From Auricularia sp. M13 (Eukaryota; Basidiomycota; Agaricomycetes; Auriculariales; Auriculariaceae), in contig CM073203.1 of NCBI GenBank assembly GCA_037042915.1, forward strand, positions 2,356,001 through 2,420,000: a stretch of 64,000 nt of DNA, given 5' to 3'. The notes beneath the pieces are model-generated. The model was not told the DNA's origin. It saw only the letters and a list, made by a program, of their open reading frames with translations, and did not search any database. Position numbers and translations under genes: made by a program. How positions within the stretch are numbered: position 1 is the first letter of the stretch; each line of letters begins with the position of its first letter. Shown here one piece after another: positions 1 to 64,000 of this stretch.

Positions 1-596
1 CGTCGCGTGCCAGATACCGCTCGACGTCTTCGAAGGCGGGTCTTGTCTGCGTCTATTCCGCGCACGCGTCCACATACACAAGAAGGGCGCAAGTGGAGGC
101 GTGCCAGCGCCGCGAAGCCTTCGCGACGCGTCACTGGGTACTCGTGGGGCCAGGCGCGCTGGTGTGCATCGCGCCGAGTGGCGCGCAGAAGGTGCATTGC
201 ATTGCGCGCTGGGTGTACGATATCGCGCTCGAGTGGCACGAAGTGCATCGCGCTTCGTGGCACGAACAGATGCATTGCGCTTCGTGGCACGAACAGATGT
301 ATTGCGCTGCGTGGCACGGCGAGGTGGCACCAGAAAATTAAGGCGTGCATTAAGTAGACTGTGTATGATAATCCTACGATAAGACTTCCTTCCTCCCTCA
401 ATACAAGAACGGCTCGTGGCACGACGTCCATGGCGGGAATGAACTGACGCCAAAAAAACGCCACTTGCATCCCCCGAACCGTGCGCGCGCTCTCCCGGAG
501 CGGCGGCGCCACCATCATTTTTGCAAGTTGAATACTGTACTGTCCCGCCGCCATCGGCGATACTGCAGCTCGTAGTCCGGGCAAGCCACGACGGCT
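1..596. other. left-edge region without a supported gene
   Basis: No protein family could be recognised on either strand. Open frames here are short and arginine-rich, as expected of GC-rich non-coding DNA. The only clear structure is the short 27-bp repeat listed separately. The end of the first supported gene (minus strand) lies just inside at 597. Confidence 0.5.
231..311. repeat. 27-bp minisatellite, about three units
   Basis: A 27-bp unit beginning TGGCACGAACAGATG is repeated in near-perfect copies at about 258-284 and 285-311, with a shorter diverged unit before them. Because 27 is a multiple of three, an open frame through it reads as a nine-residue repeat (CIALRGTNR). I see no sign that this frame is a real protein. 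Confidence 0.7.
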
Positions 597-1613
597 TCAC
601 GACTGCGCGATGAGCGGGAAGGTGCTGCCCGTCATGGTGCCGGGCGCGGGGACCATCTGGAACGCGACCTACGACGAACGACGAATCAGCAACGAAGGGA
701 AACGAGGAGCGGGGGGACAAGAAAGCGCACCCCGATGTGGCTCATGAACCGATTCAACATGCGCTCGCGCGTCTCGTCCTCGCGCGGCTCGGGCAGGCCG
801 TGCTCCTTGAGCAGCGCGCGCGCCGTGCTCGCCGTCGCGCCGAACAGCGTCGCCAGGTCCTTCGGGAAGTTGGGCGACGGCGTGCCGGACGGCGTGAGCA
901 GCGGATGGAGTGGCTCCGTGAGGTGTGAGGAGCGCAGCTGGGCGTTGGCGCGCCGGGCTTCGCTGTGTGAAGGTGAATGGCGTTAGACGGGGAAGAGTGG
1001 GAGAGAGGGGGGCGGAATGGGACGCACGAGTTGTACAGCCCGTGCCGCACGTCCTCCAGCTGTTTTTTGTGCTCGGCGAGCTGGTCTTTCAGTTGCGCGG
1101 GCACTTGCTTCGTCAACTGAAATTGAAAATGACACGGTCAGGATCGGCGGGTGATGGGGGACGGGCCGCGCACCTCCTCCGCGACGCGCTCCTGGACGCG
1201 CTTCTGGATGCCGTCGCGCACCATCTGGCGCACGGCGCCGGTGAGATGCTCCGCGATCTGGCTCTTGAGCACGTCGCGCAGGAGTACCTCGACCTCGCGC
1301 ATGCGCTCCTCCTGCTTCGCCTCCTGGCGCTGCAGCTGTCTCCGAAGCTGGTTAATCTGCGCGTGGTCAGTCAGGAATGGGATCGACTCCGGCAACGGAC
1401 CTGGTGCGCGGTGTCGATGGCCGGCCCCAAGCGCGCGACACGCGCCGTCTGCTCGCCCAGGTGATCGAACGTGTTGCCCAGCGCGGCGAGCGTCTCGCGC
1501 ATCGTACCGAGCAGCTCGTGGATGGCCTCGAGGTCCGGCGGCGGCTCGGTCACCGTCGTCTTGGGCGTCGCCGTCGGGTCCGGGGACACTGCGCGCGACG
1601 TCGCTCGGGACAT
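597..1613 (-). CDS. hypothetical coiled-coil protein
   Basis: A five-exon gene model can be read from the ATG at 1613 to a TGA at 597, about 260 residues. Exon 1 ends ...IDTAHQ and joins INQLRRQLQRQEAKQEERMR in phase across an intron with GT-AG ends. Three further GT-AG introns join the rest, ending GTMTGSTFPLIAQS. The centre (about residues 70-170) is rich in E, K, Q, R and L with heptad-like spacing, so a coiled coil is likely. The C-terminal third carries a helical segment around ATLFGATASTARALLKEHGL. A TATA-like box lies about 90 bp upstream. I do not recognise a named family; a scaffold or cytoskeletal role would be a guess. The continuous reading across four introns makes it a real gene. 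Confidence 0.75.
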
Positions 1614-1701
1614 GTCGTCGTCGAAGAATGGAGAGAGGATAAGGATACAGAATTGGCTGTCGCTGAGATGAAGTGCCAGCCAGGATCGCGCAGGGAGCAG
1701 A

Positions 1702-1709
1702 TTTTATAG
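1702..1709 (-). promoter_or_regulatory. TATA box of the coiled-coil gene
   Basis: On the minus strand the sequence reads CTATAAAATC about 90 bp upstream of the ATG at 1613, a normal distance for a fungal core promoter. Confidence 0.5.
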
Positions 1710-2458
1710 CATGCTGGACCCAGGTGACTTGGCCGTGCGCAACGTGGGCTGCGCGTGTGCGGCCTCGAGGCCTGTATTCCCGGTCGCGCATCGTGCATCC
1801 TGAGAAGGCGGTCGAACACACGGGAAGGCTGCTATCGACCATCGATAGGAGCCCCAGTGCTGCGCGCAGTGTCATAGAAAACCCGGACTGAGCTCGGTTC
1901 GCTCGTGGACGTCTTCCTTGCCATCTCACAACCGTCAGCATTGTACCAACGAAGTAAAAGTGTATTAGAACACGTAGCGTCAAGTAAGGAGAAATGTACA
2001 AAGCACAAGTGAAAAGTAAGAGAAAGTAAGTGGAAGGATGTATGGAACCACCGACCCACCCTCCCCCTGGCGATGGCGAGCGCCGTCGGGTCGGGCATGG
2101 GTGCTAAGACGCCCCAGCATCGTTCTAAGCGCGGCGTGACACTCGGAAACTGCACCGTGGAACAGAGGGCAGCGAGCAACATTGGGAAACTTGGTCGATA
2201 CCGCGCTGCCGCACGAAGAAAAAAGCGGTTGCATCCGCTCCGTTCCGCCTTTTGACCGCGACCGGCTTGGTCCGTGCGCACGCGCTCAACGGTCTGGTAT
2301 GTAAACTACCGTGACTATGCGAACAGAAACTCATCAATCGCGGTTAGTACGAGTCTTCTGACACTTACCTTTAACAATTCTTAACGGAGAGACAGCTTGC
2401 CATCGATGCTACTGCCTACCATGAGCCTCGAAGAATACAACGATTACGCCGCGCCGAC
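1710..2458. other. intergenic region, nothing recognised
   Basis: This divergent intergenic stretch between a minus-strand and a plus-strand gene holds no recognisable gene. Open frames here are compositional shadows. A possible first exon of the downstream LRR-like gene may lie near 2421, where an ATG opens a 30-codon frame. Confidence 0.4.
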
Positions 2459-3460
2459 GCTGAGCTCATACGAAACAGTATCGCCTACGTTAGCGCCTTT
2501 GCGAAGGACCTGACGCGCAATATGAGTATCGGGCAGGCCGCCGACAGCCTGAATGAACACTCGCACTATCTCTGGCAAGGCGTCCGTGTCCTGCGCCTGA
2601 GCCTCTGCACGCGCCACGATTTCTGGGATTCTTATGGAGCCACCGAGCTATATCTCGGCCTGCAGTGCCACCCTCTGTCTGACTTACGAGTGCTCAGCAT
2701 TAGATCGCCGTTCTCCGTCCTTGTCCTCGCCGCGATGCTGCTGCATACGCCGCGACTCGAGGTGCTCGACATATACCCCGTACGGGGACCAAGCTCCGAC
2801 GCCCGAGACGTCTTCGAAGACCCGGTTGGCGAGGAGTTGTTCCGCCAGGGGTTGCCTGGCGCGCCCTACGCGTTCAGGCTGCGCAGGCTTGCGTACCGCG
2901 GCGATGTCAATGCGGCGGGCGCGGGTGCGATATTCTTCTGTAATCTCTTTGAGCAGTCGCGCGCGACGATAGAGTGGCTCATGCTCCCGCCTCGTGCCGC
3001 GACTCCTGAATTACTCGCCTGCCTCGAGCAGGGCAACCGCGTGACGACGCTGCTGGATGCAGACCTATTCGACGAACCAGAGTCCGCGCGCCAGCTCCTC
3101 GCAGCGCTTCCGCGCCTTCGGCGGCTCGAGATCGACGTGACTAATCTGCTGCGCGCGCACCAGGCGCTGATCGCGTGCAAGGCGTCGCTGCGCCATCTTG
3201 CGCTTGGATGGGAGAACACGGGCGAGCGGACGGCGTACTTCACGCTGCAGGCGAAAGGCCTGAACAACTTGCTCGATCTCTGGCCGCAGCGGACGCTGCG
3301 CGAGCTCAGATTCCAGCATTACCCGTTCAATGAGACATCTAACAGCATGCCGTCCTGTCCGCCGCTGCTCATGGACGGCATCCGCGCGGCCTGCCGCCAG
3401 CGCCATGCACGGTTAACACACTCTGGCTACACTAATCTGACCGATGACTACAAGGTCTGA
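2459..3460 (+). CDS. leucine-rich-repeat-like (F-box/LRR type) protein
   Basis: A continuous frame of 312 codons starts at the ATG at 2522, but coding-like sequence (ELIRNSIAYVSAFAKDLTRN) continues upstream in frame to about 2459. The true start is therefore probably in an upstream exon. The protein has irregular leucine-rich motifs such as LSDLRVLSIRSPFSVLVLAA, TPRLEVLDIYPV and LPRLRRLEIDVTNLLRAHQA at spacings of roughly 25-60 residues. These resemble the degenerate LRR part of agaricomycete F-box proteins, which select substrates for SCF ubiquitin ligases. No F-box is visible, so either the N-terminus is missing from the model or this is a gene remnant. Function is inferred from the family pattern only. 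Confidence 0.6.
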   Translation, partial: AELIRNSIAYVSAFAKDLTRNMSIGQAADSLNEHSHYLWQGVRVLRLSLCTRHDFWDSYGATELYLGLQCHPLSDLRVLSIRSPFSVLVLAAMLLHTPRLEVLDIYPVRGPSSDARDVFEDPVGEELFRQGLPGAPYAFRLRRLAYRGDVNAAGAGAIFFCNLFEQSRATIEWLMLPPRAATPELLACLEQGNRVTTLLDADLFDEPESARQLLAALPRLRRLEIDVTNLLRAHQALIACKASLRHLALGWENTGERTAYFTLQAKGLNNLLDLWPQRTLRELRFQHYPFNETSNSMPSCPPLLMDGIRAACRQRHARLTHSGYTNLTDDYKV

Positions 3461-3573
3461 CGTCCTCAGGCTGCCTCTGTCCTTCCTGTGCCGCGCAGGC
3501 TGCACGGTTACAAGCTGCTCACAATCGGCGACTCCAAGATGCAATGCTCTCCGAACAGGCCGCGCGGCGTCGG

Positions 3574-4080
3574 CTACAAATTGCCTTCGACATTCTGGAT
3601 TCTGGTTGGGTCCTTGTGAAGCCAATGCTCGCGCACTTCGTCGAGCAGGCCAGCGATGCCCTGGATGAAAGCGTCTACGCCCTCGGAACGCACAACTTCG
3701 TCAATCAGTCCTTCTAATGTCCGCTTGCTGTATGACGACGTCAAGATCCCATCGTATACTGTAATCTTCGTTCTCTGCATTCCTGAAGGGCAGCCTGCAC
3801 TGGCGCACGTGAATCCTTTGACGCAATTCAAGAGCATGATAAATAAGTCAACTTTGACAAAATCAAGAAACCATGACCCAAAATTCATGTTTCTTCGTAA
3901 TCATTCATGTTTGGTTTTCTACCTGAGGCAAATGGAGCTACAAATTTGCAGCGTCCAGAAAGTTCGAGCCGGGTATTCCTACTCACGGATATATCGGCAA
4001 TCTATAAGCCCCCGGACGGCGCTTTCAGCGGTATCCCCGATGTTCTGCCGAATGTCTCCGAGTTTGGCGAGATCTGACAT
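3574..4080 (-). CDS. unrecognised small protein, tentative
   Basis: On the minus strand an ATG at 4080 opens MSDLAKLGDIRQNIGDTAES and reaches a consensus donor (GTGAGT) after about 30 codons. A second coding-like frame follows at 3574-3760, containing TLEGLIDEVVRSEGVDAFIQ and ending NVEGNL. Possible acceptors lie between the two parts but I could not fix a unique exon chain. The residues look protein-like (amphipathic helices), not like random frame translation. The family is unknown to me. It could also be a decayed gene. Confidence 0.35.
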
Positions 4081-4554
4081 TTTGCCTCCGGAAATGCATG
4101 CCTGGTGGAAGCTGTAGTAATCTCTGCCAATGAGATTCTTCACTCTTTAAAATTTGATTTATTTACAGTAAGAACATAGCAAAAACCGAGTGCGCCCATA
4201 GTGTCTGTGTCGATGGCTGCCCGTGTTCAGATCGACCGGAACTATCGAATGTTCCAGAACATTCTCCAACCATTCCTCTATAGTCAACGATTGGGCCAAC
4301 TTGTGCTCAGGACCAGCTCGGGATTTGGTGCGCGGATGTGGCATGTAATTTTAGCACATCGCGGGAACAGACTGCAGCACATGTGAAATCGGGCATGGCC
4401 CTGACACCTTGATGCTGTGCTGCATGCTGACGCTTGCCGATCCTCCGTCGATCGTAAGCTTCTTGCAGCCTGCAAAACTCGAAATCGCGACGTCCTAGCA
4501 GGGCAGTCGTCGAAGGACGGTAGAAGGACGGCTACACAGCCACACAGCCGCAAG

Positions 4555-4561
4555 TATATAA
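4555..4561 (+). promoter_or_regulatory. TATA box, probably of the zinc-finger gene
   Basis: The sequence AAGTATATAAGCTGG forms a good TATA box. The nearest plus-strand gene starts at 5021, so the leader would be about 430 bp, possibly with an intron in the 5' UTR. An upstream ATG at 4724 opens only a very short frame. Confidence 0.4.
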
Positions 4562-5020
4562 GCTGGCCGACTCGCCACGGTAAATCCCGCAGGTTGCACT
4601 CAATCCCCCCCCGCCTTGGTCGAACCCCCCGTCCGCATCGACGTTGACAAACACACGCGCACACACACACATCCACGCGCACAACCATAGACACTTCAAA
4701 CTCTCTTGTATCAGTCACTTGACGATGTTGAAATACGTTGTAGCTTGTGAGTTTTCTTGAGCATAAATCCGACTGCTCTCGTCGTCGGGTTTATGTCTCT
4801 GTAGTTCTTCGTAGCTGGGTGATCAGCATGATCATTCGCCTGGTCGCCCTGTACAATGTATCTATCACTCGTATCAAATCGTTCTTTGTTACGGAGCCGC
4901 CCGACTCGGACAGACTCTTGGAGGCCTCCGCAAACATGCAAGTCCCGCAGAGGTGACGCGCCCCACCTACTTTCTGCTCAGCTCTGACCCGCTCGCAGGG
5001 GACCCACTTCGGACGGGGAA

Positions 5021-5659
5021 ATGAATGTAGTCCCAGAAGGATACGAAGAATTCGAATGCAAACTCTGCAACATCTTCTACTCTCGCGAAGAAGATCTCCA
5101 CCTGCACCGTGCCGATTATCATAAAGACATCTACTGCGTCGACTGTCAGCGCATGTTCAAGTCGCCGAACAACCTCCGGGTCCATCGTCGTTCCAGCATC
5201 CATATCGGCGCCAACGTGCACTGCTTGGCCGGGTGCAGAAAGATGTTTGGCCTTGTCTCCGCCATGTGGCTGCACATCGAGCGCGGTGGATGTCCCACGG
5301 CCGTCACAGCACTCGGCAACGCTATCGACAATCTCATCCAAGTCGACATCGAGAACAGCATCGTCAAGCCCGGTATCCAGCTCAGTGATGTGCGGACGAT
5401 GCGGTGGATGGTGTCGCCTGACATGTTCGACACGGATACCAAACTATGGCATTGCTACATGTGCAACAAGACCACTGTAGGCCCCGGATACATGCAGATG
5501 CACCTTGACGGCGGTTCGCACGACCGTAACGTATTCCGCTGCCCGGATTCCCAATGCCGCAAGGAAAGCAGCACCATCAGTACTCTCATGAGGCACTGGG
5601 AGAAGAAGGATTGCCGCGGGTATAAGATTGCAAGGAAGGTCTTCCAAGGAAGGAATTAG
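5021..5659 (+). CDS. C2H2-type zinc-finger protein
   Basis: This single-exon frame of 212 residues holds about five C2H2-like units. They are: FECKLCNIFYSREEDLHLH (residues 11-29), YCVDCQRMFKSPNNLRVH (about 39-56), HCLAGCRKMFGLVSAMWLH (about 66-84), WHCYMCNKTTVGPGYMQMH (about 143-161) and FRCPDSQCRKESSTISTLM with a trailing H (about 172-194). The first two have regular Cys-x2-Cys spacing; the third and fifth have wider Cys spacing. The 60 residues between units three and four contain no cysteine pairs. This layout is common in expanded agaricomycete C2H2 families whose targets are unknown. Nucleic-acid binding is the family expectation. No nuclear localisation signal is obvious. Confidence 0.85.
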   Translation: MNVVPEGYEEFECKLCNIFYSREEDLHLHRADYHKDIYCVDCQRMFKSPNNLRVHRRSSIHIGANVHCLAGCRKMFGLVSAMWLHIERGGCPTAVTALGNAIDNLIQVDIENSIVKPGIQLSDVRTMRWMVSPDMFDTDTKLWHCYMCNKTTVGPGYMQMHLDGGSHDRNVFRCPDSQCRKESSTISTLMRHWEKKDCRGYKIARKVFQGRN

Positions 5660-6154
5660 AAGTAAGTGCACTCGTTCAGGGTGGTATCCTGCTTCTAGAG
5701 CTGATGAAAGCCAGGGAAACGGGTTCACAGCCCCGTGTACGACATGAAACAATCATCTTGAATACCCAGATACCCATTGTGATTTGTTTCTCAGATACGG
5801 GTCTACAGCCACTTCTTTTGAACAACGTGCCTTGAATGCAATAGATCCTTTTGGTCATGTACGCTCAGCACTCGAAACAAGAGGATGCTGCGCCGTGTGG
5901 AGAGTAGCTCCCGCCTTGCGATGATTTGTGTTCTCCGGCGTCCCTTCGAGCGTCAAGCCGTCGCATCTCAGCTGGCTCTCACCTCTCACCCTCAGGAACA
6001 TCAACAGCCCGACCGTCTCACCAACCTGACTGAGACCACTGTTCCTCAGCTCTCTGGCATGAGCGATACGTCGGCAGCAGTGTCATGAGCGCGTCGATAG
6101 CTGCGGTCCCGAGAAGCTGTCCAAAGGCTCTTTGCCCTTGCGTCTCCCGCCCCC
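5660..6154. other. intergenic region, nothing recognised
   Basis: Between the zinc-finger stop and the thioredoxin-like relic I see no supported gene or repeat. Confidence 0.4.
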
Positions 6155-6963
6155 ATGCGTCCAGAGACAATAGCGTCCAACGACGAGTTCGGGACCATTG
6201 TATGCATACATAGGCTAAGTATCCCAGTGCTAATAACCTTCGAAGCGGGCCTTTGCAGGATACAGCATCGTCATGTTCACCAGCTCTTCGTGTCCGCCCT
6301 GCAAGACCATTTATCCCGTCTATGAGGAATTTGCACTGAAAGCCCACCCCGATCGACTGAAGTGTTACACACTCGCCGTGTCCGTTGTCCCTGTGCGTTC
6401 AGAAGTCCAATATCCAGTAGACATCCATTAACCGGGCGCTGTTTCCTTAGAGCGCAGCAGACGATGAGAAGATTCTCGGAGTGTGTAGATGAATACAAGG
6501 CATACCTCCGCGATGCTCCGGTCCCATTTGCCCTCCCTAGTCACCCCTTCCTTACCCTTTTGACGGGGACTCTCATGATTCATTTAGCTCAACACTACGG
6601 CATGCAAGGAAGATCTTCCTGCCTTCCAATCTTCGTACTCCCCACAGTGCATGGTCAACACAAATCCTTCTTCTGAGGTACTTGATGCTTCGAGAGAGCC
6701 TGGCTCCTCTACCGCTCTATCTATCCCCGCAAATTCAAAAGAGCGGCGAGCGTCACGGTCCCACTTTACACTACGGCAACGGCATTGAAAACTTCTGAAC
6801 GACTACCTCTAATTTCGGAAGCAGAAAGGTGCGATGTTTCAGACAGCGGCAGCCACAGTCGTGGATGTGGCATGGCCAGGCCCATCGAACACACAACACG
6901 CAGCCAGTAACAAAGGTCAGGCAGCAGGGCAGAAACCTCCGGTTTAAGTACTTTCAACAAAAA

Positions 6964-6971
6964 TGACGTCA
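6964..6971. promoter_or_regulatory. perfect CRE-like palindrome
   Basis: TGACGTCA, the ATF/CREB bZIP consensus, occurs inside the 1-kb gap of the thioredoxin-like relic. Half-sites (TGACG, CGTCA, ACGTCA) recur several times between 7080 and 7280, ahead of a TATA box at 7293. A stress-responsive promoter is possible, but the gene it would serve is unclear. Confidence 0.3.
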
Positions 6972-7292
6972 CAGACAGTCGTCATACGCAGCGCCGACAG
7001 CAAGAGCATGGCCCAAATGGCCAATCAAGTAGAATTTACCTGCTCAGATGTTAAAATCGACAGTGAGGACGCGGACAAAGCGGCAATGATGCGGACTTGA
7101 CAGTGATGTCACGGTAATGACGCGGAGCTGTGGGGCATAACTCCAGCGTCATAACGGTAAATCCGACCGTCTGCGCGAGCTCTCCCGCGTCAGGGGAAAT
7201 ACGTCATTGCGCAGGAAAAGGGCGAGCAGAAAAGCAAGTGATAAAGCCTGGGTTTTGCAGCGTCATCACTATGACACGGGCAGAGCTGCAGG

Positions 7293-7300
7293 TATAAAAG
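7293..7300 (+). promoter_or_regulatory. TATA box ahead of the thioredoxin C-terminal piece
   Basis: GGTATAAAAGCC is a strong TATA box about 110 bp upstream of the thioredoxin C-terminal coding piece. It may drive a short transcript covering only that piece. Confidence 0.35.
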
Positions 7301-7847
7301 CCAGAGGAGCGTGAGGTGATTTCCCCGTCTCTAAAAGGAGATTGCATCCGGTTTTGACAGCTAAGGCAAGTTTTGGTAACTATACGAATATTGAATATCT
7401 GTGCAGCTTTCATGCAACTGACGTGTCTAATATGCATGCACAAATTCCGACATTCGTGCTCTATAACGCTGGAGAGAAGCTCATATCGTTCGCGGGAGCG
7501 GACCGCGAGGCATTGACCAACATGTTCGGCGTACCGTTGACGCCCGTGACGTCCTCGCGGCGCCGTCATTCCTGATTGCTACTGGGGATAAAACAGTTCG
7601 CAGACTGTCGACCTGAGCAAGCAGATTGTACCAGTAAGAGAAGAAGATAACTGTTAGATACTTAACCCGAACCAGCTCAAGTCCAAGTTTACGAGGCTGC
7701 ACAACTTGAAGCTCGAAGCTCGAAGCTTGAAGTCTGACGATTAATCACAAAGAGAAGTTCATGGTAAATGAGATATATAAATATTTAATACTTAGTACAA
7801 CCATGAGGGAGCGTGCGTGTTGGGTTCAAGGGCAATTCATTTTCACT

Positions 7848-10800
7848 TTACTCGTCAAACTCGATGTGGAACCGGCCGAGGCTGAGCACGCGGCGGCGGC
7901 GCGGCGCGTGGAGCGTCGGCTGGGCGAGCGTGTTGCACGTCTCGGTCGGCGGGTCGCTGGGCTCCGGCGCCGACGGCGTCGTCGAGGTCACGGGCGGGTC
8001 GTCGGCGGGCGGAGCGGGAGCGGGAGTGGTGGTGGGTCCTGGCGCAGAGCCGCCGGGAACGGAGACCGTCGATGTCGGGGCGACGGTGGCCGGCGGCTGC
8101 GCGGCGGCCAGAGTGGGCGTCGGGTCGCACGCGGCCTTAAGACCCTGGGGGAACATCTGCAGTGCGACGGTCTGCAGCGAGTCGATCTCCTGAGCGGGGA
8201 CGGTGCCGACGTAGGCTACGAGAAGAAAAGCGTGAGCTATCGGGAGACTTGGGTAGACGATTTGGCGCACCATTGAAGTTGTAAATGCCGCACGGGCACT
8301 CATCCGTGATCGGCATGAGCGAGACATCGGAGAAGACCTCCTTGCCGTCGCGCGTGAGCGCGAATGCCTGGGCGCCGATGCCCATGTCGACGGAGAAGGC
8401 GGACGCGCCAGCGGGCGCGTCGAAGGTGTAGAGGACGCCGCCCGAGTTGACGGAGACGCTTCCGGGAGCAGTGAGCAGCGGGACGACGAAGACCTTGTCC
8501 TCCATGATCTCGAAGCCGTCAGGGCGACCCATGAAGTAGTTGCCGGTGCTGTTGTCGGCCGGGCCCATGGTGGTATCGGTCGAGTCGCAGTTGACGTCCT
8601 TGGGAGTGCGGCGGTACCAGTAGATGACCTGGTCCTCCGTGATGTACTGCGAAACGTCGGTGCTGCCAGCCTTGTATGCCTTGATGAACGGAATGGCCAT
8701 GTCGAGCCAGCCACCGTGAGGCCTGTTGCAGGACTCAGCTTTCCGCAGCGCACACACGAAGCGATAGTTACTCACATGTCATTCACCCACTTCGAGCCAC
8801 CGTCGTCGGTGTGCGGCGAGTTGAGCGGGCCGATGTAGTGGCTTTCGCCGTAGTCGTTCCAGGTAACGATCTCGATGAAGGTCGGCTGGAGCGTGAGGAT
8901 TTCTTGCCAGCGGTTGTACCAGAGGAGGTCGCCTGGGAAGACCCAGTTCTTCGAGTACGGGACCTCAGAGCCGAAGTGCGTCGAGAACCAAGGCGATACC
9001 TGCAACCATGGTCAGGATGTGCAATTACTGCGCTATAAAAACCTTCGTACCGGAGCGATCAGGCCCTTGCCCGGGCCGAGCTCAGCGAGGTAGGCCTTGT
9101 CGCCTTCGAGCACAGTGACCTCCTTGCCGCCCTTCGGCGCTTTGTTGTTGCCGTCGTTGGGCCATCCCATCCAGTTAAGAGCACCGTCGAGCTTGGAGAA
9201 GTCGCCCATGCCAGGGTGGAAATTCGGCGCCATGTAGAGGTCCATGCCGGCGGTCGCGCGGACGGTGTCGACGTCAAGGGCGTCACCCGCGAACGAAGAG
9301 ACGAAGACCTTGCCGTCGACCTTGAGCTGAGCCGGGAGGACACCGTACTTCTTGACCATCTCGCCGACGCGGCCAGCTTCGCTAGCGTCCTTGAACCAGT
9401 TGAAGTCGAACGAAATGAAGACCTTCATGTCGTTGTTGGCCGCAGACTCGTAAGCGTAGCCAAGTTGGGTCTGTAGCACGTATGATGTGGTCAGTGGACA
9501 GCTTCCAAAGTGCGATTGAAGGGCGTACGTCAGTGTACGGGTCAACACCGATGTTGAGCGCAAACGCGTCGATGCCGATAGCCTTCGCGCGCTTCATGTC
9601 GTCGTCGAAGTCAGCTGCGCTCTGACGGTTGGAAACGATGCCGATCATGAAGTGCGAGAACACTACGGGACATTCAGCTAAGCAACGCAGCGTGCTGAAC
9701 ATCAGGACATACCGAGCTTGGACGAGCTGTTGCCTGCGTTTCCACCGCCCGACGGAGGAGGAGGCGGGTCAGCCGGGCCCGGGGGCGAGGGCGCATCAGT
9801 CTGGCCAGGAGCAGGGGCCTCGGTCGGCGTAGGAACTGGGTCAGACGTGACGGGCGGCTGAGGCGCTGGGTCGGACGTGACCGGCGGCTGAGGAGCTGGG
9901 TCGGACGTGACCGGCGGCGACGGGTCAGTCGGCGGGGGCGTGGGAGCAGAGGTCGAGCCTCCGGGGACAGAGACGGTCTTCGTCGGCGCAACAGTGGCCG
10001 GCGGCTGCGCGGCGGCCAGAGTGGGCGTCGGGTCGCACGCGGCCTTCAGCCCTTGAGGGAACATCTGCAGCGCGACGGTCTGCAGCGAGTCGATCTCCTG
10101 AGCGGGGACGGTGCCGACATAGGCTACGAGAATGAAAAGCGTGAGCTATCGGAAGACTTGGGTAGACGATCTGGCGCACCATTGAAGTTGTAGATACCGC
10201 AAGGGCACTCGTCCGTGATCGGCATGAGCGAGACATCGGAGAAGACCTCCTTGCCATCACGAGTAAGAGCGAAAGCCTGGGCACCGATGCCCATGTCGAC
10301 GGCGAACGAAGAGGCGCCGGCCGGAGCGTCGAAGGTGTAGGCAACACCACCAGAGTTGACGGTGACAGTACCGGGCGCGGTGAGAAGCGGGACGACAAAG
10401 ACCTTGTCCTCCATGATCTCGAAGCCGTCCGGACGACCCATGAAGTAGTTGCCAGTCGAGTTGTCAGCCGGGCCCATGGTCGTGTCCGTGGAGTCGCAGT
10501 TGACGTCCTTCGGCGTGCGGCGGTACCAGTAGATGACTTGATCCTTGTCAATGAACTTCGAAACGTCGGTGCTGCCAGACTTGTACGCCTTGATGAAGGG
10601 AATGGCCATGTCGAGCCATCCACCGTGAGGCCTATGGAGCGCGTTAGTGGTACGCCACCACTCAAACAAGGAAGACTCACATGTCGTTCACCCACTTCGA
10701 GCCGCCATCGTCGGTGTGCGGCGAGTTGAGCGGGCCGATGTAGTGGCTCTCGCCGTAGTCATTCCACGTGACGATTTCAATGAAGGTCGGCTTGAGCGTG

Positions 10801-13578
10801 AGGATCTCTTGCCAGCGGTTGTACCAGAGAAGGTCACCGGGGAAGACCCAGTTCTTCGAGTACGGGACCTCAGAGCCGAAGTGCGTGGAGAACCAGGGCG
10901 AGACCTAAGGATATCGTAAGTATAAGGAATTTTTGGGAATGAAACGGCTTACAGGAGCGATGAGGCCCTTGCCGCTGCCGAGCTCCTTGAGGTAGGCTTG
11001 GTCACCTTCCAAGACCGTAACTTCCTTGCCGTCCTTCGGCGCCTTGTTGTTACCGTCGTTGGGCCATCCCATCCAGTTGAGGGCGCCGTCGAGCTTGGAG
11101 AAGTCGCCCATACCAGGGTGGAAGTTAGGCGCCATGTAGAGGTCCATGCCAGCGGTCGCGCGGACGGTGTCAACGTCGAGGGCATCGCCGGCGAACGACG
11201 AGACGAAGACCTTGCCGTCGACCTTGAGCTGAGCTGGGAGGACACCGTACTTCTTGACCATCTCGCCGACGCGGCCGGCCTCGCTAGCGTCCTTGAACCA
11301 GTTGAAGTCGAACGAAATGAAGACCTTCATGTCGTTGTTGGCCGCAGACTCGTAAGCGTAACCGAGTTGGGTCTACACCGTAGATAACTCTGTGAGCATG
11401 CATCTCGTGTGTAGAAGATTAACCAATACGCACGTCAGTGTAAGGGTCAACACCGATGTTCAGCGCAAACGCGTCAATGCCGATGGCCTTGGCGCGCTTC
11501 ATGTCGTCGTCGAAGTCAGCCGCGCTCTGACGGTTGGAGACGATGCCAATCATGAAGTGGGAGAAGCTACAAAGTCAATTAGCAAGTGCTCATAAAGGAG
11601 TTGGTGTACATACACAAGCTGGCTGTTGCCATCGCCGGCGGGCGGAGCAGGCGCGGGGTCGGTCGGCGGGGCCGGGTCCGAAGGAGCGGGGTCAGAGGGA
11701 ACGGGGTCCGAGGGTGCTGGGTCAGAGGGAGCAGGGTCCGACGGGGCCGGGTCCGAGGGCGCTGGGTCCGAGGGAGCGGGGTCCGAAGGAGGCGCGGGAG
11801 CGCTCGAACCTCCACCAACGACAGTACCGACGTAGATGTTGAAGTTGTTTACCTAAAGCACCTCTCAGCTACCGAATGCTATGAGCGACACTCGACGCTC
11901 GTACCTCGCACTGGTCAGAGATATCCAGGCCACCGTCGCCAGACAGCACGTTGGCGCCGTCGCGGGTGAGCGCGAACGACTGCTTGCCGACGCCCATGGG
12001 CGCGGAGACAGTCGTCACACCAGCCGGGGCGTCGATCTCGGTGGTCGTGCCGCCGGAGGTGATGACGACCTTGCCGGGAGCCGTGAGCATGGCGATGACG
12101 AAGACGGAGTCGCCGTCGAAGTCGGCGCCGTTGGGCGGCGCAACGGGGTCGGAGCACGTGGCGCCCTTCGGGGCGGGACGGTAGTAGTAGACAAGTTCGT
12201 CCTTCTCGACGGTGACAGACTTCTCGCCCGCCTTGAACGCCTTGATGTACGCAGCGGCGACATCGCGCAGGCCGTCGTGAGGCATGTCGCGGACCCACTT
12301 GACTGCGCCAGTCGGGCCACCAGCATAGCTGAGAGATCGAACGGTAAGCAGGGACTCGTTTCCTTCATACGTCCCGACTTACACATGCTCGTCCTCAGGA
12401 TGGAGAGGGCCGATGTAGTGAGACTCGCCGAAATCTACGCAGCAAAGTCAGAATCCATGATGAGATGTTGACAGTCGGGACCGAACTCACCGTTCCAGGT
12501 GATGATCTCGATGAACTGCGGCGCCATCTGCAGAATCTGGTCCCAGCGCGAACCCCAGAGGTAGTCCGAGTAGAAGATCCAGTTCTTGCTGTAGGTGTCC
12601 GGACCGTAGTGCGTGAAGAACCACGGCGAAACGGCTACGTTCATGATTGAGAACCAGCACAAACTCGCGAACAAAGTCACTCACGAGCCATGTATGGCTT
12701 TCCGCCGAGGTTCTTGATGTACTCGTTGTCGAGGTCGGTGGTCATGTTGCTGTTGATCGGCTGGTTGCCTGTGTTCGGCCACTGCACGCACACGCATGAG
12801 GACAGTTATCGAGATGACGATGCTGGGAGACTCACAGCAGACCAGGAGAAACCGCAATCGGCCTCGCCGTTGATGAACGAGCCGGGCTGCCAGTTCGGGC
12901 AGGCGAAGAGAGGAACGCCTGCAGCGGACTCTGCAGCGCGCCATGGGAAGTTGTCGCTGGAGTGGCGGTATGAGTGGCGCAATCCCGGGCTTGACGAGCT
13001 CAAACATTTGACATACCCGACAAAAGACGACACAAAATGCTTTCCGTCGTACTTAAGCTGGCCGGGGGAAGAGTCAAACTTCTTGATGTACTCGCCAATG
13101 AGGCCGACGTCTCCCGCGTTCCAGTAAGCGAAGTCGAAGCTAATGAAAACCTTGAAGCCGGTGGCTTCAGCAGCGGCGTAGGCGTAACCCAGCTGCTCAT
13201 CGTTGTACTTGTCCTTGCCTGTCAGTCAAAGCGCAGCAACTCGTGAGCAATTCCATCAGCGACCTTGCATTGCGCTTTGACGTACCAATGTTGAGAGCGA
13301 ATGCATCAATGCCGATGGAAGCGGCGAGCTTCATGTCGGCCTCCCTGCACGCTCAACATTGTCAGGAACCATCCAGAGGTGAACACGGTGTGAGGTGCGA
13401 CGCACCAAGCGGCCTGATCGTACGTCTCGACGATACCGACCATGAAGTGCGCGGCGACAAGCTTTCCGCTGTCCGCGCGCTTCTCCGCGGCGCGCGCAGG
13501 AGTGTTGGCAGGCAGTGCATTGACAAAGGCACCAGAAGTTAAAAGTGCGGTGGAGAGAAGCGACCTCGAAAGCCGCAT
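7848..13578 (-). CDS. triple-domain GH71 alpha-1,3-glucanase (mutanase)
   Basis: I read one secreted protein of roughly 1,550 residues with about 18 short introns. It begins at the ATG at 13578 with a signal peptide (LSRSLLSTALLTSGAFVNAL). Three GH71 catalytic domains follow: domain 1 about 13480-11830, domain 2 about 11560-10110, domain 3 about 9675-8200. Each shows family landmarks: HFM(V/I)GIV near the start, GIDAFALNIG, KVFISFDF, VSPWF and TWND(Y/F)GESHYIGP. GH71 enzymes cleave alpha-1,3-glucan of fungal walls. The linkers are Pro-rich: SDPAP repeats after domain 1, and PPVTSDPAPQ repeats after domain 2. Each linker runs into the next domain through an in-phase GT-AG intron (NSQL then VFSHFMIG; SSKL then VFSHFMIG). 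Domains 2 and 3 have no start codon, signal peptide or promoter of their own. Domains 2 and 3 are nearly identical; domain 1 is diverged. The tail after domain 3 is basic and ends GRFHIEFDE at 7848. Three separate genes is the alternative, but it fits less well. Confidence 0.82.
9830..9925. repeat. 30-bp repeat in GH71 linker 2
   Basis: A 30-bp unit is repeated about three times on the minus strand and encodes PPVTSDPAPQ. It lies between GH71 domains 2 and 3 and forms an extended, probably O-glycosylated spacer. Confidence 0.7.
11650..11795. repeat. 15-bp repeat in GH71 linker 1
   Basis: About nine units of a 15-bp motif encode SDPAP or SDPVP on the minus strand. They form the spacer between GH71 domains 1 and 2. 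Such coding minisatellites commonly vary in copy number between strains. Confidence 0.75.
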
Positions 13579-13669
13579 CGTCGCTGAGAAAAGAAAAAAA
13601 TGAAGAAGAAAGAAAAGCGACGATGGGAGAAGGGAGAATTGGGAGAACACGGGCTCGGGCACGCTCGCC

Positions 13670-13676
13670 CTTATAT
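13670..13676 (-). promoter_or_regulatory. TATA box of the GH71 gene
   Basis: The minus strand reads CATATAAGGG about 95 bp upstream of the ATG at 13578. It is the only TATA-like box at a sensible distance upstream of any of the three GH71 domains, which supports a single transcript. Confidence 0.5.
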
Positions 13677-13699
13677 GAAGTGCGCAGCAGGCATCCTGC

Positions 13700-14747
13700 C
13701 CATCAGGTGATTGACAAAAAGGTGCCGGGTAAGGACGCTATCTCGGAAGAGAAGCAGAGGCCCATCAGCATTGAGAGAGATAAACTGCAGTGGTTGTCAT
13801 GATGCTTCTTCTTAAAGACAACACTGCCCCGCGGAGTGAAGATTAATGCAAGTCGGCAGCGAAAGCAATTGCCTCCAGAACGCAGCAACATTTCACAGAT
13901 GGGAGCTGGTCGAACTGAGAGCATGCGTCGGATCAAGGATATGGGTCAGCGAATGAGATAGATTCGCCCAAGTCCCAGTTAGGCAAAAGTATGACCGTCA
14001 TAGCAACGCATGGTCCCGAAGGACCGTATAGATCGTCCAGCAATTGACAGTGGCGTTGCTCGTGAGGTGATGCATTATCTGAGCTGGCACGGTGACGGCC
14101 AGGTGCGACTGAGATCCCGCTGACTATTCAGGCGCACGATGCGCGGAAGTGCGGAGGCGTCATATAGCCCATTCAAGACATATGGATGCAGATGGTTTGG
14201 CGACTGAGCGCTAGTGAGCACTGCAGAGATGCGCCAGCGAAGTTGAGCCAGTTTTGCGAGCAGAGCGGCAACAAATAGCCGTAAACAGCATTTTCGGCCC
14301 TGCTCTGGCCGCCGAGCAAAATGCTGGCCGTGGCTCGTAGATATTACGCTCCAGTGGTGTTTCATATTATCGAGCCTCGATGCGCACTGGGAATAATGCC
14401 AGCCTGAGCTCCAACTTCTGAAGGGCCCGATAATCAGAGTGATCATTAACCATTTTCCCGTCATGGTCTTGTTCAAAGCCTCCTGTTGGTTACTTACAGA
14501 TGGGATGGGCACGAGCCTAGGGAAGACAGTGCTCTCCTGCCCAGCCTTGCGAGAAATCCTCCGAGTTTACTGTCGAGGTACCTATGCGGTTCTTCGAAAG
14601 GAATGAGCAGGATTGACGGCGCGAAAGTCTGAAGCCAGTTGTTCGAAGGGACCAGATCTACGACTTAGCAGGCTGGAGTTGACGTTGCTACGTGCTCTTA
14701 GATTACAGTTTATTCCGTCTGAGTCTAGTTCCACTTCCACAGCACAA
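13700..14747. other. intergenic region, nothing recognised
   Basis: This stretch holds the upstream region of the GH71 gene and the 3' flank of the HRD3 gene. Open frames up to 145 codons occur but show no protein family or exon-like structure. Confidence 0.45.
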
Positions 14748-17700
14748 TCACAGTACGACACCTTGAGGCTGGAAGGGCGGTTGCGGCGGTGGTGCACCAG
14801 CAGCAGCAGCAGCATTCTGCTCCTCTTCCTGCCGTCTTCGCTCCGCCCACCGTCCGCGCGCCCACATGAGGCCCGTGACAGTGGCGCAGAGCAGCAGCAG
14901 AATGACCGTGTCCGAGAAGTCGTCCTCCTCCTCCCCATCATCGTTGTGTCTCCTCGGGCGCGGGTTGCCATCCCAGTAATCGTCCGCGCCGTACTCGTCT
15001 TGGGCGGCGGCGGCCTCGGCATTGCGCCGCTCGCGCGCCCACTGGATGGGGTCCTCGTCCGGCGTCGGCTCGCGGTCGGCGTCCACGGGCCCTCCGCCCT
15101 GCTCGCCGCCGTCCGCCTGGCCACCCTCGCCGACCTGGCCGCCCTCTTGCGCGCCCTTTCCGCCGGCCGCGTCGCCGCCCTTGCGCCCGCGCAGCCGCCG
15201 CACGAGCTCCTCCTTCGCGCGCCGGAGATGGCCGCCCTCCTCGTCGCCGTCGTCGCCCCACACGCTCAGCGCGCGCTGCTTGCCGCCGGTTCCCGTCAGC
15301 GACGCCCACAGCGCGCGCGCGTGCAGCTTGACGAGCGAGAGCACGATCGGGAAGTACGCCTCGGCGTTCGTCTCGAGCGCCATGTCGTAGTAGCGCTTCG
15401 CCAGGTGGAAATCTTGCGTCACGCCGCGTCCATTCTCGTACATCCATCCCAGGTTCCACATGGCCAGCGCGCTCACGTGCGTCTCCACGGCCGAGTGGTA
15501 GTACCCTGCAGCCTTCTCCCACCGCAACGCCTCAGGCTCGTCTTCGACGCCCAGACCGTGGTAGTAGTAATCCCCGACCTTGACCAACGCGTCGATGTTG
15601 CGCTGTGCTGAGGAGCGCATCCAGAATTTGAGCGCCACACGTGCCGTTTCATTGTTGACCGGCGTCGCAAACGGCGTATGACGCAGGCTGTTCTTGTCTG
15701 CGCAGAAGCTCGTCAGCGGCATGCGTGTCGACAAAGGACAAGAAAATACCCTGGTCGAGGACGTAGGCCAAGTTGTTCTGTGCGGACTCGTAGCCCCGCT
15801 CAGCAGCTAAGTACCACCGGAGAATGGCACCCTCTTTATCATCGCGGAACCACAGCGCCTCGGCCTCGCCCAGAAGGTCCTCAAGCCACGAGCCGCGCTC
15901 CACGACGTGCTTGTAGAACGAGACCGCGTACGAGCACGATCCCAAAAGTCCGGCGGTCTTGTACGCATTGGCAGCGTGGATTTGCGCAATGTAGTAGTAC
16001 GCCTCGAACGGCGAGCCGTTCTTGATAGCATGCTCGAAATACATGATCGCGTGCTGCAGGTCGCCGCGCTCTACATATACAATCATCAGCGGAAGGCCAG
16101 AACCAGGAAGTCAAGACGTACGATAATAATGCTTGCCGAGGTTGACCTGGGCCTCTGCGTGGTCTTGGTTGGCAGCGATGGCAAATTGCGCGAGCATCTT
16201 CTTCGTATCCTTGACGCCGTCGACGAGACCGTCGCGCCAAATAATACCCAGCCCATTCGCGCACTCGGCGTTGGCGTTCTCCGCGCCGCGCTCGAACCAC
16301 ATCTTCGCGACGCGCGCGTCCTGCTTGACGCCCTCGCCGCGCAGGTACATCCGACCGAGGTACGCGCTCGCGATGCCCGCGGCGATCTTCTGGCCGTCCG
16401 TCGCACCGTCGCGCCGGTGCGAGAGCGGGCTCGCCGGGTTGTCGCGCGGCCAGACGTGGCGCGCAATGCGCAGGAAATATGCGCGCGCGCGGTGGTAGTC
16501 GCGCGGGACGGCGCCCACGGCCTCCGCCCCGCCCGAGATCCCGCCTCCTACGGTGTACAGGCTGCCCTGGTAGAAGATGCGCCCCAGCCGCAGACCGAAC
16601 TCGATGTCGCCCCGGTCTGCGTTAAACTGCAACAGGTGAGGGCTGATTCTTGCCAAGAATGCAACAATTGGCTTACCTGGTAATACTCGACGACGTCGGA
16701 CCATTTCTCGCCTGCAGCGCGGGCGCGGTAGGCGCGAATAACGTTCCGGTTAATATTCATGCCCGTCGACGCCACACTCGCGCCAATACCGTGCACGCCG
16801 CCGTCGAAATCTGACAAGCGCGTTGGCAGCAACGGCAGTGAACGACCGCCCGGAGGCCCGTTCAGGAAGGCAGTCATGGCTACAGACGACATTAGCGATT
16901 GAGCAAAGCGTTCGCAGGGCGCATACCTTTATCAGCAGCCGACTCATACCACTGCAGCGCAGCCATGCAGTCTTCTTTGACGCCAATTCCCGACCAATAC
17001 CTGAAGCCCAGCGACATTTCTGCGCCATAGTCGCCGGCATTGGCGGCGAATGTGTAGTACAACAGCGCTTTCGCCTGGTCAGCCGTTGTCGCGTTGCCGT
17101 AGCCTGTTGCGTGGAAAAATGCGACCATGGCTTGCGAAGTAGCGTTGCCTGTGAGTGATGCATGCTGGGAGAACAGATTGAAAGCGCGTTTTGGGTGTCG
17201 AGGTAATATTGCGGGTGGGAACTATGACAAGTCAATAAAATATGGGCCAGGAGAGCCAATACAGCGTACTAATGATATGTGAGCCAGCTTGAAGAGAGCG
17301 TCGAGGTTGCCCAAGTCCGAGGAGTATTGCAACAAGTCAATAACTTTGGAGGCGCGCCGCCGGGCGTCCTCGTGTCGTCTAGAGGTAATGGCCTCCTTTC
17401 CAGTCACATAGCCAATAGCCCGGGAGATCCAAGGCTGATATATGAGCCGCAGTGCTATTCGAAGGGCACCGGATATGGGACCCTGGTACGAGGAGAACAA
17501 AGCAGCCTCGCCGTCGGTGTTCTGCGTCGGCAATGGTGTCGAGGGCAACGAATCAAGCGTATGCAAGGCTCTTTCATAAGCCTTAGCAGCTGAGACGGTC
17601 GTTCAGAGCGAATACACTGGTTGCAGGCTCAAGCCAAGTACCTTCGGCTGCTCGATCGACAGTATCTGGTGTTGCCTGCCGAATATTAGCTTATGCTGAT

Positions 17701-17812
17701 TTCATGATATTTCGCGCACATTATCGGCTGTGCCTTCGCTTCCCAGAGGCTCCTGGGTGGCTTGCGCCAGGACGCTCGGGGCGAGCAGAACGACGAAGAG
17801 AGCCTTGCGCAT
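14748..17812 (-). CDS. HRD3: HRD3/SEL1L-like ERAD adaptor with Sel1 repeats
   Basis: A multi-exon gene runs from the ATG at 17812 to the stop at 14748. It starts with a signal peptide (MRKALFVVLLAPSVLAQA). Two short introns bring in AYERALHTLDSLPSTPLPTQ in phase. Sel1-type repeats follow over most of the length, for example LGFRYWSGIGVKEDCMAAL, GDYYYHGLGVEDEPEAL and LGWMYENGRGVTQDFHLAKR. Near the C-terminus comes an acidic, low-complexity stretch, then one membrane segment (TVILLLLCATVTGLM) and a short basic, Pro-rich tail. Signal peptide, Sel1 array and C-terminal membrane anchor match HRD3/SEL1L. That protein recruits misfolded ER substrates to the HRD1 ubiquitin ligase from the luminal side. 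I infer orthology from this architecture. The gene looks intact. Confidence 0.85.
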
Positions 17813-18256
17813 ACGTGGTTCGGCTACTGCCGATTGCGCGTTCTGGCTCTTGGCGTCCCGCCACGTGGAAGTCCAAATTCAAGGGCTCAGTTTCTATCCA
17901 CATATTCCGGCGAACAGACTCCTTCTCATTTTTCTTACTCATGATCAGTTTGTCTTCAGAATCAAGGTTGTGACGGCAGTTACTGTCTCAGCGGCGCCGG
18001 AAGTGGTACTACGGTAGCGTATTGCTACGTTCCGCAGGCCCTTGTTCGAGTGAACGTCTCGTTGTATCTGGTATAGTTCAGGCGTGTGAAGAACACAAGA
18101 CAGCGCGTTTTGATGTCGTTGCATCGTTCTTTTGCAGAGCCTGAGACTGTGTTATTGGATTCTTTTCTAGGCCCGAGCTAATTATCTAGTACAAGACCAG
18201 CCACACTAGGCACACCCCCCTATTCACCTCTCCTCTCCCTCTGACCTTACCCCACG

Positions 18257-19107
18257 ATGACCCCAACAAGACGCAGGCTCTCAATTTCGTCTCTGTCGTC
18301 CGTCGCGTACGGCTGCGTTAAGCTCGGCCTCGGTGTCACTGTGGCCGCTGGCGCTGTGGCATATGCTGCCGTTCAGGTTTACCGCGGGTTCGTCTCTGCT
18401 GTCTGACACTGTCGGCATGCCCTCATTATATCGCAGGCCTCACGCCCTAGAAGAGGACGACTTTACCACTACTCACGATGCAAATGACATGAAGACCAAG
18501 ACAAACGGTGTATCACGCGCGGACGAGACGACTGAAGCGTGAGTGCGGTCTCATGCTTCGAGCTCGGCGATTGAAACCTGATTCCCCTTCGCTAGCCACA
18601 CCGTAGACAACGCCAACGACATTGCGGACGACCCCAACGAGCACTCTCACAATGCCAGCGAACATTCCGCGAGCACGCCCGAGCCCGAGCCGTGAGTACC
18701 AGTGTCGTCATAACTCACAGCATCCAGTGCTAACCGCCGCGTTTTCAAGGACGCCTCCCGACAGCCCGCTGCCCGAGACGCCCATCGACATGGTGCACCG
18801 TGACGATTCGAAGGTCGAGCAAAACCAGAAGTCTCCCTCTCCGCCGCTCCCACGACACAGGAGGAAGGTCTCGTTTGCTCCTATTCCCGAGACCGAGGAG
18901 GCAACCTTCACGTCGGAGCCCATCGCAGTCATCCAGGTTGAACCCATCGCCACGGTGAAGCCGCCGCCGCCTATGACCGAAGCAATCGCAACGCAGACCG
19001 CTCCGACAAAGACCGTCAAGAAGAATAAGAAGAAGAGCCAGAAAAAGAAGAAGACCTCAGCTCAGACTAACTCGACTCACGCTCAAAACACGGTCGTTTC
19101 GTCGTGA
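18257..19107 (+). CDS. hypothetical single-pass membrane protein with Lys-rich tail
   Basis: A four-exon gene reads MTPTRRRLSISSLSSVAYGC at its N-terminus, followed by a hydrophobic segment (VKLGLGVTVAAGAVAYAAVQ). Three GT-AG introns join in phase, the first after VYRG, the second after TTEA, the third after PEPEP. The middle is acidic and rich in S, T, P and E. The last exon contains HRRKVSFAPIPE, a pattern that resembles phosphorylation or phosphatase-docking motifs (RVxF-like KVSF). It ends with a Lys-rich cluster and STHAQNTVVSS. The length is about 230 residues. I do not recognise the family. It lies about 270 bp upstream of GPI13 on the same strand. No function is assigned. Confidence 0.7.
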
Positions 19108-19378
19108 GATTGGTGCGATCTGGAACGCCTTGGTCCTTTTCTATTTGCTACCATGTAAAATTTTCGTCTTTTCTGCCAGTATTATTTTCTCTATACGATC
19201 CGTATTACGACTGAACCTGAGATGACCGAAAAAGATCTACAGACACAGTGAGACACGCATTTTCAGTTTGGGCGCTTGACGGCAGATTCCGCACTTTGAC
19301 CTCTCGACGCGTCGTGCGAGCATGACACGGATATAGTCTCAGATACTTGGCGCAGTATCCCGGCGTACGCGATTCAGG

Positions 19379-22196
19379 ATGCAAAAACACGTATTTACGC
19401 TGCTGGGCGTGTCGCTGCTGCATCTGGCTGGCATAGTCCTCTTCTGTCGCGGGTTTCTCCTTTCACGCCGCGCGCTGGACCGCATCAACACCTGTTCTCC
19501 GGTCGATAGCTCTGTGGAATGCACTCTTCCAGCGACACATAAACGAGCCGTAGTGCTCATAATCGACGCTCTGCGCTTCGACTTTGTCTCTCCATCGCCG
19601 CCGGAACCGCGCTCGCCATATCACCACAATATTCTTACCTTGCCCAGAGAGCTCTCTGCCAAACAGCCGGATCGCTCCTTCCTGTTTCATAGCTATGTGG
19701 ATCCACCTACGACGACGCTTCAGCGAATAAAAGGTATCACCACCGGCTCTCTGAGCACGTTTGTCGATATGGGCAGTAATTTTGGAGGCAGCGAAATCAA
19801 GGAGGATTCCCTCATTGTGCAGCTCATGCGCAACCGCAAGACCACGGCGTTCATGGGCGACGATACCTGGTTGACCGTCTACCCGACGGCGTTTAACATC
19901 AGTCACCCATTCGACTCGTTCAACGTCGAGGATCTCCATACCGTCGACAACGGTGTCATTTCGAACATCTTCCCGCTGCTCCAACGCGCCTCGCCGCAGT
20001 GGGATGTCCTTGTTGGGCATTTCCTCGGTGTGGACCACGTCGGACACCGCGTTGGGCCGGACCACCCCTCCATGCGCCAGAAGCTAGCGCAGATGGACGA
20101 TGTCCTCCGCCGGATTGTGCAGCTGCTGGACGACGACACGCTGCTCGTCGTGCTCGGAGACCACGGCATGGACGAGAAGGGCGACCATGGCGGCGACGGG
20201 GCGCGCGAGACGAGCGCGGCGCTGTGGTTTTACAGCAAAGGAGTCCCGCTCTCGTCACCGTCGGCATCTGGGTTATATCCTGCGGCGCTCACACCGCTTA
20301 CGCGCTTTGTGGGCGCCGAGCATGAGCATCGGCTCGTGCAGCAGATAGACCTGGTGCCCTCGCTCGCGCTGCTCCTCGGCCTGCCCGTGCCGTTCAACAA
20401 CCTCGGCACCGTCATCCCGGAACTGTTCGGCGCGCGACTCGACGCGGCGCTGCAGGTCAATGCGCAGCAGATCTGGAATTATCTGAAGGAGTACCGCGCC
20501 AGTGCCTCCGGCGGCGAGCTCGACGCGTCGTGGAATGCGTTATCCGCCGCGTGGGATGCAGCGAAGGACAGTGCGGGGCGCACACATTTCACGCGTCTTG
20601 CACTCAGCTCTTGCCGCGCGCTCTGGGCCCAGTTTAACGGCACGCTGATGCTCGTCGGCCTTGTCCTCATCGCCGTCGGGACAGCGTTGACGCTCTTCCT
20701 GTTCCTGACATATGGCAATGCGGCTTCGCAAGGCTCGCAGTCGAGGCCGTGGCGTCTGCATACATTTCCCTGGTCTGCGCTACCAATTGTGCTGCAAGCG
20801 TTGTCGCTACTTTCGAACTCTTTCATCCTCTGGGAAGACCGCATGTCGCTCTTTCTCCTCATCTCCTCCACCGCGCCCTCCTTCCTCACAGCGCTGGTGT
20901 CCCCCGACGCGCGCCTGCGCAACCGCTTGCTAGGCTATACGATGCTGCTCGCCCTATGCGCACGCCTGATGAGCCTCAGCACTGTGTCGCGCGAGGAGCA
21001 GGCGCCCTACTGCCACGAGAAGCAGAAGTCGTACTGCTCCGCGACGTACTACGCCACGGGCGGCAGCCAGGCTCCGCCGCTCCTCGCCCTCGTCCTCGCC
21101 CCGCTCGCCGCGGCGGTCCTCCCGGAAGTCCTGCGACGCATGTTGGCCATAAGCGCGAGTGACCGTGGGCCCATGCGCGCGTTGCTGACATATCTCGTGC
21201 GCGGCGCGCTGCTCTGCGGGTCCGCCTGCTGGGTGCTCGAGTACTTCGAGTCGTCCGCCTCTGATACGTCGACGGCATCAACGCTCCGCCTTGCGCGCAC
21301 AATCATCTCGCGCACGTCGCTTCTCACTACCATCGTGGGCGGTGGCGCTTTCTGGTGGTTCGGCCCGCTGTGTCTGGACGTGCACCGCAGCGCCGATGGC
21401 AAGCGCGTCGAGGTTCTCGGCTTCGCCAACGCGGTCGGCGCGCCGTTCCTCCTTTTCGTCGTCCTCCTTGGCGGCGTACCGCTGTGGGCGACGACGCAGC
21501 TCACAGGGCAGATCATACTGCTGCTCGCTCTGACTGCGCTACTCGCGTGGCTGGAGGTGGTCGATTCGGTACGCGACATCCGAGCGCTCCGTAGTCCCGT
21601 AGCAATACCAGCACAGGCTGAGTCGACGCCGCCTGTTGTAACATTTGCGGAATGTGCGCCCGTCGCTCTGCTAGCGCAGCTTGCGTTCTTCGGTACCGGT
21701 CATCAGGCTACGATGCAGTCCATCCAGTGGAAGGCCGCTTTCCTGCTCTCGCGTACGCTCCAGTATCCCTGGGCGCCGATCCTCGTCGCCATCAACGCAT
21801 TTGGACCGCTGCTTGTCTTCGGCGGCATGGGTAGTGTCCTGCTTGGCGCATGGTGCGCCGGTCCGCGCGGACTTGCTCAGGTATGGCTCTCACGGTGATT
21901 TTCGCGCGCATCCCTCGCTGATGTCCGCTCAGACGGAACGCAACGCAACGCGTGCCGCACTCGGCGTCATGCTCTACTTTTCGGCCCTCCTACTCGGCGC
22001 AGCGACCTCAGCCGCAGCACTGCGCAGACATCTCATGGTCTGGAAGGTCTTTGCGCCGCGGCTTATGCTGGCGTGCTGTGCGCTGTTGGCCGTCGACCTC
22101 GGTGTGCTGCTTGCCCTCGGCCTAGGCCTCCAGCGCGTGCTCGTCAAGGTTCGGCATGTCTTTAGAAACGTGCCAGGTGTGGCGGACGGCTTATGA
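19379..22196 (+). CDS. GPI13: GPI ethanolamine phosphate transferase 3 (PIG-O/GPI13)
   Basis: Two exons (19379-21880 and 21933-22196) encode about 921 residues. The enzyme adds phosphoethanolamine to the third mannose of the GPI anchor in the ER membrane, the group later linked to proteins. An N-terminal hydrophobic segment is followed by FCRGFLLSRRALDRI. The alkaline-phosphatase-like luminal domain holds VVLIIDALRFDFV, YVDPPTTTLQRIKGITTGSL (the conserved catalytic Thr region), GDDTW, GHFLGVDHVGHRVGPDHPSM and LGDHGMDEKGDHGG, all metal-binding or catalytic motifs of the family. The C-terminal half has roughly ten or more membrane segments. GFLLxR near the start and VDHVGHRxGPDHP favour PIG-O over PIG-G/GPI7. 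It appears complete, and the intron has GT-AG ends in phase. Confidence 0.9.
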
Positions 22197-24860
22197 CCCA
22201 ACGGACGCGATTGTTTATAATTGGAGAATGGGTCGGTATATATGTGATTGAAGATCGTACGTGGCTCGTCAAAGGCGCGCACAACACTGTTGCCGCTGAT
22301 ATAAGAGGATCTTGTGCTGCGTGGAACATACCTCATTTATCCGATGCTAGTGCTCGTCCTGCGTGCCACACTCCCAATCTGGTCGCTTTAACAGCGAGGC
22401 TGACAGTGGGCGCGGCAACTGCCATAGCGCAATCTACGAGAAATCTGCAGGTGATGACGATTGGCGAGGATTTCACGCAGTGCTTAATGGGGTGAGCCTT
22501 GTTTTAAAGCTTTATTCGCAGCAACTGACTGCAGAGCTGTCAGAATGGTTGGCAAGTACGTTCGTAAATTGCACCATCATGAAATCGGGAAAAAGATGGT
22601 ACTCTAATGTATACGGTTACATTGAAAATGGGCCTTTGAATTCCGTTGCAGTCTATTATATTACGATCTAAGCCCGGTATCAGGCTGCCCGTGATCTTGC
22701 GGAGTCTTACATCCGCGGACTTTGGATGACAGGCACATGTAAACGACCATATGACTGAATTGGGTGTTACAGTGGATTATAGTCAGTGTAACCGGGAAGC
22801 ATCCTGATCAGAAACATACATAGAGATTCAACCATGGGAATGCTTGTAGGCTGCAACACAGATACCTCCTCCTAATTCCTCCTAACATGCATCTGGATAT
22901 TTTAGAAGTTTTAATTGACTGGTACAGGAGAATTAAGTTCTGTTCTATGCAATATGCCGACACATATGCTGAGTCTAGCATCCGTCTATGTCCTCGGGCA
23001 GTTTATGATTATGCATCCGATTCCGTCTGCTGCCGGAACGGAACCTTATCCTGCGGAACTATTTGAGTCAACGAACCGCGGAGTCTGAAACGTACTTCAA
23101 CTCTTTTTCCTCGCCGCATCTCGTCCAGCAAGTCCCTCCAGATCCACGCCCTCCACGACTCGTCATGTGTAGCGGCCCAAGATGTCCTCCATCAAGCCCA
23201 ACCGCTGGTTTCTCGTCGTTCATCGCCTCAGGGTCCACACTTTGCCCTCCTCGTTGCTCTTTGCTGCTACTAGGTCTGCTTCGTTGCTGTTGTTCTGCTC
23301 GCTGGTATTAGGTTTACTTTGGCTCTTGCTGCTCGGGATGCCTTTTCTGCTGGTGGATTGCTTCACTGGTCCTGGTCTTGCTTCGTTCACTGGTTGATAC
23401 CGCTGTTATCGGAATCTTGATCTTCTTGGCTCGCCTCTTCCCTCCCCATGCATATACTGACCCCTTCTACGTTCAGTTTTCTTAGGCCATGACCATGCAC
23501 TTTCATGCGCTGTCGTCGTTCGCCGATCATGTATACCCACCATGTAGAGCTGATTGAACTATATACTTCCATCTATTCTATCTCTCGTACCGTTTCGTGA
23601 CATGCGCAAGTGCAAAGACTATTTATCCCGAGCCGGATTATATGAGCGTGGTGCGTGTTCGGTCACCGGTGCCCAACGCAGTCCGTATCAATTGGTGGGC
23701 TTGTCACTGAGGTACCGGAATCAACCAGACCGCCGGTTAACTTGTATGCCGTCGAGCAGTGGACACTAGCTTGACAACTGGCTGACCGGCCTTCAAATTG
23801 CTGGCCCAGGCTGACGAGATTCTGGTATCGTAAAGTTGAGTTTACTTTTAAAAGTAAGGGTCCGTCTTGCTTACATGCAATGTGAGAACTTGTAAGCAGT
23901 TCGGGACGTGCTAAGCAGTTACATTCAAATGTACTGCAATACAATGTTTTTCCCAATTTCATGATGACCGAACACAAATATGTGAATGCGTTCTATTGAT
24001 ACAACGCTGGTCGAATGCATTACTGACAGTCGACAGACTCTTTGTTCAACCTGAGCTACGACTGTTATGTAAATTGCGCCCAGCACAAATATGTGGATGC
24101 GTTCTATCAATGACTTGTCAAATCCGTGACTGACAATCGACAGAGCTGTCCAGCTACAGTTGTCCAATGGCGTACCGTGAAACTGCATGTCCCTCTAGTC
24201 CTGCGCATCCCCAGTCGGTCGCTGATCTCGTGGATCGCGGCAGACGGTAGAATGCGAAGCTCTCTATCAGCGAAGAGCGGGCTGCATATTTTGGTACACT
24301 CGTCGAGTGCTCCTTTGACACCTTCTCCTCTTGAAGCGCCTCTTGTATCGCTCCCAGCAATGTCCGCAACTGTACCAACGCCTACTGGATATCTTGCTCG
24401 TGAGTCTTGTCTAACATCTCACCTGCTAGCTCGAGATTTATGGCGTACCAGTCGCATGCATTACGTGGCTGATATACGATTATTTGATCACACTGGACGA
24501 GGAGGTATAGCATATTCGCCCAGGCTCGTAGTTGACTGTCTCACTGGTTGCAAGGTCGATCTCATTTGGGTGCGTGGTTTGAAATCGTTGGAAAATGGTG
24601 AACCCTGACTCGATTCTCGATCAGAGGCGAAAATGGTCATTTACAAAAGCCATTTTTCTCATAGTATAATTTCGTCATTCGTGCTCCACACTTTTACTAA
24701 TTGAAAAGATAGATGCGATGGTCGACATTCGCTCTGCTGTTGACCGAAGTCATCGTCTATGTGTTTCTTGAGAAACTCAGTCAATCGGTACGCCGGGCTC
24801 TTGCATGGTTGATATCCCCTGGAAGAAACCCTCCACAGCAGTAGGCTCTTCATCTTAGGC
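22197..24860. other. long gene-poor stretch
   Basis: No supported gene is visible for about 2.6 kb. A short hydrophobic frame near 23182-23397 has membrane-like composition but no recognisable family. The stretch is more AT-rich than its surroundings and contains the 111-bp tandem duplication listed separately. It could hold eroded mobile-element sequence, but I see no diagnostic domain. Confidence 0.45.
23973..24194. repeat. 111-bp imperfect tandem duplication
   Basis: The segment starting CACAAATATGTGAATGCGTT at 23973 recurs at 24084 as CACAAATATGTGGATGCGTT. Further matches follow downstream (CTGACAGTCGACAGA against CTGACAATCGACAGA). The two units have diverged considerably, so the duplication is not recent. 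Confidence 0.6.
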
Positions 24861-24915
24861 TTCGATCAATATTGACATCGAAGGTAGATGTGACGCATTC
24901 TCTTGGGGTAGCGCC

Positions 24916-25790
24916 ATAGCAACATTCATCGTGGTATTCGAGGTCGAGAGTGAGAGATCATTTCGACGCCTGCTTTCGAGACACCTATTCACTTGCAGAA
25001 CAGTAGTCCTTCAGCTTCGCATCTACGTTATGTACCAGCGCTCGCGAAGGATCCTCTGTATCAACGCCATGCTCTGTTTCGCGGTCATCCTCTGCGCTGG
25101 CGGTGTCGTTGCCAAATACTTCCCACAGGCCCATTGTGAGTTGAATTCACATTTCCATTACCAGGGACACTCAAATTTGGAGCATAATAGTTGTCTCAGT
25201 ACCTGACAACATTATCGGTGCGTGCTATGATGTCCGACCGGATGTCGTGGCTACAGTATGGGTCGCGCGTAAGTGCGCATAGCCGCTTCAACTGATCTTG
25301 GCACCCAGAGCGCTGATGAAAAGATCTGCAGCAATGTGCTACGAGCTCTATCTTGCCGTTCTGGCTATGTATAAGGTTGTGCACGACCACCGCACGTTCG
25401 GGCATATAGACGGCGGAATACTCTCTGTTCTCGCCCGCGATTCCGTGAGCTATTTTATCTTGTGAGCTCCCGTCACAGGCCTTGTCGGCGCGATGGACTC
25501 AATGGCATGCATAGGATCGTTATCGTAGCAGCCGTCAATATCACGTCGTGGGTCAAAACGGAGGTTACCCCTGGAGATTCCACGGTGAAGTGAGCGAAAA
25601 CCTCATCCCGCAGGTCCTCGCTGATTTGTTGCCGCGCTGTAGCTTGGTGCACGCCGCGGGAGCCGTTGGTGGCGCACGACTGATTCTGAGCATGCGCGCC
25701 GCTGTTTTGCGACCGGTTGCTTTGCCCACGCATGACACAGCGGCGACAATGCACTTTCAGTTGAAGAAAACGCGACATGCCAGTGGGTGA
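24916..25790 (+). CDS. DUF6533-like multi-pass membrane protein
   Basis: The clearest part is VVLQLRIYVMYQRSRRILCI, matching the third or fourth membrane segment (LRLYALYxRSRR pattern) of basidiomycete DUF6533 proteins. Downstream pieces, joined by small introns, read VVSVPDNIIGACYDVRPDVV, LYLAVLAMYKVVHDHRTFG, VLARDSVSYFIL and IVIVAAVNITSWVKTEV, then GGARLILSMRAAV. This is the usual order of the C-terminal half of the family. A 42-nt candidate intron near 25589 keeps the frame open to the stop at 25790. The N-terminal membrane segments before about 24999 are not convincing, so the start is unresolved. The gene may be partly eroded. DUF6533 proteins form large membrane families of unknown function, sometimes compared to receptors. 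Confidence 0.55.
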
Positions 25791-26115
25791 GGCTCGGGGT
25801 ATGCCAAATCCTGGGCGAGGACTGACGTCGATCTCATATAGAAGCCAGAGAGATACCTTATGGACACAAATGGAAACAGTCGATCAAGTCCGTCCACAGG
25901 ATGCGTGAATTGCGCTTCATGCTTCATGTATGATTCTAGCCCCTATCGTCTGTTCATCCGAAGTCCAGTATACAGAGCCGTGACAGCATAGCGCTCGCAT
26001 ATGTGGGTTCTCAATGATGTGTGTATGATGGCCACTGGATGTTCTGCTAGTTTGGTCAACAGGAGCCCACGAGGCGTCGTACGCAATCGAAACTCGATCA
26101 ACCCGCTGCTTCCTC

Positions 26116-26180
26116 GACGGAAGCGGCGCACCCGCCTCGAGCCGCAATCCCCGACCACGCCGTTGCGCGCGTACAAAGGC
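26116..26180 (+). promoter_or_regulatory. conserved promoter block of secreted paralogue 1
   Basis: A GACGGAAGCGGCGCACCCGC block followed by GAGCCGCAA and CCGACCAC is shared in position and sequence with the two downstream paralogues. A TATA-like TACAAAGG sits at 26172-26179, about 100 bp before the ATG. Confidence 0.55.
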
Positions 26181-26274
26181 AGGCGATGTGGGACCAACGA
26201 TATTCTATCCTCACCGATAACTTCCTACACTCACAGCGCACTTCTACGCTCTACCACTCTCAATCACAGCAGCT

Positions 26275-26863
26275 ATGTTCATCAACCTTCGCGCAATCGC
26301 CCTCGCCCTCTTCGTCGTCGTCGCCGCAGTGCGCGCGGATGACACTCCCGCCAACGGCACGACTCCAGACGCGCCTGCAGGCAATGGTACGTCCGCCGAC
26401 GCCCCGGGCACGCCGAACAACGGTACGACTTCGGAGGAGCCTCCCGCGGCGCCGCAGCCGTCCAACGGGCCTACCGGCTCGAACAGCCGCCGCGCGCTGC
26501 AGGCGTGCGAGTGGTCGTGCCCGTGGCGCGGCGCCGACGGCCGCGAGCTCGTCGAGTTCGACATGGAGGGCGTGTTCACCTGCAAGTACGCCGACGCCGT
26601 CACGTGCGTCTACCAAAAGGCGCGCTCCATTCTCCCTTTCGCCTCTCTTCATCACACAACTTACTCGCCATTCTCAGACTACTGGCGTGTTGACTCTCAG
26701 CATTGGTGACTGTCCGAACGGTGCGACGGCGCTTACGGCCGGTTGCATCCCCGGCCAGGCGACGAACGGTGGTCTGCTACGCCAGGTGCCCCGAGAGCGC
26801 AAGTCGCGCCGCACGAGCCGTGACATCCAGCGCGATGCGCTCGCGAGGCGGAGCATGCTGTGA
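26275..26863 (+). CDS. small secreted six-cysteine protein, paralogue 1
   Basis: Two exons (26275-26619, 26678-26863) encode about 176 residues. A signal peptide (INLRAIALALFVVVAAVRA) is followed by a low-complexity region with three NGT sequons in NGTTPDAPAG-like repeats. A compact domain with six cysteines follows (ACEWSCPW, FTCKYADAVTCVYQK, GDCP, AGCIPGQ). The C-terminal tail is Arg-rich (QVPRERKSRRTSRDIQRDAL). It is the first of three tandem paralogues. The intron sits at the same codon as in the others but starts with GC, a GC-AG intron, where the paralogues have GT. Secretion and N-glycosylation are inferred from sequence. I recognise no named family, and a role in wall or host interaction is speculative. 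Confidence 0.75.
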
Positions 26864-28057
26864 TTGTACGTCGCAGAGTCTGTCAAAGCTACCTCATTGC
26901 CACCGCCCTTACCATAAATTATCCCATTCCTACCCCTATAAACCCCCCTCCCCCAAGGTAATGAGTCCTGAATCAACAATTCTGCGTTAGATTAGTAATG
27001 GGCATTCTCCGTATATACTGGTCTTTATGTGCACCGTGCCATTCCTTTAATCGCCGTACTTGAAATGCAATAGATGAGCGCAGTTCCCCTAACAAGACAA
27101 CCTGCCTCGTGAACTAGTCCTCGCAACAAGGCCTGAAGTTTTACAAGTTGAGCTAGATCTTTCGGACGATTGCATCTCTAAACCCGTGTTTTAGTGGGCA
27201 GCGCGCATTCCTGATGCCGAGCCACACAACTCTCAGGCTTGAATTGTGAGAAAGTGCGTAAATGCATTTCCCCGGGGGGTGCCCCCTTTCTCTTTGCAGT
27301 CACACCACCACCACCTGCAAACGAAAGCTCAGTTTGCAAGTGCTCCATCAACGCAAGGTGTTGCATCAGCGAAGCCAAATCACTTAAGTCGAGTTATCAG
27401 ATGCTTCGTGCCGACTTGCTGTCTACCTCTCAGCAAGTGATACCGTACTAATACGCTGCCCTCTCAGGGCTCGTAGTTGAGGGCCAGTGGGATTCTGTGA
27501 GACATCAAGTACAATTGTTCAGGACAAGAAAACTGCGCTTCTCAATCTGTAATATGCTTTGTCCGTATATTTTTTGAGAAGTATCAACAGCAGCAAAGAT
27601 TTCTCATTGCGCGAAATGACCATCGCGCTGAATCGGATGCAACGGAACTCAGCCCGGAGTCAAACTCTTGTCTGATTCTTCCAACGCGAGCAAGACACGA
27701 GCGCGCCCCTACAGACTGTTTCCTGCTTACAAGGGACATTCTTGATGCCTCGTTGCTAACAGGGCCTCATGCGCGGTGCCTTGAAGACAGCTTGGCTCTT
27801 GAATCGCATCTTCTTCCGGAAGGGTTGGAACCGGCATTACTGAAAGGAGCCGACCTCATATTACAGACATCTGCGCTTTCTTCTTCTGTTGCTGGCGTTC
27901 TGTTCAACAGAACCCATTCTTTCTTCGTTAATGGGGATACAACTCTGGGAGTCTGGGCTCACATCTGATGGCGACAACAGCAGATTCACGCAAGAGCGCA
28001 CGTGCATCTCCTATGGTCTCACCTACGCGATCGGCTGGCGATCAGCCCATCCTCCTT
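26864..28057. other. spacer between secreted paralogues 1 and 2
   Basis: No gene is supported. The spacer shows no copy of the flanking paralogues beyond the promoter block listed separately. Confidence 0.45.
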
Positions 28058-28130
28058 GACGGAAACGGTCCTTCCGCCTCAGGCCGCCGGTCTGTTTCGC
28101 GACCGACCATGCCTCCGGGCCCATATAAAA
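28058..28130 (+). promoter_or_regulatory. conserved promoter block and TATA box of paralogue 2
   Basis: GACGGAAACGG, CCGCCTCAGGCCGCC and CGACCGACCAT match the block upstream of paralogues 1 and 3. A canonical TATAAAAG is at 28124-28131. The start codon is 100 bp downstream. Confidence 0.6.
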
Positions 28131-28231
28131 GCGGACGACGTACAACCCGTTTTCTCCATCCTCAGCGATAACCTATCACATCCACAGCAACCCATCCGCT
28201 CCACTCTCACCCCAGAAAACCCACAGCAACC

Positions 28232-28855
28232 ATGTTCGTCAACCTCCGTGTCGTCGCCCTTGCCCTCTTTGTCGCCGTCGCCGTCGTCCGCGCGGAGGAC
28301 ACGCCTACCAATGGCACGACTCCAGACGCGCCCGCTGGCAACGGCACTACCGCAGACGCGCCTGCCACCCCGGGAAACGGTACCTCCGCCGACGCCCCGG
28401 GCACAGCGAACAACGGCACGACCCCGGAGGAGCCGCCTGCCGCGCCGCAGTCGTCGAACGCGCCCACGGGCTCGAACAGCCGCCGCGCGTTGCAGGCATG
28501 CGAGTGGTCGTGCCCATGGCGCGGCGCGGACGGGCGCGAGCTCGTCGAGTTCGACATGGAGGGCGCCTTCAAATGCACGTATGCCGACGCCGTCACGTGC
28601 GTCTATCAAAAGGTGCGCTCTTTCTCCCCCACGCATTTCCTTATCATATAGCTGACGCGTTACATTCAGACTACTGGCGTATTGACCCTCGGCATGGGAG
28701 ACTGCCCGAACGCCGCGACGGCGCTCACGGCCGGCTGCGTCCCCGGCCAGTCGACGAACGGCGGCTTGCTCCGCCTGGTACGCCGCCCCCGCCAGTCGCA
28801 CCGCACCAGCCGCGACATTCAGCGTGAGGCACTTGAGAGGCGCAACATGCTGTGA
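28232..28855 (+). CDS. small secreted six-cysteine protein, paralogue 2
   Basis: This copy has the same design as paralogue 1: a signal peptide (VNLRVVALALFVAVAVVRA), four NGT sequons in the Ala/Pro/Thr-rich repeat region, the six-cysteine domain starting ACEWSCPWRGADGRELVEFD, and a basic tail (RRPRQSHRTSRDIQREALER-like). The intron after CVYQK has a standard GT donor and joins TTGVLTLGMGDCPN in phase. The repeat region is longer than in paralogue 1 by one unit. Conservation of both cysteine positions and coding frame across three copies shows these are real, probably expressed proteins. Confidence 0.78.
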
Positions 28856-30017
28856 TCTGTCAAATCCAGCTCACTCGTGCTTTGTCGCTCTCATTTTCTC
28901 ATAAATTATACTATTATACTATCACCTCGTCACGCTATCCCTCTCAACTCTTAATGCTCTGCTAATAGATCAGCAATGGACCTCCTACTCCGAATATACC
29001 CATGATCGTCTGTACCGTGTCCCTCAGGCTCGTTGTGTCGCCGTGGATACTGCACATGGCAAGCACATGTAATAGAGGAGAATCGTCTTTCCCTCAAGCC
29101 TTCGGATTACTTACGACCGCAACTGGCTGGAATTTTCCTCGCGTTGGTTCAATTGTGCAACACAACCATTCACTTCTAAGTAGAGAAAGTAACCATCTCG
29201 GTGAACTTTGTCGATCTTGATCAGGTCGTGGAACCTCTCCGCAACTATCCAGCGCTTCCCCATGTCAGTACTGGATGGAGATCTACCTGCTGCAGAACTA
29301 CTAGTAGTAGACTAATTACGGCCGAATCATCTTGCCCCTATGGTACTTGTACACAGTCTTTCGTTGCAGCAGGCTCAATACGGTGGCTACCCGACGGGCT
29401 ATCGAAGTTCGAAGGACTCGAGGGACATAATGTCTGGAGAAATACTAGCAGTAAAAATCTTGGCCTGCATGGGGACTCATGGATCCGAAGCATCTCGATG
29501 ATGCACGATGCTCGCTGACCACCGAGCATCGCCCGGATGCAACCGCCAAAAGGTTCCGTCACTCAATCCCGCGGCGGACTCACCAGACTTAGCTTTCCGC
29601 TTTCGCGCTCGTTTAAACGTTATGCTGCTTTCTACAGACGCTTGTACCAGCTTAAGCGGTGAAATAAGCGTTTGTATAAGGTGCCCTGGCTACAGTTCCC
29701 GTTCAGACAGGTTCAGTCATACTTGATGGAGCAATTCGCGCTCCAGCCTTCCGACACGGCCGTTCATGACATTTAGGAGTCGATCTGCAATCTCGTCCTG
29801 TCTGTTCTGACTGTCCACCGCGGCCAGTCCAGCGCTACAGCATTTCTGCTGTTCGAGATGCAGAACTACTCGACGACACGGACGTCCTGGGAGCCATGGA
29901 TATAGTCTATAGTCTAATACTCTATGCTGCAGCACTGTGATCTACAGGCACTGGAGCATGCGGGCGGCACAAGTCTCGCATGCGCGATCGATTGTCGATC
30001 TGACCGTTTCCTCGGCG
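28856..30017. other. spacer between secreted paralogues 2 and 3
   Basis: Nothing coding is supported in this stretch. Confidence 0.45.
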
Positions 30018-30093
30018 TCGGCGGAAACGACGCACCCGCCTCAAGCCGCAGCCCCATTTCGCGCCCGACCACTCGCCGGTGCTCGTACAAAAG
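30018..30093 (+). promoter_or_regulatory. conserved promoter block of paralogue 3
   Basis: GGCGGAAACGACGCACCCGC and TCAAGCCGCA followed by CGCCCGACCACTC match the blocks of the other two paralogues. A TATA-like TACAAAAG lies at 30086-30093. Confidence 0.58.
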
Positions 30094-30187
30094 CTGGCGA
30101 TGCAAAGCTACTTTTTCTTCATCCTCCCCGACAATCACTGCGCCTCACCTGCTCTACTTCTCTCGAAAGCCTTAACTCGCCAGCAAA

Positions 30188-30811
30188 ATGCTCGTTAACC
30201 TCCACACCGTCGCCCTCGCCCTCTTCGTCGCCGTTGCCGTCGTCCGCGCGCAAGACACCTCTGCCAATGGCACGACTCCAGACGCGCCTGCAGGCAACGG
30301 TACGACTCCCGACGCGCCTACTGTCGCGGGCAACGGTACCTCCGCCGACGCCCCCGGCACATCGAACAACGGCACCGCCGCAGAGGAGCCTCCCGCGGCG
30401 CCGCAGCCGTCCAACGGGCCCACGGGTTCGAACAGCCGCCGCGCGCTGCAGGCGTGCGAGTGGTCGTGCCCGTGGCGCGGCGCCGACGGTCGCGAGCTCG
30501 TCGAGTTTGACATGGAAGGCGCTTTCAAGTGCACGTACGCCGACGCCGTCATGTGTGTTTACCAAAAAGTGCGCTCTCTTCCCCCCACGCATTTCCCTCC
30601 CACATGTCTGATTCTCCTCTCTCAGACTACCGGCGTGTTGACGCTTAGCATCGGCGACTGCCCCAACGCTGCGACGGCTCTGACCGCCGGCTGCGTCCCC
30701 GGCCAGTCGACCAACGGCGGCCTGCTTCGCCAGGTGCCTCGCGACCGCAAAGCTCGCCGCACGAGCCGCCAAATCCAACGCGAAGCGATGAACAAGCGTC
30801 ACATGCTTTGA
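30188..30811 (+). CDS. small secreted six-cysteine protein, paralogue 3
   Basis: The reading frame is open from the ATG at 30188 to the TGA at 30811, even through the intron, because the retained intron has no stop. Splicing at the conserved site (after CVYQK, with donor GTGCGC) gives a product matching the other paralogues. The features are a signal peptide (VNLHTVALALFVAVAVVRA), four NGT sequons, six cysteines and an Arg/Lys-rich tail ending EAMNKRHML. The stop-free intron means unspliced mRNA would encode an insertion rather than a truncation. Confidence 0.78.
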   Translation: MLVNLHTVALALFVAVAVVRAQDTSANGTTPDAPAGNGTTPDAPTVAGNGTSADAPGTSNNGTAAEEPPAAPQPSNGPTGSNSRRALQACEWSCPWRGADGRELVEFDMEGAFKCTYADAVMCVYQKVRSLPPTHFPPTCLILLSQTTGVLTLSIGDCPNAATALTAGCVPGQSTNGGLLRQVPRDRKARRTSRQIQREAMNKRHML

Positions 30812-32050
30812 TCATCTCTAACATTCATAGACACTTGTTGCATTATGCAAGCCGTAAATTATAACTCCACGTACTCTCATTCTCGTACAATTAATACCAT
30901 AGCGACTCGCTAGCACCCATCTGAATATATCCCAGTCCAATCAATAGCCCCGTTCCCCATTCAGCACTGGTGTTACCTGACATTCGATTCATTTGGCCTC
31001 CGACCCTCCGAGCATTCTTTATGCTTGTCAGCACCAAACACTGCGTCACCTACCGGGTATTTCTCTCGTCGTCCAGATAATTTCTATCAGCAGAGCTTAG
31101 CGGAAAGCATCGAATGCGTCCCCAATCACTGCGTCCCCTCCAATCCTCGTGCATCACTTTGTGTCGTAGTTTCTTTTTCGTCGTTGGTGGCGCTGACCCC
31201 TCAACTTCCCGCTCAATGTCGTGTCATATCTCCTTCCCGCAGCTGAGCAATGGATCTCCGGGCACAAGTCAACTGTTGGTGTTGCGCTGCAATTTCCTTG
31301 CTCTTCTCGGGAAACAAACCGCGTCAAATATGGAGACTTCAATCTGCCATGCAGGTCAATCTAGATCCCAGAAGCAAGGGGCACGATCGGACTGTTCATC
31401 AGCACGGGAAAGACTCGCAGGGTCGCAGTAAATCCCGTTCGCTGCGTAGAAGTGCGGTGAGCACTAGACTTTCCCGGCTAGACCTCAACGCTGGCAATAT
31501 GGGCGGCCGTCAGACTGAGATTTTCATGTTCATGTTGCTACGTCGCATGTGTCATTGTTCGGGAGTTTGCAACGGACCTGGGGACTGTATCATGCTCCGG
31601 AGGATGTCAAACTCAGATCCATAGCTCTCGCGGCGAGATTGACCAGCACATAGCTCAGGATGTCGAACAGGGCCTGAGGATTACTACCGGACTTCTGGTG
31701 TCCTGCGGCGAGTGCTCGCATGCACGCCCGGTAGTCCAGGCACGCCGATGCTCCCTCCACCATGTTCACCGTGTCACTGTGCGAAGTACACGGTAGTTCA
31801 TGAGAACGGCGTGCACTCCGAGGGTCCCGCAGGGCCGAGACGTGTTCTGGGCTGAGTTTCGCATGCAAGCGCCGGCGTCGGCAGAAGCAACCGTGCGTGA
31901 GCACGGGCATAGCCTATGCGGCGGTCATTGAGAGACTGTATTGAAACTTGAAGCATTGCGGATCCCGCGTCCTATTTAATTCTCTGACACCTGTCAAGCT
32001 CTTTGTCACGGCCATCAGACACTTTACCCGAGCACGGCGAGGAAAAAGCG
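30812..32050. other. intergenic region, nothing recognised
   Basis: No supported gene. Open frames on both strands lack any family signal. Confidence 0.45.
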
Positions 32051-32058
32051 TATAAAAG
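32051..32058 (+). promoter_or_regulatory. TATA box of Leu-rich secreted protein A
   Basis: GCGTATAAAAGGGAGG, 71 bp upstream of the ATG at 32122, is a near-consensus TATA box. It closely resembles the one of the paralogue at 34650. Confidence 0.65.
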
Positions 32059-32121
32059 GGAGGGCGTTTCCGCTGGGAGGCCCTCATCAGTCCTCACTGA
32101 ACGGTCTCACCCAGTCTCGCC

Positions 32122-32844
32122 ATGCAGTCCCGCGTCTCCGCTGTCCTCTTCACCGTCCTCGCCTTTGGGGCTCTTCTTGCCGTCGCCAGCCCCGTTCCCG
32201 AGGCGTCGACTGAGGTCGCGGAGGTCAAGCGCGCTCCCGCGCTTCTGGCCTACCTCAACCTCTTCCTCGACCTCCAGGTCAAGATCAAAGCCATCCTTGT
32301 CATCATCGGTGAGTTCCAGATGCTGCTCTTCGTCTTAAAACTGGCGTGCTCATCGCTTCTGACTTCTCAGCGGGTTTGAACGGAAAGGGCAGCTGCGCTG
32401 GACCCGTCGCGCAGATCGTCGTACTCATCAACGCCTGCATCTCGGCGATGATAAATCTCGGCGTCGTGGTCGACATCAGTGACACTGATACCCTCAACAC
32501 CATTGTCTCCGTTTGCGCGCAGATCCTCCTTGTAGGCGGCTTTTCTTTATTCTGCCGCTCTTATCGTGCTGAACCGTCTGCCTCAGGACATCCACGCGCA
32601 CATCACGATCTTTGCGTCTATCCTAGTCAACGTGCTCGCAATCGTCAACTTGGACATCGCGCTCCAGGGCCTACTCCTCAACCTGAACATCTGCATCAGT
32701 GGCATCGTGGCGCTCATCGCTCCGCTGTGAGTTTTGCCCCTGTTCACTATTTGCGTTCTCTAATTTGTTCTTTGCAGCTGCGTCAGCCTCACCGCTAATG
32801 TCAACCTCACCCTCAGCCTCGTGCTTGTCGCCCTTGGCCTCTAA
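32122..32844 (+). CDS. secreted Leu/Ile/Val-rich protein, paralogue A
   Basis: Four exons joined by in-phase GT-AG introns encode about 180 residues. A signal peptide (VSAVLFTVLAFGALLAVASP) is followed by a likely propeptide ending near KR. The rest is made of hydrophobic helical repeats: LLAYLNLFLDLQVKIKAI, QIVVLINACISAMINLGVVV, DIALQGLLLNLNICISGIV and LTANVNLTLSLVLVALGL. Five cysteines are spread through it. The pattern resembles an amphipathic or membrane-active secreted protein rather than a globular enzyme. It is not a hydrophobin, as the eight-Cys pattern is absent. The paralogue 2.6 kb downstream has the same exon-intron layout. I do not recognise a named family. Confidence 0.72.
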
Positions 32845-34649
32845 AATACCGATTGTTCTAGTTCCTTAGCGCCTTGCGTACCGTATGTAATCAGGCATGT
32901 TAGTCTTACCGTACGTTCGGAGAAATCATACACACGCTGAGATCGAGTTCTTTCTGCTTCCTTGAACGCCCAAAGACTTCCCTGACGCACGTGAGCACTG
33001 AGAACCCTGATAGAGCATAGCGTGGCGCTTTGAGCCTATCTTCAGCCACCTCTGGTAAACGTAAGAGCCTGATCGGATTGCTACCTGAAGCATTGCCGGG
33101 AGAGGACCCGTGACGGTGTTGGTGGTCCCCGCCTCCTGCTCCCGCAAACTGGATAATCCCGAGGTTAGCGTGTGAACGCCATCTGCCTACGTGCTTGGCG
33201 TTGCAGAACTGACCCGTGGAGCTGCTGTTAGTGACATGGCTGCGGCATCAGCGACGACGTCTAGCTACACCACGGGGCAAGTAAACTCTCTGATACCATG
33301 TTGTTCTTCGTACCTCGTGAGGGGCCTTCTGTATGAAAGCGCTTGAGCGCGGGAAATTGCCACATACGGTGCGGCAGCGGTCCGTAGTGGAAGTTTGGTT
33401 TTCCGAGCGGAGGAATTTCACTGGACCGGTGTTTGCTGTGCGCACACAGCCCGAGGGAAAGTCCCTGCACACCGTCAGGCTTTCCCAGTTAATCTTTAAC
33501 CGCCCTGGGGAGGCATCAAGCGCTTTACAATGACTTCTGGCACGGAGCCGAATAAAGCGAAAAGCTTCTCTGATGCGCACTGAGAGCCGCTCATCAGGCT
33601 GAGTACTAAGAATATATTAAACCGCGCACAATATGTAACATATGATATTCACGTTAAGTAGTTGTCGAGATTCATATGCTGCTCGAGAATGTCGGGGTCT
33701 CGAACCTTTTTTTTTCTTTTCTGCAGTTTCCGATCTCTGGAGAAAATACCACTGGTTCACTCCCACCAACATGAACAGGTCATATCCCGACTTGCGCTGC
33801 GTCATTTCTGTTTGAGAAGGCAACCCCCGAGAAATGTTGTTGCCGTTCAAAGTCCGACCTTCGGAACTCTTCCTGCTCCGCACCACAGCATTAAGCCAGC
33901 GTCAGCCAGCGTCTGACGGATATCGTTCCAACCCCCGCTGCATGTCAAAACTGTGCTACGACTGATGCATGAGATGATGTCGCTGGCCCGGCGCCCAAGT
34001 CACACAACAAGTGTGTAGGGTCTTCCCCGCCGACACGCGCTCCGTCGCACGATGACGTTCATTGTGTCTCGTGAACCATTTCCCACAGGTCAACCCTGGA
34101 AACCCGTCCAAGTCTTTGACAACAACAGAATCGTGCTATTCTGGCTGCTGGCCTCAACGCAGCGTCACTTTGTCTTCTTAGCCCGCACACCCGCCGCACG
34201 CGCGCGTTCTAGGGTCCCGCGGGGAGCCAGTGTAGTATCCGGGCTTCTGCACCACCGCCAGCTAATGCGCAAGAATGATTTCACCGCCGTCATCTGGTCG
34301 TCATTGGCCTCGAGTACTGCTGCTCTCTACCTGCGTCTCAGACTGCCAATCCCTCTACTTTTGGAGTGCTACACAGCTGGTTATGTATTTGTCTTTTGGT
34401 CTTTTTTGGGGGGAAAGATGCATCATATTCCTGTTCTTGGCCGCGCTTTTCCGTAAACACCCAATACTGGCAGTCGTCCGAAAAAATGCCGACGCGTGTT
34501 GGAACAATCACTTCGATCGCGCTCAGGGCTAGCTCTTACGCAGTGCAGCGCGACTTCCGCCCAAAGTTGGGGATCAGGCTCTCAGTGCTATGACGCAACG
34601 TGCTCTCCCCAAAATTGTGCGCGACCTATATCATCGCGAAGGGTGAAGG
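32845..34649. other. spacer between the two Leu-rich paralogues
   Basis: No gene supported over 1.8 kb. Open frames here have no recognisable family. Confidence 0.45.
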
Positions 34650-34657
34650 TATAAAAG
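34650..34657 (+). promoter_or_regulatory. TATA box of Leu-rich secreted protein B
   Basis: AGGTATAAAAGGAGGG, 107 bp upstream of the ATG at 34757, is a strong TATA box shared with paralogue A. Confidence 0.65.
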
Positions 34658-34756
34658 GAGGGACGAGGACGCAGTCAGTTCCTCAGCTCAGCAACTCCAG
34701 CTTCAGCTACTAGTCGCTCCTCGACGCGTCTCACGTTCTCCCAGCACTCCCAAGCC

Positions 34757-35466
34757 ATGCAGCAGTCTCGCCTCATCTCGCTCTTCTTTGCGTTCTTCGT
34801 GTTCAGCCTGTTCGCGTTCGCCAGCCCCGTCGGCAAGGATGTCGCCGTCGCCCGCGCCACGGACCCGCTCACGCTCATCCTCAACGCCTTTGTCGACCTC
34901 AAGGCTAAGATCGACGTGAACATTGCTGCTCTCGGTGGGTGATATTGGCGCGCCTTGGGCATGTCTGACTCGCAGCCGCGACTCTTCAGTCAAGCTCGAC
35001 GTCAACGCGGATATCTCGGTCATCATCTCGCAGATTGTCGTGTCTATCAACGCCTGCATCAAAGTGCTCGTGAGCGTCGGCGCCGTTGTGGACCTCAGCG
35101 ACAAGGACAAGATCTCGGCCATCGCCAACGTGTGCGCTACGATCATCGTCGTGCGTCCACTTCCATTGTGTCTTTGCCTTCCAGTGGGACTGACAACCTT
35201 TTCCTCTGTAGAGTCTCTCTGCCTGCATCACCGTCTTCGTCAAGATCATCGCGAACGTGACCGCCTCTGTGACGCTCGACCTCGCCCTCCAGGGCCTCCT
35301 CGTCCAGCTCAACCTCTGCATCGCGGGCATTCTCGTCATCATCGCTCCTCTGTACGTTCATCGCCCATGGACTTCATCTGTTGCTGACTGCTCCTCCAGT
35401 GCCAGCAAGATCACCGCCATTGTGAACCTTAGTCTTCCCACCGTCATCGCTCTCCTCAAGCTCTGA
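34757..35466 (+). CDS. secreted Leu/Ile/Val-rich protein, paralogue B
   Basis: Four exons encode about 180 residues with the same architecture as the gene at 32122. A signal peptide (ISLFFAFFVFSLFAFASP) is followed by hydrophobic repeats: DPLTLILNAFVDLKAKIDV, ISQIVVSINACIKVLVSVGA, LDLALQGLLVQLNLCIAGIL and ITAIVNLSLPTVIALLKL. Intron positions and phases match paralogue A, so the pair arose by duplication and then diverged strongly in protein sequence. Asp and Lys punctuate the hydrophobic stretches regularly, suggesting amphipathic helices. No family name is assigned. Confidence 0.72.
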
Positions 35467-35715
35467 ACAATGCCTTCCGTATCACGCCTTTAATCCTTCG
35501 TTGTTGAGCGTAACTTCACCCTTCTGTACCTCGGCTGCCGTTTTCCTGTCCTCACGTTGATCGAATGAACCAATTGTGAACTTTTTCTTCTTTCACTGAG
35601 CGGTGTCACCGGCTTCGCTCTCTCGTTTTACTCTAGCACATTACTTGATGCATTCCGTGGGAACGGTGGAGATTGTCTGCGAGTGGAAGAATCCGACGAA
35701 ACAAGCCGGCAGCTC

Positions 35716-37128
35716 TCACGCCGCGGGCGCCTTGCCAGAACCCAGAGCAGTTTCCAACAGTTTGACCGCCGCATCGGCCGAACCCCAGCTAGACTGGTAC
35801 CCCTGTCCTGCGTGCCTGCGGGGCACAAGCTCGCATCAGTACTTGCAGTCTCGTCATCTCGTCCCGCCGAGCTCACCCATAATTGTACACGACAGGCACC
35901 CCGTCGGCGTCCCGGCGCTCAACCTCAAGCCGTATCCCGCCTTTCCTCCCGGGCCGGAACCCACAGCCCTCCTCGATCAAAATGCCGCGGAGGTCGTCGA
36001 CGGTGGGCGTGCGCCCGTTCTCCCGCGCGGAGGGCGGCGCGAGCTGCGGGCACAGCGCGAGGTTGCGCGCGAGGATGGCGCCGGTCGTCTCGGGCCTGGG
36101 GCGCGGATGCCAGTCGTCGGCGTCCATGCACCCGCCGAGGACGACGTCGCCGCTGCGCCGCGGGATGATGTACGTCGGCGGGCCCGCCTGCGGCCCTTTG
36201 TCGCGCGGCGCGAGCGTCGCGCCGTGCCGGATCCAGGGCGCGCGCACGACGGCTATCTGCCCGCGGATGGGGTGCACGGAGGCGTCTTCGACGCCGCCGA
36301 GGAACCGCGCGCCGAGGCCGGCGCAGATGACTAGGCCGGCCGGGGGTGAGGGCGTGAAGGCGCCCTGCAGGACTTGGTCGATGTGTTGCACGCGCTGCCG
36401 GATGATGTGTCCGCCGCGGGCCAGGAAGCGCTGGTGGAGGTAGGGGAGGTAGACGGGTACGTCGATTGTTACTGTGCTGAACTCTACCCCCCATTGTGCG
36501 CCGGGCGGGAGCTCGTTGGGGGTTAGGTAGCGGAACTGCGGATGAGATATGAGGGATCACGTGGAATATCATGAAGGTGAGAGTGAAGGTACTCACGTCG
36601 GGCATGATGTCCAGTGCACTCGCGAGCGGCTCGGGCGGCGCCTCGGGGTAGTACTCGCTCTGCGTGATGCGCAGGAAGCAGCCCTCGGTGTCTGCGCCTG
36701 GTGCGGACATTTCCCACATCACTTTGAACGTCTCCCTGTCCAGTTCTCCAAGTTCGGACAGTGTACTCAGTACCAGACAGCTGCGCGTGTAGTTTCAGAG
36801 TTGCAGCATACCCATTTGCCGCGGATCCGACTGATCGACAAAGCTGACGTGCTGAGCGCCCTGCCAAAGTGAACGAATGCACCGTCAGATGAGTGCAACA
36901 AGAATGCGATATGGAGGGGGTGCTGACAGCCCATGGACTGGCATATTCAGCCGTCTTCGCGTCGCCGGGGAGCGCGTCTGCGATGATCGTCACGTCGTAG
37001 GACTTGTCTTGCAGTCGAAGCGCCGTCGACAGTCCGACCACGCCTGTCAGTGGACAGATCGCCAATCAGCCTCGGGTTTTTGAACATGAGTTGCACGCGC
37101 CTGCGCCGATGACTACAATGTTTGACAT
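35716..37128 (-). CDS. D-amino-acid oxidase (FAD-dependent)
   Basis: A six-exon gene runs from the ATG at 37128 to the TGA at 35716. Exon 1 is tiny (MSNIVVIGAG), and the FAD-binding GxGxxG motif is completed across the first intron (VIGAGVVGLSTALRL). Later landmarks are EYASPWAGAQHVSF, TFKVMWEMSAPG, GLVICAGLGARFL, VRGQ-like PIRGQIAVVRAPW, YIIPRRSGDVVLGG and the DAO signature NYGHAGQGYQSSWGSA. The enzyme oxidises D-amino acids to keto acids, ammonia and hydrogen peroxide, usually in peroxisomes. The C-terminus ends GSGKAPAA and lacks the SKL-type peroxisomal signal of many fungal homologues. The first intron has a GC donor. All other introns are GT-AG and in phase. Confidence 0.88.
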
Positions 37129-40289
<3,161 letters not shown>

Positions 40290-40881
40290 CTCGTGCTGGC
40301 TTTGCCGTTTGTCATGCTCGCTGTGGTGGCGGCCTTGGTTGCGCTGGCTGTGGGTGTGCGCGTTGAGGTGGATATCGATGCGGGTGGGGAGTTGTAGCTG
40401 TGGAGACTGCAATTGCGCGAGGGGCCTTGACTGTGGGAGTGGGTGTGGGTGTAAGTTATGGGGATGACTGACTGCTGACTGCCTTTTTGCGACTCTGTTT
40501 TTTGGCAACCGTTACTTTCTGTAGTTCTAGGATGTGTAATGCAGGGTCCGAGTTCTTTCTTTTTCACTCTCATCATTATCCCGGTCTTCACGATGGCCGC
40601 GCACATTGAGGCAACGTTGGAGTGTTCTCTGGCACCTGCTGAGGTTGCAAGGTACTGTAGGAGGGTTACAAAACTGTAGTGGATGGCACAAAACGCGCGT
40701 GCGGGATTACGCGACGGATGCATGTCCCTTTCTCTCGCCCGGCGACTTGCACGCGCGCAGCTACTCACCCCGACCAGGCGAATATCGCAGATAACTGGGC
40801 TGCTAACGCGATAGTAAGTTATACAATGAATATCTGTGCAGCCTTAACCTGACGCTTGTATTTAGCACCCATTCCCAACAC
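40290..40881. other. 3' flank of SRPK, duplicated at 42933-43395
   Basis: No gene is supported. The part from 40421 to about 40860 is nearly identical to 42933-43395 and marks the right half of the segmental duplication. Confidence 0.6.
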
Positions 40882-41943
40882 ATGCCGGGCCAGATTACGC
40901 TTTACAGCGCGGACGTACGCGTACCCTCTTATACCAGTGAATACCCCAGCAATGCTGAATGGAGGCTTGGACTATTTAGGTCTGCCCGTGGGCACAGCGC
41001 GCGCGTATCGCGCTGCGCGAGGCCGGCGCTGAGCATACAGAGTACAAGATCGACCTGGACAACAAGCCTGGTGCGTCGCGCTTGGGATTTCGGTGCCCGT
41101 CGGGTTCAGCTCATGGGGAAGCGTAGTATGGTACGCGTCTAGGGTCCACGAAGGCTCTAAGGTCCGGTACTTCACTACTGTCTGGCTTGTTGGACCAGTC
41201 GCTGAATCCGCGTCATGGTGCAGGTGCCGATCATTGCGTACGGAGGACCCAAGACGGACCCGGAGACGCCGTCCCCGGAGAGCGTCAAGATTCCTGAGAG
41301 CGCGATTATAGTGGAATGTACGAATATTTTCTCTGTCTGTCTGAACTCTCACTGGAGCTGACGGTTGCCGATTCAGTCATTGGCGACCTGTTTCCCGGCA
41401 CGATCATGCCCACCGAGGCTGTCAAGCGCGCGCAGCTGCGCTACTTTGTGGACCGCTTCACGCAGGCGTTTGCGGGACCCGTCAGTACAGTATTTCTCTT
41501 TCCACGCTGGAATTCTACATTCCTGCTTACGCGTCGGATTTGGTATTGGTAACAGTGCGTGGCCTTCTCCTACCGCGGCGAGCAAGCCACCGAGCTGCTG
41601 GACGGAATCGCCAACACCATCCAACCCCTGCTCCCCGCCCTCCCAGGGCCCGTTCTTCCTAGGCAGGAAGTTCAGCGCAGCAGAGGCGCTGCTCGCGCCG
41701 TTCCTCGCGCGCCTGCGGTTCTACCTCGAGAGCGACATCGGCGGGTTCACGACGGAGGAGGGCCGGCACGTCCTCGCAACGCTGGACACCGACCCGCGCT
41801 TTGCGCCGTTCGCGAGGTACTGGAAGGCTGTGAGGGAGAGGCCGAGTGTGGTCGAAACGTTCCCGGTTGACGTTATTCGCCGGAGTGCGAGTAAGATGTT
41901 CTTGCCCGTCAGGGAGAGCCGGTTGAAGGCGCTACAAGGGTGA
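40882..41943 (+). pseudogene. glutathione S-transferase-like gene, copy A (frame disrupted)
   Basis: Exons joined by GT-AG introns read MPGQITLYSAD, VCPWAQRARIALREAG, a YKIDLDNKP segment, WYASRVHEGSK, VPIIAYGGPK and ESAIIVE, then FIGDLFPGTIMPTEAVKRAQ. A helical C-terminal domain follows (SYRGEQATELLDGIANTIQP, AEALLAPFLARLRFYLESDI). This is the GST fold, with a CPWAQR motif like omega-class enzymes where the Cys is catalytic. Compared with copy B at 56219, copy A lacks two bases in a C run near 41637-41645, which puts LLPA and the FFLG segment out of frame. The remainder downstream is intact (ending RLKALQG). So this copy is either inactive or affected by a sequence error. It lies inside the SRPK duplication unit. 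Confidence 0.75.
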
Positions 41944-42058
41944 GATAGCTGAGGTGCGCGCGCGTGTACTATAAATGGGTGATAACGCAGTCAATTTGGA
42001 CCAGAGCCCTCAGGAAGCTGGACTAAGTATCAATTATTGTGGGCGTAGAGACACGAGG

Positions 42059-43395
<1,337 letters not shown>

Positions 43396-43800
43396 TGAAC
43401 CGGCGAGCGGGCGGGTATGCTGTGTAGCGCCGCAGGCCTACTTGTCTTTACTGGGAGGTCTGGAATGAGCAGTTTTAGGACCAACTCAGAACTACCCGCA
43501 TCATGATCCCCTAGAATAGCCACTGTTCTCACGTAATTACTTCGCTTCGTGCTCGTGCCGTGGACATAGTCTATCCCATACGATTGTCATGTAATTCAGT
43601 GGCTGAAGCTCTCTATTCGGCTTGGAATGGGTACTGGTAGCCAAAAGGTGGGTAGATTTATGAGGTAGGTGACCTAAAGCTCGAGTCCACGTGCTCCCGC
43701 ATTGAACTGACAAGCTTGGCTCGGTCAATGATAACGAAAACCGACAACGTGAACGTGTATTTCTCGGTCTATATAGAGTCCATTCCGCGCAGTAAACATC
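43396..43800. other. intergenic region after the duplication
   Basis: Nothing recognisable. This stretch is unique within the window. Confidence 0.4.
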
Positions 43801-44638
43801 TTAGCGCTTCAATACGGATAGATCAAACATGAGTTCCCACGTAGGAAGAGAGTGCCGGTTGCGCTTCCAGTCTTCGACTTTCTCCTCGTCGAATCCCAGT
43901 TCAACGGCCAAGTCCGCAACACTGACAATAAGAGATGATGAGCAGCTCACTCATAGCGGCTGAAGGCACCTACTCCTCAGGAAGGCGATATACTCCCGTC
44001 TCCTCTATGGCGCAAACATCCGCAAAATCCACGAGGACCGGGTATTCCGGGTTGGTCGGAGGTAACAATATGTTGCGGAGCGTCAAGTCCTGCATAGATA
44101 CGCCGCATGCCTGTACTGCATGCCCTGCCAATGATAGGCCGTCCGCCTTGTAAATGTAACAACCATTAGTGGCTCGGTGACCAGATGAAAGAATGACTCA
44201 CGAATGCAGCAATGACCTGGACGTTGGCTGGACCAACGGATTTGACATACTCCGCGCGGTCGATATTCTCTATGTACTCCATGACTAGCGCAACACATCG
44301 CTCGTTTTCGGGGAGCTGTACCTTGAGACGACACGGATTAGCACTCTTGCAATGAGCAGAGTCAGTCGAACCTCAAAGAACCCGTAAACGTGTGGAATAA
44401 TAGTGCCCTGCAGTGACGACATCTGCCTGTAGGCCCAAAACTCGCGCTTAAAGCTTTGCATTGCGACACAGAGATGCTCTCCGAAGACTGGTGGATCCCG
44501 CTCGAGCACGCTCCAGCATTGCTGACTCATGCGGGACGGGCGATAAATCTTGATCGCGACCGGGGTGGAAGACGTATCGTCCAGGCCGCCCAGTATACCG
44601 ATGTAAACCTGAGAGTTTTTGTTGAACCCAACATGCAC
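43801..44638 (-). CDS. divergent protein-kinase-like gene
   Basis: Exons on the minus strand read MHVGFNKNSQVYIGILGGLD, then TPVAIKIYRPS (the VAIK lysine), FKREFWAYRQMSSLQGTIIP, VYGFFE, LVMEYIENIDRAEYVKSV, VSMQDLTLRNILLPP and VLVDFADVCAIEE. The gene ends LMFDLSVLKR at 43801. The catalytic-loop Asp and Asn are present (QDLTLRN), while HRD is replaced. The metal-binding DFG is DFA. This is the layout of the many agaricomycete kinase-like or phosphotransferase-like genes with unknown substrates. The start codon lies within the terminal repeat of the adjacent MITE-like element. It could be active or a decaying copy. Confidence 0.65.
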
Positions 44639-45100
44639 AAGGGGGCACCGGAAGCAAAATGACGGAACCGGGTCGGTTTACGCTGGGAAGCTGGCGAGGC
44701 CGACCTACCTACCTACCGTGGGAAGATATTCCCATTTTGGGAAGGCCTTCCGCGGAGCCGGAAGCAAAATCGTTCCGATTTCAGTAAAGAAACTCCTTGT
44801 GATCAATGTAAGATAGGTTGAAAAGCTTAAAAGGCACTCTAAACTCATATACTTTGTTGCAATACAACATCTTTCATTAGTTTTCAGTGTCCAGCTCATG
44901 GAAAGGGCCTGGATGTGGACGGAACCTGTTTTGAGGCTCTCTTTCAGGAAAAATAGTGCAGAAAGGTGCATTTTGATGAAAAAATCCGTCCAACATCGGC
45001 AAGCCGAGTATATGGGACTCCAGTTACGAGCCCTCCGGGCTTGAACCTACCTAGGTTTGGTTCCGGGATTTTGATCCCGGTGCCCCCTTGAACATGCAAG
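44631..45100. mobile_element. candidate MITE-like element with about 40-bp inverted repeats
   Basis: Positions 44631-44669 and the reverse complement of 45059-45100 match well: ACATGCACAAGGGGGCACCGG against GCATGTTCAAGGGGGCACCGG, followed by an alignable (A/T)CAAAAT and CGGAACC. The enclosed element is about 470 bp with no coding capacity, as expected for a non-autonomous DNA transposon. Target-site duplication is not obvious. Two further copies of a CCGGAAGCAAAAT motif lie at about 44758 and 50657. Confidence 0.5.
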
Positions 45101-45832
45101 GCCATTACGATTTGAACCTTCTTGCATGTCCGGCCGCGGAAGAAGTGAGCGCGAAAAGTGAGTGGTTGGGTGGCGCACATCGCGGCGCATCGGCGAGGTA
45201 GTTGTATGAAGGAACATAAGTTGGGTCATTATGAGGGTTCCAATCCGTCGTGTACTGGTTACCGAGCTGCAGAAGGCCGTACGGCATGCAATTTTTCCTC
45301 CAGGCAATCAATCGCGACTTTACGATGGACTGACCAACTTTGGTATCTGGGAGGTGCAATGGAAAGTCGTCAGGTCCTGGCATGTCGTGCGGGCTTCCGG
45401 TTGGTTGCAACGCAGGAAGCGAGGAGAAGGAGAAGTTGAGTTGGCGGACATGGAAATAGTTCATTCCCACGGGGTCCGATAAAATTTATCTAATCTTTTG
45501 GCGGTAGTTTGATGAGACTCTATCTCTACGCAAGAGCCACAAGAGCACCGCACACCTTCACCGCAGTACTCCGGTGATATGCTGCGAAGATTCGTGGTAG
45601 GCTTGACTCGGGCGTGACATTTGACACAACATCGACAACGATCATTTGTGCCACTGATCTCTACGTCCACAAGGTCGGGTTTACACTGGTGGAAGGGATA
45701 GGTTCGGGACGCTTTCAGGGAATATCTCCCTGACGGAAGGTCCTTTGTGGCTTGTGCGGCTCATTGCCTTTGCGAGACGCGTCATCGATGGCAAACAGTT
45801 TCTGATGTGACTTTCCGGCCTCTGTTCAACAC
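45101..45832. other. intergenic region, nothing recognised
   Basis: No supported gene. Open frames on both strands overlap with no family signal. Confidence 0.4.
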
Positions 45833-45839
45833 TATAAAT
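45833..45839 (+). promoter_or_regulatory. TATA box of the gene starting at 45899
   Basis: ACTATAAATG lies 66 bp upstream of the ATG at 45899. Confidence 0.45.
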
Positions 45840-45898
45840 GTCTGCTCTGTGTAGCTCCATCGGACCACCTACAGTATCCATATACTCACTCGCGCACG

Positions 45899-47479
45899 AT
45901 GGCCGAAGAAATCGACTGGCAGCGATATGCCAAGGACTTCATCAACCTACTCGCAGACAAGGACTATTTCTTACTCAGGCGTTTTGTCGAGCTCTTTGGA
46001 GATGTGGATGACTCAGACATGGACCTTGCAGCAGGTGAAGGACCAGAGAGGGCCGCTAAGCGGCTGCATGGCGAATGCTCCCCAAGCGGGTGACGACGCT
46101 GGCGAGCATGCTGTCACTAGGATGCTGTTAAAAAGTCCCCAGGACTTTTGCGAGTTTTAAACATAATGTGTTTAAAACCCGTTAAAAACAGTCTATATAT
46201 AGAAAATGCCCCGAACGGTCGAATGAGAATTCAAGATGCCTGTCTCAGGTGACAGCTCAGTGTCGTCGCTGAATAATAGATGGACCACCAAACATGTGGG
46301 AAACCTGTCATTGACTGTTCATGCAGAATCTCCACAATAGGTATATACTGAGTTAAAAACAGGTTTTGGGCTGCCACAGGGTGTTTAAAACGTGTTTTTA
46401 ACGCCTGAATCACTGGGACGCACACGCGACGACCCACGCATTAAGCCCCCTGCAGGATCAGCTCATGAAGGAGGAGCCAACCTGGGTGATTGCGAACAAC
46501 ATCCAGCACACCCTTCTATGCGAGGCGGACACCTCGTATGTGAAAATTTTGTATGAACTTTCGCGTTATTCACCGGAGCAAACATCTTTAATCTAGGGCC
46601 ATGTACTGCATGAACGCGATAAAGCCTTGCGTTGAGCTGTTGAATCTGAAGATATCGGGGCCACTTGACCAGCTGGAGCTGCATGTTCGTGCACAATATT
46701 CTTCTAAGCAAGAGAGAGGTGCGTCCGCTGTGACTGATTGTCTGTGATGCGCGTTAACTATAAACAAAGGCTACGGGTCAAGACAGGACTATACGATGGT
46801 CCTCCACGACAACAAAACTCACAAGGAACGGCCAGTGGTACTTATCGAGTTCAAAGTGAGATAGTCCCGAGATATGATTCGATTCTTCTGAAAATGTTTC
46901 CATAGCGGCCTGACATTATCAAACTCAACAAATGGCAGTCACAGGCGGCCGAAGGCATAGTAGTGATTGCCAGAGAACTGAAAAAGGCATTGAGGTGGTT
47001 TCCGCAGGTGTTACAGTGCGTGGACGTCCATTGTTGCAGGTCAAACCAGCTGAACGTTGATCCGCGGCATGCAGATACGCAGGGGATTTGTCGGTTTCTC
47101 ATTCGGCAGTCGCGGACGGCCGCACTTTTCTCCCGTCATCGTCGGTAACTTGGTAGACCTCTCCGAGGCGGATAAAACCAAGAAGGCCAAAGCCATCGCC
47201 GAACTTCCGACACCGAATGACGCCTTTGTTCCAAAATCTGCATACACGATCGAAACCTGGGATAGTGAAATTCAGGTGCAACAGGCCGGCAATGCAAGCT
47301 CCATCAGCGCAGGATTGAGTCTCGCATACCTGTTGTACAATGGCATCAAATCGAGGGAGTATGGCGGACCCCTGGTGGGGCAGGCGCGCATCGACCGTAC
47401 GGCGGCAGGACTCTACATACCCACATTTGACCTCTTTGAACCCGTGTTTACAATCGTGCGCAAACCTCACGAAGGATAG
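45899..47479 (+). CDS. putative PD-(D/E)XK nuclease-like protein, gene model unresolved
   Basis: The first exon from the ATG at 45899 reads DWQRYAKDFINLLADKDYFL and is acidic. Further coding-like blocks are PCVELLNLKISGPLDQLELH (about 46625) and QDYTMVLHDNKTHKERPVVL, then IEFKRPDIIKLNKWQSQAAE (about 46780-46950). The pattern D, about 17 residues, then EFK is the signature of the PD-(D/E)XK nuclease fold. Similar domains occur in agaricomycete multi-copy genes and in effector-like proteins. A last block (47087-47479) is open and ends IVRKPHEG but may belong to a separate product. A MITE-like element (46127-46402) lies between the first two blocks. Exon borders are uncertain, so intactness is not judged. 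Confidence 0.45.
46127..46402. mobile_element. candidate AT-rich MITE-like insertion
   Basis: A 276-bp AT-rich block starts GTTAAAAA and ends TTTTTAAC, an 8-bp terminal inverted repeat. Inside are further GTTAAAAAC and GTTTTAAAC/GTTTAAAAC palindromic motifs. Composition differs sharply from its flanks. No target-site duplication is clear. It interrupts the nuclease-like gene region, probably in a non-coding part. Confidence 0.3.
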
Positions 47480-49996
47480 TGATTCACGATGTATCCACAT
47501 TGTCGCGATTACGAACTTTGATCCTATATTTGTATCATCCCCCGTCATAACCATTTCTACGTACCAGTGAGAACCAAGCGAGAACCCCACTACTGGTATG
47601 TGTCGCACTATTGTAGCACGTCGATAGATTGCAGGCGTCCCTGAACCGGGCGAGGGATTATACCGATTTCAGTGATTGAATAACCTGCGGCGTTGTGAGT
47701 TTAGTATGTGCAGCGAGAACCATTCCAAACAGTTCCGCTGGTTGGTACATGTAACAGAGGGCCACGACTCGGAGGAAGAGGGCTCTGGGGATTCGCCTTG
47801 CACCGCTTGAACATCTGCTTCGTGGCATCGAGAACAAAATATGTGGTGAGAGCCGCTTGGTCGGCGATGTAAGGCAGTTTTGCCATCCCTGCAACGTTTT
47901 GGTCATGAGTTTGCAAGCTAGCAGCGTGTGATGCGATACTTAGCATTTCTGCACATCGACGAGGATGTCGGCCCGCATCGTTACCCCAGTAGCATACGTT
48001 CAGCTACGCCCCGCGTTTGACGACGCGTTCATTCCTAAACACAGAACTGGCACCGGGCTTGCCGCGCGTACTGTCGCGCAAGGTCCGAGTGGAGCGCGGT
48101 CCCGGGATAATCCAAGTCTGTCAGTCTCGCGACGGCGCGACTATTCTGCGTCGCATCGCCCGCGCAAGCAGGTCGGAATTAGCGTTCGCCGTCCTAGTTT
48201 ACATCGTCCTTCGTCCGAAGCGTGTCGATTTATCCTCACAGCGCCCATATCAGCCTTGCACTCTGGAATTATCCTGTAGCGCGGCGTTCAAGCTGGTATC
48301 CCAAGGCACAGGATGCCACGAGAGGAACCGTTCGGTGGCAGCGCGGCATGAATGCGAAAAAGATGCGGACGATGGGCGAGGGTATCATATTCCGAACTGA
48401 TGTCCAGCACAGCGGCCTCGAGGCTGGCGCATCACCTAGTCGTGTTCACAAGCAACGCCTTAGAACAGGTGATATAAACTCTGGCAGATCTGCACCGTGC
48501 CAATGTAAGAAAACGCGTTATGGGGAGCAGGACGATTGGAAGGCACTGTACGCACCACGACAGAAGACCGGCGTCCGGTCACGGACCAGACACTGCGCTG
48601 CGAATATAGACTTGTCCGCAACTTTTCGCGATGCGTCCATCGCTAGGCTGACGGTGTTTGCGGCTGGCCGAGCAGCCCGAGCAGAATGAGCACCGCGTTC
48701 GGGACCTTCGCTCGCGCGCTTAAACTGAATTTTGTAAATGAGGACACACGACGCAATTGACGCGGATAAACCTCTTGCAGATAGATCGTGTATCCTCGCC
48801 ATCAGGGTACACCGCCGGCGATGAAGGGAATCACGCGAGGACATGATAGTCGTCGCTGCGCTCGCTGTCGATGTGCGAGCAGATAACATGCAGGTCAAAT
48901 ATGATGCGCGTGACGGTCGGTGACTTTGCAGCATGGCGCAGTGGTGCAGCAAGCGCAATGTTGGCACTTTCAGGAAGAAGGAAGCTCCTCAATGTAGGCA
49001 GGGTCGTCTTCCGAAGAGCAGTCTGGAGGACTTGTTTCGTGGGGCCGAAGCGTACAAGTGCGGGGTCGAACTTCGAATGGATCGTTGTGCTGGCTCACAG
49101 TCGTTACGCATTTCCAGGACTGTAGAGGAGCGATTTTCACCCGCGACGGGAATATTCTAACCAACATTCCCGCCTGCGGCGACGGTAGAAATAATTCAGT
49201 GTAAGGGAATCATTGGATGATCAGACCGTGACGCACCTGGATGCAATCCAGGCCTCTGGGAGGGGGAGCCAGCCGCCCATGGAGAGTGGCTCGCAGGCTC
49301 CCATTACGAAATAATGCGGTGACGCCTCAGAAGCCTCGTATCGGGAGCCATATTGATCGACGTTCTCGACGTTGAGAGGAGCCTGGCGCACAACGTAGAC
49401 AAATCACGCGCGGCGTCCGTTGCGTCGGAAAGTATAGCACAGTCCCAGGTGATCCATGTGCACGGACAGCGGCATGCTGTGTACTTCCTCGATGGATTGT
49501 AACGGTATGGGTCCCGAGTCTCTGGCTAGAGCCCGTCTGCGAACCCTGACCGCTCGCAGGATGCAGTGGCTCGAAGGGTGGGATATCGTGCCCCACGGGA
49601 ATGGCAAGGCCGTATACACCGGCGGAGATCGGCAGGCAGTGTTTTGGGAGGCCTGCATAATTGCGCTGGAATCCGGAATGCTGCCTGATATGCTAAGCTC
49701 GTGCTTTCCTGAGCTCAGTGCCCACAGTCTAGCATCTCAGCCGCTACGATCCATGTGGTGATGCTCGTTGAGACGTAACAGCTCAAGGATCGCGGGCAGG
49801 TGAACTTCAGCCTCGTCGCATAACTGTTGAGCATTTTCATTGTGTATCAGAATCAGCGAAAGTAGGTATGCCTCATGTCAACAACGGACGCACTGAAGAA
49901 ATGAACGTTGAATTTTCGAGCCATACAAGTACACAGAGCGACCGCTTGATGGGCACGGCGGGCAGGAAGAGCGTTCGAATGGCGCAGCGCTCTCGT
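47480..49996. other. gene-poor stretch with possible gene relics
   Basis: About 2.5 kb without a supported gene. A minus-strand frame at 49404-49658 containing DSGPIPLQSIEEVHSMPLSV looks more protein-like than its surroundings and could be the end of a decayed gene, but no family is recognised. Other open frames (for example 47658-47946 minus and 48017-48689 plus) show no convincing protein character. Confidence 0.35.
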
Positions 49997-50609
49997 TCAT
50001 CCGACCAGTCCGTACTCCGAGTCGTCCTCGCGCCCTGCGTTCCCCTGTCGCTGCTGAAGACACGCGAGCACAACTTTCATGACGCCGAGGAAAAGCTGGC
50101 GGCGTCCGTCGTCTGCTGCCGAAGTGGGCGTTTTCTTCAGAGCAAGCCCGACGACGACAGGCTTAGAAGCTGTCAAAGGATCCTGCGTCCAGACTAAGGT
50201 CGCGATTTGCGACACGTAGATACACTGCATCGTCTGCGCGTCCTCAGGCGAATCTCCGAGCGCAGGCGGAGGCGCGCCAAAGAGAGGACTGAGAACGATG
50301 GACGCGGGAGGCTCTGGCAGCCGTATTTCCTCGTCTGAGCCCGGTACTGGGACAAGGGGCGGAATAATCGGTGCCGCGGACGGCATCGTCGCTTGAACCT
50401 GCGCCGCGTCGTGTAAGAACCAGTGTATACAGCAACTTGAAGCTAAAGGGGAGATGGCGAACAACGCGTTTTCAACTGACCATAGAGCCTACTTTGCCAA
50501 GCTGAGTTACGAGGACAAGGATGCGGTCCGCAAATGTTTGAATCAAGACTTCTGTGGGTATCCCGACCACGTCTTGCTCCGCGTGAACAGAAGCGGGAGG
50601 AATGGACAT
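49997..50609 (-). CDS. PSMG3: proteasome assembly chaperone 3 (PSMG3/PAC3-like)
   Basis: Two exons encode about 165 residues. Exon 1 (ATG at 50609) reads MSIPPASVHAEQDVVGIPTE, then VLIQTFADRILVLVTQLGKV, which matches the N-terminal strands of PSMG3 (TEVxxTxFxDKILVxVTQxGKxG). Exon 2 follows in phase (GSM then VQATMP), with SQIATLVWTQDP and VVVGLALKKT near the end, also typical. PSMG3 with its partner PSMG4 helps assemble the 20S proteasome alpha ring. The fungal insertion between the two conserved parts is rich in proline. The intron has GT-AG ends. Assignment rests on the conserved FADRILVLVTQ block. Confidence 0.75.
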
Positions 50610-51443
50610 CGTGCGAGATATTTTCTATAGGCCGCTCAGGAGTGGCAAAGACAGATCCGGAAGCAAAATGACGGCAGGAGGTAGCGTCGGACTCTGAAAG
50701 CACAGAGTCTGAGGGTATCCATCCTATATCCGCGGAACATGCAAAACATCCGCGGATAGACATCGAAGGTTATAATTTTGATAAATGTCGATCAATATAT
50801 AAAGAGACATGATAGTTAATTGTAATTCTGGCTTCCTTCGGTTTCCTTCATCTTTGATTCCCCTAACATATTGATGGACGGGCTTAAAAGTTCTTGAGTG
50901 AGTATTGGATACGCGTGCTCGATCAGTCAATTCAACATGCAAACTGGCGCTCACTCTCCACTGGTTACAGTTTACGGCGCGTCCTTCGCGACCGCCGGGT
51001 TTTCCGAGAAGTCGGTAAATTGCAGCGCAAGCTCGAGGACCCATCCACAAGTAACAGATTATGCAGTGATGATTTTGCCGGCTGACTTCTCTTCGCGCCT
51101 TTGGGCGTGATATATCGAGCATGAATCCACGATCGAGGCAGGACATAGCGTCGGACGCTGGATAGCGGGACGCAAGGACGACTTTGTGAACTTCAAGCAT
51201 CGCGCAAAAATGAAAAGATGCTCAGACATCGAAGGCCTATAGGATTCTAATACTTAAATGTCATAATTATAAAGAGACGCCAACATACGCCCTCGTGGGA
51301 TCAGGAGTAGCGACATCTCGATCTCAGGCTCTGAGGGATCCCAGTGTCACTGTGTCAGAACAGAAAAGACTCGGCGGAAAACAGCCGCGCGCGATTCAAC
51401 TCCGGCCCGACCGTCTCTCTTCCTCACAAATTTTCAGCCCGCG
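50610..51443. other. divergent intergenic region with two similar AT-rich boxes
   Basis: No gene is supported. ACATCGAAGG followed by TATAAAGAGAC occurs at about 50761-50807 and again at about 51226-51277, an imperfect direct repeat with TATA-like ends. A CCGGAAGCAAAATGACGG motif at 50657 matches the terminal repeat of the MITE-like element at 44631. Confidence 0.4.
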
Positions 51444-51773
51444 ATGATTCGGTCCACCGCAGCGCGCGCCGCCCGCCAGGCAGCCTCAACGCCTCCGCCG
51501 CTCGTCCAGCTGTCCGTCCGCGTGCAGCCCGGGGCGTCCAAGTCCGAGGTCACCATAACCGACTCGCAAAATCTGCAGCTGGCGGCACGCGTCACGGCCC
51601 GCGCGCACGACGGCGAGGCCAACGACGCCGTGCGCAGGCTGCTCGCCGACAGCCTGGGCGTGTCACGCTCACGCGTAATCATCGTCCGTGGACTGAAGAG
51701 CAGGGACAAGGTCGTCTCGGTCGACGGCATGACCCGTGACGACGTCGTCGCCGTCCTCGGCTCGGACACTTGA
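51444..51773 (+). CDS. DUF167/UPF0235 (YggU-like) family protein
   Basis: A single-exon gene of 109 residues. It contains the family motifs LSVRVQPGASKSEVT, ARVTARAHDGEANDAVRRLL, LGVSRSRVIIVRGLKSRDKV and ends near DDVVAVLGSDT. DUF167 proteins are small, conserved from bacteria to humans, and of unknown function. Length and motif order match the family, and the ATG at 51444 fits the family's usual start. Confidence 0.85.
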   Translation: MIRSTAARAARQAASTPPPLVQLSVRVQPGASKSEVTITDSQNLQLAARVTARAHDGEANDAVRRLLADSLGVSRSRVIIVRGLKSRDKVVSVDGMTRDDVVAVLGSDT

Positions 51774-51826
51774 TGCTGCTAAGGTTCGTAGCTTCGCTGT
51801 CTTTCTTCGCCTATACCTTCTTCGTG

Positions 51827-51919
51827 TGATGATAAAGGGTGCAAGCACCCGATGTTAAACCCAGCTCGTCGAGGCGGGAGTAACGCCCCAGCCTTTGAGA
51901 TGATTTTTCATTTTTCTGA
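51827..51919 (+). ncRNA. candidate box C/D-like snoRNA, repeat copy 1
   Basis: The unit starts with a C-box-like GTGATGATA and ends 93 nt later at a D-box-like CTGA. Inside is a perfect hairpin (GGGTGC-AA-GCACCC) and TTAAACCCAGCTC, complementary to GAGCTGGGTTTA, a sequence I recall from the conserved peptidyl-transferase region of large-subunit rRNA. A second, about 88% identical copy lies at 52073. No terminal stem is evident, so the snoRNA reading is tentative. A duplicated untranslated segment is the alternative. Confidence 0.3.
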
Positions 51920-52072
51920 TACTTTACTCAGTTATTGCTGCGTCGCTATATTTGCTTACGTTGTCCTGCAGGTATTAGGCTTATGTCAAACCGGTCGCAG
52001 CGCTCGAATCTTTGATCGCTGTAAGTCTTTACACACCTCTGCTTCATTTCCCCTTTTTTCGAATCATTCACG

Positions 52073-52161
52073 TGATGATAAAGGGTGCACACACCCGATT
52101 AAACCCAGCTCGTCGAGGAAGGAGTAACGCCCTATCCTTTGAGATCATTGTTTAATTCTGA
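52073..52161 (+). ncRNA. candidate box C/D-like snoRNA, repeat copy 2
   Basis: This is the second copy of the unit at 51827: CGTGATGATA, a hairpin with altered loop (GGGTG-CACA-CACCC), TAAACCCAGCTCGTCGAGG, GGAGTAACGCCC, CCTTTGAGAT and a terminal CTGA. The hairpin stem is kept despite a base change in the loop region, which hints at RNA-level constraint. The copies diverge abruptly outside the unit. Confidence 0.3.
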
Positions 52162-53327
52162 CCTTGCGTCTCGTGTTACTCGCGCGTCGAACATGTCGAG
52201 CTCATTCTTTTTCCAGTTCCACGACATGGAAACTCCCACGGCGTTGACCTTCATGGGCGGTGGATGCGATGCACGGACGGACAGGTCACTGTGCATCTCC
52301 GTGCGCATGGAGCTCGCCCACACTGCCGTCCCAATTGCGGATGGATGCAATAACGTGCATATTGAGTGTCGCTGTGCGTCGCTTTGCCCTCTGTCCATGT
52401 TTTAATCGGGCGCGACGCCGCGTCCAACGTTGTCAAACCACATGCTATAATAAATGTCTACTGAATATCGCAGACCCTGCGGAAGGGGAACCCGTGTGCC
52501 TACGCCGTTATACATGGTTTGACATTCTACAGGGTAGCACGCTTCAACCTGTAATCTAAATGCGCCTCCCATCGGTCAGGATGCAGAATTCGCACGGGGT
52601 CCGTCGTCCAACGTACTCGAAGACCCAACGCGCGCTGTTGACGGCTCGATCGTGGCTGCAGCTCATCTACGACGCGCCTCGTTTCCAGCGCTGGTGCGGC
52701 CGACTCGGTTTCCAGCATGTTGCATCATGCCGCGGTCGATCCTGAAAAATCGGGCCGACGAAGTCGCTCAGACTCCTACCACTGTCCCCGGACGAGACGC
52801 CCAGGACATGGCGTTGGGATTGGTCGCGGATCTTGCGCACATGCGTTGCATCATGCGGCGCGGCGGAAAGCTGCTGTTTGGTTGGCGAACCATCATGATA
52901 CGTTTTACAGCACTACTATCCTGAATCTCGACTCGTCACTGGTCTATTCTCTCTCTCACCGATACACGCGTCTCTCGCAGTGGCCTCTTGCTCTCATTTG
53001 CTCTCTGCCCATGGGCACCTCCCGCTCTAACGCTAGCTGTGCACTGAGCATCACCTCGGCGTGAGCTTGGCCTCCGAGGAGACTAGCGTCCGCTGCTTCC
53101 TCGGAGGACAATTTCAACTACGAACCTTCCACTAGACAAGTCAACAAAGTTTATGTAGCTATCTGCGCTCTGCGACGTGAGGCTGTACTCATTTGCACGT
53201 CGGACGATTGAGGCACATACCACGCGGCGCACTGACTCAGATTCTCTGGGTGCGATAATATTCATATACTGGACATATATTTCGAATCCTGAAGCTACTA
53301 CATCCTATATTTCGGACCGCGCTCTGC
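52162..53327. other. intergenic region, nothing recognised
   Basis: No supported gene. A frame near 52727 (MPRSILKNRADEVAQTPTTV) looks weakly protein-like but has no family or exon context. Confidence 0.35.
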
Positions 53328-54867
53328 TCACGCGTCCTCCATCTTCACGTCTCTCCTGTTGATCGGGAGCAGCCCCTTCTCTACTAGGCTACAATACAGT
53401 AAGAAAAGCAATGAAGTCGCTGGCGTGATTTCGATCTTCATTGAGTGTTGGCCATATGTTTGCCAAAAAAGGATGTTGGTAAAAGGATCGCCATGTTCAC
53501 CATGATCCTCGAGTTGTTTCATTATCATAGGAATGCTGGTCAAGCCATCCGAAATCATGCAGTAGTCGCACTTGTACTGTGCTCGGTACCTGGGAAAATG
53601 TCAGAGTTCGTGTACTTGGTTACGGCTGGCGGCATACATCAGAAGCTGGGTGAGGTGTTGCTGCATTGCCGTACTTGGCATGTCTCGCACTTGTTTGTAC
53701 TGAAGCGCTGGCTTTCCGTCTCTCTTCTTGGTCGTGGTTGGGTTAAGGCCAGAGAGATCTTCAAACCGCACTTTTCCTGGCCGCTAAGGTTCAGGGTATG
53801 AGCTCTTACGGATCCTGTCAGATAACAGTGTGGTATCCATACCTTTGCTTCTACAAACGCCAGGACCTCCTCGTAATCGCCGAAGGGCTTGGTAACCGAT
53901 TTCTCCAAGACGAATGTATGATCCACACATGTGACGACGTCAGATTCGCCCTCGCCCTTGTTTGCGATAGCTGGGACACCTATGTTCAAACCTACGAGAA
54001 CTTAGCTCGAAATAATCGAGGTTAATATATATATGCGCACCTTTTAGTTTGACAAGAGCCTGCTCGTGTTCTGTTCCAGGCTTGCCAGGGGGATACTGTG
54101 GGGCCTCTGCAGGGAGATATCAATGAAAATATTCTACCTCGTCTGACACGCGCATCATTTGAGAGACTGACATACCGTCCTCTGCACTGCGATAATGCTG
54201 CGCACGAAGATGAACAAACACCCGCTCCACGGCCCTTCCCTCACTCCGGCGGCTTTCGTAGTGATTCTCGAGCATGCAATTGATGGCCATGAGGCACGGG
54301 TCAAGCATGTTGACTTGTAAGTAGTCGCTGCGAATAAATATGAACAATAACTTCTAGAATCAGCACGATCAAGTGCGTACCTCACATCCGCCTCCGTCTC
54401 AATCAAATGCGTCGTCCACGACTTGTAGGTGCCGTACAAGCGATGGAGCGCATTGTAAAAATCATCCAGAAGCTCCCGCTTTAGTCCCCCCTTGTCCGCG
54501 ACGTTCCGAGGGAGATCCTCCAATGCAAATACTGTCCATGACGGCTGTATTCGCTGGGAGCTGCAGGCGGCAGCTCCTCTGCTGCAAGACCCAATGTCGT
54601 CCAACTTGTTGGGAGGCTAGGGCCACTACGAATAAACTGGACGAGTGGCACGGCAGCATCATACAATATTAGTCGAGCATTGGCCAGGAGCTTGTCAGGA
54701 CGTGGGTCAAAGGAATAGATTCGTTTCAGAAACTCGATGGCTAGGGCGTTGTTATCCTTCTTCCAGACCAGAAAATATTTCAGCACCTTAACAACCTCCT
54801 CGCCGTCATGGCCTTTTGAGACCATGTGGTAGACGGTAGTCAATGGGACTTCGGGGAGATTTGACAT
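53328..54867 (-). CDS. putative PD-(D/E)XK-like protein of unknown function
   Basis: A multi-exon gene model starts at the ATG at 54867 (MSNLPEVPLTTVYHMVSKGH) and ends REDVKMEDA-like (INRRDVKMEDA) at 53328. Blocks in order are FLKRIYSFDPRPDKLLANAR, VFALEDLPRNVADKGGLKRE, LLDDFYNALHRLYGTYKSWT, LMAINCMLENHYESRRSEGR, then GESDVVTCVDHTFVLE, YEEVLAFVEAKRPGKVRFED, QQHLTQLLMYAASRNQVHEL and DPFTNILFWQTYGQHSMKIE. The D...(E)AK spacing fits a PD-(D/E)XK nuclease-like core, and the following QQ/LTQLLMYA helix fits too. The join FVEAK then RPGKVRFED uses a 60-bp GT-AG intron in phase. Some other joins could not be fixed. A TATA box lies at 54919. Function is unknown. Confidence 0.55.
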
Positions 54868-54918
54868 GGCGGGTAAGACGGTTGACGAGGGGCTACTGGA
54901 GTAGGTCTGGGGGGGGAT

Positions 54919-54924
54919 TTTATA
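54919..54924 (-). promoter_or_regulatory. TATA box of the gene starting at 54867
   Basis: The minus strand reads GTGTATAAAATCCCC about 50 bp upstream of the ATG. Confidence 0.5.
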
Positions 54925-56204
54925 CACTTTACGCCTAGCATGGAAAGTTTGTGCAAGCTGGATGTTGTACGAAGGCAATGTTAGAATTCCTATCATTGAC
55001 CCGGCATGTGTTAAGCTGGTTGAAAGCGAGAGACACAAGCCCACAAGGGAACGGCAGTGCAGTCCAGCGTCGACATGCCGACCTGTGCTTGCCCAGCATA
55101 GAGTGAAAGACTAGTTGTGCAGGAACTTCGAGACTTGCGCAAATTATTCCACCAGACTATTCCGCGCAGGTTTCGCGTAATGCCAAACAGAAGCTGACGA
55201 CCGAACACTTCTTATCCAAGAGATCGAGCTGCTAGAGATCAAAATGGTGTTCTTGACGGTTCGACACATGCCACTCCTCGACGAGATAGAGTATGACTCA
55301 CGGCGATCGACCGGAGCTTCAATGAAATACTGCGATCGTCGTCTTGTAAGCACATGAGTCCCTGATAACACGATGAAGGGGACTGTATTACCATTATGAT
55401 CATTCTAGAAAGCCGAAGAGGCAAGTCACGGTCATCACAAAGGAAATGGCAAATCCAGTTTCCTGAGAGCGTTCAATGATGATACCGTTTCCTTCGAGCG
55501 ATTATCTTCGAACATAGAGTCTGCGAAGGAGACTAGAGACGCCTGTCAACTACCTACCTACCTACTTACCTACCAACTTCATTCTCAGTGCTCATTCGCG
55601 TTCCAAGATCGCATTTCGGGGAAAACAAGTCCAAGCCATCGCATCAACAACAGTCCAAAGTCTCCGCAACGTATCACAAGCCGATTCTCGTTTTGTTTGT
55701 GAGAGCGTCCGCATCCTGAGGCCTGGGGCCTGCCCGAAGGCGCAGGCCGCAGACAAGCCGCAGATCGCATCAGCAGACTGGTCAAGGTGAACCTACAAAC
55801 AGGCGGTGTAGTCGATTGTTCTTATGGCCAGGGGCGGTGTATCAACTGTATCACCGCGATGACTGTTGTGCTGTCGTCGCGTTTTCTGTGTGGTGACCCT
55901 TCAAGTTCTCCATATTGACGTAAGCGGTGGCTTGTGCGGATTCCGTAAGCTGACTTTGTGCGAGTCGGTGCGTACCTGGGGAGTACTGCGAGAGGTAGGC
56001 CTGTGAAGCTGACGTAAGCTTCCGCGCTGGAATGTCCGCTTATTCTCCTCCCACCCTACCATCACCCGTTCGTCACGACCAGTGGATCCCACGCTAATAT
56101 GTAATCCGAGTAAGGAGTGGTGTTGACACATCACTAGCTGAATAGCGGCGACTTCTGCTGCTTGGGTCAACCGCTGCTACAGTAAGTGCCGCCAACAGGG
56201 CGTA
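54925..56204. other. intergenic region with a CTAC microsatellite
   Basis: No supported gene. A (CTAC)n run with one variant unit spans about 55549-55575. Similar short CTACC repeats occur at 44704-44716 and 45046-45052. Confidence 0.4.
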
Positions 56205-56218
56205 TCCATTCCCAACAC

Positions 56219-57290
56219 ATGCCGGGCCAGATCACGCTTTACAGTGCAGACGTCCGTGTACCCTCTTATACCAGTGAATACCCCAGCAATGCTGAATGGA
56301 GGCTTGGACTACTTAGGTCTGCCCGTGGGCACAGCGCGCGCGTATCGCGCTGCGCGAGGCCGGCGCTGAGCATACAGAGTACAAGATCGACCTGGACAAC
56401 AAGCCCGGTGCGTCGCGCTTGGGATTTCGGTGCCCGTCGGGTTCAGCTCATGGGGAAGCGTAGTATGGTACGCGTCTAGGGTCCACGAAGGCTCTAAGGT
56501 CCGCTATTTCACTACTCTGAGTCTGGCTTCTTGGACGAGTCGCTGAATCATCGTCACGGTGCAGGTGCCCATCATTGCGTACGGAGGACCCCAGACGGAC
56601 CCGGAGACGCCGTCCCCGGAGAGCGTCAAGATTCCTGAGAGCGCGATTATAGTGGAATGTACGAATATTTTCTCTGTCTGGTCTGAACTCTCAGCCTGAG
56701 CTGACGAACCTGACATTGCCCCTTCAGTCATTGGCGATTTGTTTCTGGCACGATCATGCCCACCGACGCTGTCAAGCGCGCGCAGCTGCGCTACTTTGTG
56801 GACCGCTTCACGCAGGCGTTTGCGGGACCCGTCAGTATTTCTCCTTCCACGCTGGAATTCTACATTCCTGCTTACGCGTCGGATTTGGTATTGGGAACAG
56901 TGCGTGGCCTTCTCCTACCGCGGCGAGCAAGCCGCCGAGCTGCTGGACGGAATCGCCAACACCATCCAACCCCTGCTCCCCGCCCCCTCCCAGGGCCCGT
57001 TCTTCCTGGGCGAGAAGTTCAGCGCAGTAGAGGCCCTGCTCGCGCCGTTCCTCGCGCGCCTGCGGCTCTACCTCGAGAGCGACATCGGCGCGTTCACGAC
57101 GGAGGAGGGCCGGCACGTCCTCGCGACGCTGGACACCGACCCGCGCTTTGCCCCGTTCGCGAGGTACTGGAAGGCTGTGAGGGAGAGGCCGAGTGTGGTC
57201 GAGACGTTCCCGGTTGAGGTTATTCGCCGGAGTGCGAGTAAGATGTTCTTGCCCGTCAGGGAGAGCCGGTTGAAGGCGCTACAAGGGTGA
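56219..57290 (+). CDS. glutathione S-transferase-like protein, copy B (intact)
   Basis: This copy has the same exon layout as copy A at 40882. It starts MPGQITLYSAD, then VCPWAQRARIALREAG (CPWAQR motif at the thioredoxin-fold active site), VPIIAYGGPQTDPETPSPES, ESAIIVE and FIGDLFLARSCPPTLSS-like or AVKRAQLRYFVDRFTQAFAG depending on the splice choice. The final exon is GPFFLGEKFSAVEALLAPFL, LDTDPRFAPFARYWKAV and RESRLKALQG. The C run that is short in copy A is full length here, so the C-terminal domain stays in frame. One difference from copy A near 56745-56755 (FLARS against FPGTI) removes a residue or shifts the frame locally and should be checked. GSTs conjugate glutathione to electrophiles or reduce oxidised substrates; the omega-like Cys suggests the latter. 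Confidence 0.7.
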
Positions 57291-57615
57291 GGAAGCTGAG
57301 GTGCGCGCGCGTGTACTATAAATGGGTGATAACGCAGTCAATTTTCCATGGAAGTGCTTCAGAGCTACATTGGGACTATACTTCATCGGTCTGAGGGTTC
57401 AATGGACGGACTATCAGTCTGGTCGCCATTACACGAGTAGAGCTCGCAATTTTACTCAGGGCATTCAAAGACAGCACAGTACAGCACTCACATTTCTTCA
57501 TGTATACCAGTAGTGTTGCACTATTATTTCTATCATTTCTGCGCCTTCGAAGTGCCGAGCACATTTTTCGGGATGAGCAGCAGGTAACGGAGTTTGCGGA
57601 CCGACCAACCTTGGT

Positions 57616-58855
57616 ATGCTTCCGCCACCATCGCCAGCTGCGCGCCCTGACGGCGACGCGTCCATACGAGCGACCGACACTGACGCTGCGCATGCACGCG
57701 TGTCTGCACTGAGCAAAGGATATCTGCATGACGCCTACACGCACCAGCTCGTTCCCCGCGCCCGCTTCGTGCCACCACGACCGCCGCTCATTAACCACGG
57801 CACGCACGTCCGCTCGCTCGCAATTGACGGCCTTGTCCATTCATGGCTGTCGCTGGGCGATGGCCGCAAACAGATTCTGAGCGTCGGGGCTGGGAGCGAT
57901 TCCAGATACTGGCGCATTGCTGTTCGTTCAGTTCCAGCCACATCAGATCTCGAGCCCTTATAGCTGCGTAGGCCGGTCCTCTCAGCGACAAAATCGCAAA
58001 ATACGTAGAAATTGACTTGCCTGAGAATACGAGCGCCAAGGCGATGGCGATCCGCAAATCTCGCGAACTTAGCTCGCCTTCGTTGCTCGGCGATCCGGCG
58101 CACGTGTCCGTCAGTGCGTCCCCCCCCCCATTGTCCCTGTCCCTTTTCAATCTCTCAGCATAATTCAATCTAAGCACAGCTCTCGGAGGTCAGGGCCTCT
58201 CCGCACCGCGTTATGTTCTGAGGCCATTCGACCTTCGCAAGGACGATCCTCAGCAGCTCGTGACAGACGGCACGCTCGACCCTCGCTTCCGACTCTCCTG
58301 GTCGCAGAATGCGTGCTCGTGTATATCAGTTCTACACAGAGCGATGCTCTTCTTGGATGGCTGAGCTCCACGTTTACTACTTGCGGCGCGGTCATCTACG
58401 AGATGTTTGGACTCGACGACGGTTTTGGCCGTGTCATGCGCGAGAATCTGAGTGTACGTCGCCGGGCTCTTGGTCATCATTACTGTCCTAACAGCATGGA
58501 TGGACTACTAGGCCAGACACGTATCCCTGCCGGGTGTGGATGCCTATCCAACACTTGATGCTCAAGCGCAGCGGTTTACGAACAACGGATTCTCGACATC
58601 TGCACAAGCTCTCTCGCTCAAAACAATACGCACGCAGCACATATCGCCGGATGAGAAGGCTAGGTTCGAGCGTCATTCTCTTGCTCTTTCCGAAACTGAA
58701 GGCCACGCAGGATCGCACAACTTGAAATGCTCGACGAGATTGAGGAGCTTGAGCTTGTCCTCGCACACTACGTCGTTGGATGGGGTCTCAAGGCGCCAGA
58801 AGGTAGCCCGTTGACTTCATGGACATTGCCTGATGGACTCCCTGTGGCTCTCTGA
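57616..58855 (+). CDS. PPM1: leucine carboxyl methyltransferase 1 (PPM1/LCMT1)
   Basis: Five exons. Exon 1 starts MLPPPSPAARPDGDASIRAT and holds GYLHDAYTHQLVPRARFVPP, the SAM-binding QILSVGAGSDSRYW, and continues after an intron with AGPLSDKIAKYVEIDLPENT. Then ALGGQGLSAPRYVLRPFDLR, LLVAECVLVYISSTQSDALL, GAVIYEMFGLDDGFGRVMRE, and after introns HVSLPGVDAYPTLDAQAQRF and IAQLEMLDEIEELELVLAHY. These match LCMT1, which methylates the C-terminal Leu of the PP2A catalytic subunit. At 58278-58284 the text CTCGACCCTCGCTTCCG has one C too few for the expected LDPSLPTLLVAE, putting the two flanking conserved blocks in different frames. The rest is intact, so a sequence error is as likely as a mutation. 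Confidence 0.85.
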
Positions 58856-59248
58856 CCTGTAGTAGGCTGTACACTACGCAACGCATAGTCAAGATTCGCT
58901 CTTCACATTCAATCGTACACAAACCTACGCTGAACAACTTCATGGCCGATATTCCAACTCGCAGATCATTTGCCGTCGAACAGTGCGACCTGCTCTTCTA
59001 GCCAACTCCATAGCTTTCCAATCCCTGGACATTCTAAGCAGCCCTTCCCGCCAGTCTTTGACTCAATTGGCGGGATCCCTGTCATCACATGGCACTGGCA
59101 GGATGTCTAGTGGCGGGAACATCTTCGGCCAGCAGGAAGCTCTCAGGAAATTTGTGCGTTTGTGCGGCATTCGCTCGACTTTTTCGCTCGTTGTGCGGCA
59201 TTCGCTCGACTTTCGTAGACCGTTCTATCACGACAGGACCCGCGAGCA
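58856..59248. other. convergent intergenic region with a short tandem repeat
   Basis: No gene supported. A 33-bp unit containing TGTGCGGCATTCGCTCGACTT is repeated in tandem at about 59160-59213. Confidence 0.5.
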
Positions 59249-61003
59249 TTAGACAATGTGCGCTTCGCCTCCATCCAACCTGATTCTGTTCAATCCATCC
59301 GCATCTCCCCACGGGCACTCGCCCTCCCAATGCCCAATCCACACAACAGCCTGGCGCTCGCCAAGCTCGTCGCGCAGGAAGCGCGTGGCGCGCTCGACCT
59401 GCGCCTTCGTCATGCCCATGAACGCCTCGTCCAGAATAACGAGCTCGGGCCGCGCGACGAGCGCGCGCGCAAGCAGCACGGTCGCGTGCTCGCCCGGCGC
59501 GAGCTCCGTCACAGGCTTCTCCGCTGCGATCCCCAGAGTGCCCGTGACGTCACGCACGCGCGCGGCCTCGCTGGCGGAGCGCGCGCGCCAGGCGAAGTGG
59601 CCGTCAAAGCCCGTGCCGACGAGGTCCGCGGCCGTCATTGTTGCGCGGCGCGGCACGGCGGCGGCGATCTCAGGCGAGGTGTGCCCGATGCGCTGCGCGA
59701 GGACGGGTGTGGGCATGCGCGGGCGCGGCAGGCCGAAGAGGTGAAGGTGCTTTTGCGTGTATGACTGAGGGTGCGCGCCCGTCAGCAGGGACGTGAGCGT
59801 TGTCTTGCCTGAGCCTGGGAGAGGAACGATCAGTTGGACAGGACGCGAGAGCAATGTGAAGGGGCGGTATACCATTGTATCCCTGGAGATGCCACTTCTC
59901 GCCAGCGCGGATGGTCCAGTTGATGTCGCGTAGGACCTGCGAATGCGAATCGTCAGTAGAGGAGGTTTGTGCAGGTTGAGAAAGACTTACGTGCCGCTCG
60001 TGATATGCTACGTTCACATTCTTCAGTTCAGCGAGGACGTCCCCTCGGTCGTCGACATGCCGACGACGGGCCTGATGCTGGAAGCCGACTTTGACGACTG
60101 CATTACGGCTGGCGTGAAGCTCGACGCGGAAATCGATTCGGCGCGCCCCTCAGATACTCTGAGTACGTGGGTAATCCAGTCCGGCAGCGGGTCCTGGGCC
60201 CGCAGTGCCATGATGACTCGTGGGGCCATTTCCTGGTGCAAAGAACGCAAGAGCGCAGACAGCACCGGTCGCGCATGCGGGTCCAATCCAGCTGCCCGAC
60301 GTCAGTATTGGCAGTTGACAATGAGCACGCTACTGACTTAACGGTTCGTCCAGGACAAGGAGTTTCGGCGCTGGGGTACGCAACAACGCCTGCATGACAC
60401 GCGCTCGCCGAGTCTGGCCGTTGGATAAGGCGATCAAGGGCAGGTCGAGTAAGTCGTGCACTTCCAACCGCGTTGCCAGAGCGTCGATTTGTTCATTTTC
60501 GCACCAGCATCTTGCAATACATGGCGAAACGTGCGCGCATCCTCGCCACGCGCGGCGCCATAACGTGCAGAGTAATCGTAAAAGGATGAGCCCCAGGATT
60601 TTGGTCGCGTGCTGAAGGCCACTGCATGGACAGCCTCTCTTGAGTCCTCTCCGCGTAGGAACGGCAATGGATCAACTCCTGCAGGCGATAAGCGAAGATG
60701 GCCTAAGAGTAACTGCGTTCACGTCAGAGCATTGCATTTTCAGATGAAGCAAATAGTCAGAGATCCAGGTGTACATACTTGTATAATGGCTGATTTGCCG
60801 CTCAAGACGCCTTCTGGATTTGCAGCAGTGTTTTCAACAACGGCCCACGCCTCGCCGTCGTTGACAGTCCAGTCCAGGTCGGCTATGATAGGTGTGGCTC
60901 GATGCGAGGCTCCAGGACCGAAGACAGATGAGTGCGATATCCGAACGACTGGAAGAGACGGCTTTGCAGCTGTAGACAGCAGGGCACGGGATAGGCGTAG
61001 CAT
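59249..61003 (-). CDS. double ABC ATPase (ModF/YDR061W-like)
   Basis: A multi-exon gene from the ATG at 61003 to the stop at 59249 with two ABC ATPase domains and no membrane segments. Domain 1: SGKSAIIQ (Walker A, degenerate), FYDYSARYGAARGED, LIALSNGQTRRARVMQAL (signature) and KLLVLDEPLTGLDPHARPV (Walker B and D-loop). Domain 2: VLRDINWTIRAGEKWHLQGY then NGSGKTTLTSLLTG (Walker A across an intron), LAPGEHATVLLARALVARPE and LVILDEAFMGM. The order and the FYDYSARYGA motif match the ModF-like soluble ABC proteins of fungi, including yeast YDR061W. Their role is unknown. The N-terminus (LSRALLSTAAKPSLPVVRIS) is basic and could be a mitochondrial targeting peptide. Confidence 0.8.
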
Positions 61004-61338
61004 TTTTCAACTTGGTTGAGCGAAAAACGCGCTCCAAGTCATCGGCAGGGTTTAGACGCCCGCTGGTGCCGTTGGTGCACAAGGACAACACGCATTCAAC
61101 TCCGCAACTCATTTCCTTGCCTCCGTCCTACAGGTGCACGTGCTCTTGCTTGAAACCAATCAAATTACCCTCATCCTGATTCCTGAGCGCAGGAATTTGA
61201 GGCGTCAAGCTGGATTTATTACCCACCTTGACGACTACACCCTCAACAAATGCAAAGTAAGAGACAGTAAACGATGGTAGGAAATAAAGGCGAAAACTAC
61301 TATACATGATCTTGTACTGGACCAATGTTTATAATTCG

Positions 61339-62764
61339 TCACGTTCGGGCTCGAGAAGAGTCGTCATCATATTGAGGTGCTGGCGTGGAGTTTTCCGCGA
61401 GCATGCGCTCAATCACATCCACGACGGCAGTGCCCTGCAGGCCGCGGTTGATCATTGTCTGCACAAGATCGAGCTGCACGGGTGTAAGACCCGCAGGGAA
61501 CGCCATCGGAGGCGCCGAGCCCTGCGGCGAGACCTCGTCGCGGTAGTTGTAGGACGCCGACTCGCTCGCGATCTCCGTCTCTGGCGAGGCTGGCCCACGG
61601 AACGACGGTGGCGGCGGCGGGTCGCCTTTGCGCCGCGGGAACGACGCGCGCGCCGTGTCGAGCACAAGCGGCCGTGGTGCCAGCGTATCTGGAATCGATG
61701 CGGGGACTTCTTGGTCAGGACTGCCGTCGTCGCGGTACAGGTGAGGCTGCGCTTGGGCGCCGCTCTGCAGCGAGTCGCTGTGCTTGTGCGTGCTCGACGT
61801 GCGCATGGGACCGGACAGACCTGATGTCGAAGACATTGCCGAGACGCCATACGCCTGCACGTGGTCGCGCTCCTGCCGCCGCCGCTGCCACAAGAAGCAG
61901 CCAATGATCCCTACCACCAGCAGTCCGCCGAGAAGCCCCCCGACGATGGCACCAATGAGCCCGCCCGAAGAGGGAGCGCCACCGCCACCGCTCTTTCCGT
62001 TATTACTATTATCGTTCGGCGAGGTTACTTCTATGGGAGACGTCGGATCGGAAGAAGGGGATGAGGAGGACAAGGAAGGGGAAGACGTCCCTGACGCATT
62101 AGGTCCTGTTGTATCTGGCGATGGTGTCTGTTCGTCTGGCACAGTTGAATGAGCGGGAGGGGTTTCGGTGCTGCTGGGTGGGTTAGGGGTCCGCGTACTC
62201 GGCGGGTCCTGAGGGCTAGGCGTTGGCTTTGGCGTGCTGAGGTGGTTCCGTCAACGATTAGGCGGCGTTGCCACAGCGAAAGCAGAGCCGCGTACTTTGA
62301 ACTCGGAGGCGGCGGTACTGTAGTGTCCGGATTGTCCACCTGGGTGCGTTTGAGCTCTCGAAGTTCGTGGCGATTACATTGCAAATGGAACATACCAGAG
62401 CCGCACATCTGGTGTTCCATGCGTCGATGGCGCCCGCCGCACCACCGCCTCCCCCGCAGATCTTGTTAATGCAGTTGGGGACCGCGGTTTTCATCGACGC
62501 CGTCGTACACATGCATTTCAGAGAGTTGATGTCGCATCCAGCTGTGGGAGGCGTCAGTCAAAAAGGCCACTCATGCTGGTCGTCGGAGCATACGCGTCGC
62601 GTTAACCGTGATGCAGCGCCTGGTGCAGTCTGTAAAGGGCAAAGGCTGGTGAGTGGAGGCGTCCCTGGACCTGAGAATCCGCTAAACGACGCACCAGGCA
62701 ACGACTGCGCGGCTGCACGACCCGCGAGCAGGAGAGCGACGGGAACCAAGGCGAGACCGAGCAT
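61339..62764 (-). CDS. CFEM-domain single-pass membrane protein
   Basis: Starting at the ATG at 62764, the signal peptide (LGLALVPVALLLAGRAAAQS) is followed by a cysteine domain reassembled across short introns: DCTRRCITVNATPGCD, INSLKCMCTTAS and VPNCINKICGG, then NTRC. The GC..., KCMC..., C...C spacing matches CFEM, a fungal eight-cysteine domain of surface proteins, some of which bind haem or act at host interfaces. A Ser/Thr/Pro-rich region leads to one membrane segment (LIGAIVGGLLGGLLVVGIIG), then WQRRRQERD and a long cytoplasmic tail ending DDDSSRART. This mix of CFEM ectodomain and intracellular tail resembles fungal CFEM receptor-like proteins, but the tail carries no recognised domain. 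Confidence 0.75.
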
Positions 62765-63410
62765 CCCCCACCGCACCCAGGCTGGCTAAGATGAAAGAAA
62801 GAGGAAGAGGGCGGCGAATCAAGAAACCCAAGCACGCATGCCGTGTACAGTATGGGCGCCCACAGCCTGATCTCCACCCTACGCCCGACGGATATGCGCC
62901 CGCGCGCAAGGCACCAGAACACGTCAAAGGATCCACATGTGATGACAGCTGCCACTCGTCGGTGTCACAGCGCGCGTCTCCGGTCCGGGATACCATAGTT
63001 AGTGAGCAGCTCACCGAGCTGAGGTGTGCTGTTGAAGATAGGCTCAGTCATTCGGCAGTCTGCAGTATCCTCTGGTCTGAGCTTCTGAGCAACGTCAACG
63101 GGAAGGATGAGCGGAAGAAGCCGCTGCAACTAAGAGCACAGCACGGATCGACCAGGGAACAGCAAGCCTCGTTGCATACTGCACAGCTTTTAACGAGATC
63201 TGCTCGCAGTTCGCCAATGCAAGCAGGGATCCCTCAACTACTTCCTTCTTGCTTGGAATCGCCACTTCCGCGCACTCCGCATCGCCCAGAAGCTCTAGTC
63301 AATCAGCGATCACGCACAGGAAGGATTGGTAGCAAAGTGTATAAGTTAAAATAACAAGAGGCTCAGATGGGTATCAGAGCGGGAGAAAAACAGATTATTC
63401 TTTCTTCGTT
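62765..63410. other. divergent intergenic region, nothing recognised
   Basis: An open frame of 187 codons on the plus strand (62791-63354) has arginine-rich, composition-driven sequence without family signal. I treat it as non-coding. Confidence 0.4.
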
Positions 63411-64000
63411 TTATGCACCCTTGACAGCGGAGACCCAGTCCTTGCCGGCGTGGTTCCACTGCCAGGTCATGGCGCCGCCGGTGAAGCCGTTCTTGCCAAC
63501 GTACTGCTTCAGGCACTCGCCGAGCGGGCCCGGGTCCATGAAGCCGTTGCTGGCGTCGGCCGTCGTCGCGGGCTTGCCGACCACGATCTTCGACCCATCG
63601 ACGCCGTTCGCGATCATCTCCATGACGGAGGTGCCTGGCCAGGCGTCGGCGGACTTCTCCATGAGGCCGGCACAGTCGGTGCTTCAGTCGCAGTCAGCAC
63701 CTTGCGGGGGAGTCTGGGACAAATGGATCACTTACTAGACGCCCTCGCCCTGGTTGTAGAACTGCATGTTGTACCAGTCGATGAGGTCGCCGACCGCCTG
63801 GTGTACCTTGAGGTAGCCTCCACCCTTCCACTTCTCGCCCGGCTGGAACCACGGTGCCAGCGGTGCGTGCTGCAAACATGGGTCAGACGCCGAGAATCGG
63901 TGCAGAAGACGAGGACCGACCGTGATGATGTACGGCGACGGCAGAGCGTCACGAAGCGCCTTCGTGAACGAGATCAGCCAGTCCTCAGCACCCGAGCCGT
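63411..64000 (-). CDS. GH18 chitinase-like protein, 3' part (cut by window edge)
   Basis: Minus-strand exons end at the stop at 63411. Reading towards the C-terminus they contain SPYIITVGPRPRLLHRFSAS-type intron sequence, then HAPLAPWFQPGEKWKGGGYL, DLIDWYNMQFYNQGEGV, CAGLMEKSADAWPGTSVMEM, KIVVGKPATTADASNGFMDP and GFTGGAMTWQWNHAGKDWVS. DWYNMQFYNQ and GGAMTWQW are typical of GH18 endochitinases. The N-terminal part, including the DxxDxDxE catalytic motif, lies beyond 64000, so activity cannot be judged. GH18 cleaves chitin of fungal walls, which would fit with the GH71 enzyme in the same window. Confidence 0.75.

What the first reader, a model, noticed from the sequence alone, without database searches (positions are those of the whole stretch)
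7848..13578. One gene encoding three GH71 alpha-1,3-glucanase domains
Both proline-rich linkers run directly into the next GH71 domain through introns with GT-AG ends and matching phase (NSQL|VFSHFMIG and SSKL|VFSHFMIG). Only the first domain has a signal peptide and a TATA box. GH71 proteins I know of carry one catalytic domain, sometimes with a carbohydrate-binding module, so a triple tandem enzyme would be a processive or multivalent wall hydrolase and, as far as I know, undescribed.
Basis: partly seen in the sequence, partly recalled or inferred. Interest (0 to 1): 0.9.

Follow-up and report, generated by a model that had tools for sequence, protein, structure and literature searches.

The report
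Three-headed fungal alpha-1,3-glucanase gene
A jelly-fungus relative carries one gene that joins three complete alpha-1,3-glucan-cutting enzyme domains into a single secreted protein; the joining looks real and is shared with related fungi, and the first domain resembles chain-cutting enzymes while the other two resemble end-nibbling ones, so the protein may be a self-contained cutting machine for fungal walls.

Summary
On the minus strand, 13578-7848 gives one 19-exon model: 18 GT-AG introns of 47-67 bp, no internal stop, 1582 aa, one signal-peptide-like start, three full GH71 domains (D1, D2, D3) and two proline-rich linkers. The best evidence for fusion is a second copy in the same genome, 71 synonymous and 1 nonsynonymous changes apart; the linkers alone show 18 and 1, so they are translated in this frame. 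It is not unique: Auriculariales sp. MPI-PUGE-AT-0066 has a partial protein of the same layout (D3 cut off), and two Exidia glandulosa fragment models fit the same gene. More than one GH71 domain was rare (3 of 213 retrieved proteins). I found no description of the triple, but a 'GH71-GH71' table label is in print. New reading: the domains are of two kinds. D1 groups, with modest support, with the endo-acting AnGH71C; D2 and D3 group with a protein whose catalytic numbering matches the exo-acting AnGH71B. All three keep the DxxE dyad. I propose a secreted endo + exo + exo alpha-1,3-glucanase; that split is inferred. No transcript data were available.

The parts
7848..13578 (-). Whole coding region, 19 exons and 18 introns, 1582 aa
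   Evidence: Gene model: all introns GT-AG, 47-67 bp, no internal stop; three PF03659 stretches
13671..13675 (-). TATAA motif, 97 nt upstream of the ATG; the only TATAA on the gene strand from 13800 to 7848
   Evidence: a motif match, not proof of a promoter
13465..13578 (-). Signal-peptide-like N-terminus and propeptide with a Kex2-like KR (aa 1-38)
   Evidence: Sequence and KR/RR scan; no signal-peptide predictor was available
11817..13464 (-). D1: GH71 domain, aa 39-436, dyad D266/E269, AnGH71C-like
   Evidence: 9FNF match E 2.1e-125; tree, support 87/71; coordinates
11622..11816 (-). Linker 1, aa 437-501, 37% proline, 15-bp tandem repeat coding PSDPA-type units
   Evidence: 10 synonymous and 1 nonsynonymous changes between copies
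11567..11613 (-). Intron 9, joins linker 1 to D2 (phase 2)
   Evidence: GT-AG kept in the second copy, TAG to CAG at the acceptor
9999..11621 (-). D2: GH71 domain with C-terminal extension, aa 502-955, dyad D737/E740, in the clade of the AnGH71B-like P0141
   Evidence: 9FNF match E 9.2e-98; trees
9720..9998 (-). Linker 2, aa 956-1048, 33% proline, 30-bp repeat inside
   Evidence: 8 synonymous and 0 nonsynonymous changes between copies
9663..9712 (-). Intron 14, joins linker 2 to D3 (phase 1)
   Evidence: GT-AG kept, 0 of 50 positions changed in the second copy
8091..9719 (-). D3: GH71 domain, aa 1049-1502, dyad D1284/E1287, 96% identical to D2 in protein
7848..8090 (-). C-terminal tail, aa 1503-1582, proline-rich, then RRRR-VLSLGRFHIEFDE and stop
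   Evidence: similar tail motif in Exidia P0095 and P0096

Best explanation
A single secreted protein carries three catalytic GH71 domains on long proline-rich tethers. D1 is of the AnGH71C type and most likely cuts inside alpha-1,3-glucan chains. D2 and D3 are near-identical, of the AnGH71B type, and most likely remove glucose stepwise from chain ends, including the ends D1 makes. Held together, the domains would supply each other with substrate at one spot on an insoluble wall. Shown: gene structure, frame, translation of the linkers by coding conservation, three intact catalytic dyads, two sequence subgroups. Inferred: one mature polypeptide, the endo and exo assignment, synergy, and a role in remodelling or digesting fungal walls.
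For: Complete 19-exon open model; three PF03659 stretches. The second genomic copy shows 71 synonymous and 1 nonsynonymous changes, linkers 18 and 1 (binomial p 4e-9 for the linkers from simple site counts), no indels in any exon and all 18 introns GT-AG. P0001 with three GH71 stretches and Exidia P0094 running from D1 through linker 1 into D2. Dyad D and E, and the K233 and W185 equivalents, kept in D1, D2 and D3; changing a dyad residue cut activity 210- to 15,427-fold in AnGH71B and C (PMC12394665). D1 in one clade with 9FNF/AnGH71C (87/71), D2 and D3 with P0141 in a 14-row clade (100/99); P0141, from A. nidulans var. acristatus, has D271/E274, the numbering of AnGH71B. AnGH71B exo-like and processive, AnGH71C endo-like. 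No KR, RR or other dibasic pair in either linker.
Against: No transcript, peptide or activity data. Support for D1 with AnGH71C is modest, and outside its orthologues D1 is as close by identity to P0002 (53.7%), a member of the D2 clade, as to 9FNF (52.3%). G193 and N194 of AnGH71C, in the loop that closes over the substrate, are N and Q in D1 and N and N in D2 and D3. P0141 is matched to AnGH71B by residue numbers and species only. Endo or exo mode may vary within a clade. Other proteases could still cut the linkers. AnGH71B and C hydrolysed under 1% of insoluble alpha-1,3-glucan, so tethering alone may not make a good wall degrader. Upstream of D3 the unspliced frame stays open back to 9771 and holds one in-frame Met, so a D3-only product without a signal peptide is not formally excluded.
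Confidence: 0.5

Rival explanations
1. Three separate neighbouring GH71 genes, with the linkers as tails or spacers, wrongly joined by reading across introns.
For: Exidia glandulosa database models are split (P0094 and P0095, P0095 starting at an internal Met of the domain). The frame upstream of D3 is open with one Met.
Against: Linker changes between copies are 18 synonymous to 1 nonsynonymous. No second TATAA on the gene strand. The unspliced frame before D2 is closed five codons upstream of the HFM motif with no Met. P0001 is modelled as one protein with three GH71 stretches.
Confidence: 0.04
2. One protein is made but is cut in the linkers after secretion, so the fungus ends up with single-domain enzymes in a fixed 1:2 ratio of D1 type to D2 type.
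For: Long exposed proline-rich linkers are often protease-sensitive (general knowledge, no call). A fixed dose of two enzyme types could be useful in itself (inference).
Against: No dibasic pair in either linker, whereas KR stands in the propeptide and RRRR before the C-terminal peptide; the other KR and RR pairs lie inside D2 and D3.
Confidence: 0.2
3. All three domains share one activity, and the repeats serve only avidity or dose on an insoluble polymer.
For: D2 and D3 are 96% identical and pair within each of three species. All dyads are intact. D1 is no closer by identity to 9FNF than to P0002 of the D2 clade.
Against: D1 is only 47-51% identical to D2 and D3 and lies in another clade, with the endo-like AnGH71C.
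Confidence: 0.22
4. Assembly artefact: D3 is a false repeat of D2, or the second copy is a mis-joined haplotype that proves nothing.
For: C11 begins inside an inverted near-copy of its own 2.35-2.45 Mb region, which may be a haplotype joined to the contig end.
Against: D2 and D3 differ at 9-10% of coding bases in both copies, and linker 1 and linker 2 differ. The triple is also in P0001. Even if the second copy is an allele, its substitution pattern still tests the reading frame.
Confidence: 0.02

Closest known systems
Auriculariales sp. MPI-PUGE-AT-0066 GH71 protein (P0001, partial, 1236 aa)
   Same: Same order: D1, linker, D2, linker, D3; D1 74% and D2 73% identical; same L-V-F junctions
   Different: Record is partial and stops inside D3; linkers richer in Thr; its D2 and D3 are identical over the 150 aa of D3 present
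Exidia glandulosa HHB12029 models P0094, P0095, P0096
   Same: P0094 runs from the C-terminal part of D1 through a linker into D2; P0095 matches D3 and its GRFHIE tail; P0096 is a single-domain relative of D2 with a similar tail
   Different: P0094 and P0095 are separate database models on different contigs, so the triple is inferred there; P0096 has its own signal-like start and one domain
AnGH71C of Aspergillus nidulans (also called MutA; PDB 9FNF)
   Same: Best match among solved structures for D1 (E 2.1e-125) and D2 (E 9.2e-98); same dyad, K233 and W185 equivalents
   Different: Single GH71 unit; endo-like; G193 and N194 positions differ
AnGH71B of Aspergillus nidulans (P0141 taken as its likely counterpart)
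   Same: P0141 lies in the same 100/99 clade as D2 and D3, 68% identical to D2; D271/E274
   Different: Single GH71 unit; that P0141 corresponds to AnGH71B is inferred
Trichoderma harzianum MutA
   Same: Secreted GH71 with a Thr-Pro-Ser-rich linker; endo-processive (PMC11837517, passages)
   Different: One catalytic domain plus CBM24 instead of further catalytic domains
Malbranchea cinnamomea MalCi_670.57 and Phenoliferia sp. Uapishka_3 P0092
   Same: Labelled or measured as carrying more than one GH71 stretch
   Different: MalCi_670.57 is a table label only; P0092 has one stretch and part of a second in a partial record, far from D1 and D2 in the tree

Membership tests
Glycoside hydrolase family 71 (PF03659) | Sequence match to the family profile above its curated cut-off, for each domain | tested here: met
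   Three stretches, 1285.8 bits in all, cut-off 34; a profile built here covers 410, 409 and 410 of 412 positions in D1, D2, D3
Glycoside hydrolase family 71 (PF03659) | Catalytic dyad DxxE | tested here: met
   WNDFGE once and WNDYGE twice, D266/E269, D737/E740, D1284/E1287, aligned to D265/E268 of AnGH71C
Glycoside hydrolase family 71 (PF03659) | Barrel followed by a packed beta-sandwich | tested here: inconclusive
   Alignments to 9FNF span both parts, but no structure could be predicted (tool switched off)
Glycoside hydrolase family 71 (PF03659) | Hydrolysis of alpha-1,3-glucan with inversion | not testable with these tools
   Needs an assay
AnGH71C-type (endo) subgroup for D1 | Groups with AnGH71C in a tree | tested here: inconclusive
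   Grouped, support 87 bootstrap / 71 SH-aLRT
AnGH71B-type (exo) subgroup for D2 and D3 | Groups with AnGH71B in a tree | tested here: inconclusive
   In a 100/99 clade with P0141; P0141 is taken as AnGH71B by D271/E274 numbering and by species (A. nidulans var. acristatus), not by accession
Single multi-catalytic polypeptide | Linkers translated in frame with the domains | tested here: met
   18 synonymous, 1 nonsynonymous, no indels in the linkers between the two copies
Single multi-catalytic polypeptide | One transcript and one intact secreted product | not testable with these tools

The most novel reading that the evidence does not exclude
A natural one-chain alpha-1,3-glucan degrading machine: an endo-acting GH71 domain tethered to two exo-processive GH71 domains of another subgroup, shared with at least one other Auriculariales genome, with the two exo domains kept alike within each lineage. 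It would be a self-synergistic enzyme built from one family and a natural test of whether tethering solves attack on insoluble alpha-1,3-glucan.
Probability: 0.4. Interest if true: 0.65.

Novelty: new variant of a known kind. Interest (0 to 1): 0.52.

Why it matters
The two A. nidulans GH71 enzymes AnGH71B and C hydrolysed under 1% of insoluble alpha-1,3-glucan (PMC12394665), yet this polymer is part of many fungal walls and of dental plaque. A natural enzyme that joins an endo-like and two exo-like GH71 domains would show one way around that limit and would be a ready template for alpha-1,3-glucan tools. It also gives a case of same-family catalytic domains from different subgroups fused in one gene, with two of them kept nearly identical.

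Tried and rejected
Considered three separate genes: rejected on linker coding conservation and the missing second TATAA. Considered an assembly repeat: rejected on D2-D3 divergence, the second copy and P0001.

Considered that fusion re-used an intron that stood between the signal-peptide exon and the domain of a single-copy ancestor. The D2-like single gene on C10 (L025) does seem to have an intron at that place, read by eye; its exact exon layout is not settled (it may hold a 3-nt exon), and the phase looks like 0 against 2 and 1 in the window, so this stays a suggestion.

Considered that long GH71 proteins are commonly multi-GH71: wrong. In the first two searches 2 of 93 database proteins (P0001, P0092) cover the profile more than 1.3 times; six apparent doubles (P0018, P0019, P0020, P0027, P0079, P0091) are one domain split by the profile, coverage under 1.

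The closest retrieved relatives are Exidia glandulosa proteins. The search for the strain name MPI-PUGE-AT-0066 gave one paper, by its listing unrelated. Extent of the inverted copy: matching pieces were sampled at C11 1-2 kb, 8-9 kb, 32-34 kb and 75-105 kb; a piece at C11 600 kb has no second copy; a piece at 200 kb hit a dispersed repeat and says nothing.

Full report
WHAT IS THERE. The finding lies on the minus strand. Reading from the ATG at 13578, I built a 19-exon model that ends at the stop at 7848. All 18 introns begin GT and end AG and are 47 to 67 bp long; the spliced reading frame is 4749 nt and codes for 1582 aa without an internal stop. Pfam finds Glyco_hydro_71 (PF03659) in three stretches, 1285.8 bits against a curated cut-off of 34. 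Layout: signal-like N-terminus and propeptide (aa 1-38), D1 (39-436), linker 1 (437-501), D2 (502-955), linker 2 (956-1048), D3 (1049-1502), tail (1503-1582). D2 and D3 are 96% identical; D1 is 47% identical to either by BLAST, 51% in a multiple alignment. Each keeps the frame, but their phases differ (2 and 1).

IS IT ONE GENE. The window's genome (G000, 52.1 Mb, 14 contigs) holds a second copy of the same triple at C11 about 80.6 to 85.6 kb, inverted relative to the window. The DNA around it is 98% identical over 11.6 kb (window 7392-18959); the other collinear pieces towards and beyond the left end of the window are 88-98%, and window 60-62 kb is 99%. The first base of contig C11 matches base 2,449,888; a piece at 2.440 Mb matches only at 80-83%. 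A piece at C11 600 kb has no second copy. So this is either a large inverted duplication or an allele joined to the contig end; I cannot tell which. For testing the reading frame it does not matter. Between the two copies no exon has an indel and all 18 introns keep GT-AG, one linker intron with a TAG to CAG acceptor change. Of 72 coding differences, 71 are synonymous and 1 is not. They are uneven: 3 in D1, 36 in D2, 12 in D3. In the linkers alone it is 18 to 1, with about 140 synonymous and 334 nonsynonymous sites; a binomial test with that simple site ratio gives 4e-9. Spacers between separate genes would not be expected to behave so. The only TATAA on the gene strand from 13800 to 7848 is at 13675, before D1. 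The unspliced frame before D2 is closed five codons upstream of the HFM motif; before D3 it stays open to 9771 and holds one Met, which leaves a small opening for a D3-only product without a signal peptide. No RNA data were available.

RELATIVES. A search with the whole protein, limited by the tool to proteins of 0.55 to 1.75 times its length, gave 22 hits (only the 7998 candidates sharing most words were scored). The same with words from D2 gave 86 hits among 7681 candidates, without that cut. A search with an alignment of D1, D2, D3 and two domains of P0001 gave 1522 hits among 7999 scored candidates, of which 120 were listed; its length limits shut out full triples. Of the 213 database proteins so retrieved, 3 cover a GH71 profile built here more than 1.2 times: P0001 (Auriculariales sp. 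MPI-PUGE-AT-0066, partial, three stretches), P0094 (Exidia glandulosa, C-terminal part of D1, linker, D2) and P0092 (Phenoliferia sp. Uapishka_3, partial, 1.43 times). P0095 of E. glandulosa starts at an internal Met of the domain and ends in GRFHIEIDDE, as D3 ends in GRFHIEFDE, so P0094 and P0095 together fit a split model of the same triple gene; they lie on different contigs, so this is inference. The layout is thus found in one other genome and probable in a second.

EVOLUTION. In a tree of 212 GH71 domains (quick method, SH-aLRT only) D1 of the window, P0001 and P0094 form one clade (100), while D2 and D3 pair within each species: window 98, Exidia 99, P0001 100. A 25-row careful tree repeats the window pair (99/96) and the Exidia pair (100/100). 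The single-domain Exidia protein P0096 falls among these pairs: next to the P0001 pair with support 84 in the first tree, unresolved in the second. So either D2 was duplicated separately in each lineage, or D2 and D3 are kept alike by gene conversion; the shared layout makes me favour conversion, but the place of P0096 leaves separate duplication open. A D2-like single gene in the same genome (L025, C10) seems to have an intron right after the signal-peptide exon, at the place where the linkers join D2 and D3 (read by eye). This suggests, but with differing phases does not show, that fusion used an old splice acceptor and dropped the signal-peptide exon.

HOW IT MAY WORK. AnGH71C, the first GH71 structure (PDB 9FNF), is an inverting enzyme with dyad D265/E268 (PMC12394665). 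The dyad and the K233 and W185 equivalents are present in D1, D2 and D3, so all three are probably active; the loop residues G193 and N194 are N and Q in D1 and N and N in D2 and D3. D1 lies in one clade with AnGH71C (87/71), and D2/D3 lie in a 100/99 clade with P0141 from Aspergillus nidulans var. acristatus. Against this, D1 is 53.7% identical to P0002 of the D2 clade and 52.3% to 9FNF. P0141 has its dyad at D271/E274, the residues changed in AnGH71B. AnGH71B gives mostly glucose in a processive, exo-like way; AnGH71C gives a spread of oligosaccharides, endo-like; both hydrolysed under 1% of insoluble alpha-1,3-glucan. I therefore propose endo (D1) plus exo (D2, D3) on flexible tethers. The linkers carry no dibasic pair, while KR stands in the propeptide and four arginines precede the last 13 residues. 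The endo and exo assignment by clade is the weakest step.

IN PRINT. Searches for GH71 with tandem, mutanase or glucanase (30 of 2,395 papers listed), with Auriculariales, alpha-glucan or Exidia (15 of 80 listed), for 'two GH71', 'three GH71', 'GH71 domains', 'tandem GH71' and 'GH71-GH71' (3 of 3), and for Exidia glandulosa with GH71 (none) gave no description of a triple GH71 protein in the open library; most subscription papers are not held there. PMC5683368 lists MalCi_670.57 of Malbranchea cinnamomea as GH71-GH71 in an expression table (passages seen); whether that is a true double or a split hit I cannot tell. PMC12394665 names GH18, GT4 and a DUF as additional predicted catalytic domains in GH71 proteins and does not mention a second GH71 there (section 6); its supplementary figures were not seen.

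VERDICT. A real, well-supported new domain arrangement of a known family, shared with at least one other Auriculariales genome, with a clear and testable hypothesis of divided labour.

Noticed in passing
L014 (C11:1-10000) and the window; G000 C11:1-105 kb against C11:2.342-2.450 Mb: Contig C11 begins with an inverted near-copy of its own internal region; the pieces sampled between C11 1 bp and 105 kb match at 80-99%. An allele joined to the contig end or a large inverted duplication.
   Followed up: partly
window 7848-7900 (minus strand); P0095 and P0096: A C-terminal peptide of basic residues followed by a GRF-x-[IV]-E motif is shared by the end of the triple protein, Exidia P0095 and the single-domain P0096; a pattern search of the last 25 residues found it in 2 of 213 retrieved proteins (P0001 is partial and lacks its end). 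Function unknown.
   Followed up: partly
P0001, domains 2 and 3: Identical over the 150 aa of domain 3 present, which may be recent gene conversion or an assembly effect.
   Followed up: no
L022 (C11:200001-202000) and G000 C7:2163135-2228031: A sequence repeated at steady steps of about 10.6 kb (7 copies on C7) and 10.3 kb (2 on C11), with weaker relatives on C1, C4, C8 and C9, several of them also in rows; no open stretch over 164 codons in the 2 kb read.
   Followed up: no
L001 / L002 (C11:2345914-2347098 and 102873-104057), L003 (C1:7919274-7920461): Further GH71 loci closer to D1 than to D2, matched end to end in one frame with one TGA inside; the one on C11 lies about 17 kb from the triple gene. 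More GH71 loci are on C1, C2, C3, C5, C7 and C10.
   Followed up: partly
window 14748-15803 (-) and 4988-5656 (+): Neighbours: a Sel1-repeat frame upstream and a C2H2 zinc-finger frame downstream; 2 of 4 frames scanned had a Pfam match. No sign of a glucan-related cluster in these.
   Followed up: partly
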